Below the pieces are notes generated by a model that ran no database searches, was not told where the DNA came from, and saw only the letters and a program-made list of their open reading frames with translations. A program made the translations under genes and the position numbers. Source: Methanomassiliicoccus sp. (GTDB taxonomy: Archaea > Thermoplasmatota > Thermoplasmata > Methanomassiliicoccales > Methanomassiliicoccaceae). From it: DNA of 32,808 nt. Positions within the stretch are counted from its first letter, which is position 1. Every line of letters starts with the position of its first letter. Shown piece by piece: positions 1 to 32,808 of this stretch. The stretch covers positions 1 to 32,808 of the forward strand of contig JAWQJJ010000013.1 of assembly GCA_033485155.1 (NCBI GenBank), written 5' to 3'.

Positions 1-135
1 CAAACCTATATGAAAAAGTGGTATCGAGCCAGATGAACGACCGTTGAATAATTTCACCTTCCTATAGGTACTATAGAGCTGCATTATTCAAGGAATTATT
101 CTGGGTAGGGAAGAAAGCTCGAAGGGAACAGTTTC

Positions 136-146
136 TTTTAAAAAAT
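136..146 (+). promoter_or_regulatory. TATA box for the TIR-like gene
   Basis: A TTTTAAAAAAT stretch fits an archaeal TATA box. Its centre (about 140) lies 28 nt before an ATT codon at 169 that is in frame with the downstream gene, so transcription would begin at about 167-169. The rest of positions 1-189 is AT-rich with no gene seen. It holds two CTATAG hexamers 3 nt apart near 62-77. Confidence 0.5.
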
Positions 147-189
147 GTAACTCGATAAGTTCGAGGGGATTGAGATTCCAACTTGTTTC

Positions 190-1176
190 GTGATTTGCCC
201 TATAGGAGAGAATGGCACAGAGACTAGGCAACATGCTAACCTGACATTGGAATACGTTATAGAGCCAGTGGTCAAGCCTCTTGGTTATGATGTTGAAAGG
301 TCTGATACCTTACCTAATCCTGGCATGATAACTGGTCAAGTCATTGATAAGCTTCTAACTTGCGAGTTGGTGTTAGCGGATTTATCATTCCACAACCCAA
401 ATGTCTTTTATGAACTGGCCATTCGCCATATGACTGATTTGCCCGTCATTCAGATGATAAGTCCTTTTGGAAAAAATATTCCATTTGATATCAGGGATAT
501 GAGAACGGTATATTTTGGAACTGATCTTCCTTCATGTGATGCTGGTAAAAAAGAACTTCAAAAACAAGTAAGTGAAATCATAGGTGCTCCTGGCAAAATA
601 ATCGACAACCCCATAAGACAAGCGTTGAATGGTAGAAAATTCAAGGAGTGGGCAGAGAAGCAGATGAGCGCTGGCACATCAGGCAATCTTGACAAGGCGT
701 TCATGGCACGAATGGTCAGTTTGATGGATGATGTAAAGAATATCAAAGAAACATTAAGTAATAACCCAGTCGGCGCCATAGCTCCGAATCAGGAGATTGA
801 TCGAGCCCAATCGGCTCCAAAGAAAATGAAGGTCGTTCAAACTAACACCTATCATCGACCTGGTTTGAAGATAAATGAACTCGACCTTTCGGGCATGATT
901 GAGACTGTCCAGCTTATGATATCTTCAGATGGGTCGTATAAATCATGGCAGGTGCACTTGACCGGAATCGAATCGGAGGCTTCGAGGATGTTATTCGACT
1001 TAATTAAGGCTACAAAATCGGCTGTAGATCTTGAGGTTGAACAAAGAGATCCTGCATCCAATGACTCCTCGTTTTCTGGACTAACTATTATCAGCAACGT
1101 ACGATCATCGTTGGACACGGCACAATCAAAGGCGATACTTACGGGAACGGGCCCCCTTAAGTTTAAAACTGGTTAG
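190..1176 (+). CDS. TIR-like / nucleoside 2-deoxyribosyltransferase-like protein
   Basis: The N-terminal ~130 residues form a Rossmann-like domain. It has an ICPIGENG strand-loop, a GMITGQVID helix start and the hallmark ADLSFHNPNVFYELAIRH block, seen in TIR-like and nucleoside-deoxyribosyltransferase-like proteins of defence and mobile loci. Such domains often cleave NAD or nucleosides; activity here is inference. Residues ~200-328 form a second domain I do not recognise. The gene is clearly more AT-rich than its neighbours, which suggests transfer. The first ATG/GTG/TTG is the GTG at 190, which falls inside the first beta strand. The frame is open back to 151, and reading from an ATT at 169 would add IEIPTCF and complete the strand, exactly where a leaderless transcript would start. 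The true start may therefore be 169. It converges on the mobile-element operon. Confidence 0.75.
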   Translation: MICPIGENGTETRQHANLTLEYVIEPVVKPLGYDVERSDTLPNPGMITGQVIDKLLTCELVLADLSFHNPNVFYELAIRHMTDLPVIQMISPFGKNIPFDIRDMRTVYFGTDLPSCDAGKKELQKQVSEIIGAPGKIIDNPIRQALNGRKFKEWAEKQMSAGTSGNLDKAFMARMVSLMDDVKNIKETLSNNPVGAIAPNQEIDRAQSAPKKMKVVQTNTYHRPGLKINELDLSGMIETVQLMISSDGSYKSWQVHLTGIESEASRMLFDLIKATKSAVDLEVEQRDPASNDSSFSGLTIISNVRSSLDTAQSKAILTGTGPLKFKTG

Positions 1177-1209
1177 AAGCCAGCCATGTCAGAAATAGAA
1201 GAAATCGTT

Positions 1210-1425
1210 TCACTTCCGGCCCATCCGGCCGGACAGTCCTTTCTCCGTTATCTTCCTCATCACCTCCTCTTGTCCGACGCTAAAGAACTCCTCCAGCGCT
1301 AGGTCGGCGAGGTCGGACTTCTTGACCCTTAAAAGCGTGTAAAACTTCTCCAGCCTGACGGCTTGTTTCGGACTGATCCTAATCTGGATGGTAACGACCT
1401 TGCTTTCTTCCGCCTCGGAGATCAC
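1210..1425 (-). CDS. Ribbon-helix-helix-like protein (last gene of element operon)
   Basis: Small 71-aa protein with a short strand (VVTIQIRIS) followed by two helices (PKQAVRLEKFYTLL; KKSDLADLALEEFF), the layout of MetJ/Arc/CopG-type DNA-binding proteins. I chose the GTG at 1425: it overlaps the upstream stop as GTGA, and a GGAGGG ribosome-binding site lies 7 nt before it. A GTG at 1440 in the same frame would put that ribosome-binding site inside the gene. Its neighbour is a second protein of the same type, so the two may form a regulatory or partition pair. Assignment to the ribbon-helix-helix fold is by pattern only. Confidence 0.65.
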   Translation of the reverse strand: MISEAEESKVVTIQIRISPKQAVRLEKFYTLLRVKKSDLADLALEEFFSVGQEEVMRKITEKGLSGRMGRK

Positions 1426-1613
1426 TTCGTATCCCTCCACTGGCGGACCATCGTTACGATCTCGTCCGCTGGTCTTGATAGGAAGAGGTCGACGGCGAGA
1501 GCGACGACTTCAGACTTATGACAACCTTTGATGCGGTCCAGCTTGGTCAAGGCGGCCTCTTGTTCTATCGGCAGTTTAACTTTGACGACCGTTTCTTTCT
1601 TCGCCTCGGCCAT
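1422..1613 (-). CDS. Ribbon-helix-helix-like protein
   Basis: A 63-aa protein with a basic strand (TVVKVKLPIE) and two helices (QEAALTKLDRIKG; HKSEVVALAVDLFL), typical of small ribbon-helix-helix regulators. The start at 1613 has a ribosome-binding site (AAGGAGG) 11 nt upstream, and its A is shared with the TGA of the preceding microgene (TGATG). The frame is open for 36 more codons upstream, but that stretch overlaps the microgene and is unlikely to be coding. The stop overlaps the next start as GTGA. Likely roles are autoregulation, copy control or partition of the element (inference). Confidence 0.7.
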   Translation of the reverse strand: MAEAKKETVVKVKLPIEQEAALTKLDRIKGCHKSEVVALAVDLFLSRPADEIVTMVRQWRDTK

Positions 1614-1729
1614 CACGTCGACCGCCTCCTTTTCCTCAAGCGTTCGGCAACGATAACCACGAGCGATAGAGAGAGCATCACCAGGACAGTGAACACCAAG
1701 GAGAGCCAAACATGCTCCCAAGAGTTCAC
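1613..1729 (-). CDS. 38-aa single-pass membrane microprotein
   Basis: The reading frame encodes a short polar N terminus, one ~20-residue hydrophobic segment rich in Leu, Val and Ser, and a very basic tail (ERLRKRRRST). This is the profile of a single-pass protein with a positive-inside C terminus. GTG start with an AGGAGG site ~8 nt upstream. The start overlaps the previous stop as GTGA, and the stop shares its A with the next ATG (TGATG). No family recognised. The two coupled junctions and the TM profile are the evidence that it is real. Confidence 0.6.
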   Translation of the reverse strand: MNSWEHVWLSLVFTVLVMLSLSLVVIVAERLRKRRRST

Positions 1730-1788
1730 GGCGACCGCCTCCTATCTCCCTCGTTTCCCGGAGCTAAAAGGAGATGGTTTTTGCTCAT
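1726..1788 (-). CDS. 20-codon linking micro-ORF after the recombinase gene
   Basis: A 20-codon frame whose ATG overlaps the recombinase stop as ATGA and whose TGA overlaps the next GTG as GTGA. It therefore bridges the recombinase and the small membrane protein with no untranslated gap. It begins with a hydrophobic patch and ends basic (DRRRSP). It may serve only to carry ribosomes across the junction; a functional peptide is speculative. Confidence 0.35.
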   Translation of the reverse strand: MSKNHLLLAPGNEGDRRRSP

Positions 1789-2366
1789 GCCGAATCACCA
1801 CCCTCGCCGTTCGATGCTGGCTGAGGTAAAAGGGGGGGTGGGGTTCGGACGACTCCTTTTTTCTTGCCCGCATCCGAGCGTTTCTTCCTCGGCTTCTTGT
1901 CCTTGCTTCCCTTCGGCCGGTGACAGAGCTTGCCCTCAGCAAGAGCACGAGCAGTCCCTTCCTTCGATCTCTCCAAGGTAAGTTCCCGCTCGAACTCCGC
2001 TAGTCCGGACAGGAAGCTAAGAACGAACTTACCGAACGCTCCCCCGGTGTGTATGTCCTGCTCGGAGCATTCGAGGACCACATGATACCGGTCCAGTTCC
2101 TCCAGAGTGTTGAACAGGTTCTTGGTCGACCGCATGAACCTGTCGACCCTGGTTACAAAGAGGATGCCGAAGCATCCCGCCTTGGCGTCCAGCATCAACC
2201 GCTGGAAGGCTGGCCTGTTAGGATTCTTTCCGCTGGCGAAGTCAATGTATTCCTTGTAGACCTCCCAACCCCTCGCCTGGGCGATCTGACGAAGCCTGAA
2301 GAGCTGCGTCTCCGGATTCTGCCCCTGGTCGTTGGTCGAGACCCTAGCGTAGAGAGCGACCTTCAC
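1785..2366 (-). CDS. Serine recombinase (resolvase/invertase family)
   Basis: A 193-aa protein with a complete resolvase catalytic domain. ALYARVSTNDQ carries Arg8 and the nucleophile Ser10. VTRVDRFMRS (residues 71-80) carries the conserved Arg/Asp cluster, and a long E helix follows (FVLSFLSGLAEFERELTLERSKEG). After about residue 143 it has a basic stretch (HRPKGSKDKKPRKKRS) and a low-complexity tail. A normal resolvase C-terminal HTH is not evident, so the DNA-binding part is shortened or degenerate. GTG start with a GGGGTGG site 4 nt upstream. It would catalyse integration/excision, inversion or multimer resolution for the element; which one cannot be read from sequence. Confidence 0.9.
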   Translation of the reverse strand: MKVALYARVSTNDQGQNPETQLFRLRQIAQARGWEVYKEYIDFASGKNPNRPAFQRLMLDAKAGCFGILFVTRVDRFMRSTKNLFNTLEELDRYHVVLECSEQDIHTGGAFGKFVLSFLSGLAEFERELTLERSKEGTARALAEGKLCHRPKGSKDKKPRKKRSDAGKKKGVVRTPPPLLPQPASNGEGGDSA

Positions 2367-2680
2367 GCAACCACCCCAGGAACAGTTACAAATACGGATG
2401 CGGTCGGCACGCCCACGTCGGGGTGATAAGAATAGGTCCGATACGTTTGGATTCGAATCTTTTCAGAATGAAGGACTTTGAGACGCCACAGGAAGCCAGC
2501 AGCCACATCTACTACCTGTATCGCAGGGCGGAGCTTGTGAATGATTTGGGCAATGAATATGCCAACACAGCACCTAACATCGCGGCAGTTACCGATGGCG
2601 GAAGAGTGGCCGCTCTCCGAGACATGGTCACGAAGGAAGAGATCGGGACCATCTGGAGTGAATAGGACTGAACGATTCAC
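2363..2680 (-). CDS. 105-aa frame bridging membrane microprotein and recombinase (uncertain)
   Basis: The frame starts at a GTG that overlaps the stop of the gene before it (GTGA at 2680-2677) and ends with a TGA that overlaps the recombinase GTG (GTGA at 2366-2363). A GGGAGGG site precedes the start by ~7 nt. The positional fit matches the rest of the operon. Against it, the protein has no recognisable family and a composition (Cys, His, Ser, Val rich) like an antisense shadow. An 80-aa frame on the other strand covers the same DNA and looks more protein-like. Confidence 0.42.
   Translation of the reverse strand: MNRSVLFTPDGPDLFLRDHVSESGHSSAIGNCRDVRCCVGIFIAQIIHKLRPAIQVVDVAAGFLWRLKVLHSEKIRIQTYRTYSYHPDVGVPTASVFVTVPGVVA
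2423..2665 (+). CDS. Hypothetical 80-aa acidic protein, antisense to the operon (uncertain)
   Basis: Balanced, soluble-looking composition with amphipathic helices (TPQEASSHIYYLYRRAELVNDLG; VAALRDMVTKEEIG) and purine-rich first codon positions. Start is GTG 2423, or ATG 2468 for a 65-aa form. A TATA-like TACAAATACGG at 2386-2396 would place the transcript start near 2420, consistent with a leaderless GTG. It lies wholly opposite the 105-aa minus-strand frame, so one is probably an artefact unless this is a true sense/antisense pair. No family recognised. Confidence 0.48.
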   Translation: MIRIGPIRLDSNLFRMKDFETPQEASSHIYYLYRRAELVNDLGNEYANTAPNIAAVTDGGRVAALRDMVTKEEIGTIWSE

Positions 2681-2832
2681 TGCCCATCCCTCCCCGGCAG
2701 TGGAGGAATGATTACAAACTCGGTCGGAGGGGCCGAGAGCTTTTTCATCCTGTGCCAGATGGCCAGGGCCAGAAAAAGAGGAGAGGCGACGATGACCAAC
2801 AGAATGGAGACAGCTCGAACCGGAGAGATCAT
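2677..2832 (-). CDS. 51-aa single-pass membrane microprotein
   Basis: Starts with ATG overlapping the stop of the large HTH gene (ATGA at 2832-2829). Residues ~5-27 form one hydrophobic helix (VRAVSILLVIVASPLFLALA), followed by WHRMKK and a proline-rich tail (IIPPLPGRDGQ). The layout suggests N-out/C-in by the positive-inside rule. Its stop overlaps the start of the 105-aa frame as GTGA. No family recognised. The second of two single-pass microproteins in this operon. Confidence 0.6.
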   Translation of the reverse strand: MISPVRAVSILLVIVASPLFLALAIWHRMKKLSAPPTEFVIIPPLPGRDGQ

Positions 2833-4025
2833 CCGAACATCACCTCTTCATCCAGCGAAGCGATAGCAGGGTCTCTGGGAGCTTGTGGTTGGCCTTTGCG
2901 TTGCATCTCCAACCTCTGATACTCCATCGTCCTGGCCTGGAACTCGGTGAAGTTATCGAGCGCTTTCCATGTCTCCTTTAACCGGCCGAGAACGCGAAGC
3001 CGTAAGGCGTCCAGCTCTTCCTCTTCCGCTTGGATTCTCGCCTGTATGTCGGCCAGCTCCTCCTCCATCGCGTCGTGGCTTTCCTTAGCGGTCAAGAGGA
3101 AACGAGCGTTGGAGATGTTGGCCTGAGCGAACTCGATCTCCGTGTCTCCCTTAGAATGGTCGATGATGACGCCCGGATGATCGGCGAAGCCAGCAAGGTT
3201 CTTAGGCAGGTGCTTGAGCAGTTCAGGATTGCTGTAGGCAAAGTACACTTGCCCGACCATCTTGCCGACCCTACAGCCCCTAATACGGTCGAACTTCCAG
3301 CCGCCATGACGCTCAAGGAAGTCCAGCACGCCGAACACTTCCTTATCGAAGAAGTGAACAGGGTAGTCCTTCCCGGCGTCGATGTCAGCGGCCGTAAGAT
3401 GAATGCGAGGCGGGTATACGTGCAGATTACGCAGGTTCGGCGTGATCCTGAGCTGAAGTACAACGGAGTAATCCCATCCAGGTATCCTAAGCTCGGTCGT
3501 CCATCTCCAATTGTTATGGTACCCCTCCTCGCCCCCCAGGTCGCACGGCTCTACAAACAGGGGAATTTCGATGGCGTCCTTCCCCGGCTCGGCAACGGAG
3601 ATCACTTTCTGCTCACCGAGCTTGGTGATAGGAAAGACGATATGCCCATGCATATGCGCTTCTAGCGTTTCGATGTCATACTGTTCGAGACGAATAGACG
3701 CCGGAGGAGAGGTTGAGGCGATCGCAGAAGGCATGACAGGGGGTCTGTCAACCGGTTGAGGACTAGGTTGAGCCCCTGAGCCAGTATCCTCTTCCTCGGC
3801 AACTTTCGCCGAGATCGGCCTTGCCTCCTCAAAGAACCTTGCTTTCGGCCCCCGTTCATACAAACCGGTGCCGTCGATCGGCCTCAAAATCTTCTCATCG
3901 AGGAGCTTATTCTTTTGTCTTCTTACCGCTTCCTCGGAGATATCCAGTATCCGAGCGACGTCTGCCTGTATATGCCCCTCAACGAACAGCTCATAAATTT
4001 GGCGTCGGCGGGGGGTGGTTTTCAC
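2829..4025 (-). CDS. Large HTH protein, possible replication initiator or regulator of the element
   Basis: 398 aa. Residues ~5-65 form a helix-turn-helix/winged-helix domain (RQIYELFVEGHIQADVARIL, then SEEAVRRQKNKLLDEKI and a wing-like IDGTGLYERG). A proline/Ser linker (~70-110) leads to a mixed alpha/beta domain (~115-310). Residues ~315-365 are a Glu-rich coiled coil (EEELADIQARIQAEEEELDALR). It is the largest protein of the operon and lies directly downstream of the GGTTGAG repeats, three of which fall inside its own 5' half. This arrangement recalls iteron-binding replication proteins, but no Rep catalytic motif is visible, so a repressor or partition role is equally possible. GTG start; a GGTGA-type site lies ~15 nt upstream. 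Confidence 0.72.
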   Translation of the reverse strand: MKTTPRRRQIYELFVEGHIQADVARILDISEEAVRRQKNKLLDEKILRPIDGTGLYERGPKARFFEEARPISAKVAEEEDTGSGAQPSPQPVDRPPVMPSAIASTSPPASIRLEQYDIETLEAHMHGHIVFPITKLGEQKVISVAEPGKDAIEIPLFVEPCDLGGEEGYHNNWRWTTELRIPGWDYSVVLQLRITPNLRNLHVYPPRIHLTAADIDAGKDYPVHFFDKEVFGVLDFLERHGGWKFDRIRGCRVGKMVGQVYFAYSNPELLKHLPKNLAGFADHPGVIIDHSKGDTEIEFAQANISNARFLLTAKESHDAMEEELADIQARIQAEEEELDALRLRVLGRLKETWKALDNFTEFQARTMEYQRLEMQRKGQPQAPRDPAIASLDEEVMFG

Positions 4026-4035
4026 GGTGATGATG

Positions 4036-4242
4036 CTAATTCACCCCCCGACCCTCAACGGCTTCCTCAAGGGGTTGAGTTGAGGGTTGAGCCGTGAAAA
4101 AAAGAGGTTGAGTTTGCTGGCTCATCAAAATGACAGCCTTTTCGGAGGTTGAGCCGTGTGGTTGAGTGTCATGGTTGAGACCATGACGGCCAGCGTAGTT
4201 GAGAATAGGTTGAGACTTGGTTGAGACGAGGTTGAGCCTCAT
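4036..4242 (-). CDS. 68-aa repeat-encoded protein across the iteron array
   Basis: The ATG overlaps the preceding stop (ATGA at 4242-4239) and has a GGGAGGG site ~7 nt upstream, so translation is plausible. The product is built largely from the translated repeats, giving recurring TQP/SQP/STQP units and no clear fold. It ends 10 nt before the large HTH gene. Either a real Gln/Pro-rich peptide or a frame kept open so ribosomes can cross the repeats to the HTH gene. Confidence 0.4.
   Translation of the reverse strand: MRLNLVSTKSQPILNYAGRHGLNHDTQPHGSTSEKAVILMSQQTQPLFFTAQPSTQPLEEAVEGRGVN
4073..4236 (+). repeat. Iteron-like array of GGTTGAG heptamers
   Basis: Exact GGTTGAG copies begin at 4073, 4085, 4106, 4147, 4160, 4173, 4208, 4219 and 4230, with AGTTGAG variants at 4078 and 4197. 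The last four units (4197, 4208, 4219, 4230) have an exact 11-bp period, close to one helical turn. Two more intervals are 13 bp. Three further copies (3711, 3754, 3766) lie in the downstream HTH gene. An opposed CCCTCAAC at about 4052 pairs with the first units. Such arrays are typical of iteron origins or operators bound by the adjacent initiator; function here is inferred. Confidence 0.8.
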
Positions 4243-4415
4243 TCCCATCCCTCCCGGTGAAAGCCTTGACGAATGAGCCTAGCAGCGTACGCCCGAGGAG
4301 GCCATAGCGGCCGGTCTTCTCTGACCACTCGGCCGTTAGGCTCGGTCCAGGTGGCCACGTCCTTACCCAGCTTTACCTGGGTGCCGTCCGAGTGCGTGAG
4401 GACGATATCCTTCAT
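4239..4415 (-). CDS. 58-aa hypothetical protein of the element
   Basis: The ATG overlaps the upstream stop (ATGA at 4415-4412) and the TGA overlaps the next ATG (ATGA at 4242-4239). The N-terminal half has a strand pattern (KDIVLTHSDGTQVKLGKDVA); the C-terminal half is Arg/Trp-rich (DRPLWPPRAYAARLIRQG), suggesting a small nucleic-acid- or protein-binding domain. No family recognised. Double coupling and clean codon use support it as a gene. Confidence 0.6.
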   Translation of the reverse strand: MKDIVLTHSDGTQVKLGKDVATWTEPNGRVVREDRPLWPPRAYAARLIRQGFHREGWE

Positions 4416-4888
4416 TCCTTCGCCTCCGCTATTGCGGCTCTGACGGTCTCAGGCGTGAGCAAGTAGGCAACAGAACCGTTGAGAGTCCCGGCACGACGGA
4501 CGAACGGACAACAGCGCACGATCTGGAGCGCACCCCTCCGTTCAAAATATCTTGAATGTTCGTCCCGAACTTGTCTGAAGACATCGACGGCGGTGAACTT
4601 GCTCAGCCGTATGCAAGCATCGAGGAGTAGCCTCTGTTTGAGGTCGAGGTCATCGAACATTGCTGGTCTCTGGACCTTCGGCTTGTGGTCCAAAAGAGCC
4701 TCGGCTTCAATGTTCTTTCGAGAGAGCATCACCAGGAAGTTCACCACCTTCCCGATCTCCATCGCATCCAAGCCCTCGCGCCTCAGGCTGTTGAAGACCT
4801 CCATCGCCTCCTGATAACAGGGGTCTTTCATGGGGTCCTTGTTGAGCGAGGGGAAGGCTACTGGCATTTCGCTAATGGACTCGTCCAT
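4412..4888 (-). CDS. Hypothetical 158-aa protein of the element
   Basis: Mostly helical soluble protein. Residues ~20-65 are helical (PCYQEAMEVFNSLRREGLDAMEIGKVV). A central segment (LDLKQRLLLDACIRLSKFTAVDVFRQV) resembles the first helices of a winged-helix domain, and the C terminus could supply the wing (GSVAYLLTPETVRAAIAEA). ATG 4888 is chosen because its A is also the last base of the upstream TGA (TGATG); a TTG one codon earlier is possible. No family recognised; a DNA-binding role is inference. Confidence 0.68.
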   Translation of the reverse strand: MDESISEMPVAFPSLNKDPMKDPCYQEAMEVFNSLRREGLDAMEIGKVVNFLVMLSRKNIEAEALLDHKPKVQRPAMFDDLDLKQRLLLDACIRLSKFTAVDVFRQVRDEHSRYFERRGALQIVRCCPFVRRAGTLNGSVAYLLTPETVRAAIAEAKE

Positions 4889-5004
4889 CAAGCATCACGC
4901 CCCTTGAACCGACGCTGGACGCCTCGTATCAGGAGTCTCATAGGTAAGACAAAAAAGAGTTCAAACCGCCACACGATCTTGTTGAGGGAGTGAGCGGTCA
5001 TCAT
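4888..5004 (-). CDS. 38-aa amphipathic basic microprotein
   Basis: Starts with a tandem ATG ATG, the first overlapping the upstream stop as ATGA (5004-5001), and ends in TGATG with the next gene. The middle is hydrophobic and aromatic (IVWRFELFFVLPMRLLI) and the tail strongly basic (RGVQRRFKGRDA). It could be a membrane-associated or DNA/RNA-binding peptide. Supported mainly by its two coupled junctions; no family recognised. Confidence 0.5.
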   Translation of the reverse strand: MMTAHSLNKIVWRFELFFVLPMRLLIRGVQRRFKGRDA

Positions 5005-5243
5005 TCATCCTCCGAAGGATTGAACACCTGGCCGTCCGGCCTCCGGATGAAGTCCGGGCAGGGAACTTTCTTCTCCTCCCGACCGGCGAACCGTCTCTTC
5101 GTGCATCGGTCCCAATGCCCGTTGTAACGAGAGCAATGCAGCTTCCTCGCCTCGTCGTGACAGAAAGCGCAATGCATCTTCCGTATGCGGACCTTGTGAA
5201 CGCCTACCGCCTCGATAACGCTGGCCAGCTTGGAGAGCTTCAA
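5001..5243 (-). CDS. Small Cys/His-rich protein, probable zinc finger
   Basis: About 80 aa. Two Cys pairs with His residues (MHCAFCHDEARKLHCSRYNGHWDRC) suggest one treble-clef or zinc-ribbon site, with a fifth Cys (KVPCPDFI) further on. I prefer TTG 5243: it overlaps the upstream stop as TTGA and lies 5-6 nt after a GGAGGTG site. A GTG at 5252 overlaps that ribosome-binding site. Probably a DNA/RNA-binding or protein-interaction module of the element. Confidence 0.65.
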   Translation of the reverse strand: MKLSKLASVIEAVGVHKVRIRKMHCAFCHDEARKLHCSRYNGHWDRCTKRRFAGREEKKVPCPDFIRRPDGQVFNPSEDE

Positions 5244-5464
5244 ATCGAACACCTCCCCCGGCCTTCGAGCCTTGCCCGCTCGATGATCTCCCGCTGGTGT
5301 GGTGGAAGCTCACAGAACTTGAGGCTCTTCTTGGTCGGATTGGCTTGGTACTCTCTCAGCGATTCCTCGCCCTCGTGTTCAAGGATGAAGAGTTCAAGCG
5401 CGATCTGGTCCTCTTCCGCTTCGGTCCTCGTTGGAACAGGTATCGAGACAGGAGGACGAGCCAT
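5240..5464 (-). CDS. Hypothetical acidic protein; start may be an ATA at 5512
   Basis: A 74-aa product from ATG 5464, rich in Glu and helix formers (TRTEAEEDQIALELFILEHEGEESLREYQ), ending in HQREIIERARLEGRGRC. No family recognised. ATG 5464 has no ribosome-binding site. The frame is open upstream to an ATA at 5512 that sits 5 nt after a perfect AGGAGGTG (5518-5525) and overlaps the previous stop as ATAA, giving a 90-aa form. In this operon the expected junction would be ATGA, so the start may have mutated or AUA may be used. Confidence 0.6.
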   Translation of the reverse strand: MARPPVSIPVPTRTEAEEDQIALELFILEHEGEESLREYQANPTKKSLKFCELPPHQREIIERARLEGRGRCSI

Positions 5465-5508
5465 CGCTTCAAGGCGAAGGTATGCTTCGGTGCAAGCTGA
5501 GGTGTCGG

Positions 5509-5760
5509 TTATACTAACACCTCCTGTCGTGTGCTCTTCGGCCTACAATGACCGTTCTCGGACCTCGGCCGCATCTTCCCTAGCGACCGGCCGTCAACGA
5601 AGCCGGTAGAGGCGGCAAAGCGCTTGCAGGGCGGGCAAGAATCGCAACTGTCGCCTTTACAGCGCTTCGTCATCTCCTTGCACGCTTCGATCTCCTTGCC
5701 GTCGCCGTCTACGTATTGACAGCCCTCGCAACAATCGTTGAAGGGGATTTCCTCGCTCAA
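5509..5760 (-). CDS. Cys-rich 83-aa protein
   Basis: Nine Cys in the first half (DCCEGCQYVDG, EACKEM, KRCKGDSCDSCPPCKRF) imply one or two bound zinc ions or an Fe-S site; the C terminus is basic. Starts with TTG overlapping the stop of the first operon gene (TTGA at 5760-5757) after a purine-rich AAGGGGG site. It ends in TAA, unlike the TGA stops nearby. No family recognised. Confidence 0.65.
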   Translation of the reverse strand: MSEEIPFNDCCEGCQYVDGDGKEIEACKEMTKRCKGDSCDSCPPCKRFAASTGFVDGRSLGKMRPRSENGHCRPKSTRQEVLV

Positions 5761-5897
5761 ATGGCCGCCCCCTTGGTCTTAAGAACATGGTTGGAGGCAA
5801 CCCATTTCCGGTTGGATTCAATGAGGGTTTCTAGGTTTTTTACAAAGGCTTGGTTGGGCCAGTTTGGGCAGACACCCTCTAATCCCAGTGCCCCCAC
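5757..5897 (-). CDS. 46-aa leading gene of the element operon
   Basis: A frame from GTG 5897 to TGA 5757 encodes GVCPNWPNQAFVKNLETLIE followed by a Lys/Asn-rich tail (NRKWVASNHVLKTKGAAI). AGGGG lies 5 nt before the GTG. Its TGA overlaps the next gene's TTG. A TATA-like CAATTATTAG at 5961-5970 would give a leader carrying the perfect hairpin at 5909-5932. The frame is open further upstream through the hairpin but lacks a better start. No family recognised. Confidence 0.48.
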   Translation of the reverse strand: MGALGLEGVCPNWPNQAFVKNLETLIESNRKWVASNHVLKTKGAAI

Positions 5898-5908
5898 TCC
5901 TTCCCCTG

Positions 5909-5932
5909 GCTCACGGCAGTATTGCCGTGAGC
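5909..5932. repeat. Perfect inverted repeat at the element's right edge
   Basis: Ten-bp arms (GCTCACGGCA / TGCCGTGAGC) with a GTAT loop. On the minus strand it lies in the probable leader of the first operon gene. On the plus strand it is followed by T-rich sequence. It could be a leader hairpin, a terminator, or a binding/crossover site for the serine recombinase; the sequence alone does not decide. Confidence 0.7.
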
Positions 5933-6019
5933 ACTTTTGTACATTTTTGACTATCTAGCTCTAATAATTGGGTAACAATGTGATTAGGAGAAAGTGATCA
6001 TCCATTATGTGGACCGTCC

Positions 6020-6307
6020 CTAGTCCCGCCCCCTGCTCCTTCCCCCCAGGATGTACATTGATATCGCAGTGAACGGCGAGATGATGGCGGCAACAATCCA
6101 CTCGAAGGTCGAGCCTTCGACCTCCCAACCCGTGGTTGAAAAATTGAATATGCCGATGGCCGCGATCACCATCACTATCACGGAGATGACGACGCTCAGG
6201 CTGAGCAATGGCTGTATCGATGAGGAGACTTGCGAGAACAAAAGAAACGCAGCCAAAATCGAAATGATGGCGAGAGCCAGAGCCACGCATGAGACTACTT
6301 GCTTCAT
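6020..6307 (-). CDS. Small multi-pass membrane protein
   Basis: 95 aa from ATG 6307 (a TTG at 6319 is in frame but has no better ribosome-binding site). Hydrophobic segments at ~5-25 (SCVALALAIISILAAFLLF), ~35-60 (SLSVVISVIVMVIAAIGIF) and ~72-90 (WIVAAIISPFTAISMYILG), with a basic C-terminal GGRSRGRD. Three TM helices are likely. No family recognised. A 27-bp palindrome lies ~27 nt upstream, suggesting its own regulated promoter. Confidence 0.72.
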   Translation of the reverse strand: MKQVVSCVALALAIISILAAFLLFSQVSSSIQPLLSLSVVISVIVMVIAAIGIFNFSTTGWEVEGSTFEWIVAAIISPFTAISMYILGGRSRGRD

Positions 6308-6333
6308 TACCCTATCCAACTAGATCCCCAATG

Positions 6334-6360
6334 ATAATTGTCCGCCCGGCGGATAATTAT
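6334..6360. promoter_or_regulatory. 27-bp near-perfect palindrome, putative operator
   Basis: ATAATTGTCCGCC and GGCGGATAATTAT face each other around the centre, with one mismatch in 13 pairs. It sits 27-53 nt upstream of the small membrane protein start, overlapping where its TATA box is expected. This fits an operator for a dimeric regulator. The AT-rich stretch 6361-6540 beyond it holds no gene I can support. Confidence 0.55.
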
Positions 6361-6542
6361 TTCGGGCTGTGTTGGACAATTTGAGATGCCAAAAAGAGTA
6401 AATAAACTGCATTCGGTTCGAGGAGAACGGACACCTCAATTTGATGCTAAAAACAATCTAAGGAGCAATATCGAATTATTTGGACATATGTGTCTAATAT
6501 CAAAATATGAACCCGAGAGATAAATTGCATTGAAGTCAAAGT

Positions 6543-6567
6543 GTTGGACGATCTCGGAACGTCCAAC
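6543..6567 (-). terminator. Hairpin directly after the Lys/Glu-rich microgene
   Basis: Eight-bp arms GTTGGACG / CGTCCAAC around a 9-nt loop begin immediately after the TAG stop. Only a weak T tract (TTTGACTT) follows, so it may be a terminator or a 3' stability element. Confidence 0.5.
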
Positions 6568-6723
6568 CTACTTCAATACCTTTTTCTTGATGTCCTCTCC
6601 GGTCTTGGCAACCTTCTCCATCGCTTTGGCACCGGTCTCCTGGGCCTTCCCCTCCGCCTGTTTCGCCTGTGCCTTGGACTTCTCCTCTTCCGCCTTCCGT
6701 TTGGTATCCTCTATCGTTCCCAT
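6568..6723 (-). CDS. 51-aa charged, Ala/Lys/Glu-rich helical protein
   Basis: The ATG at 6723 follows a strong AGGAGGG site by 5 nt. The product is one long polar helix without aromatic residues (KRKAEEEKSKAQAKQAEGKA, then ETGAKAMEKVAKTGEDIKKK). The composition resembles CsbD-like or LEA-like stress proteins, usually disordered until bound; that role is inference. A mismatched hairpin lies upstream at 6784-6805, and a hairpin follows the stop. Too short for routine gene callers. Confidence 0.75.
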   Translation of the reverse strand: MGTIEDTKRKAEEEKSKAQAKQAEGKAQETGAKAMEKVAKTGEDIKKKVLK

Positions 6724-6947
6724 TCGAAACCCTCCTGTCAATATTGCGTTTGACGTCTACCAATACATAGTTCTTGCCACTACCTTGCCTGGGCACCCTG
6801 GCAAGTCGCTCGACGAACACCTTCTTGTACCGCCGTTAGGAACGCCCACACAAAATGGTTAATTGAGATTTTTCGTTAACCTGAACATTGCCTAGGTGCA
6901 ACCCATTTGTCGAGAAAATCAAGGACTTGGAGAGATGACGGCTCTTT

Positions 6948-7982
6948 TTATTGATCATCTCCTTGTTGCGGTGCAACCTCCCAAATATGGATGGCACATC
7001 CGTTCTCCATGTAAGCGTTATAGGTGTGAGATCCGGCTGTCAACGGTTCGATGGTCACTGAGATAAGATAGTGATTCGAGTGGTCAAAAACAAATGAGGC
7101 ACTCAGATCCATGATTCTCGATTCCTGAATGGTAACGTTCTTCCCCAGGAGATCGAAGGAAAAGCTAAGGAACGGTGAATCGGGAAGTCTGTAGTACTGG
7201 TCGGTCTCGCAAGCCGATTGTATGGCACTCACCGTAGCGTTCTCCCCGTAAGGAATATTCAGTGTGGAGCACTCCGAGGAGATTTTATTATAATCGATAT
7301 CATCGCAACCTATCGGCATCGCGAATATCTGACCAGACTGATTGCAGCGCAGACTGGTAATTTCTCCGGCGTCGGTATATGCGCCACAAACGGTCGCATT
7401 CATGCATAGAACGAAGGAGGTGGAATTCACCGTCTGCAAGTTGAACTCGGTTTCATTGTTGAAGGACATCCATACTTCTATACTGTTAGTTCCGCTCATT
7501 TTCTGCACCGCATATATGTCCAATTTTTTATCTAGTGTAAGATTGAGAAGGGTCGAGTTATCTATCGTGCTAGCGGAGACAATAATGCCAAGGGGTACAG
7601 TGATATTCTTTTCACTATCCAGGGTGAAGTTGAACTCGAACGATGATGCGGTCGATGCATCGAAATATGTTACCTCGCACCATCGAACTCGATCATGGTC
7701 GACGGCTGCGACTATTGCCTTCTGATCCGCTGAGAAATTGTATACGTATGAGAAGGAGTACCAGCCGCTCGCGTTCGTCGTTGTGGAAGATGATTCAGCA
7801 ATGACTTCCGCGTTCTCTATAGGATGCCCATTCTCATCTGTGACCGTGCCATGAATGGTCAAGAGCTTGCTTGTGGTTGTTGCTTCGCTCTGAGGGTTGT
7901 AGGCGAGAGCTGCGACCATCACTATGAATGCCGATGCTAGTGCCAGAGCAGTTAGGATCAACCGCTTTTTCTTGTTCTCCAA
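6948..7982 (-). CDS. Secreted/anchored protein with carboxypeptidase-regulatory-like domain
   Basis: 344 aa with a basic N terminus (ENKKKR) and a hydrophobic signal or anchor helix (~9-28). Residues ~40-110 match a carboxypeptidase-regulatory/prealbumin-like beta sandwich (LTIHGTVTDENGHPIENAEV ... NASGWYSFSY). The remainder is beta-rich and extracellular-looking, with many N-x-S/T sequons (NFT, NIT, NST, NLT, NET, NAT, NQS, NVT) and several Cys. It is therefore a likely surface glycoprotein and a candidate substrate for the glycan operon in this window. Starts at TTG 7982; a strong TATA box lies at 8015-8022. Confidence 0.82.
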   Translation of the reverse strand: MENKKKRLILTALALASAFIVMVAALAYNPQSEATTTSKLLTIHGTVTDENGHPIENAEVIAESSSTTTNASGWYSFSYVYNFSADQKAIVAAVDHDRVRWCEVTYFDASTASSFEFNFTLDSEKNITVPLGIIVSASTIDNSTLLNLTLDKKLDIYAVQKMSGTNSIEVWMSFNNETEFNLQTVNSTSFVLCMNATVCGAYTDAGEITSLRCNQSGQIFAMPIGCDDIDYNKISSECSTLNIPYGENATVSAIQSACETDQYYRLPDSPFLSFSFDLLGKNVTIQESRIMDLSASFVFDHSNHYLISVTIEPLTAGSHTYNAYMENGCAIHIWEVAPQQGDDQ

Positions 7983-8014
7983 TCAAATCCCCGTTCATAA
8001 TGAAAAATGTGAAA

Positions 8015-8022
8015 TTTATATA
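8015..8022 (-). promoter_or_regulatory. TATA box of the secreted-protein gene
   Basis: TATATAAA on the minus strand, in an AT-rich tract, is a near-consensus archaeal TATA box. Transcription would begin near 7992, giving a leader of about 10 nt. Confidence 0.65.
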
Positions 8023-8030
8023 TTATCATT

Positions 8031-9028
8031 AAATTATTAATGGTGGCGTCTTCCACTCAGCCGATCCGGTGGTAGAGTGTAGTTCGCTGATATTCATCAC
8101 CACCCTTTCTTCCCGAATCTCTCGACTCTTGCTTGTGAGATCTTCAGAACCCATACTGAATTTTTATTTCAAAGGATGCGGATCGGGAGGCTCCATGCTC
8201 TACACAACAATTTGAGCACCTCCAATTTGTGCTCTATCGGCCGATATTTCCTATGCTGCACTAATGCGCTGCCCCTGAAACCTCCCCATCTTGTCTCCGA
8301 CCATCGTTTCCTAGTTTTTATCACTGAATTGCTGGGAACCAGCGAAAGCCCTTCTTCTAATAAGTGCCAGGATACGTAGCCCCTCTTCACGCCTGAGTGT
8401 GCTGGCCATGGAGTATTCGTTCACAACTTTCAAGTAGAATGTTTTTGTGATGAGACTTCGGCCACTGCATCACTCTTTGATGTCATCCAGGAGCTAACGC
8501 GTGAGCAGTGGTCCTCCGGCCCACTCTCGTTCCCACCAAGAGGTTGTGGGCCGGACTCTCCTCTCGTTCACAATTGGATTCGGTGCCTCCCCAACATCCC
8601 CGATCTCCCTGCCATTCAACCAAAGTGTGTTCGTTGACCTGCCAGGGCGCCATCGGCGGAAAGCGCGGTCATCCATCGGAGCTACATATCCCTTCCTGAC
8701 GATTCATTCTGTTCACTTAAATAGGCCCGTGGCAAATCAATAGTCATCCAAGGTATCCCCGAACCAGCAGGAAAGCGTTTCCTCCACAGAACACCCTCTC
8801 AGGTTTTATCGGTCCGGCTGATACCCGAGGACCTCTTTTTCTATTATCTAACTCCAGTGAACGTACGACAATCGACTCATGACGGACGTCAGGCAATAAT
8901 CGAGTTAACCATACTGGTCATGGCGGAAGTGAATCGTTTTTCGGCCTCAGGTGTATTCGCATCGACATGTTAGTTCCCGGCCATCCACCTCTCTACGCCG
9001 TCCTCATCGTCGAGTAATAAGGCACCCC
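8031..9028. other. ~1 kb without a supportable gene
   Basis: Short frames exist on both strands, but none has a recognisable domain, a convincing ribosome-binding site or coding-like composition. A strong inverted repeat (CCGGCCCAC at 8516-8524, GTGGGCCGG at 8546-8554) lies in the middle. On the minus strand at about 8890-9020, a protein-like stretch (DDEDGVERWMAGN, stop, then HVDANTPEAEKRFTSAMTSM) looks like a decayed gene fragment. Confidence 0.5.
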
Positions 9029-9670
9029 TTATCCTTGAGGCCGGATGCTAGGCTCATTTGATATGACGGGCTGAACCGGCACTGGCCGTTCGATCTTCCA
9101 TCTGAAGAACGCTATCGCCAGTAGTATCATCGCTATCCACAGTAGGAGGAAGCCTATGAGGACGATAGTCAGTATTGCTCCGATCAATAATATCAGGCCG
9201 CTCGTGGCGAACATACCGACACCGGTCCTGTGGGAAAGGATGAGGAATGATTTTCTCATGTAGAACGCCGCGACCACGGTCATTGCGAACAATATGATCA
9301 AGGCTATGATCATCGCTGCGAAGTACGGCGCCAGCGCGTTATAGTTCAAGCCATTCCAGTCCACTCCCTGCCAAGAGGCCGGATCGGACCAACTGGACAT
9401 CTGGAGGCCGATCTGCGTAAGCGCCCCGGCGGCAGCGATACTGATGATCGCGGCGGCGATCACCACTCCGACGACAAAGATGACGATGCCCCAAAGCACG
9501 TTTCTGAAGATGGCCCGGTCCCCATAGTGTTCCGCCAGGTCGTTGAACACGACCAACAGGAGTACGAGGCCTACCAAGCCCAAAGCGTTACCGATCGAGC
9601 CTCCGAAGGGGCTGACCACCAAGAGGAGTGCTCCAATTTCCCCTAAGAGCTTGCTGGTTTCAAGAGTCAT
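9029..9670 (-). CDS. DUF996-like membrane protein
   Basis: 213 aa with about five TM helices. The N terminus (LETSKLLGEIGALLLVVSPF) and the following LVVFNDLAEHYGDRAIFRN are characteristic of DUF996, a bacterial/archaeal family of unknown function. A large extracellular loop (SSWSDPASWQGVDWNGLNYN) separates helices 2 and 3. The C-terminal tail is cytosolic and proline-rich. ATG 9670 has a GAGGAGG site 7 nt upstream and a TATA box at 9721-9729. Confidence 0.78.
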   Translation of the reverse strand: MTLETSKLLGEIGALLLVVSPFGGSIGNALGLVGLVLLLVVFNDLAEHYGDRAIFRNVLWGIVIFVVGVVIAAAIISIAAAGALTQIGLQMSSWSDPASWQGVDWNGLNYNALAPYFAAMIIALIILFAMTVVAAFYMRKSFLILSHRTGVGMFATSGLILLIGAILTIVLIGFLLLWIAMILLAIAFFRWKIERPVPVQPVISNEPSIRPQG

Positions 9671-9720
9671 GGCCTGCCTCCTCGATGGCTTCCATGGGAA
9701 GAGAATAGTCTACTCCTCCT

Positions 9721-9729
9721 TTTAAATAG
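9721..9729 (-). promoter_or_regulatory. TATA box for the DUF996-like gene
   Basis: CTATTTAAA on the minus strand predicts a transcript start near 9698 and a leader of ~28 nt that includes the GAGGAGG ribosome-binding site. Confidence 0.6.
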
Positions 9730-10020
9730 ATTCCGATGGCCGATCGGCCCTGTGGCGAGGCAAGCGTTTCTGGTCGAGCATCTATGATTTATAGCTCAAG
9801 AGCGATCTCTGTAAAGGGAATGCACTAATTTGCATTTACAAAATGGGATGCATCAACCCCTTCATTTCCACTGAAATCTTGAGCGATATATAAAATGCTG
9901 GCTACCGCATATTACTTAAATATCTTTTTTGATAACAATAAATGTGCATTGTAACTATAGTCCCTCTCCTTGAGCAGTAGTTTGGAGCGGATTTGTTCAT
10001 AGCGACCTAAGAGGAAGGAT
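9730..10020. other. AT-rich intergenic stretch, no gene seen
   Basis: No coding frame supported. Contains TATA-like sequences (GATATATAAAATG near 9890 and ACTTAAATATC near 9915, plus strand) that could drive an unannotated short transcript. Confidence 0.4.
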
Positions 10021-10110
10021 AAAAAGGGAAGCCCCGGAGGAAAGGTTGAGGTATTGTTAGACTAGGGGATTTGCGTGACTTGGTATGGTTGCACTGCCTG
10101 GGGCTTCCCC
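10021..10110 (-). ncRNA. Candidate ~90-nt structured small RNA
   Basis: On the minus strand, GGGAAGCCCC and GGGGCTTCCC (plus coordinates 10026-10035 and 10100-10109) form a perfect 10-bp closing stem, extendable by a G-U and a G-C pair. A TATA-like TTTTAAA lies 24 nt upstream of the first G of the stem, and TTTTTA follows it directly. The enclosed ~60 nt are C-rich and mostly unpaired, with AATCCCC and TTTCCTCC tracts that could pair with ribosome-binding sites. It contains no frame with a start. It does not match tRNA, SRP, RNase P or 5S RNA by eye. Confidence 0.55.
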
Positions 10111-10133
10111 GCTGACCGTACCATTGATCCTCT

Positions 10134-10141
10134 GTTTAAAA
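10134..10141 (-). promoter_or_regulatory. TATA-like element upstream of the candidate small RNA
   Basis: ATTTTAAA on the minus strand, centred ~27 nt before the first base of the RNA's closing stem, the normal archaeal TATA-to-start spacing. Confidence 0.45.
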
Positions 10142-10243
10142 TCGTTTGGTTGTGAACTTGCTCATTACCAAATGAGATAATAATAATCTCAATTATAGAT
10201 TCATCCAAAATTTTTATTTCCCCCTTGTTCCCAAGCACTCATC

Positions 10244-10534
10244 ATGATGGACGATTGCTACCGTTGCCAGGAGATCATCGCTTGGCTCCATGGTCGGGAG
10301 AAAGGTCGCACCGTCAGGTGCCCCATCTGCGGCAAGATGTACCGTAAGGGCATCAACTTCGTGCTGGACGAGGATTTTCGGCCGATGGTTGACATGTGGA
10401 AAAGGGGCGATCGGCCGGCGCACTGCATCTCCTGCGACTGGCATGGCCCCATCAGTTCGGTCAAATTAAACCGGAATGGTAGCTTCCCGTTCCGGTGCCC
10501 GGAGTGCGGGAGTATCGTCGCCGACCATAAGTAG
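10244..10534 (+). CDS. Double zinc-ribbon protein
   Basis: 96 aa with four CxxC knuckles: CYRC (~5-8), CPIC (~26-29), CISC (~61-64) and CPEC (~85-88). Knuckles 1/2 and 3/4 probably form two zinc ribbons, connected by FVLDEDFRPMVDMWKRGD. A tandem ATG start follows a TATA-like TTTTTATT (10211-10218) by ~28 nt, suggesting a leaderless transcript. The protein is probably nucleic-acid- or protein-binding; no specific family recognised. The downstream gap 10535-10791 has no gene, only a 9-bp inverted repeat (CGGCCGATG / CATCGGCCG, 10629-10670). Confidence 0.78.
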   Translation: MMDDCYRCQEIIAWLHGREKGRTVRCPICGKMYRKGINFVLDEDFRPMVDMWKRGDRPAHCISCDWHGPISSVKLNRNGSFPFRCPECGSIVADHK

Positions 10535-10791
10535 GGCAGGTGATCCTCGAGTCCCTCATCGATGTCCGTTGGTCTTCCACCCCATGATGGGCGTAAATGT
10601 CGATGGGGCCGATATGCAAAGGGCAGGACGGCCGATGCAGCCCGAGGCCCCTGTCGCCCTCCATCGGCCGCTTCAGCTCGGTGACGTGTCGGCTGTATCG
10701 TCACCTCATCCCCCCATGAAGCTACACCTCGAGCGGCGTTGGCGTTGCATAATCTATATCATGGGCCAGCCATCAGGGGGCCCTGTATCAA

Positions 10792-12246
10792 ATGAACCAC
10801 GAGAAAGAGGGAAGAAAAAAGTATCTCGTTCTGTCCATCGTCCTGGTCGGCGTCTTCATGTCGGTGCTGGACGCGGTGGCGTTGAATATCGCCCTGCCAG
10901 CCATCACCTCATACTTTAATGTCGCCGTCGCGGACACTCAGTGGGTGGTGACGGGCTACCTGTTGACTCAGACCTGTTTTCTCATCATATCGGGCAAGAT
11001 CGCCGAGCGGGTCGGGCAGGCAAGGATGTTCAACATAGGCTTGATCGTCTTTTCCGTATCCTCGCTGCTCTGCGCTCTCTCTTCGACCCTTCCTCAGCTG
11101 ATCGCCTTCCGGGTCGTCCAGGGCCTGGGCGGTTCGATGCTATTTAGCGTGTCCACGGCCATCGTGTTCAGGACCTTCGGTCCTACTGAGAGGGGCAAGG
11201 CCATGGGTTTTCTCGGTTCGACCGTAGCGGTGGGAGGCATGCTCGGACCGGTTATCGGCGGCCTATTGGTGGGTACCATGGGCTGGCGGTCAATCTTCCT
11301 GGTCAACGTCCCCATCGGTCTAATCGCGGCCGCTGTGGCCGTACGCGCCCTCAAGGTCGACGAGGTGCTGGCGGACCGCCTCCATCTCGACCTCCCCGGC
11401 TCGGTCCTTTGGATAGTGACGATCGCCTCGCTGGTGCTGACGTTGGGCATGCTCGCCGACACCGGCAGCCTCACCCCGGCCACGGGGACCTACCTCATCG
11501 TCTTCGCCATCGCCGCCGCTCTCTTCGTGCTATGGGAGCGGAGAGCGAAGGAGCCGCTTCTGGACCTCTCGGTGTTCAAGGTCGGCCGCTTCGATCTCGT
11601 GGGGTTGAGCATGGCGGTGTTCTTCATCTCCCTGAACATGGTCACCATCCTAGGTCCGTTCTACTACGAGGGAGTGCTGGATTACGATCCAGAGACGGTC
11701 GGTTTCATCTTCATGGTCCTTCCCACGATCATGATGGTCGGTTCTCCCCTCGTGGGCAGGATGTACGATCGTGTGCGCTTCCGCCCCTACGCTACCGCCG
11801 GGCACCTGGTGCGGGCAGCCTCCCTGCTCCTTCTGGCCCTGGGGTTCATGACCATCAACGTGCCTTTGACCCTGGCGGCCTTCCTATGCATGGGGCTCGG
11901 CAGCAGCCTGTTCCAGACCCCCAACAACACCGAGTTCATGCTCGCCCTTCCTCGGGAGAAGAGCGGTCTCGCATCGAGCATACAGGCCACCACCAGGAAC
12001 CTGAGCATGGCTATCGGAGTCTCCCTGGCCACTCTGCTCATGACCCTCACGATGGGCTCGATGGACTACAGCGCCATCGCCGGGGGTCCGCAGGCCGGGG
12101 AGCTGGCGTCCTCGGTTGCGTTTGCCATTGTGATCGGCGCGGCCCTGTCGGTCGTGGGCGCCATACTGTCCAGGTTGAGCGAGAGGGCGTGCCGGAGGGA
12201 CAAAGGGACCGACCGAGGCACGGTGGGACACGACGAAACGAAATGA
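10792..12246 (+). CDS. MFS drug/H+ antiporter, DHA2 (EmrB/QacA) type
   Basis: 484 aa with about 14 predicted TM helices, the size and layout of the DHA2 subfamily. Visible MFS motifs are the helix-1 LDAVALNIALPAI, motif A GKIAERVGQARMF in loop 2-3, RVVQGLGGSML in helix 4, and antiporter motif C GGMLGPVIGGLL in helix 5. The usual VDxTIV start of helix 1 is here LDAVAL, lacking the Thr. It probably exports cationic or amphiphilic compounds using the proton or sodium gradient. A TATA-like CTATATCA (10754-10761) lies ~35 nt upstream. It converges on galU with 16 nt between them. Confidence 0.9.
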   Translation: MNHEKEGRKKYLVLSIVLVGVFMSVLDAVALNIALPAITSYFNVAVADTQWVVTGYLLTQTCFLIISGKIAERVGQARMFNIGLIVFSVSSLLCALSSTLPQLIAFRVVQGLGGSMLFSVSTAIVFRTFGPTERGKAMGFLGSTVAVGGMLGPVIGGLLVGTMGWRSIFLVNVPIGLIAAAVAVRALKVDEVLADRLHLDLPGSVLWIVTIASLVLTLGMLADTGSLTPATGTYLIVFAIAAALFVLWERRAKEPLLDLSVFKVGRFDLVGLSMAVFFISLNMVTILGPFYYEGVLDYDPETVGFIFMVLPTIMMVGSPLVGRMYDRVRFRPYATAGHLVRAASLLLLALGFMTINVPLTLAAFLCMGLGSSLFQTPNNTEFMLALPREKSGLASSIQATTRNLSMAIGVSLATLLMTLTMGSMDYSAIAGGPQAGELASSVAFAIVIGAALSVVGAILSRLSERACRRDKGTDRGTVGHDETK

Positions 12247-12262
12247 GGCCGCACTGGCCGCA

Positions 12263-13213
12263 TCACGATATCTTTGTCGGGCAGGGCGGGCGGGGACGGT
12301 CAACCGGATGCATGGCATCCGTAGCATCGCCGGGAGTGTCGCCATGGCCGTAGATGTCCAGCAGCCCCTGCATCATCCGCAGTGCGTCAGCCGAGAATCG
12401 GGGGTCGGCCAGCGTCAGGGTGAGATTGGCCTGCATCCACCCGATCTTGTCTCCGACGTCGTACCTGGTACCCTCGATCACACAACCGTACACATCTTCC
12501 TCTTGCAGCAGCAAGCGCAGGGAATCGGTGAGCTGGACCTCGCCGTTCACCCCCGCCTCGGTGCGCTCGATGCACTTGAAGATCGTCGGTGAGAGCAGGT
12601 AGGTCCCGGCGACCGCGATGTTCGATGGAGCCTCCTCCCGACGAGGCTTCTCCACCATGTCCTCGACCTTGATGAGCCCCTGACGCACGCTTGTGCCTCT
12701 CAGAATGCCGTATCGCCTGACATCCTTCCAAGGGATTCGTTCGACGGCAATGACCGAGCCACCGGTTTCTTCGTGAACTTTAGCCAGTTGGCTGATGACG
12801 GGCACTTCGGAGCGGTGAATGACATCACCTAGCATGACCGCGAACGTCTCGTCGCCGATGTGCTTCCGGGCGCAGTACACCGCGTCAGCAAGGCCCCGAG
12901 GGCTTCTTTGCCTCACATAGTGGATATCGACCCTGCTCATCAGATGTTCCAGTTCCTCAAGGCCCTCCCCCTGCCCATGGAGATGGGACAGGGATTCGAG
13001 CTCCTGGGAGCGGTCGAAATGATCTTCGATCGACCTCTTGTTCTTCCCGGTGACGATGATGATGTCGTCGATGCCCGCGGCGACCGCTTCCTCCACCACA
13101 TACTGGATGATCGGCTTGTCGATTATGGGGAGCATCTCCTTCGGCTGTCCTTTGGTCAAGGGAAGGAATCGGGTCCCCAGTCCAGCTGCGGGGATGACCG
13201 CTTTGAGCTTCAC
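12263..13213 (-). CDS. galU: UTP-glucose-1-phosphate uridylyltransferase
   Basis: 316 aa. Nucleotidyltransferase signature AVIPAAGLGTRFLPLTKGQPKEMLPI at residues ~5-30 (activating Lys at 25), then KPIIQYVVEEAVAAGIDDI, VMLGDVIH (metal/nucleotide site) and GVNGEVQLTDSL, as in the GalU family. It makes UDP-glucose from UTP and glucose-1-phosphate. GTG 13213 is chosen because it overlaps the ugd stop as GTGA and follows a GGGGGTG site; a longer upstream frame exists but lies inside ugd. Last gene of the glycan operon and direct supplier of the substrate for Ugd. Confidence 0.92.
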   Translation of the reverse strand: MKLKAVIPAAGLGTRFLPLTKGQPKEMLPIIDKPIIQYVVEEAVAAGIDDIIIVTGKNKRSIEDHFDRSQELESLSHLHGQGEGLEELEHLMSRVDIHYVRQRSPRGLADAVYCARKHIGDETFAVMLGDVIHRSEVPVISQLAKVHEETGGSVIAVERIPWKDVRRYGILRGTSVRQGLIKVEDMVEKPRREEAPSNIAVAGTYLLSPTIFKCIERTEAGVNGEVQLTDSLRLLLQEEDVYGCVIEGTRYDVGDKIGWMQANLTLTLADPRFSADALRMMQGLLDIYGHGDTPGDATDAMHPVDRPRPPCPTKIS

Positions 13214-14472
13214 CAGCACACCCCCTCGTAATTGCTCGTATGCACTATCCCGCGACCGTCGATGACCAGCTTGTCGCCGTACAGCGACGGGTCGGCGTAG
13301 CCGGGCCATTCCGTCAGGATGAGGACGGCGTCGCTGCGTTGGATGCATTTCTCCGGCGAAGGGGAATACTCCACCTGGGGGAACTCCCTCCGGAACTCAT
13401 CCATCGCCTGGTAGTCGTGAGCGATCACTCTGGCGCCGTGGGATAGGAGTTCCTTCACCACCTTGCGGGAGACCGCCTCTCGGGTATCATCGGTGTCCGG
13501 TTTGAACGCCAGGCCAAGGACCCCGATATTCCTCTGGGCGATGGCCATATGGTGCTCGAGCAGCTTCACCATCTGCAACCCCTGGGCCTTGTTCACGCTT
13601 AGGACGCCATCGAGGAGGACAGGATCGACCCCGTTCTTCCTGGCCAGGGCGGCCAGCCCCTGCACGTCCTTGGGGAAGCAACTTCCCCCAAAGCCACATC
13701 CGGCATGAAGGAAATGGGGGCCGATCCGCCGGTCAAGGCCGATCCCGTGAGCGACCTCCCGGACGTCGATGCCTTCCGTCTTGCACAGGTTGCCGATCTC
13801 GTTGATCAACGAGATGCGGGCGGCCAGGAAGGCGTTCGACGCCAGCTTGGTCATCTCCGCCGCCGCTGGGGAGACCTCGACGAACGGGGCATGCAATTCA
13901 GAATAAAGGGTCCTGAGCAGGTTCACCGAGCGGGCGTCCCGGGAACCTATGACAACTCGGTCGGGATGAAAGAAATCGTTGATCGCGTTGCCTTCCCTCA
14001 GGAACTCAGGGTTGACCGCGACCCCGAATCCCTGACCGTGTACCTTCCCGGACGATCGCTCGACCTCCGGGATGATGATGCCATCGGTAGTTCCCGGAGG
14101 CAGGGTGCTCTTCATCACCAGGACGTGATGATCGGTCTTGTCCGCTATCGCCCTGCCAAGATCACTGGCCGCCGATATCGCATATTTGATGTCCAGGGAG
14201 CCATCGCATTTCGATGGGGTACCGACGCATATGAATGTTACATCGGTGCCCGACACCTCGGCCATGTCCATGCTGGCACGGAACCTGCCTCGGTCGATGT
14301 TCTCGTTCAGGAGCCGATCGAGCCCTTTCTCGAAGATCGGGCAGGCCCTCCTGTTCAGCATCTCGACCTTGCTCTCGACCACATCGATGCACACGACCTC
14401 GTTCCCCTGGTTCGCCAGACAAAGGCCGGTCACGAGGCCCACATACCCTGCTCCGATCACCGAGACCTTCAT
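13210..14472 (-). CDS. ugd: UDP-glucose 6-dehydrogenase
   Basis: 420 aa. N-terminal NAD-binding motif VIGAGYVGLVTGLCLA (residues 5-20), FICVGTPS, central EMTKLASNAFLA with catalytic Lys210, and the active-site GCGFGGSCFPKD with Cys265. C-terminal UDP-binding domain begins at ~290 (NIGVLGLAFKPDTDDTREA). It oxidises UDP-glucose to UDP-glucuronate with two NAD+. ATG 14472 has a GGAGGT site 7 nt upstream and overlaps the preceding stop as ATGA. Family members may act on UDP-ManNAc or UDP-GlcNAc, but the adjacent galU favours UDP-glucose. Confidence 0.92.
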   Translation of the reverse strand: MKVSVIGAGYVGLVTGLCLANQGNEVVCIDVVESKVEMLNRRACPIFEKGLDRLLNENIDRGRFRASMDMAEVSGTDVTFICVGTPSKCDGSLDIKYAISAASDLGRAIADKTDHHVLVMKSTLPPGTTDGIIIPEVERSSGKVHGQGFGVAVNPEFLREGNAINDFFHPDRVVIGSRDARSVNLLRTLYSELHAPFVEVSPAAAEMTKLASNAFLAARISLINEIGNLCKTEGIDVREVAHGIGLDRRIGPHFLHAGCGFGGSCFPKDVQGLAALARKNGVDPVLLDGVLSVNKAQGLQMVKLLEHHMAIAQRNIGVLGLAFKPDTDDTREAVSRKVVKELLSHGARVIAHDYQAMDEFRREFPQVEYSPSPEKCIQRSDAVLILTEWPGYADPSLYGDKLVIDGRGIVHTSNYEGVCW

Positions 14473-15755
14473 GTTCGTACCTCCTTTCCTTTTCGAACGA
14501 CGCCCTGCCGTTCGTTCCCGGTTCGTCCATCTCCAGGTTCCTTTTCGCGGGAGACGAACGGGCGCCTCTTCATTGCCTGGTAGGTGGTCTCGATCATCAT
14601 CGCACTGGTGATGAGGGCGAACACCAGACCGAGCATCCATGAGCCGTCAAACGTGAAGACCGCGCTTCCCGAGCCTCCGGGGGCGAAGCCTACCGCGATC
14701 ATCCATGGTATGTACAAGAGGAAGCATCTGCCAGCGATGCGCATGTCTTCCGCCCCCCATGCTAAGAGGAAAGTGATGGGCATGAGCCAATAGCCGGTGT
14801 GCATCTTGGGATATGTCACGAAGAACGCCACCAACATGATGGTAATCGATTCCCAGACGCCCAGTTTTCTGCGGTACATTATCCAGATGGCGGCACAGAT
14901 GGCCACCGCCACTATGGCGAGTTCGATCTGTTTCGGGACTTCCAGGCCGCCGGCCTTCAGGAAGTAGAAGATGCCAGCGCCCTCCGCCGTCCTGCCCTGC
15001 ACCCCTATGGTGTAGTATCTGATGAACCAGAGGAAATCGTCGCCACATAGGTAGTAGAACGGTCCGGCGACGGCGACGGTTATTGCGGCGATGATGCCGA
15101 GATGAAGGAATCTCTCCTTCCACGTACCTAGGTGAATGAGCTGCACGGGAAGGAGGAGAATCGCCCACATCTTGGTCCATATCCCAAGCCCGGTGGCCAC
15201 CGAGACCCAGTTGTTACGGTGTCCCAGCATGAGCAGGGCAGGAATGATGATGGTCAAGGCGACGATGGTCTCATCCTCGGCGTTCGCGGCTTCGATCAGC
15301 CCGAACGGCATCACCACGTACATTGCGGCCATGGCGAAGGCGGCCTTTTCTCCGTACTTACGGAGGCCGATGTAGAGGAGAATCCCTCCCAGGAGGCCGA
15401 AGAGCATGAAGTACGCCCGGTACACGAGGTCATCGTACGCGCCTCCCAGCAGCTGTGCGGGCACCATGATGTAGCAGATGAGGGGGGGCGTTTCGGTGCG
15501 GACGTCGGTGTAGAGGAGCCCGCCGTGAATGATCGTATCCGTCCTGGCCCGGTAGATCCATAGATCCGGGGCCGTGTTATCGGACCCCACGCCGTTGGTG
15601 ATGATCGTCTTCTCCAACACCAGGACCGGCGTGAATACCAGGAGGGCGATGGCTACCAGAACCAGGACCTTCCTTCCCGGACCGTAGGAGGACACTCTAG
15701 TCCTCATCCCGTCGATCCTTGCTCGAACTCCCCTCTTTACCTTCGGTTCGTCCAT
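14469..15755 (-). CDS. Polytopic membrane protein, GT-C glycosyltransferase-like
   Basis: 428 aa with ~10 TM helices. A first TM segment (~30-50) is followed by an extracytoplasmic loop with GSDNTAPDLWIYRARTD and GGLLYTDVRTETPPLI. This acidic loop plus TPPL pattern recalls archaeal GT-C or protein-mannosyltransferase-like proteins that take sugars from lipid carriers. EAANAEDETIV is a second acidic loop, and GIWTKMWAILLLPVQ a further helix. The tail (~400-428) is hydrophilic and basic. SD GAGGG precedes ATG 15755, 10 nt after the epimerase stop. Substrate unknown; a transferase role is probable rather than shown. Confidence 0.68.
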   Translation of the reverse strand: MDEPKVKRGVRARIDGMRTRVSSYGPGRKVLVLVAIALLVFTPVLVLEKTIITNGVGSDNTAPDLWIYRARTDTIIHGGLLYTDVRTETPPLICYIMVPAQLLGGAYDDLVYRAYFMLFGLLGGILLYIGLRKYGEKAAFAMAAMYVVMPFGLIEAANAEDETIVALTIIIPALLMLGHRNNWVSVATGLGIWTKMWAILLLPVQLIHLGTWKERFLHLGIIAAITVAVAGPFYYLCGDDFLWFIRYYTIGVQGRTAEGAGIFYFLKAGGLEVPKQIELAIVAVAICAAIWIMYRRKLGVWESITIMLVAFFVTYPKMHTGYWLMPITFLLAWGAEDMRIAGRCFLLYIPWMIAVGFAPGGSGSAVFTFDGSWMLGLVFALITSAMMIETTYQAMKRRPFVSREKEPGDGRTGNERQGVVRKGKEVRT

Positions 15756-15765
15756 CCTTAAGCCC

Positions 15766-16791
15766 TCATGGTGTGATCAGCGGCCTGGAGACCAACAGCT
15801 CATGTCTCGTGCCGTCCGCCTCGGCCTCATCACCAGCGACACTGAGATCGCCCGTGCTAACGCGATACCACGAGACAAAATTCCTCAGCCCCTCTTCGAT
15901 GCCCACCGTGGGCTCCCAGCCCAGCAGGCGTTTCGCCGTCGAGATGTTCCCCCAGGTATGATCGACGTCGCCGGCCTTGGGGGGGAGGTGTTCGGGGACG
16001 AGATCGTTCCGCCCACAAATGGTCAGTAGCTCGTTCACCAGGCGGTTGACGGTAATCGTCCTGCCGCCGGCAATGTTGATCGATGCACCTTTGAGCGCAG
16101 GAGCGGTCATGGCCGACTTTATCCCTCGGACGGCGTCGTCGACGTAGGTGAAGTCCCTCGTTTGCTCCCCGTCCCCGAATATCTGAGGGGGGAGGCCCTT
16201 CATGATGCGGTCGGTAAAAATCCTGATAGCCATGTCCGGCCTCTGACGGGGGCCGTATACGGTGAAGTAACGCAGGGAAACGGTGTCCAGTCCGTAAAGG
16301 TCGTAGAACTGCCTGCAGTAGATCTCGGCGGCAAGTTTACTGGTGGCATAGGGCGACACGGGCGCCGGCCGATCCGTTTCCCTTGTCGGCCGCTGATTCG
16401 TCGAGTTCCCATAGATCGATGAAGAGGAGGAGTTGACCATCCTCTTTGCTCCCGACTCCAGAGCGGCGATGAGGACGTTCAGCGTCCCCACGACATTCAC
16501 CATATGCGACTTCAGGGGATCCCTGACGGAAAACCTCACCCCGGCTTGGGCCGCCATATGTGCCACCACGTCTACGCCTTGCATCTCGGCTTTGATGGAA
16601 TCGAGGTCCAGTATGTCCGCTTTCACGAACTTGAAGCGATCGCCGTGTGTACTGTCCGCCCCGGGCAGGATCTTCCCTGAATAGTAGTCATCCAGGTTAT
16701 CGATCCCGACCACGTCCCATCCGTCTTCCAATAAGGTCCTCACCAGGTGGCCGCCTATGAATCCGGCGGCCCCTGTCACCAACGCCTTCAA
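15766..16791 (-). CDS. NAD-dependent nucleotide-sugar epimerase/dehydratase (extended SDR)
   Basis: 341 aa. TGAAGFIGGHL dinucleotide motif (6-16), VAHMAAQAGVRFSV, catalytic SSSSSIYG and Tyr148xxxLys152 (YATSK), then LRYFTVYGPRQRPDMA and the RDFTYVDDAV block. The family covers UDP-glucose 4-epimerase, UDP-glucuronate 4-epimerase and UDP-glucuronate decarboxylase. The VYGPRQRPDMAI form and the neighbouring ugd fit a UDP-glucuronate 4-epimerase-like enzyme best, though GalE activity cannot be excluded. TTG start overlapping the previous stop as TTGA. The last ~25 residues are a non-conserved tail. Confidence 0.85.
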   Translation of the reverse strand: MKALVTGAAGFIGGHLVRTLLEDGWDVVGIDNLDDYYSGKILPGADSTHGDRFKFVKADILDLDSIKAEMQGVDVVAHMAAQAGVRFSVRDPLKSHMVNVVGTLNVLIAALESGAKRMVNSSSSSIYGNSTNQRPTRETDRPAPVSPYATSKLAAEIYCRQFYDLYGLDTVSLRYFTVYGPRQRPDMAIRIFTDRIMKGLPPQIFGDGEQTRDFTYVDDAVRGIKSAMTAPALKGASINIAGGRTITVNRLVNELLTICGRNDLVPEHLPPKAGDVDHTWGNISTAKRLLGWEPTVGIEEGLRNFVSWYRVSTGDLSVAGDEAEADGTRHELLVSRPLITP

Positions 16792-17546
16792 GTCGATCCC
16801 GCCGTCGAGTTGGTGTCTCCGGTCCCCCTGCTCTTGCGAAGGGCCTTGATCTGCTGGGCATGCTCCCGATTGAACTTGAAGTAATCTCGAAGGGTGATGA
16901 ACGGCACCGTGTAGAACTTGATATATGACTTCCCGCTTGGCCGGGCATAATGGACAATGGGGATCTCGCAGATCGTCATCCCGTTCAATGCTGCCAGTGG
17001 GAGGATGAACCGGTGGAGGCCCCTGTACCCCTCAGGATCGAAGCCCATATTGGCCGCCTTTTCTTTCCGGAACGCCTTGAATCCGCTGTTCTGATCCTTT
17101 ATGGTCAGCCCGTATTTTCTCTGAATTATGAATCGATTATAGGTCCTGGAGATGAACTTCCTGATGAAGGGGTCCGTCCGCTGATACCTCCATCCGCTTA
17201 CGACGTCATATCCCTCCCTCATCTTGGAGAGGAACATTGGTATCTCTCCGGGCTCGTACTGGCGGTCACCGTCCATTATGATGACAACATCGCCCAGAGC
17301 CTCCCTGAATCCGGTACGGATGGCGAACGAGCGGCCGAGATTAGTCTGATGATGGACGACCCTCACAGACCTATTTCTCTCGGATAACCGGTCGCAAAGG
17401 GCGGAGGAACCGTCCGAGCTGCCATCATCGACCAACAGGACCTCGCCCTCGATGCCATTGCGTGCGTACACATCGAGGATCGATGTGACGAGAGGTTCGA
17501 CATTGTCCTTCTCGTTCCTTAACAGAAGCACCACTGTACACTCCAT
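16788..17546 (-). CDS. GT2 family glycosyltransferase (dolichyl-phosphate mannosyltransferase-like)
   Basis: 252 aa. GT-A fold with nucleotide-binding VLLVDDGSSDGS (37-48), GRSFAIRTGF, and the metal-binding MDGDRQYEPGEI (91-102), which replaces the usual DxD. SGWRYQRTDPFIRKFISR and KDQNSGFKAFR are typical of DPM1/ArnC-like enzymes that charge a polyprenyl phosphate with one sugar. No C-terminal TM helices, so it is a soluble or peripheral single-domain form. ATG 17546 follows an AGGTGA site and lies 4 nt after the flippase stop. It probably makes the lipid-linked donor used by the GT-C-like protein. Confidence 0.88.
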   Translation of the reverse strand: MECTVVLLLRNEKDNVEPLVTSILDVYARNGIEGEVLLVDDGSSDGSSALCDRLSERNRSVRVVHHQTNLGRSFAIRTGFREALGDVVIIMDGDRQYEPGEIPMFLSKMREGYDVVSGWRYQRTDPFIRKFISRTYNRFIIQRKYGLTIKDQNSGFKAFRKEKAANMGFDPEGYRGLHRFILPLAALNGMTICEIPIVHYARPSGKSYIKFYTVPFITLRDYFKFNREHAQQIKALRKSRGTGDTNSTAGST

Positions 17547-17550
17547 ATCA

Positions 17551-18588
17551 TCACCTATCCTTCTCCGGGGCCGCTGTGTTCTTGCCCACCCCATGCTCAT
17601 CCTTTGCCCTCGACCCGCCGATGGCCAGCGCGGCGAGCCCGATGGGGACCGATATCCAGATCGAAGTCATCGCACTCAGGAGCCCGACGCAGGTGGCCTG
17701 TCCGCTGGTCATGCCGGCGGCGACCAAGATGACCGATGAGACCACCACGTTCCCGCTGCCGGCTATGAGCAAGACGGCGCTCAGCGCCGATAGGCCAGTG
17801 ACGATGAGGATGGCCGACAGATCGATCGATGCGTGAACGGCGACGATCATGAGGTAGGTCCTGAGCATCTCATTGCTCCAGATGGCTACGGTCAGAACGG
17901 CCGCCTTCACGAGTAGCTTCTTATCCTGGAGGCTTCCGGATCGCAGTGCCTCGTTGAACGATTCGCTCACTCTCAAGATGGCCGATGAGGCCTTGCTCCC
18001 CCATCTTGCTCCGAGAAGACGTTCGAGAAAAGAGGCGGTTCGGCGGGCCATGCCCATGATCAGTTCAGGCCTGGCCATGAGGGCGATCACGGCGACGTTA
18101 AGTCCGACTGCCACGACCACGGCCAGAGCCAGCTGAGAGAACATGTTGCCCACAAGGTAGTGGGCGAATGCCACCAGGCCGACGGTGACCAGGATGATCA
18201 GGAGCGTAAGGTCCATAACGCGCTCGGCGACCACTGTGGCCAGGCCTTTGCCCATCTCGATGCCGTTGTTGGATCTTGCACCATAGATCTTGGACGCTTC
18301 CCCTGCGACCCGTCCGGGGGTCACGTTGTTGATGGCCTGGGCGATAGCATAATTACGAAAGAGGGATCGGTAGGGAGCGGTCTCCCCGGCGGCGCCGATA
18401 AGCACATCCCAGCGATAGGTCTTGACGAACAGGTTGAGGGTGTAAAGGAGGACCACAACTGCTATCAGCGACACGTCCACGCCGGTCAGGGCGTCCACTA
18501 GCTCGGATGGATCAGCGGCAACTACCGTCAGGGCGATCAGGAGCAACGAGAATACCAACTTGAAGATGGCTCCCAGATTGCGTCTCAT
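17551..18588 (-). CDS. Lysylphosphatidylglycerol synthase-TM / UPF0104 family membrane protein
   Basis: 345 aa from ATG 18588 (GTG 18606 also possible). About 8 TM helices and the family signature NYAIAQAINNVTPGRVAGEASKIYGA (residues ~79-104), then GLATVVAERVMDL. These are seen in the MprF transmembrane domain and in AglD-like archaeal proteins next to glycosyltransferases, where they are thought to flip or modify lipid-linked sugars. First gene of the six-gene glycan operon. Upstream lie a TATA-like GTTATCTAT near 18625 and a palindrome at 18636-18654. Confidence 0.82.
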   Translation of the reverse strand: MRRNLGAIFKLVFSLLLIALTVVAADPSELVDALTGVDVSLIAVVVLLYTLNLFVKTYRWDVLIGAAGETAPYRSLFRNYAIAQAINNVTPGRVAGEASKIYGARSNNGIEMGKGLATVVAERVMDLTLLIILVTVGLVAFAHYLVGNMFSQLALAVVVAVGLNVAVIALMARPELIMGMARRTASFLERLLGARWGSKASSAILRVSESFNEALRSGSLQDKKLLVKAAVLTVAIWSNEMLRTYLMIVAVHASIDLSAILIVTGLSALSAVLLIAGSGNVVVSSVILVAAGMTSGQATCVGLLSAMTSIWISVPIGLAALAIGGSRAKDEHGVGKNTAAPEKDR

Positions 18589-18635
18589 CCCATACCCGTC
18601 CGGCACTGGATGTTTTGGCCGATAGATAACTATTC

Positions 18636-18654
18636 TGTCATTCTAATAATGACA
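18636..18654. promoter_or_regulatory. Perfect 19-bp palindrome between glycan operon and trmB-like gene
   Basis: TGTCATTCTAATAATGACA: 7-bp perfect arms around a 5-bp centre. It lies directly upstream of the probable TATA box of the glycan operon and ~200 bp before the divergent TrmB-family gene. Its position relative to BRE/TATA fits an operator, most simply for the adjacent TrmB protein. A partial half-site TTGACA occurs at 18765-18770 near that gene's own promoter. Confidence 0.6.
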
Positions 18655-18752
18655 CACTTATTTTTCACTCTTGTGACGCATGGGTAGGATAAAAAGCATG
18701 ATGGATGCCAGCATTTTACACCGTACGATCGTGTCCTTAAAATAGAATAAAA

Positions 18753-18836
18753 ATACTTAAAATGGTTGACACTATAAGAGTGAATAAAACCAAGATCAGG
18801 GGGTTTGGAGGAGAGGCTCGGGATCGACCGAACCCG
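18753..18836 (+). promoter_or_regulatory. Promoter and leader of the TrmB-family gene
   Basis: ATACTTAAAAT (18753-18763) is a TATA-like element predicting a start near 18785 and a ~70-nt leader. CTTAAAAT(A/G)G occurs twice, 20 bp apart (18736, 18756). The leader contains an interrupted palindrome CGGGATCG/CGAACCCG (18819-18836) that could be a second regulatory site. Confidence 0.42.
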
Positions 18837-18856
18837 CTGGTAACGCGGAGTGGACA

Positions 18857-19660
18857 ATGGCCGATATCATCCATCAGCTGAACGACCTTGGATTCGGCAA
18901 GTACGAGGCTATGATCCTCGTCGCGCTAATGAAAATGGGCGAGGGTACGGTTAGTGAGATCAGCGAGGTCAGCGGCGTTCCACGTTCCCGAACCTATGAT
19001 GTCTTAAAGGGGATGACCGAGAAAGGGTATGTGTTCGTGAGCGTGGGAACCCCTCTCGCCTATCAGGTTGTGGAGCCTAAGAAGATACAATACCTGATCG
19101 ATGAACGGCTCGGAGCGATCGAGAACGCGGTGTTGGAGGAACTGTCCCGTCTGAGGGACCAATCGTCGATCAATAACGCCCCCATGACCTCCATCAACGG
19201 AGAATGGAGCATAAGGCAGAAGACCAAGGAGGTGCTCGAGGGAGCCCACACTGAAGCCATTATCTTCAGCAGACGCCACACCAGCATCCGAGATTATACC
19301 AAGGACATCATCGAGGCTTCCGAGAAGATCAAGGTGACCTGCATATTCGGCGAGGGCGCCCCGCAGGTGTGCGGTCAGCTTGGTAAAGTCTGCATAATGG
19401 AACCCATCGATAAATCGTCCAAAGAAATGAAGCTGATACGGTCCGGCTTCAGGGTGAACGATCGGTCGCATACCAAGTACATAACGGAGGTCATGATCCA
19501 TACGGACGACAACCGAAGCATTCTCATCTATTCAGTTAACAAGGTAAAATCTGCGGTGCTATCGACCCTCCCCTTCATCACCTACATGCATCATCTCATG
19601 CTGAAGGAAGCTCTGAACAGCTGCAGGGTAATCGGCGAACGACTCCCCTCTTACCAATAG
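18857..19660 (+). CDS. TrmB-family transcriptional regulator
   Basis: 267 aa. Residues ~1-75 are a TrmB winged helix (LNDLGFGKYEAMILVALMKM ... EVSGVPRSRTYDVLKGMTEKGYV, wing VSVGTPLAYQVVEP). A short coiled linker (~80-105) leads to a C-terminal domain resembling the TrmB/PLD-like sensor half. The sugar-binding domain of long TrmB proteins is reduced. A GGAGTGG site precedes ATG 18857. Divergent from the flippase-to-galU operon, so it likely controls surface-glycan synthesis in response to a sugar or sugar nucleotide (inference). Confidence 0.85.
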   Translation: MADIIHQLNDLGFGKYEAMILVALMKMGEGTVSEISEVSGVPRSRTYDVLKGMTEKGYVFVSVGTPLAYQVVEPKKIQYLIDERLGAIENAVLEELSRLRDQSSINNAPMTSINGEWSIRQKTKEVLEGAHTEAIIFSRRHTSIRDYTKDIIEASEKIKVTCIFGEGAPQVCGQLGKVCIMEPIDKSSKEMKLIRSGFRVNDRSHTKYITEVMIHTDDNRSILIYSVNKVKSAVLSTLPFITYMHHLMLKEALNSCRVIGERLPSYQ

Positions 19661-19770
19661 CATCCAGTGAATCGTGTGCTCCGTTTAGCGAGGTAAGCCA
19701 GCACGTATTGGACGGCTATCGGGCCAAGCATGAACGGTCGACCGAAGAAAGGCCGAAAGGCGACCGACCA

Positions 19771-19795
19771 GTTGGTCCCGGAATGGGGGACCAAC
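19771..19795 (-). terminator. Strong hairpin after the 45-aa membrane microgene
   Basis: Nine-bp perfect arms GTTGGTCCC / GGGACCAAC with a 7-nt loop start 4 nt beyond the microgene stop. No T tract follows, so termination is not certain. It could also stop read-through from trmB on the plus strand. Confidence 0.5.
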
Positions 19796-19798
19796 CGA

Positions 19799-19936
19799 TC
19801 AGTCGAACGAGAACAATACGTAGAAGGACACGACAACGATGCCGAGGAAATAGATCAGCAGAAAACGGTCGAAGAGCTTGGAATCTCGGCACTTCTCCGC
19901 TCGCACCGGATCGACATTTGCGTCGTGGTCCTCCAT
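19799..19936 (-). CDS. 45-aa single-pass membrane microprotein, leaderless
   Basis: N-terminal 20 residues are acidic/polar with one Cys (EDHDANVDPVRAEKCRDSK). One TM helix (DRFLLIYFLGIVVVSFYVLF) follows, and the protein ends SFD. ATG 19936 lies ~29 nt after the centre of a good TATA box (ATTTATTTAA, 19961-19970), so the transcript probably begins at the start codon. A strong hairpin follows the stop. Promoter, leaderless start, TM profile and hairpin together make a self-contained small gene. No family recognised. Confidence 0.68.
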   Translation of the reverse strand: MEDHDANVDPVRAEKCRDSKLFDRFLLIYFLGIVVVSFYVLFSFD

Positions 19937-19960
19937 GCTCGGAGCATCAGCGGTAGGCGT

Positions 19961-19970
19961 TTAAATAAAT
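19961..19970 (-). promoter_or_regulatory. TATA box of the 45-aa microprotein gene
   Basis: ATTTATTTAA on the minus strand, ~29 nt from the ATG at 19936; predicts leaderless transcription. Confidence 0.6.
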
Positions 19971-20076
19971 TCTCTATATGTAATTAAATTTGATTACATA
20001 TAAAGATAAGGTTACTTTCGTGGCATGGGACCAGATGCTGCCTGGACGGTCTTGCCGCCTCGTGAGGAAGCGTTGG

Positions 20077-20104
20077 AAAAAACCGGGGGCAGATCTGCCC
20101 CCGG
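20077..20104 (-). terminator. Intrinsic-type terminator of the secreted Cys-rich protein gene
   Basis: Perfect 22-bp palindrome CCGGGGGCAGATCTGCCCCCGG followed on the minus strand by six T, ~33 nt after the stop codon. The clearest hairpin-plus-T terminator in the window. Confidence 0.8.
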
Positions 20105-20136
20105 CGTAGGGGTTCTGAGGGTACCGATAACCAGCC

Positions 20137-20751
20137 TTACTTGAGCAGTCCACAGGCCTGGTTCCACAGGGAGCCATTGTCGGACCGCATACCCGAACTG
20201 TCGTTCGGGTTACAGCAAGTGCGGTCCCCATCCAAGTCGTCCCGCACTTGCTCGCGGAAACGGTTGCAGTCGCCGCTTAAGGGATGCATGCACTGCGCCC
20301 CATCCATGTCCCAGTCACATCCGTGGAGCCTCACGGTGCTGATCTGGTCCTCGGTCAAGTTGACCCAGTCGAACCCTCTCAGGCCCTGATAAGAGGCGCT
20401 CACCGCGTACTCGCCATCGGGAAGCTGGAAGCTCACGTTGCCATCGTCATCGGTCTGACCCTCGGCGACCTTCTCTATGACGATGGTCGCATTGTCCCCG
20501 TCCTCGGTGATGTTGACCGTGTAAACGGTCACGTTGACCCCAGAGAGGGTTATGCTCTCGCCATCGACGCGGCACAACACGTTGACGCTGAGATTGAGAG
20601 TGGCCGCATCGGCGGAGGTGCTTTCGGCAGTGACGACCGTTGTGTCGTCCGATGCTGATACTTCCGTAGATGGCGCGAATGCCAAGACCGCTCCCGCTAC
20701 CAGCAGGGCGGCCACGGCCCCCAAGGCCATCGTCTTGGTGACTATCTTCAC
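20137..20751 (-). CDS. Secreted protein with prealbumin/Cna-B-like domain and Cys/Asp-rich tail
   Basis: 204 aa. Signal peptide at 1-~30 (KTMALGAVAALLVAGAVLAFA, likely cleavage near ASA/SAS). Residues ~52-140 form a beta-sandwich with the carboxypeptidase-regulatory/Cna-B pattern (VNVLCRVDGESITLSGVNVT ... GQTDDDGNVSFQLPDGEYAV). Residues ~143-200 contain six Cys in a GCDWDMDGAQCMHPLSGDC / LDGDRTCCNPNDSSG module, with Asp spacing that could bind Ca2+. GTG start with a GAGGTGA site 5 nt upstream. Several N-x-S/T sequons. Related in layout to the larger secreted protein at 6948-7982. Confidence 0.78.
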   Translation of the reverse strand: MKIVTKTMALGAVAALLVAGAVLAFAPSTEVSASDDTTVVTAESTSADAATLNLSVNVLCRVDGESITLSGVNVTVYTVNITEDGDNATIVIEKVAEGQTDDDGNVSFQLPDGEYAVSASYQGLRGFDWVNLTEDQISTVRLHGCDWDMDGAQCMHPLSGDCNRFREQVRDDLDGDRTCCNPNDSSGMRSDNGSLWNQACGLLK

Positions 20752-20778
20752 TTGTTCACCTCAGGTCTGTCACCCCGG

Positions 20779-20825
20779 GCATCGTATATCCCATCTCTGA
20801 AAGCATCGTATGGACGATTCGTCCA
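20779..20825. promoter_or_regulatory. Repeats in the promoter of the secreted Cys-rich protein
   Basis: GCATCGTAT occurs twice (20779, 20803), 24 bp apart, followed by a perfect inverted repeat TGGACGA/TCGTCCA (20811-20825). The first copy overlaps a TATA-like ATATACGAT on the minus strand. Candidate regulator sites; the remaining 20826-20965 holds no supportable gene. Confidence 0.35.
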
Positions 20826-21043
20826 CTCGAACGGCGCGGAGCCAGGCCGGACGGCGACACGATGGACAGGATGCGGTCAATGTGATTTGTGACGGCGCAC
20901 GGAAACTTCGCTCGAAGCATCTAGCAACACATCAGTTCAGTAGAAAGACAGCGCCTAGATTCCAAGAGCGTAGATTATATTAATACATGGAGTCAAATGT
21001 ATTGATTAGCCGGGTCGTAGCTCGGAATGGAAGATGATCTGAT

Positions 21044-21622
21044 ATGGCGACTGGAAAGAGAATGAGGAGCTGGTGGGGCCGAGTGGTGGTCGGAATCATC
21101 GCCTTGGTATTCGGGCTGGCCTTTCTGTTTGTACCAGGAGTGACGCTGACACTGTTCCTGTACATGTTCGGCCTGCTGCTCATACTGAGCGGGATAGTGC
21201 TGCTGGGGTTCAGCAGGGATAAGGCGACAGGTAAGAATTGGCGTACATTGAACATGGTGGAAGGAATACTCATCATCATCCTGGGAATTATTGTAATTCT
21301 GGCCCCTGGGATAACCGCGGTGTTCGCGATCTATCTGTTCGCGGCGTTCGCCATAATCACCGGCATCATGCAGATCGGGGAGGGACTGGCCGCACCCAAA
21401 GGCTTCGCCACTTTCGGCACCTCGAACCGGACGCTGTTGGTGGTGTCCGGCTTCTTCTCCCTGATCGTCGGGATTCTGATCGCGGTGTTTCCCGGAGCCG
21501 GCATACTGGCCTTGCTCTGGTTGATAGGGATTTTCCTGATCATCGTGGGGGTGCTGAACATCGCTTCCGGGCTCAGGATCCACCGCGAGGTGGGTAGACC
21601 AGAGCCGAGCCAGCAGAGGTAG
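21044..21622 (+). CDS. HdeD/DUF308-family membrane protein
   Basis: 192 aa with six TM helices arranged as three hairpins, each bearing the HdeD-like G-x(3)-L...P-G pattern: GIIALVFGLAFLFVPGVTL, EGILIIILGIIVILAPGITA and FFSLIVGILIAVFPGAGILA. ASGLRIHREV and a hydrophilic tail follow. HdeD of E. coli is an acid-resistance membrane protein; the role in archaea is unknown. A TATA-like AGATTATATTA near 20971 gives a ~45-nt leader. A hairpin with a T-rich tail follows the stop. Confidence 0.85.
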   Translation: MATGKRMRSWWGRVVVGIIALVFGLAFLFVPGVTLTLFLYMFGLLLILSGIVLLGFSRDKATGKNWRTLNMVEGILIIILGIIVILAPGITAVFAIYLFAAFAIITGIMQIGEGLAAPKGFATFGTSNRTLLVVSGFFSLIVGILIAVFPGAGILALLWLIGIFLIIVGVLNIASGLRIHREVGRPEPSQQR

Positions 21623-21623
21623 G

Positions 21624-21651
21624 CGGGAACAGCCCCCCCGCTTAATCTTTT
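21624..21651 (+). terminator. Terminator after the HdeD-like gene
   Basis: GCGGG/CCCGC stem directly after the TAG stop, followed by TTAATCTTTTT. Confidence 0.55.
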
Positions 21652-21707
21652 TCTCATTTTGTGGCCGTGGTGTGCAATACCATACGGGGCGGTTCGTTTC
21701 TCATGTT

Positions 21708-21740
21708 ATGAACGAATGGTTCATATGATATACCGTTCAT
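21708..21740. promoter_or_regulatory. Operator-like palindrome at the promoter of the membrane/winged-helix gene pair
   Basis: ATGAAC-GAATG-GTTCAT is a perfect inverted repeat (21708-21724). It abuts a TATA-like ATATGATATA (21723-21732) and is followed by another half-site CGTTCAT (21734-21740). The overlap with the TATA box suggests repression, possibly by the winged-helix protein encoded second in the same transcript. Confidence 0.55.
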
Positions 21741-21770
21741 GCGGTTGTCGGTCAGGACATAGGTGCACAG

Positions 21771-22421
21771 ATGTTCCCGCCCCGTTGGTTCCTCCCATAT
21801 GATGCCGCATTCCAGATGATCACCGCTCTGGTGGCCTTGGCCGTGGCTGTATATGCCCTTCGCGGATATCAGTGGATCAGGGAGAAGACCCTCTATGCGT
21901 TGTTCCTGGCGTTCACCCTGTTGTCTGTCGCTCTGTTCGTGAACAGCATCACCCTGTTCTACACCTTCCTAGTCGGGATTTCGTTCGCGCATCACGCCCA
22001 AAACGTGTCCGGGGCCGACGTAGGGTTCTGGATATACTACATCATCAGCATCCTGGCGTTACTCATCCTGGTATACGCGTACGCGTCCCGGCTGAGAGAA
22101 GCATCGGTCGCCATTGCTGGCTTGATAGTCCTAGGGCAGATGGAGGTCGGTGGGTCGCTCATCGGCTTCGCCCCATATATGGAGATGGTCCTGGTGGCCC
22201 TACTGGTGATCGTAGTGACAGCTCAGGCCATTCATCTGGCGGTGAAGCGCAGCTGGTACTCCTTAGGGGTCACCTCCTCGTTCTTCCTGATCCTGTTGAG
22301 TCACGTCCTGCTGATGCTCAGCCCCATGGAGGATATCGTTCACGTTGCAGGCCGCACCTTCGAGCTGATCGGTTTCCTTTCCCTGCTGGTGGTGCTGTAC
22401 CTGCTGAGGAGGGGGAAATGA
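21771..22421 (+). CDS. Seven-TM-type archaeal membrane protein, partner of a winged-helix protein
   Basis: 216 aa with ~7 hydrophobic helices: DAAFQMITALVALAVAVYAL, YALFLAFTLLSVALFVN, ... and a last FELIGFLSLLVVLYLL. Few charged residues lie in the membrane part; RGYQWIREK and YASRLREA are cytosolic basic loops. It resembles archaeal multi-pass proteins of unknown function found beside winged-helix regulators, and may act as a membrane sensor. Its stop overlaps the next ATG as ATGA. Confidence 0.7.
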   Translation: MFPPRWFLPYDAAFQMITALVALAVAVYALRGYQWIREKTLYALFLAFTLLSVALFVNSITLFYTFLVGISFAHHAQNVSGADVGFWIYYIISILALLILVYAYASRLREASVAIAGLIVLGQMEVGGSLIGFAPYMEMVLVALLVIVVTAQAIHLAVKRSWYSLGVTSSFFLILLSHVLLMLSPMEDIVHVAGRTFELIGFLSLLVVLYLLRRGK

Positions 22422-22702
22422 AAGGTTCCCAGAAATACCGCTCTAAGGGGAGGATCTTCGCTGACATCCTGAGAGCGGTGGCAGAGGATGGGCCGGTAAA
22501 GGTTACCCACGTCCTGTACAAGGCCAACCTCTCGCACGATCGCCTTACCAAGTACCTCCTCCAATTGGAGGAGTCCGGGCTCATTATCAGGGAGCAGGAG
22601 GGGGATCGGGCCACCTATCTCATAACTGACAAGGGTACGAGGTTCATCGCCGAGTTCAGAAAAATGGAAGAGTTCGCCGATGCCTTCGGTCTGGACATAT
22701 GA
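22418..22702 (+). CDS. Archaeal winged-helix DNA-binding protein
   Basis: 94 aa, almost entirely one winged helix: RSKGRIFADILRAVAEDG (helix 1), TKVTHVLYKANLSHDRLTKYL-type helices 2 and 3, and a wing LIIREQEGDRATYLITDKGTRFI, ending in a short helix. The pattern is that of archaeal single-domain winged-helix regulators. ATG overlaps the membrane-protein stop (ATGA) after a GGAGGGGG site. Coupling to a seven-TM protein suggests a membrane-linked one-component or sequestration switch (inference). Confidence 0.82.
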   Translation: MKGSQKYRSKGRIFADILRAVAEDGPVKVTHVLYKANLSHDRLTKYLLQLEESGLIIREQEGDRATYLITDKGTRFIAEFRKMEEFADAFGLDI

Positions 22703-22773
22703 GGGAAGGGACCGGATATCGCAGGTTGGACACAAAAACGGGCATAAATATTATTAGCCCCTCTTCAATATGA

Positions 22774-22820
22774 GGGTGGGGAGTCCCCGTGGACCTTCTC
22801 CAACTTCCCCACCATTTCTT
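22774..22820 (+). ncRNA. Candidate ~45-nt hairpin RNA with its own promoter
   Basis: GGTGGGGA (22775-22782) and TCCCCACC (22806-22813) form a perfect 8-bp outer stem enclosing a GTCC-CCGT-GGAC inner hairpin and a pyrimidine-rich single strand (CTTCTCCAACT). A TATA-like CATAAATATT (22743-22752) is centred ~28 nt before the outer stem, and ATTTCTTT follows it. No frame with a start. It could alternatively be a terminator hairpin for the winged-helix gene ~70 nt upstream. Confidence 0.42.
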
Positions 22821-22885
22821 TAATCTTCGGGGGCTCCTCTCTCTCATTCGAGCCGGGTTATGGCGGCAGCCATGGTCCCTCTGGC

Positions 22886-23833
22886 TCATGCCGTGTCGCC
22901 GCAGGCGATGTGGCGGATGACCTCCTGCACCTCCACTGGCGGCCCGGTGGTGTTGACCATGTGTACCTCGCATTGCCCCAGGAACTCACGGAAGAAGTTG
23001 CGGCGTAGACCGAGCTTGCGATCGTCCCTCACCAGTTGATGAGGGTTGCAGAAATTGTTCGCCTCAAGGTAGGTCATCGCCTCCTCCACCGTCATCAGCC
23101 TGTTTACCGCGGGATCGTCCTTGTCCCGCTTAAGGAAGATGACCTTGTACATCGTGGTCATGGGCACGACACCGCCCTGGCCGACCGTCCACCGGACATT
23201 CACGATGGCCCTTCCCTTGTTGTCAAAGGTCGCTTTATTCACCAGTTCCCGGTATTCCGGCCATATGCTGGCGATGTCCCCTTCCACGTAGAAGTTTTTC
23301 TCCGAACCATAGGCCAAGGGTCGCTTGCGTGACATGCGGACGAAGTACCAGTCATCGGTGACCAGCCGGGCGTCGGCCATTCGCAAGAGGCCCCAGGAAT
23401 GGGTCGTCTTTCCGGACTTTGAAGGGGCGATAAGGGTGACCCCCTTACCAGCCACGTCCAGCGCCGCCCCGTGCACCGAGAAGATGCGATGCTGGTCCTC
23501 CAGGATGTCGCTGGCCAGGGCGAGGGCGATGCTCTTAACCCAGCCATAATAGTCGATATTGAATAGGAACGCCGTACGAGTGAGGGGATCGTACCTGACT
23601 CCAGTCCCCTGTCCCGGATCGTTGAGCACCACCAGGCGGCCATGGGAGCGAACGCTCTCCGACATGCTGTAGAAGTTATCCTCCCAGTAGTTGTTGGTGT
23701 TCGCCTGATCGGTCAGTAGACGGATGCAGGTGCCGTGGAGCTCGCACTTGGACGAGTACAGGTACCTCGGCTCGTAGCGGCGGAATAGGGTCTCCCGCTC
23801 CTCCGGCGATATCAGTTTGACGTCATAGGGCAT
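22886..23833 (-). CDS. HprK-like P-loop ATP-binding protein
   Basis: 315 aa. Residues ~119-145 (VHGAALDVAGKGVTLIAPSKSGKTTHS) match the beta-strand plus Walker A of HPr kinase/phosphorylase-like proteins (P-loop 136-143). LVTDDWYFVR downstream resembles the conserved acidic strand of the fold. The N-terminal ~100 residues and the C-terminal region (~250-315, LTYLEANNFCNPH ... RRNFFREFLGQCEV) are less conserved. With no PTS components in view it is unlikely to be a true HPr kinase; related proteins act in peptide modification or metabolite phosphorylation. The ATG lies ~28 nt after a TATA box, so probably leaderless. Confidence 0.75.
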   Translation of the reverse strand: MPYDVKLISPEERETLFRRYEPRYLYSSKCELHGTCIRLLTDQANTNNYWEDNFYSMSESVRSHGRLVVLNDPGQGTGVRYDPLTRTAFLFNIDYYGWVKSIALALASDILEDQHRIFSVHGAALDVAGKGVTLIAPSKSGKTTHSWGLLRMADARLVTDDWYFVRMSRKRPLAYGSEKNFYVEGDIASIWPEYRELVNKATFDNKGRAIVNVRWTVGQGGVVPMTTMYKVIFLKRDKDDPAVNRLMTVEEAMTYLEANNFCNPHQLVRDDRKLGLRRNFFREFLGQCEVHMVNTTGPPVEVQEVIRHIACGDTA

Positions 23834-23856
23834 GCAATGGTTGAGGGTCGTTGTCG

Positions 23857-23866
23857 AGATATATGG
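23857..23866 (-). promoter_or_regulatory. TATA box of the HprK-like gene
   Basis: CCATATATCT on the minus strand, ~28 nt before ATG 23833; predicts a leaderless transcript. Confidence 0.55.
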
Positions 23867-23931
23867 TTGTGCCTGACATTGTTATCCCGACACTTCGGCG
23901 GATGAGCCATCGGCCCCAATCCAGGGTCATC

Positions 23932-23965
23932 TGCCCGGCTCGGTGGACGAGCATGGAGCCGGGCA
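23932..23965 (-). terminator. Hairpin downstream of the citramalate synthase gene
   Basis: Ten-bp perfect arms TGCCCGGCTC / GAGCCGGGCA with a 14-nt loop, ~45 nt beyond the stop. No T tract adjoins it, so it may be a 3' processing or stability hairpin. Confidence 0.45.
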
Positions 23966-24007
23966 TCTGGTTCTCTCCCGGTTTTCGGGTCCCTTGCGGG
24001 CGAAGGG

Positions 24008-25543
24008 TCAGTGCCTTCCGTTGGCGACCTTCATGAGCTTGTACTCCATGCTGTCCAGCAGGGCAGTGAGAGAAGCTTCGATGACGTTCGAGGACACCCC
24101 CACAGTGGTCCACGAGCGTTCCCCGTCGGTCGAGCGGATGAGCACGCGGACCCTTGCCCCGGTGGCGTCCTTGCTGTCGATGACCCGGACCTTGTAGTCC
24201 GCCAGCCTCACCTGTCGCAGTTCCGGATAGAAGCTCTCCAGGGCCTTGCGGACCGCTCGGTCCAGCGCGTTCACCGGACCATTGCCGTCGGCCGCGGTGT
24301 GCTCCATGGCCCCGGTGGAATCGACCACCTTGATGCTCGCTTCCGAGGAGACATTGTTGCCGGCGACGTCCACGAAGATCCTGAAGCCCTCCAGGCGGAA
24401 CGGCGGCCTGATGCCGTCCTGCAGTCGGCGGACCAGGAGCTCGAACGACGCCTCCGCGCCCTCGAACTGGTAGCCCTCAGATTCCAGCTCCTTGAGGCGG
24501 TCAAGGATCCTCTTCCCCGATTCCTTCTTGGGATCGATGCCGAACTCCGTCATCTTGGCCAGTATGGACGCGGTCCCGGCGAGCTCGGAGACCAGCACTC
24601 GACGCTCATTGCCGACCAGGGCGGGGTCGATGTGCTCGTAGGTCATGGCATCCTTCATCACCGCGTTGACATGCACTCCACCCTTGTGAGCGAATGCGCT
24701 CCTCCCGACGTAAGGGAGCTTGGGGTCCACCACTATGTTCGCCGTTTCGCTGACGAATGTGGACAGGGCGGTGAGATGGCCGAGATCAGGGATGTTGGTC
24801 TTCCGCCCCATCTTTAGGGTGAGCGCGGGGATGATTGAGCACAGATTGGCGTTGCCGCACCGTTCTCCGATGCCGTTGATGGTCCCCTGCACCATGATGG
24901 CCCCATGTTCGACTGAGGTGAGGGAGTTGGCCACCGCCATGTCTCCGTCGTTATGCGCATGTATCCCCAGAGGCAGATCGAAGCGCTTGGCCACCGCTCC
25001 GAATGCCGCCTTGACGTCCCGCGGCAGCGAGCCCCCGTTGGTATCGCACAGCACCAGCCAGTCTGCGCCGGCGTTGGCGGCCACAGTCAGGGTCTCGAGC
25101 GCGTAGCGGGGGTTGGCCTTGTAACCGTCAAGGAAGTGTTCGGCGTCGTAGACGACCTCCAGGCCGTGCCCCTTCAGGAAGGACACGCTGTCGGCGATCA
25201 GTTCGAGATTCTCCCTGAGTGGGATTCTCAGCGCGTTCTTCACGTGGAGATCCCAGCTCTTGCCGAAGATGGCCACGCACGGCGCCCGGGAGGCGACCAG
25301 CGACCGCAGATTGGGGTCCTCCGACGCCTCTACCCCAGCCTTGCGGGTGCTGCCGAACGCGACCAGGCGGGCGTGCTCGAACTTCATGCCGGCGGCGCTC
25401 TCGAAGAATGCCTGGTCCTTGGGGTTGGAGCCAGGCCAACCTCCTTCGATGTAATCCATACCGAACTGGTCGAGCCTTCTGGCGATATCCAGCTTGTCTT
25501 CGGTGGAGAAAGACACACCCTCTGACTGGGTACCGTCTCTCAA
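24008..25543 (-). CDS. cimA: (R)-citramalate synthase
   Basis: 511 aa from the first TTG. The HMGL-like TIM barrel (~1-265) has LRDGTQSEGVSFS, YIEGGWPGSNPKD, LCDTNGGSLP and the metal-binding HAHNDGDMAVANSL. GTINGIGERCGNANL and FAHKGGVHVNAV follow, and a LeuA-type regulatory/dimer domain covers ~370-500. The product condenses pyruvate and acetyl-CoA in the threonine-independent route to 2-oxobutyrate and isoleucine. Start problem: the family motif ALYDTTLRDGTQ continues upstream in frame (25544-25567), but no ATG, GTG or TTG occurs there before the stop at about 25607. The annotated start thus truncates the first strand. See findings. Confidence 0.92.
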   Translation of the reverse strand: MRDGTQSEGVSFSTEDKLDIARRLDQFGMDYIEGGWPGSNPKDQAFFESAAGMKFEHARLVAFGSTRKAGVEASEDPNLRSLVASRAPCVAIFGKSWDLHVKNALRIPLRENLELIADSVSFLKGHGLEVVYDAEHFLDGYKANPRYALETLTVAANAGADWLVLCDTNGGSLPRDVKAAFGAVAKRFDLPLGIHAHNDGDMAVANSLTSVEHGAIMVQGTINGIGERCGNANLCSIIPALTLKMGRKTNIPDLGHLTALSTFVSETANIVVDPKLPYVGRSAFAHKGGVHVNAVMKDAMTYEHIDPALVGNERRVLVSELAGTASILAKMTEFGIDPKKESGKRILDRLKELESEGYQFEGAEASFELLVRRLQDGIRPPFRLEGFRIFVDVAGNNVSSEASIKVVDSTGAMEHTAADGNGPVNALDRAVRKALESFYPELRQVRLADYKVRVIDSKDATGARVRVLIRSTDGERSWTTVGVSSNVIEASLTALLDSMEYKLMKVANGRH

Positions 25544-25740
25544 TGTGGTGTCGTAGAGTGCGACGTTAGCCGCTAATAAATAAATCCCTTTCTGCGTCCT
25601 TCATAGAAACCTACTCCGTGACAGACCATGCATATCGCGGTACGTAGTTAAATATTACGAAGCTGGGGATCATCCCTCCAACGATGGGAAGACAACGAGC
25701 AGCTACACCGTCTGTGTTGTGGTGCAAGTCTGATGGAGAA

Positions 25741-25767
25741 GAAAGAAATTCCGCCCAATGGGGCGGA
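25741..25767 (-). terminator. Terminator of the ACT-hom operon
   Basis: TCCGCCC-CATT-GGGCGGA hairpin followed by TTTCTTTC on the minus strand, 28 nt after the hom stop. Confidence 0.7.
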
Positions 25768-25794
25768 GCAGTTCGCATCAATCCCTTTCTGAGG

Positions 25795-26808
25795 TCATCG
25801 CCCCTTGGCCTGATTGTCGCTTAGGATGGCCAGGAGGTCGCTGAGCAGGGCGCTCGCGGTCTCCTTCCTCCCCGCCCCCCGGCCGACCACCGTTATCTCG
25901 CCGGCCAGGTCGGTGATGAGTTGCACTATGTTGAGGGTGCCCCCGATCGCCAGAGGGTGTCCGTTGGGCACCATGCGGGGCGACACCTCGAGACGCTTGT
26001 TGTTGATCTCGCCGATGAGGCGAATGACCTTGTTCTGCTCCCCCGCCAGGGAGATGGCGTCTTCGGTGATGCTCCGTATCCCGGTCCTCACAACGTCGTT
26101 GTAGGTGACATCCATGTTGAAGATCGCGTTAGCCAGTATCGCCAGCTTGCACGCCGAGTCCACGCCGTCGATGTCGTACGTGGGGTCCCGCTCGGCGATC
26201 CCCATCTCCTGCGCTTCCCTGAGCGCCTGGTCGAAGGGAAGCCCCTCATCCTTCATGCGGTTGAGGATGAAGTTGCAGGTTCCGTTGAGGATTCCCCGCA
26301 GGGAGTAAATCTCCTCGCCCCTAAGCAGTTCGCGGGAGAGGTTGATGACCGGCATGGCCCCGCCCACCGAGGCCTCATACCTCAGCTGGACCTTGTTCTT
26401 GGCGGCGGCCTTGGACAGCTCCCGAAACTTCATGGCCAGCGGCCCTTTGTTCGAGGTGACCACGTTCTTCCCGGCGTTGAGCGCGGCCATGATATGGGTG
26501 CACCCCGGCTCGGAGTCAATGATGTTGGTGGGGGTCGTCTCGATGAGGGTATCGAAATCGTACTCCTCGATGAACTCCTTGATGCTGCCGTCTACCGCCT
26601 TGGTGCCCACCCCTCCGGTGGCGTTCTTGCGCGCCACCAGCTCCGTGGGGTCAAGGCCCTTGGCGTTCTTGACGAAGGTCTTCGAGTCGAACGCTCCTAC
26701 GATATGCACGGGCTTCCCGAAGCTCTTCAAGAACAGCTCCTGGCGCATGCCGATGACCTCGGCAATGCCCTGCCCCACCGTTCCGAACCCGGCGATGACG
26801 ACCTTCAT
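25795..26808 (-). CDS. hom: Homoserine dehydrogenase
   Basis: 337 aa. NAD(P)-binding GFGTVGQGIAEVI (residues 7-19), LIETTPTNI, NVVTSNKGPLA, and the catalytic-domain signature LRGILNGTCNFILNRM plus AQEMGIAERDPTYDIDGVD. It reduces aspartate semialdehyde to homoserine, leading to threonine and methionine. There is no C-terminal ACT domain; the ACT protein is a separate gene ending directly at this ATG (TGAATG), so the two are translated together. A terminator follows. Confidence 0.94.
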   Translation of the reverse strand: MKVVIAGFGTVGQGIAEVIGMRQELFLKSFGKPVHIVGAFDSKTFVKNAKGLDPTELVARKNATGGVGTKAVDGSIKEFIEEYDFDTLIETTPTNIIDSEPGCTHIMAALNAGKNVVTSNKGPLAMKFRELSKAAAKNKVQLRYEASVGGAMPVINLSRELLRGEEIYSLRGILNGTCNFILNRMKDEGLPFDQALREAQEMGIAERDPTYDIDGVDSACKLAILANAIFNMDVTYNDVVRTGIRSITEDAISLAGEQNKVIRLIGEINNKRLEVSPRMVPNGHPLAIGGTLNIVQLITDLAGEITVVGRGAGRKETASALLSDLLAILSDNQAKGR

Positions 26809-27303
26809 TCACTCCAGCCCCCTTATGAGGATGTAATCGTGCTTCTCCGAACGCTGTTTGAGGAACTGTTCGAGCGAGGTGAGGGTCTCCTTCTTCGTAG
26901 CCTTGCCCGTGACCAGCGCAGCGCGTGACGTCGAGTTCGCCGTGCCGGTGTAGCGCACGTCGATGGACGCTACATTCTCCATCGATTCCAGCGCTTTGGT
27001 GATGCTCTCCAGTTCCTTGGTCGGGATATTGCCGACGATGAGGTACTGGATGGGATAGGTCTCGAAGAACGCGTCGATCTTGGCGACGTCGACATCCCTC
27101 TTCTTCCATACCGACATGATCTTGTCAAGGGCCTGCTCGGACCGGAGTTCGAAGGTGACGTTGACCGCGATCCTCCCCCCGACCTTGTCATCATGGTGGT
27201 GTATGACGCCACGTATGTTTCCGTCGTTCGCGGAGATCGGCTCCAGGGCTCCTACCAGCTGTCCAGGAACGTCCTTTAGCCGCAGATCTGCGTTCACCTT
27301 CAT
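26809..27303 (-). CDS. ACT-domain regulatory protein paired with homoserine dehydrogenase
   Basis: 164 aa. The N-terminal ~75 residues are an ACT fold (VNADLRLKDVPGQLVGALEPISANDGNI ... HHHDDKVGGRIAVNVTFEL). The second half is another alpha/beta unit (IQYLIVGNIPTKELESITKALE), possibly a diverged ACT. It probably senses an amino acid such as threonine and controls Hom, as fused ACT domains do elsewhere. ATG 27303 follows GGAGG by ~7 nt; TATA at 27345-27354. Confidence 0.82.
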   Translation of the reverse strand: MKVNADLRLKDVPGQLVGALEPISANDGNIRGVIHHHDDKVGGRIAVNVTFELRSEQALDKIMSVWKKRDVDVAKIDAFFETYPIQYLIVGNIPTKELESITKALESMENVASIDVRYTGTANSTSRAALVTGKATKKETLTSLEQFLKQRSEKHDYILIRGLE

Positions 27304-27344
27304 AACATAACCTCCAGTGCTCCTCGTCCCGACGGCTTATGGTA

Positions 27345-27354
27345 TATTTTATAA
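27345..27354 (-). promoter_or_regulatory. TATA box of the ACT-hom operon
   Basis: TTATAAAATA on the minus strand predicts a start near 27322 and a ~20-nt leader containing the GGAGG site. Confidence 0.6.
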
Positions 27355-27436
27355 TTGATGACTCGGCAGCAGGTCAGAGTAAGTTCTTTCGGTGACAGGG
27401 ATCAGGAGGGCTGTGGGCTTTTCATCCCTAAGGCGA

Positions 27437-28573
27437 TTATCGGTCAAAGTGGTTCCCCACATACTCCAGCATCTCCCGTCCCAAGAGTTCCACGGAGGAC
27501 GCCCCGGACCGTACAAAGAACTCCTCCTTCGTGCCATTAGTAAGGAAGGCGGGCGAGTGGGCTCTGATGCATCGTACCTCCAGGACCGCCCTTCCGTCGA
27601 TCCCGATCATGCGGCTGTCCACGAACGGAAAGGTCTCCTTCCCCAATCCTTCTCCGACCAGGTTCGTGAAGTGAAGGTAGAACTTATCGAGATTATCGAA
27701 GTTCTGGACGTCCACCCCCAGGATGGAACCGTCGTCCTTAACGCCCACCAAGAGGGTGCCCCCGTCGGAGTTCAGGAAGGCGGCGATGGTCTTCAGCACG
27801 GCGTGCTCCATCCTCTTGTCGGCCTCCCCGGTCCTGAGGTTGGTCCTCAGGGACGACTTGAACTCCAGCCTCTCCCCCTCTCCCCTGGCGATGAGTGTTC
27901 GCAGAAGCGAGGCATTGTCCCTCTTTGTCATGAGCCCGGGGGCTTTGTCCGAAGCACTTTCCAGGAGACGGTGGAAAAGAGAAGGCCGGGGGTTCCTCAT
28001 GTAAGCCAACGACGTTAGTGCTACGGTCCCCGCCCCCAGCGCGGCCGCAGCCAGGTCGGCCATCGTCTGGTCGAGCCCGGTCTGCAGCCTCCAGGAAAGG
28101 ACGACGTCCAGGCCGAACTCCACGATCTCCCATAGGGCGCCAAGGGCCAAGCCGGTGACGAAGGAGAAGACCGCGACCGGGACGGGAGTGATGTGGCCGG
28201 CCTCGATCTCGCTGCGGAGCATGGCGTAGGAGATGAGAAAGCCGATGGTCCCTACCATGGCCCCGGCTGCAAGCTGCGAGATGACCGTCCACAGGCTGCC
28301 AATGCCGAGGGCGATGAATATGGAGCCACTGACTAAGGAGAAGTAGGCCAGGATCAGCAGGAGGGAGTTGTAGATGTTGGGATATTCCCATCGGACCCTG
28401 CGGGATATCATGCTGGGCAGCATCAGCAGGTACCCGGAGAGGCAGCTCAGGACGAAGACAATCAGGTTGTTCATCATAGCGGCTATCACGGCCGCCACAG
28501 CGCTCGCCGCCAGCAGCACCATGCTCACGGCCCTCTTGGTCCCCAGCTCAGGATCTTGACCTTGCACGAGCAT
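27437..28573 (-). CDS. Membrane protein fused to AlbA_2/Schlafen-type (AAA_4) domain
   Basis: 378 aa. About six TM helices fill residues ~15-190 (VSMVLLAASAVAAVIAAMMN ... LGALWEIVEFGLDVVLSW ... TMADLAAAALGAGTVAL). The GALWEIVEF/TMADLAA pattern recalls DUF2238-like membrane proteins. After a linker, residues ~245-370 form an AlbA_2 (divergent AAA_4) domain: GEGERLEFKSSLR, VLKTIAAFLNSDGGTLLVGVKDDGSILGV and FFVRSGASSVEL. Such domains occur in Schlafen-like and regulatory proteins; their coupling to a membrane anchor is unusual. ATG 28573, with no strong ribosome-binding site seen. Confidence 0.75.
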   Translation of the reverse strand: MLVQGQDPELGTKRAVSMVLLAASAVAAVIAAMMNNLIVFVLSCLSGYLLMLPSMISRRVRWEYPNIYNSLLLILAYFSLVSGSIFIALGIGSLWTVISQLAAGAMVGTIGFLISYAMLRSEIEAGHITPVPVAVFSFVTGLALGALWEIVEFGLDVVLSWRLQTGLDQTMADLAAAALGAGTVALTSLAYMRNPRPSLFHRLLESASDKAPGLMTKRDNASLLRTLIARGEGERLEFKSSLRTNLRTGEADKRMEHAVLKTIAAFLNSDGGTLLVGVKDDGSILGVDVQNFDNLDKFYLHFTNLVGEGLGKETFPFVDSRMIGIDGRAVLEVRCIRAHSPAFLTNGTKEEFFVRSGASSVELLGREMLEYVGNHFDR

Positions 28574-28743
28574 GGAATCGCTTAAGGGTTAATGCAATTA
28601 TCTCAGCAAGCGGTCCCAGTCTTCAATGGCATGAGTTGGTGCGGCATTGGCAAGATAGTAACCAATTTTAAAGTAGCTTTAAGGTGCCACGTCATACTTG
28701 ACTGTAGGTAAAGATCATAATGTGCCGGAACTAATTTGATTTC

Positions 28744-29292
28744 ATGGCCGGGGAAGGGAGGGTCAGTCGTTGGATCAGGGCCTGGGACTGGTTATTTGTC
28801 ATCGCCCTTGTCGTGTCGATACCGGCCATTGCAATTGGTATCTTGTGGCTCCCCATCTCGTTCGATACCGATATCAAAACGATTAACGATGCGGCGAACT
28901 ACATAGCTCTTGTCGCCCAGGTGACCGGCACCTTCGCCGGCTTCCTCATTGTTGCCCTGGTGTTTGTCGTAGAGCGTCGAGGTTTCTCATTCAGGAAGCA
29001 GGGATACTTCGACGACAAATTTAGCACGATAGCCATCGGTCTAGGGGTCTTCTACTTTTCAGGGCTATCCCTAACGTGCCTGTTCCTGCATCAGGAGGTC
29101 TTGGGATACTCGACCATGAACAATCAGATTCAGCTAGTATTGGTTGGTATTAACCTCGCCCTCGGAGGTGCCATATACCTCACCTATATCGGCGTGGGTG
29201 GGTTAATCTTAATTAAGGTGTTTAGGGAGTTTTACGGTTTTGAGGGGTTGAGGGAACGCTATAGGATAGGCACAATCAGAGCTAGAAAGTAG
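28744..29292 (+). CDS. Four-TM hypothetical membrane protein
   Basis: 182 aa. TM helices at ~15-36 (WLFVIALVVSIPAIAIGILW), ~52-75 (ALVAQVTGTFAGFLIVALVFVV), ~95-115 and ~130-155 (IQLVLVGINLALGGAIYLTYIG). A cytosolic basic loop (ERRGFSFRKQGYFDDKF) and a basic tail (RERYRIGTIRARK) follow the positive-inside rule. More AT-rich than neighbours. No family recognised. It ends before a tRNA gene on the other strand. Confidence 0.72.
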   Translation: MAGEGRVSRWIRAWDWLFVIALVVSIPAIAIGILWLPISFDTDIKTINDAANYIALVAQVTGTFAGFLIVALVFVVERRGFSFRKQGYFDDKFSTIAIGLGVFYFSGLSLTCLFLHQEVLGYSTMNNQIQLVLVGINLALGGAIYLTYIGVGGLILIKVFREFYGFEGLRERYRIGTIRARK

Positions 29293-29428
29293 TACTGATA
29301 ATGAGTATGAATATTCATGGGTTGGCCGGTTTTACGGTCATCCAGTACCCATCCAACCACCTTGTCGAAGCTTGCGCAACCAAGGGCACAAGCCACCGGG
29401 ATATTCATTATTTTAATAAGGGCCAGAG

Positions 29429-29512
29429 CGCCGAGGGGGAGATTTGAACTCCCGAGTCCTTGCGGACACAAGCTTTCCAGGCTTGCGCCTTACCGGTCTG
29501 GGCCACCTCGGC
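29429..29512 (-). tRNA. tRNA-Ser (anticodon GGA)
   Basis: Acceptor stem GCCGAGG/CCTCGGC with G discriminator; anticodon stem CAAGC/GCTTG around loop CTGGAAA (GGA, reading UCC/UCU); extra-long variable arm (TGTCCGCAAGGAC) diagnostic of serine; T-loop TTCAAAT. No CCA is encoded. TATA-like ACATTTATTA at 29541-29550. Confidence 0.95.
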
Positions 29513-29681
29513 CTAGTTTTGCTCCTTACCGCATCATTGATAATAAATGTGTCGGATATGGGAGGCTCTGCCGGACAGGTAAGCTATTTTCTCGGGGAAA
29601 AAAGAGATCGCTTTCGCCGCCCTATCGCGAGGCCAACATGAACGGTCCATGGGCGACTTTCGTCCACCTCCCGGGAAAAGG

Positions 29682-29906
29682 ATGCTAAATGCGGTGAGCG
29701 CTCCTCGGGCCGGTGAGAGTGTGTCTACGACCGCAAGCGAGAATGCAATGGAGGAGCTGAAGAATGAGCTGGCGAAGCCACGGACCGGACTGCCGGAGAG
29801 ACGGGAGAGGAAGAGGCCGGAAAAAAGGAAGGACTGCGAGGAAGGCGCCCACGCCCTTCCCTGCGCCGACATGACCTGTCCCTGCAGGGTCCTGAGAAAC
29901 AGGTGA
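29682..29906 (+). CDS. Hypothetical 74-aa charged protein (uncertain)
   Basis: Starts at ATG 29682 after GGGAAAAGG. A helical segment (ENAMEELKNELAKPRTG), then a very basic run (LPERRERKRPEKRKDC) and a C-terminal Cys cluster (LPCADMTCPC). Composition is compatible with a nucleic-acid-binding protein with one zinc site, but no family is recognised and opposite-strand frames overlap it. It converges on the nitrilase gene. Confidence 0.42.
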   Translation: MLNAVSAPRAGESVSTTASENAMEELKNELAKPRTGLPERRERKRPEKRKDCEEGAHALPCADMTCPCRVLRNR

Positions 29907-29914
29907 CGGACAGC

Positions 29915-30691
29915 TCACCGTATAAGAGAATCGCGCAGGGTCGGCCGGCCCCGTCGGGCCGCCCTGATTTCATCGAGGGAGACGTCGAACGAGCTGTAGT
30001 CCTGCTCGAAGTACTTGTTCTTGACCAGGCGACCTCCTTTGGGGCCGCAGGCCTCCCCGCCCCCGAAGAACACCTGGTTCAGCTGAGTGCCGACCTGGTT
30101 CACATAGACAGTATACACAGTGTTCTCGATCGCCCGTGCTGGTATGAGCTTCTCGAAGTACTCCCTAGAGGTGATGGGAGATGCGGAGATGCAGATGACG
30201 GCCTCGGCCCCGGCTAGGGCATAGGCCTTCGACAGCTCCGGGAAAAACATGTCATAGCAAATGATGGCCCCGATCTTGCGGCCCTCCACGTCCAAGAGCG
30301 CTCCCGAACTCCCGGCCCCGAAGTACAGCGACTCCTCGAACGGACCGAAGCTAGCCGGGTTCACCTTATCGTACCTCTGCACGATCTCGTCCGGGGAGAC
30401 GAGAACGGCGCTGTTGCGCAGCACCCCCGGCACCTGGTCGTCCCAAGCGGGCATGCCGAAAAGAACGTGGACACCGTGTTCGTCGCACAGCTGCTCCACG
30501 GCCTTGACGCTCGCCCCGTCCATCCCCTCCGCCAGGCGGAAGACGTCGTCCCTCACCATATAGCCGGTGAGGAACAACTCGGGGAACACGTAAAGGTCGG
30601 CGTCGCCGTTCTCCACGATGCCCGTCATTCGGGTTATGTTCACTTTCTTGTCACCGAGGGCACAAGGTACCTGAGCGAGGGCGATGCGCAT
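29915..30691 (-). CDS. Carbon-nitrogen hydrolase (nitrilase superfamily amidase)
   Basis: 258 aa from ATG 30691 (MRIALAQV, the usual family start; an ATG at 30715 is also in frame). Catalytic triad visible: Glu38 in FPELFLTGY, Lys109 in QRYDKVN and Cys145 in IICYDMFFPE. The substrate could be omega-amides, glutamine or N-carbamoyl compounds. It is divergent from nadE with ~68 bp between starts. Glutamine-dependent NAD synthetases carry a nitrilase-type glutaminase domain, so a partnership is conceivable, but the family is too broad to decide. Confidence 0.85.
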   Translation of the reverse strand: MRIALAQVPCALGDKKVNITRMTGIVENGDADLYVFPELFLTGYMVRDDVFRLAEGMDGASVKAVEQLCDEHGVHVLFGMPAWDDQVPGVLRNSAVLVSPDEIVQRYDKVNPASFGPFEESLYFGAGSSGALLDVEGRKIGAIICYDMFFPELSKAYALAGAEAVICISASPITSREYFEKLIPARAIENTVYTVYVNQVGTQLNQVFFGGGEACGPKGGRLVKNKYFEQDYSSFDVSLDEIRAARRGRPTLRDSLIR

Positions 30692-30727
30692 CGATTCACT
30701 ACCTGAGGCCATCATAATAAGGTAAGA

Positions 30728-30735
30728 GATAAAAG
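30728..30735 (+). promoter_or_regulatory. TATA box of nadE
   Basis: GATAAAAG centred ~29 nt before the nadE ATG; predicts leaderless transcription. The same short AT-rich stretch must also serve the divergent amidase gene. Confidence 0.5.
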
Positions 30736-30759
30736 AACGTACCTTCTTCCTGCCCCCGT

Positions 30760-31560
30760 ATGAGGCCGCAGCTCAAGGATTATGCCCGCCCCGCAATCGA
30801 GAACTTCATCCGCCAGAAGGTCGAGGAGAGCGGAGGAGGGGGCGCGGTCATCGGCCTCAGCGGGGGCATCGACTCGGCCACGGTGTCCAAGCTATGCGCC
30901 GACGCTATCGGCCCGGAGAGGGTGCTGAATATCTTCATGCCCTCGGCGTCGTCCTCGCCGGAGGACCGGCGGGATGCGGAGGAGTTCTCTAAAAGATTCA
31001 ACATCCCTTTCCAGGTGATTGAGGTATCTCCAGCGGTGGAGGCATTCCGCACCATGCTCCCCTCCCTTGACCGCCGGGAGTGCGCCGGGAACGTGGCTGC
31101 CCGATGCCGTATGATCGTGCTCTTCCATCATGCCTGGCTTATGGGCAGGGTGGTCATGGGGACGAGCAACAAGAGCGAGCTCCTGACCGGCTATTTCACC
31201 AAGTTCGGGGACGGCGGCGCGGATTTCTGTCCCATCGGCGACCTTTACAAGACCGAGATCCGGCAGCTGGCGAGAGAGATCGGGGTGACCGATGCCATCA
31301 TCGACAAGGCGCCGTCGGCCGGTCTGTGGGAGGGACAGACCGACGAGGGGGAGATGGGCATCACCTATGAGGACCTTGACCAGGTTCTCTTCGGGATAGA
31401 GCGCTCCCTGGGAGACGAGGCGGTGGCGGCGGAGACTGGTCTGCCTCTCGACAAGGTACGGAAGGTCAGGAATATGCACCTCCGATCGGTGCACAAGCGC
31501 AAGACTCCCCTCATTCCCAAGCTCGGGGTGAGAACGTTAGGCATCGACTGGAGAGAGTAA
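30760..31560 (+). CDS. nadE: NH3-dependent NAD+ synthetase
   Basis: 266 aa. PP-loop VIGLSGGIDSATVSKLCADA (30-49), FMPSASSSPEDRRDAEEF, GTSNKSELLTGYFTKFGDGGADFCPIGDLYKT, and the C-terminal PSAGLWEGQTDEGEMGITYEDLD. These are standard NadE motifs; no glutaminase domain is fused. It adenylates and amidates nicotinic acid adenine dinucleotide to NAD+. Its last 24 bp overlap the convergent PH-like gene. Confidence 0.95.
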   Translation: MRPQLKDYARPAIENFIRQKVEESGGGGAVIGLSGGIDSATVSKLCADAIGPERVLNIFMPSASSSPEDRRDAEEFSKRFNIPFQVIEVSPAVEAFRTMLPSLDRRECAGNVAARCRMIVLFHHAWLMGRVVMGTSNKSELLTGYFTKFGDGGADFCPIGDLYKTEIRQLAREIGVTDAIIDKAPSAGLWEGQTDEGEMGITYEDLDQVLFGIERSLGDEAVAAETGLPLDKVRKVRNMHLRSVHKRKTPLIPKLGVRTLGIDWRE

Positions 31561-32040
31561 GCTCTCCGTCCCCAAGGTCCTGAGCAGGGCGTCTGGGTCC
31601 TCAACATCGAATACGACGCGGTCGGCCCTCTTGCCCAGCGCGAACCCGAAAGGCCGTTTGCTCCTTAGGTGGATCTCGATGAGGTCGTGCCGTCTCGAGG
31701 TTACGTACAGGGTGGCGTGCAGCAGGCGGAAGAACACCCCGGTGCGGGCCGGTCCGCTCTCCACGCGCTCCGCAGACCTGATGTCCGCCAGGGGTATCCG
31801 GGCCCGGAAGTACCACCCTTGCCTGAGAACCAGGATATCGTCTGCCACCTCGTGGGTGGTGAGCAGCGGGGAAATGCCGAGGACAACGAGCACGATGGTC
31901 TCGAGCAGCACGATCGCCACCAGGTATGACGTCCCTGCGCTCATGAGAACGAACAACGCAAGGGTCACTGGCATGGCGACGGCAACGAGCACCGCGTTCT
32001 GAAGGAACGACCGCCGGGAATAGGGGAACGACCTCCGCAT
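31537..32040 (-). CDS. Membrane protein with bacterial-PH-like domain
   Basis: 167 aa from ATG 32040. Two TM helices (~14-36 LQNAVLVAVAMPVTLALFVL and ~40-62 LVAIVLLETIVLVVLGISPL) precede a beta-rich domain: HEVADDILVLRQGWYFRARIPLADIRSAERV, then LYVTSRRHDLIEIHL. This resembles the bPH_2/YdbS-type PH fold. The C terminus overlaps the end of nadE on the other strand. Function unknown. Confidence 0.72.
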   Translation of the reverse strand: MRRSFPYSRRSFLQNAVLVAVAMPVTLALFVLMSAGTSYLVAIVLLETIVLVVLGISPLLTTHEVADDILVLRQGWYFRARIPLADIRSAERVESGPARTGVFFRLLHATLYVTSRRHDLIEIHLRSKRPFGFALGKRADRVVFDVEDPDALLRTLGTESLLSPVDA

Positions 32041-32153
32041 CAACGGGCCACGAACGGGTAGGGGGATATCGATTTTTCCAGGTCAAGCGAAAGGATCGAG
32101 AGCCTTGAGCAATGGAAAGGTTTAATAAACACTTCTTTATTTGCCAACAGTAC

Positions 32154-32226
32154 GCTCCCGTAGTGTAGTGGCCAATCATGAAGCCCTCTCGAGGCTTCGA
32201 CTCGGGTTCAAATCCCGACGGGAGCA
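32154..32226 (+). tRNA. tRNA-Glu (anticodon CTC)
   Basis: Acceptor stem GCTCCCG/CGGGAGC with A discriminator; anticodon stem AAGCC/GGCTT around loop CTCTCGA (CTC); T-arm CTCGGGTTCAAATCCCGAC. CCA follows at 32227-32229, so the 3' end may be encoded. TATA-like TTTAATAAAC at ~32120-32129 lies 29 nt upstream. Confidence 0.95.
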
Positions 32227-32398
32227 CCACCACTTCTCCCATTCCTTCACTAAGGAGCTAGCGCTCTAGACTGCTCATCTGTTCACGATCAAGAGGGGCG
32301 ATAGACCAAGCAAGTGCACCGTGAATGGATCCCAACTCCATTTTCAAATTCCTAAGATACTCAAATCCTTACAAAAGGAATAAACAGGATGGCCGCCA

Positions 32399-32572
32399 TA
32401 GGGCGCCGGGATCTGCGTGGATGGAGGTATGGGTCGTCCGAGGGTTGTCGAAGGATCGGCTGATGGGGGCGAACTAACAGCCGTCGGTCCGGTGATGAGC
32501 ATGACCCATCGGATGGGCGGGTGACGATCATACGGAGGGCCACCATTCCCCTCGGCCCTCCTTTGTCCTTTT
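32399..32572 (+). ncRNA. Structured GC-rich leader or small RNA before a methyltransferase gene
   Basis: GC-rich block between AT-rich flanks with successive hairpins. CGGCTG (32457-32462) pairs with CAGCCG near 32478, GGTC with GACC around CGGTGATGAGCAT, and CCCAT-CGG-ATGGG follows. Finally GGAGGGCC and GGCCCTCC form an 8-bp stem (about 32535-32562) followed by TTTGTCCTTTTT. The last element looks like a terminator/attenuator ending ~15 nt before the methyltransferase ATG. No known riboswitch consensus recognised, and no coding frame is supported in 32230-32585. Confidence 0.4.
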
Positions 32573-32585
32573 TCGGGGTGTCGCT

Positions 32586-32808
32586 ATGAAGGAAGAGAAC
32601 GACCAGAAAATACAATGGGACTCGACCTATGTCAGTTCCGGCACGTACTTCGGCACCGGTCCGAGCGTGCTGGCGCTGAGAGCACTGCCGACACTGAGAT
32701 CTCATGATGTCAAGACGGTCCTGGAACTAGGTTGCGGGCAAGGAAGGGACACCTGGTACTTCGCCAGGAACGGGATGACGATCACTGCGCTCGATTATTC
32801 AGATTCGG
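32586..32808 (+). CDS. SAM-dependent class I methyltransferase (N-terminal part, cut by window end)
   Basis: 74 codons are visible from ATG 32586. The SAM-binding motif I is clear: VKTVLELGCGQGRDTWYFARNG (residues ~42-63), followed by the acidic strand ITALDYSDS. An N-terminal QKIQWDSTYVSSGTYFG precedes it. The layout resembles TehB/thiopurine-type small methyltransferases. A terminator-like hairpin lies just upstream, so expression may be attenuated. Confidence 0.8.
   Translation, partial: MKEENDQKIQWDSTYVSSGTYFGTGPSVLALRALPTLRSHDVKTVLELGCGQGRDTWYFARNGMTITALDYSDS

Follow-up and report, generated by a model that had tools for sequence, protein, structure and literature searches.

A backbone operon with conserved microproteins and a candidate iteron-binding protein in a probable integrative, plasmid-like element family of Methanomassiliicoccus

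The window analyzed here is a stretch of 32,808 nucleotides from Methanomassiliicoccus sp. (assembly GCA_033485155.1, contig JAWQJJ010000013.1, positions 1 to 32,808). Toward its left end, a chain of 16 open frames, f1 to f16, runs on the minus strand from 5897 to 1210. It opens with a 46-codon frame (f1, 5757-5897), followed by an 83-aa Cys-rich protein (f2, 5509-5760), a protein of about 90 aa (f3, 5240-5512), an 80-aa Cys/His-rich, zinc-binding-like protein (f4, 5001-5243), a 38-aa microprotein with a hydrophobic segment and a basic tail (f5, 4888-5004), a 159-aa protein of no known family (f6, 4412-4891) and a 58-aa microprotein (f7, 4239-4415). An open frame of 68 codons (f8, 4036-4242) overlies an array of iterons and is followed by f9 (2829-4025), whose product of about 400 aa (398 aa) comprises an N-terminal winged-HTH-like domain, a variable linker and a coiled coil. 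The remainder consists of a 51-aa single-TM microprotein with a Pro-rich tail (f10, 2677-2832), a 105-codon frame in a variable slot (f11, 2363-2680), a 193-aa serine recombinase (f12, 1785-2366), a 20-codon frame (f13, 1726-1788), a 38-aa single-TM microprotein with the tail RKRRRST (f14, 1613-1729) and two paralogous, putative ribbon-helix-helix proteins, one of 64 aa and CopG-like (f15, 1422-1616), the other of 71 aa (f16, 1210-1425). A plus-strand cargo gene for a 328-aa TIR-like effector (190-1176) lies between f16 and a terminal repeat (1-144, minus strand), which opens a conserved, non-coding site about 250 bp in length that carries repeated TTGAATAA words and is cut by the contig start.

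Every stop and start that an earlier note on this DNA had listed for the chain is present at its coordinates, and its description of nearly continuous overlap is borne out: of the 15 junctions from f1-f2 to f15-f16, 14 show an overlap of at most 4 nt, the sole exception being a 10-nt gap between f8 and f9. Overlaps of 4 nt are typical, those of the ATGA type usually being accompanied by an internal Shine-Dalgarno site, and two junctions can also be read as 1-nt TGATG overlaps. The f2/f3 junction (ATAA, 5512) needs an ATA start, which is kept in the three closest copies of the operon (see below) with a GGAGGTG site 5 nt upstream; this start is non-canonical yet plausible from its conservation, the alternative being an ATG at 5464. 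Overlaps alone are weak evidence, since a lax test that accepts ATG, GTG or TTG lets three of the four NTGA stops yield a 'start', and since, of 36 co-directional pairs taken from the chromosomes of this organism and its relatives, 17 also pass this test. Set against those pairs, the 14/15 of the window is nevertheless an excess (Fisher p = 0.002). The frames would be carried on a single long polycistronic message beginning at the element's left end and, to judge from the 4-nt stop/start overlaps, probably translated by termination-reinitiation. Gene pairs translated in this way are known in archaea (PMC6728339), and the chain resembles them in its 4-nt ATGA-type overlaps, usually with internal Shine-Dalgarno sites. 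It differs from them in its two runs of seven overlapped junctions flanking the f9 start and in one ATAA overlap with an ATA start.

The decisive evidence for the operon's genes comes from further copies in the same genome, which contains about eight in all, some complete and others decayed. Those on C9 and C8 are homologous and keep the gene order, C2 and C10 carry related copies, and remnants occur on C2, C6, C7 and C1. Ka/Ks between copies, which may be biased by gene conversion because the copies compared share one genome, is below 0.35 for f2-f7, f9, f10 and f14-f16. Values are 0.10-0.22 for f2 (conserved in five copies plus remnants), 0.09-0.10 for f3, 0.12-0.28 for f4, 0.04-0.14 for f6, 0.18 for f7 (window versus C9), 0.15-0.18 for f10 and 0.24-0.33 for f14. 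Purifying selection is significant for f5, f7 and f10 (Fisher p 1e-4 to 1e-6) and weaker for f14 (p 0.003 to 0.04). The earlier note had considered that the small frames might be broken in relatives whose recombinase and HTH genes are intact; the opposite was found, with f5, f10 and f14 intact in both C9 and C8 and f7 intact in C9. Four of the six small frames that the chain was said to reveal, f5 (38 codons), f14 (38, with the weaker signal), f10 (51) and f7 (58), therefore behave as proteins by their Ka/Ks; they are proposed to be expressed, and f10 and f14 are probably membrane-anchored. The other two did not hold up. The 20-codon f13 has no counterpart in other copies and is absent in C9, and the 46-codon f1 of the window lacks homology to the f1 conserved in other copies, a CxxC small protein, its region probably being a recombinant left edge. 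Nor do the frames of 68 and 105 codons survive as genes. The 105-codon f11 is likewise without a counterpart in other copies, its slot being occupied by an unrelated 88-aa ORF in C9 and empty in C8. In f8, Ks is 0.04, versus 0.4-0.6 in its neighbors, and substitutions are not concentrated at third positions; on this pattern, f8 is an iteron array conserved as DNA and no protein. Genes and cargo are swapped as cassettes at f5/f6, at f10/f12 and after f16, where other copies have different cargo or none, while the 4-nt overlaps are mostly kept. The exchanged cassettes include Dam (C8), Dcm (C2), PAPS reductase (C10) and the 88-aa ORF (C9).

The iterons under f8 comprise nine exact copies of CTCAACC, from about 4236 to 4073, and a second cluster lies within f9 (3711-3772, minus strand; +253, +265 and +308 from the GTG). 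The 12 copies in the window, against a maximum of four in shuffles, are phased in steps of 11-13 bp. Iterons are significant relative to dinucleotide shuffles in W, C9, C8, C2b, G011 and G060, and weak in C10 and G054; C2b and G011 have the same spacing (-118, -107, -94, -58 and about -45) with different words. Most relatives of f9 have an iteron word of their own, located both upstream of their gene and within it, the word in C8 being GTTCGGA. The most fitting reading of f9 is therefore a candidate iteron-binding replication initiator or regulator. Because the iterons co-vary with the protein and the N-terminus is winged-HTH-like, f9 may be expected to bind its own iterons, upstream of and within its gene, and thereby start and limit replication or regulate its own expression. 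Full-length relatives are confined to Methanomassiliicoccales among 400 genomes of the class, and often have a serine recombinase directly after them or a tyrosine integrase nearby. Searches of f9 against Pfam, PHROG, NCBIfam, PDB and plasmid and phage collections returned generic HTH matches only and no known replication initiator family, alignment scans of distant relatives gave no conserved stretch, and folding from the single sequence gave a model of low confidence (pLDDT 45). The start of f9 is uncertain; the GTG is missing in C9, and ATC/ATT just upstream of it is the likely start.

Iteron-type plasmid replicons consist of a Rep protein and iterons (reviewed in PMC4980987). Like them, the operon has direct repeats in phase immediately upstream of the gene for a putative DNA-binding protein, and the repeat word differs for each protein. 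Unlike them, it has a second repeat cluster inside the f9 coding sequence; the known iteron replicons are bacterial, and f9 is without Rep family similarity. We advance only tentatively, at somewhat less than even odds, that f9 defines a new class of archaeal initiators restricted to the order. Its origin would be split, with iterons upstream and in the codons of the variable linker and a word that changes with the protein; its operon would use AUA (f3) and possibly AUC (f9) starts, and would keep and shuffle membrane microproteins as overlap-coupled cassettes. Alternatively, f9 could be a transcriptional autoregulator or immunity repressor only, the repeats being operators and the elements replicating only with the chromosome between transfers. 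Such a role would suit repeats that surround the f9 start and sit in its gene, as well as HTH matches that are to regulators, but we consider it rather unlikely. The parts of f9 beyond the HTH are conserved across the order, and up to 12 repeats, phased at 11-13 bp over more than 500 bp with a spacing conserved across genera, form an array of the length and spacing typical of iteron plasmid origins.

The f12 recombinase has the full catalytic domain of small serine recombinases (PF00239; gamma-delta resolvase, 1gdt) at residues 3-146 (E = 3.8e-37), including the motifs YARVST and DRFMRS, with the nucleophile Ser and the conserved Arg. It departs from the resolvase/invertase group in that the C-terminal HTH DNA-binding domain is missing in the window, where the protein ends in a basic tail, and shortened in C8; in the 249-aa homolog of C9, the C-terminal part is longer and includes an HTH-like stretch. 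The gene is swapped between copies (35-41% identity). It was considered as the integrase of the element, a role that falls to another gene in C9. There, the copy forms a 12.1-kb insert, for which L077, syntenic on both sides, represents the empty site (the left flank is also present in L076), bounded by an 11-bp direct repeat, TAATTCTTTTT, and carrying at its right end a Phage_integrase gene (PF00589, E = 2.4e-8; L022 16466-17341). As integration in this copy is assigned to a tyrosine recombinase located at the opposite end, the serine recombinase is probably not the integrase, and would instead resolve multimers or invert DNA. The element would integrate by means of its tyrosine recombinase; the gene, the direct repeat and the empty site are all present for the C9 copy. 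In the window, the copy is cut by the contig start, and its own integrase would lie off the contig. The terminal repeat is not the element's end, since C9 runs 7 kb past it to the integrase. In C9, C10 and C2b the left end is located immediately upstream of a divergent gene; the initial notion that all copies might take a divergent promoter from the host at this end was also set aside. The ribbon-helix-helix assignment draws on a weak profile match of f15/f16 to the solved CopG structure 1b01 (E = 0.006) and on a match of f15 to the phrog_876 repressor (E = 2.5e-4). The pair may have a regulatory role, for instance in partition or the control of copy number, and the TTGAATAA site downstream is a possible place of action.

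Taken as a whole, the 4.7-kb segment is probably the backbone operon of an integrative, plasmid-like element family of Methanomassiliicoccus. Comparable elements are known, namely integrative plasmids of archaea and integrated elements that use tyrosine integrases, such as the pT26-2 family (PMC6972569; reviewed in PMC8371274). The present elements share with these integration by a tyrosine recombinase beside a tRNA, variable cargo, and several copies with accretion in one chromosome. They differ in that the searched libraries contain no described family to which f2-f7, f9 and f10 could be matched, in having a serine recombinase within the backbone operon, and in the position of the C9 insertion, which is upstream of a tRNA-Arg gene and not in the 3' end of that gene. 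Against Pfam, PHROGs and NCBIfam, the element proteins gave only the resolvase domain and weak HTH or RHH matches; a GTDB scan with f4 and an Rfam search returned nothing informative, and no free or circular form was seen. No such family was found for Methanomassiliicoccales in the literature searched. The earlier proposal of an undescribed compact archaeal integrative plasmid is thus retained as to the integrative, plasmid-like family with iterons, RHH-like and Cys-rich proteins and selected microproteins, and revised as to the integrase, the number of microproteins, which is smaller, and the size, which is not 4.7 kb but 12.1 kb in C9, the only copy with a clean empty site.

A viral origin deserves consideration. 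At C2, where a 35.7-kb composite island lies between two genes that are adjacent in relatives, a block of 12 kb that encodes membrane proteins, secreted proteins and an AAA ATPase separates an f10-f16 remnant from the terminal site. The elements could accordingly be proviruses or virus satellites, the operon being an early region and the structural module surviving at C2 (407-419 kb) after its loss from most copies. Weak tape-measure-like and lysin-like PHROG matches point the same way, as do a 492-aa protein of the block that occurs in 16 of 147 genomes of the order and the small TM proteins of the operon, minor virion proteins of archaeal viruses including proteins of this kind. We nonetheless judge this doubtful, at about one chance in five. 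No capsid, portal or terminase was found among the operon proteins tested or in the C2 module, scans of IMG/VR (with f4, f2, f9 and C2 proteins) and of the phage collection revealed no relative, and the module is missing in four of the five better-preserved copies, where the contig permits looking. That the locus is an ordinary compact operon, with overlapping starts as free by-products of TGA stops and spurious small frames, is very improbable: it fits the chromosomal pairs that pass the overlap test and holds for f1, f8, f11 and f13, but f5, f7, f10 and f14 are under purifying selection and f5 and f10 are found again in another gene order in C2, which refutes it for f5, f7 and f10, barring an artifact in the Ka/Ks signal.

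For an integrative, plasmid-like family of this kind, selection tests on natural copies make it possible to tell small proteins of 38 to 58 codons from spurious frames. That so attractive a 'microprotein' frame as f8 is repeat DNA is a warning for small-gene calling based on overlap chains. Methanomassiliicoccales include gut methanogens, and we know of no genetic tools for the order. These elements may offer a starting point for a vector, as they occur in about eight natural copies and provide f9 with its iterons as a candidate origin and an integrase whose site is known.

The window is contig 13 of a 2.81-Mb genome in full, and the chain of frames f1 to f16 (5897-1210) lies close to its start on the minus strand. 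By one host gene, the closest named relatives are MAGs of Methanomassiliicoccus, at 82% and 71% identity, which places the host, on sequence similarity, within a Methanomassiliicoccus species. All stops and starts listed in the earlier note are present, and the overlap is no more than 4 nt at 14 of the 15 junctions, the exception being a 10-nt gap between f8 and f9. Among 36 chromosomal gene pairs of this genome and related ones, 17 pass the same lax test (p = 0.002 for 14/15 versus 17/36). Since A, G or T before a TGA stop creates an overlapping ATG, GTG or TTG in every case, all accepted by the test, and since the 17 chromosomal pairs pass too, overlap taken alone proves little, and evidence from relatives is therefore required.

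Further copies occur in the same assembly on contigs C9, C8 and C2, with recombinase relatives elsewhere, as found by whole-genome search. A profile of f2 matches eight places in this genome and gives two weak matches in the same genus, with no others among the 147 genomes of the order scanned. When mapped with profiles of each gene, the C9 copy is complete in the order f1-f2-f3-f4-f5-f6-f7-iterons-f9-f10-f12-f14-f15-f16 and is 97% (f6) and 95% (f9) identical to the window; f6 of C8 is 64% identical. Cassettes have been exchanged among copies with the overlaps mostly kept. A Dam methylase lies between f5 and f6 in C8. The C2 copy is reshuffled and possesses a Dcm-type methylase; its f5 comes immediately ahead of the recombinase, and f10 stands where f14 would otherwise be. 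A copy on C10 is partly degraded, and remnants occur on C2 (124 kb), C6, C7 and C1.

Nei-Gojobori Ka/Ks ratios between copies, with Fisher tests, show that microprotein coding is conserved. Ratios are 0.07-0.14 for f5 (p about 2e-4), 0.18 for f7 (p 1e-4), 0.15-0.18 for f10 (p 1e-6) and 0.24-0.33 for f14 (p 0.003 to 0.04), and all below 0.3 for f2-f4, f6, f9, f15 and f16. The serine recombinase f12 gives 0.49 at 43% identity between the window and C8, and is a swapped gene. Frame f8, with two synonymous versus nine non-synonymous changes and a Ks of 0.04 (0.4 and 0.6 in flanking genes), is conserved at the level of DNA and not of protein. In the f11 slot, C9 has an unrelated 88-aa frame and C8 has nothing. 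Opposite f11, an 80-codon frame (2423-2665, plus strand) has a protein-like reading as plausible as f11 itself; relatives of neither were found in the fetched loci. The conserved f1 is a small CxxC protein that C9, C2 and C10 encode, with a weaker match in C8. The earlier note's reading of the small frames as genes is supported for f5, f7, f10 and f14, but not for f13, which is absent from C9, nor for the window frame at the f1 place, which is unrelated to the conserved f1. Just upstream of that frame, 5878-5960 is 80% identical to L026 11267-11349, a region behind another tyrosine integrase beside a tRNA on C10. This stretch resembles a trace of another integrated element, and the left edge of the window copy looks recombinant.

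Two starts are unusual. The f3 overlap contains no ATG, GTG or TTG; the window, C9 and C8 all retain an ATA there, with GGAGGTG 5 nt ahead of it, and both changes between the window and C8 ahead of the first ATG (n = 2) are synonymous. The f9 GTG of the window is GTC in C9, so that in both copies an ATC or ATT a short way upstream is the probable start of f9.

The f9 region of the window, like that of C9, has 12 perfect CTCAACC words, nine upstream and three intragenic (shuffle maxima 4 and 3), and the iterons co-vary: the word at f9 relatives is GTTCGGA in C8, GTCAACC in a C2 copy (C2b), AGTAAAGA in G011, a genome of another genus, and GTTCGGAC in G060, with weak iterons in C10 and G054. C2b and G011 have repeat positions in common (-118, -107, -94, -58 and about -45), although the words differ. 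The internal cluster spans roughly codons 85 to 105 of f9, where the family alignment has its variable linker. In a poor, low-confidence single-sequence model the N-terminus is winged-helix-like and the C-terminus forms a long helix. Across 400 genomes scanned in the class, full-length relatives are confined to the order; they occur in the vicinity of serine recombinases or tyrosine integrases. No known Rep matched f9 in the libraries searched. These features fit a candidate iteron-binding initiator or autoregulator. Most family members finish in (G/E)(V/G)M(F/Y) plus one residue, a conserved C-terminal motif that suggests a putative binding peptide.

At the C9 site, synteny with G004 is unbroken as far as the 5' flank of a tRNA-Arg gene, and in the insert-bearing genome it picks up again 12.1 kb further on. 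This copy is inserted between an 11-bp direct repeat, with a tyrosine recombinase gene (PF00589) at its right end. Its cargo genes encode an N6/N4 methylase and a DndB-like protein. At the same site, G003 carries foreign DNA whose left end is similar. The integration core TAATTCTTTTT (L022 5310-5340 and 17380-17405) lies at the expected BRE/TATA place of the tRNA-Arg gene; integration may therefore target the tRNA promoter and rebuild it. On C2, a 35.7-kb composite island separates two genes that are adjacent in G005 and G003. In the window copy the right half is most likely missing, as the contig begins within a conserved non-coding site (1-144; L022 10188-10440). This site, found at six places in the genome, has repeated, inverted TTGAATAA words of conserved spacing, and GAATAA occurs 4 to 5 times versus 0.35 to 0.5 expected in four of five places tested. 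It is a candidate target of the ribbon-helix-helix (RHH) proteins or the serine recombinase.

A TIR-like effector gene of low GC3 (190-1176, plus strand; PADLOC PDLC00733, E = 1.3e-6) separates f16 from this terminal non-coding site; the same slot holds a Schlafen/AlbA_2 gene in C8 and none in C9. A 12-kb block at C2:407-419 kb (L041 7244-14063 and L078 103-4893), adjoining an f10-f16 remnant, encodes membrane, secreted and Ig-repeat proteins and an AAA ATPase, and is possibly a virus or surface-structure module; 16 of the 147 genomes searched in this order encode its 492-aa protein. At C2:419-428 kb (L078 5755-9941 and L024 3304-5673), putative cargo of the archaeal mobile island resembles, on inspection of the sequence, McrC, alanine racemase and D-Ala-D-Ala ligase.

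The chain would be translated by termination-reinitiation, a process documented in archaea (PMC6728339), with f9 acting as initiator, f12 as resolvase and f15/f16, the RHH proteins, as regulators; f10 and f14 would sit in the membrane. In C2, the position ahead of the RHH gene that f14 would fill is taken by f10; on this ground we guess, with low confidence, at a common membrane-anchoring or surface role for f5, f7, f10 and f14. To the earlier note, the element looked like an undescribed compact archaeal integrative plasmid. Neither this family, its backbone proteins nor its split iteron arrangement was found in the libraries or literature searched, and integrative archaeal plasmids with cargo are a described kind (PMC8371274, PMC6972569). 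We therefore regard the element family as a variant of the integrative archaeal plasmid that is unreported in those sources.

Follow-up and report, generated by a model that had tools for sequence, protein, structure and literature searches.

An iteron-like repeat array in translated DNA beside an HTH protein gene of Methanomassiliicoccales mobile elements: a candidate replication origin

Introduction

Methanomassiliicoccales are methanogens of the human and ruminant gut. In a genome of this order, closely spaced copies of the word GGTTGAG lie next to the gene of a large helix-turn-helix (HTH) protein and inside an open reading frame, which raises the question of what such an array does and why it is found in DNA that reads as coding. 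We found no description of the replication of Methanomassiliicoccales mobile elements in the literature. In this study, we analysed the complete stretch of 32,808 nt that holds the array (the window), which constitutes contig C13 of a 2.8-Mb genome, and compared it with related elements in the same genome and throughout the order. From this comparison, the array probably serves an integrated plasmid- or provirus-like element as an iteron-type replication origin, with the adjacent HTH protein as the initiator.

Results

A motif scan returned nine exact GGTTGAG matches (at 4073, 4085, 4106, 4147, 4160, 4173, 4208, 4219 and 4230) and two AGTTGAG variants (4078 and 4197) in 4073–4236, together with three GGTTGAG copies inside the HTH gene (3711, 3754 and 3766; 3711–3772, minus strand), as the original prediction had it. 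The four successive units at exact 11-bp steps that it described are likewise present (4197, 4208, 4219 and 4230), and TRF also recovered an 11-bp array at 4198–4236. The array adjoins the upstream side of the HTH gene, whose sense strand is the minus strand, on which the word reads CTCAACC. It consists of sub-arrays separated by a CTGGC core (4117–4121, plus strand) within TTTGCTGGC (4113–4121), while the three intragenic copies fall into the linker codons between the HTH and a second domain, and two more GTTGAG cores are found in reverse orientation near 3977 and 4053. The whole window contains 19 GGTTGAG copies versus 4.7 expected, a count reached in none of 100 shuffles. Nine copies fall within 170 bp, a density that 500 local shuffles never approached (two copies at most); in 60 shuffles, four was the top count of any 7-mer. 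The best 50 bp of the window array are 60% A+T, so that no pronounced A+T-rich unwinding tract is visible, unlike in the related elements L060 (76% over 50 bp) and L023 (70%), where it is clear; we count this against an origin function. An Rfam scan of positions 1–9000 gave no match.

The array is part of an integrated mobile element, which spans the contig start to approximately position 5772, where similarity to other elements stops, and whose genes at 1210–5760 have counterparts in elements on contigs C9, C8, C2 and C10 of the same genome. Beyond it, the window mostly has the appearance of ordinary chromosome with tRNAs and metabolic genes; a comparison with other genomes of the genus for an empty site gave no syntenic match. 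On the minus strand, the 398-aa HTH protein, our proposed initiator, is encoded from a GTG start at 2829–4025 and comprises an N-terminal HTH domain (approximately residues 1–65), a linker, a second domain and a coiled coil. A 70-aa ORF (4036–4248, minus), ending 10 nt 5' of the HTH start, runs through the array and, as originally described, shares an ATGA overlap with a 58-aa ORF (4239–4415, minus; dN/dS 0.18), next to which lie a 159-aa element gene (4412–4891, minus) with copies in C9 (96% identical) and C8 (64%), and three small genes of 83, 74 and 83 aa (5001–5760, minus) common to other elements. Downstream of the HTH gene a small serine recombinase (1785–2366, minus; Resolvase, PF00239) is encoded, a neighbour in most relatives, followed by two small proteins of 76 and 99 aa (1210–1721, minus), suspected to be of DNA-binding type and common to the C8 and C9 elements. 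A 328-aa element protein at 190–1176 (plus), absent from the C9 copy, strongly matches phage families of unassigned function (phrog_3634, E 1.9e-40) and is possibly defence cargo. The contig breaks inside a 130-bp element repeat (1–130, plus) that occurs at six genomic places and lies to either side of the C8 element in direct orientation, which makes it a candidate element end or attachment sequence. Just past the element, an 83-bp stretch (5878–5960) resembles sequence beside the C10 element and on a contig of another genome. Further downstream, a short dispersed repeat (9856–9941) recurs with 83–86% identity on C3 (two places), C9 and C6, and partially in another genome of the genus.

The element is present a second time on the opposite strand of C9, where the HTH protein is 95% identical to that of the window; this copy allowed us to separate conservation of DNA from conservation of protein. 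Between the two copies, none of 75 repeat bases are changed, versus 11 of 138 spacer bases (p 0.007). The array ORF displays a dN/dS of 1.40 in comparison to 0.02–0.18 for neighbouring genes, and a pS of 0.04 versus 0.29–0.59. The array is therefore kept as DNA, not as protein, and the 70-aa product as a genuine conserved protein was rejected on account of its dN/dS. The linker codons that hold the intragenic repeats likewise show a dN/dS of 1.05, whereas the rest of the HTH gene is strongly conserved. With the repeats located in open frames and encoding repeated Gln-Pro or Leu-Asn, they could in principle be a mere coding feature of a repetitive QP-rich protein, or chance. We regard this as scarcely conceivable, since the reading frame shifts at 11-, 12- and 13-bp steps, the ORF combines high dN/dS with low pS, and other elements carry other words at the same places, encoding different residues. 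The same word is found in C13 and C9, thus in one cell, which we count against the origin reading. In the C9 region (L008, 9878–13111), genes for a DNA methylase (PF01555) and for a protein resembling DndB are likely defence cargo.

The HTH protein belongs to a family of at least 28 proteins in 16 of 30 genera of Methanomassiliicoccales, plus one virus contig; five members reside in the source genome itself, others in RumEn M2, RUG10898 and further named records, while distant HTH-family relatives share 15–25% identity, a few of them in more distant members of the phylum. All share the architecture of N-terminal HTH, variable linker, second domain, coiled coil and, at the C-terminus, a conserved (V/G)MYx or GYx, which in the window protein takes the conserved form VM(Y/F)x, with the near-terminal Tyr of the family replaced by Phe. 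The second domain contains the conserved motifs H-x-(N/S)-G, G-W and D-x-S-x-G-x-x-E-x-E. In Pfam, PHROG and PDB, it gave no match that would name it, only generic HTH matches being returned, which we count against the origin reading, as we do the absence of a free copy in plasmid and phage collections searched with the HTH protein of the window and with two of its relatives. Among the 28 members, none matched Rep_3 or other Pfam initiator families at E 0.01, none matched Phage_rep_O, and one gave a weak match to TIGR01610 (0.0014). No invariant Tyr that could serve as the catalytic residue of a rolling-circle Rep is present in the second domain of the 28 aligned members. Membership in Rep-Arvir was likewise rejected, with 0 of 28 members matching DUF7845 while the positive control, HRPV-3 ORF9, matched at E 5e-115.

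In R1 parC and tubC, two groups of approximately 11-bp repeats lie upstream of the gene of the binding protein. The layout in the window resembles this, and a weak TubR profile match was obtained, so that the array could be a partition site bound by the HTH protein as a centromere-binding protein in the manner of ParR/parC or TubR/tubC. We judge this to be very improbable: no ParA, ParM or TubZ partner was found among the scanned element genes up to the contig end, the HTH protein is three to four times larger than proteins of the ParR/TubR type, and we know of no repeats within the gene in these systems.

Most related elements carry a word of their own in a shared layout, with an upstream array and one to three copies in the linker codons of the gene. 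We observed GTCAACC in C2, TCCGAACA in C8, AGTCAAC in C10, AGTAAAGAC in L023, TTCCGGA in L024, GTTGCAAC in L025, GTTCGGA in L028, CCGAACC in L064, TAACGTACC in both L071 and L120, and TCATACCC in L072, with ACGGCC and CGTGCC as probable words of L063 and L070. With words derived from upstream DNA alone and the linker zone defined as +210 to +340 of the HTH gene, 18 own-gene copies were counted in 11 of 15 elements, where permutation of words and linkers gave a mean of 2.2 and none of 20,000 permutations reached 18; in portions of the HTH gene outside the linker the words are absent or rare. The amino acids that the intragenic copies specify vary from element to element, which indicates selection on DNA. 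A CTGGC core between sub-arrays is found in 8 of 9 related elements (0 of 300 shuffles), and other members carry a palindrome at this position. At L026, L027, L051, L068 and L076 no clear array was visible and no word was forced; L026 and L027 are counted against the origin reading. Homologous elements devoid of repeats would have spoken against the original prediction, but most of them carry repeats of different sequence at the same positions; its claim that an iteron-type array accompanies the gene of a dedicated HTH protein is well supported by comparison.

Word similarity correlates with similarity of the recognition helix (Mantel r 0.25–0.31, p 0.011–0.0008), while a control with the 20 residues past the helix gave r 0.04 (p 0.33) in the non-redundant set and r 0.15 (p 0.06) with a close pair included. 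In addition, a (K/R)STVSE helix is found in L028, L059 and L064, whose proteins are otherwise distant and which all carry a TTCGGA-type word. This covariation points indirectly to the HTH domain as the reader of the array, and together with the recurrence of each word in its own linker suggests a repeat word that would be specific to its cognate protein.

The frame through the array is a trait of the family as well. In 16 of 17 elements (3.5 expected from shuffles), it is open from one end of the array to the other and terminates between −14 and +22 relative to the HTH start, a count to be taken as indicative because start codons and first and last repeats were set by hand for each relative. 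In eight elements, an exact ATGA overlap with the HTH start is observed, and in several the frame forms the C-terminal end of a small protein rich in Cys (CPLKPGLxC); the window equivalent is the 70-aa ORF. The suggestion that coding and control DNA are merged at this locus is consequently upheld for the embedding, but not for the product: without protein-level selection on the 70 aa, what appears merged is an ORF reading through cis-acting DNA. Since the protein sequence is free to change, the frame likely serves to couple translation of the initiator to the passage of transcription and translation across the array.

Two related elements, L071 and L072, are proviruses of 9.4 and 9.2 kb, bounded by 15-bp direct repeats of the tRNA-Ser(GGA) 3' end (L127 8038 and L128 8648); their HTH proteins are 71% identical. 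Inside the two proviruses, small membrane proteins are encoded, and a 304-aa gene, whose appearance and location suggest a tyrosine-type integrase, stops beside attR. In-silico joining of the att sites yielded, in both genomes, one frame across att repeat and array with an ATGA overlap onto the HTH gene, and the first ATG of this frame overlaps the 3' end of the 304-aa gene. As the joined frame spans the att repeat, the leader frame is split by integration into the tRNA gene, and excision would bring the recombinase-like gene, the array ORF and the HTH gene back together as a single overlapping operon. A 14.4-kb IMG/VR contig (3300029825_000675; L120/L125) encodes an HTH protein at 78% identity, with an array, alongside a serine recombinase, virion-like large membrane-anchored proteins and a Zot-like ATPase, and seems to represent a Methanomassiliicoccales virus that bears the HTH-array module. 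No polymerase or recognised Rep was found within its 14.4 kb; its ATPase matches DnaA-like and Zot families alike, and weakly, which is counted against the origin reading.

A serine recombinase accompanies HTH gene and array in most elements, lying 3' of the HTH gene, and the arrays of L071 and L072 begin approximately 45 bp from attL in tRNA-Ser. Both observations would suit repeats that act as accessory or arm sites beside an attachment site or a resolution site, and an HTH protein that serves the recombinase as an accessory factor. This is quite improbable in our view, since the 7.45-kb contig L023 pairs HTH and array with a tyrosine integrase (PF00589, 2943–3986), the window array is distant from both the element ends and the 130-bp repeat, and the word tracks the HTH helix. 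L023, on which no serine recombinase was found and which lacks the terminal overlap of a circular contig, together with the serine type in most elements, shows that HTH and array are not tied to one recombinase.

Discussion

We propose that the array is an origin read by the adjacent protein. This reading draws on an array beyond chance, repeats conserved as DNA, recurrence of each element's own word in its linker, covariation of helix and word, the CTGGC core in most relatives, the near-universal frame through the array, and the presence of HTH gene and array on a virus contig and in proviruses. Origin activity is the best reading of function that we can draw from these sequences. The HTH domain would bind the repeats cooperatively, and the bound protein may nucleate an initiation complex and open the DNA, with the host replisome recruited via the second domain and the conserved C-terminal tail. 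Binding of the same repeats could repress the HTH gene, and pairing of upstream with intragenic repeats could limit copy number. In the two proviruses, restoration of the operon by excision would tie initiator synthesis to circularisation.

Regulation alone could account for part of this picture. The HTH domain resembles MarR, GerE and sigma-region-4 regulators by profile match, the array lies upstream of the protein's own gene with intragenic sites suited to a looping repressor, and TATA-like sequences occur among the repeats of some relatives, all as expected if the protein represses its own transcription, or regulates the operon, by cooperative binding and looping to the intragenic sites and plays no role in replication. 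A conserved part of 330 aa beyond the HTH, at least ten sites, a conserved non-repeat core between sub-arrays, a virus contig on which HTH and array occur with no other initiator seen, and an operon restored upon excision make a purely regulatory role rather unlikely; autoregulation probably coexists with initiation.

Going one step further, we tentatively put forward, as a possibility that we do not yet favour, a family of archaeal initiators, not described before, in which translation always runs through the origin, with iterons in a leader ORF that ends at the start of the initiator gene and again in linker codons. Integration into tRNA-Ser would split the leader so that only the excised circle expresses the initiator properly, and word and HTH helix would coevolve, giving several compatibility types per cell. 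The module of array and initiator, with approximately ten natural words, offers a test set for which HTH residues read which word. It additionally allows asking whether the words act as compatibility groups and whether the module could drive a shuttle vector, while the conserved frame raises the question whether passage of ribosomes or transcription regulates origin firing.

Three known systems share parts of this organisation, as do the partition sites. Compared with R1 parC/ParR and tubC/TubR, clustered repeats likewise lie 5' of a DNA-binding protein gene, but the protein, small in those systems, is larger here, copies are intragenic and no NTPase partner is found among the scanned element proteins. 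In the pleolipovirus SNJ2, whose initiator (ORF19, DUF7845) is of the Rep-Arvir type, the replication operon is reported to be restored only upon excision (PMC13107129). The family described here likewise consists of archaeal virus or plasmid proteins with an HTH-type domain, and an excision-restored operon is proposed for L071 and L072; Rep-Arvir differs in being a rolling-circle nickase fused to a MarR-like wHTH with a hairpin origin downstream, and the initiators are unrelated. In iteron plasmids (Rep_3/RepA, pi, RepE, TrfA), direct repeats approximately one helical turn apart accompany the gene of the binding protein, with autoregulation and specificity groups (PMC4980987). The same arrangement is found here, and autoregulation and specificity groups are expected; in contrast, the family has no match to Rep_3 or other initiators, the words are shorter (7–9 bp) and repeats are also intragenic.

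Lambda O has an N-terminal DNA-binding part and iterons in its linker codons, with iteron type paired to O type. The iterons of lambda lie in mid-gene of their own initiator (PMC7466680), and the proposed origin would work in a comparable way. Here, too, iterons are located in the initiator gene between the DNA-binding and C-terminal parts, although most of them lie upstream in a second ORF and just one to three in the linker, the family has no Phage_rep_O match, the host is an archaeon and a clear A+T tract is missing in the window. An iteron origin with its cognate initiator is a known arrangement; the conserved placement of the array in translated DNA is what is unusual here.
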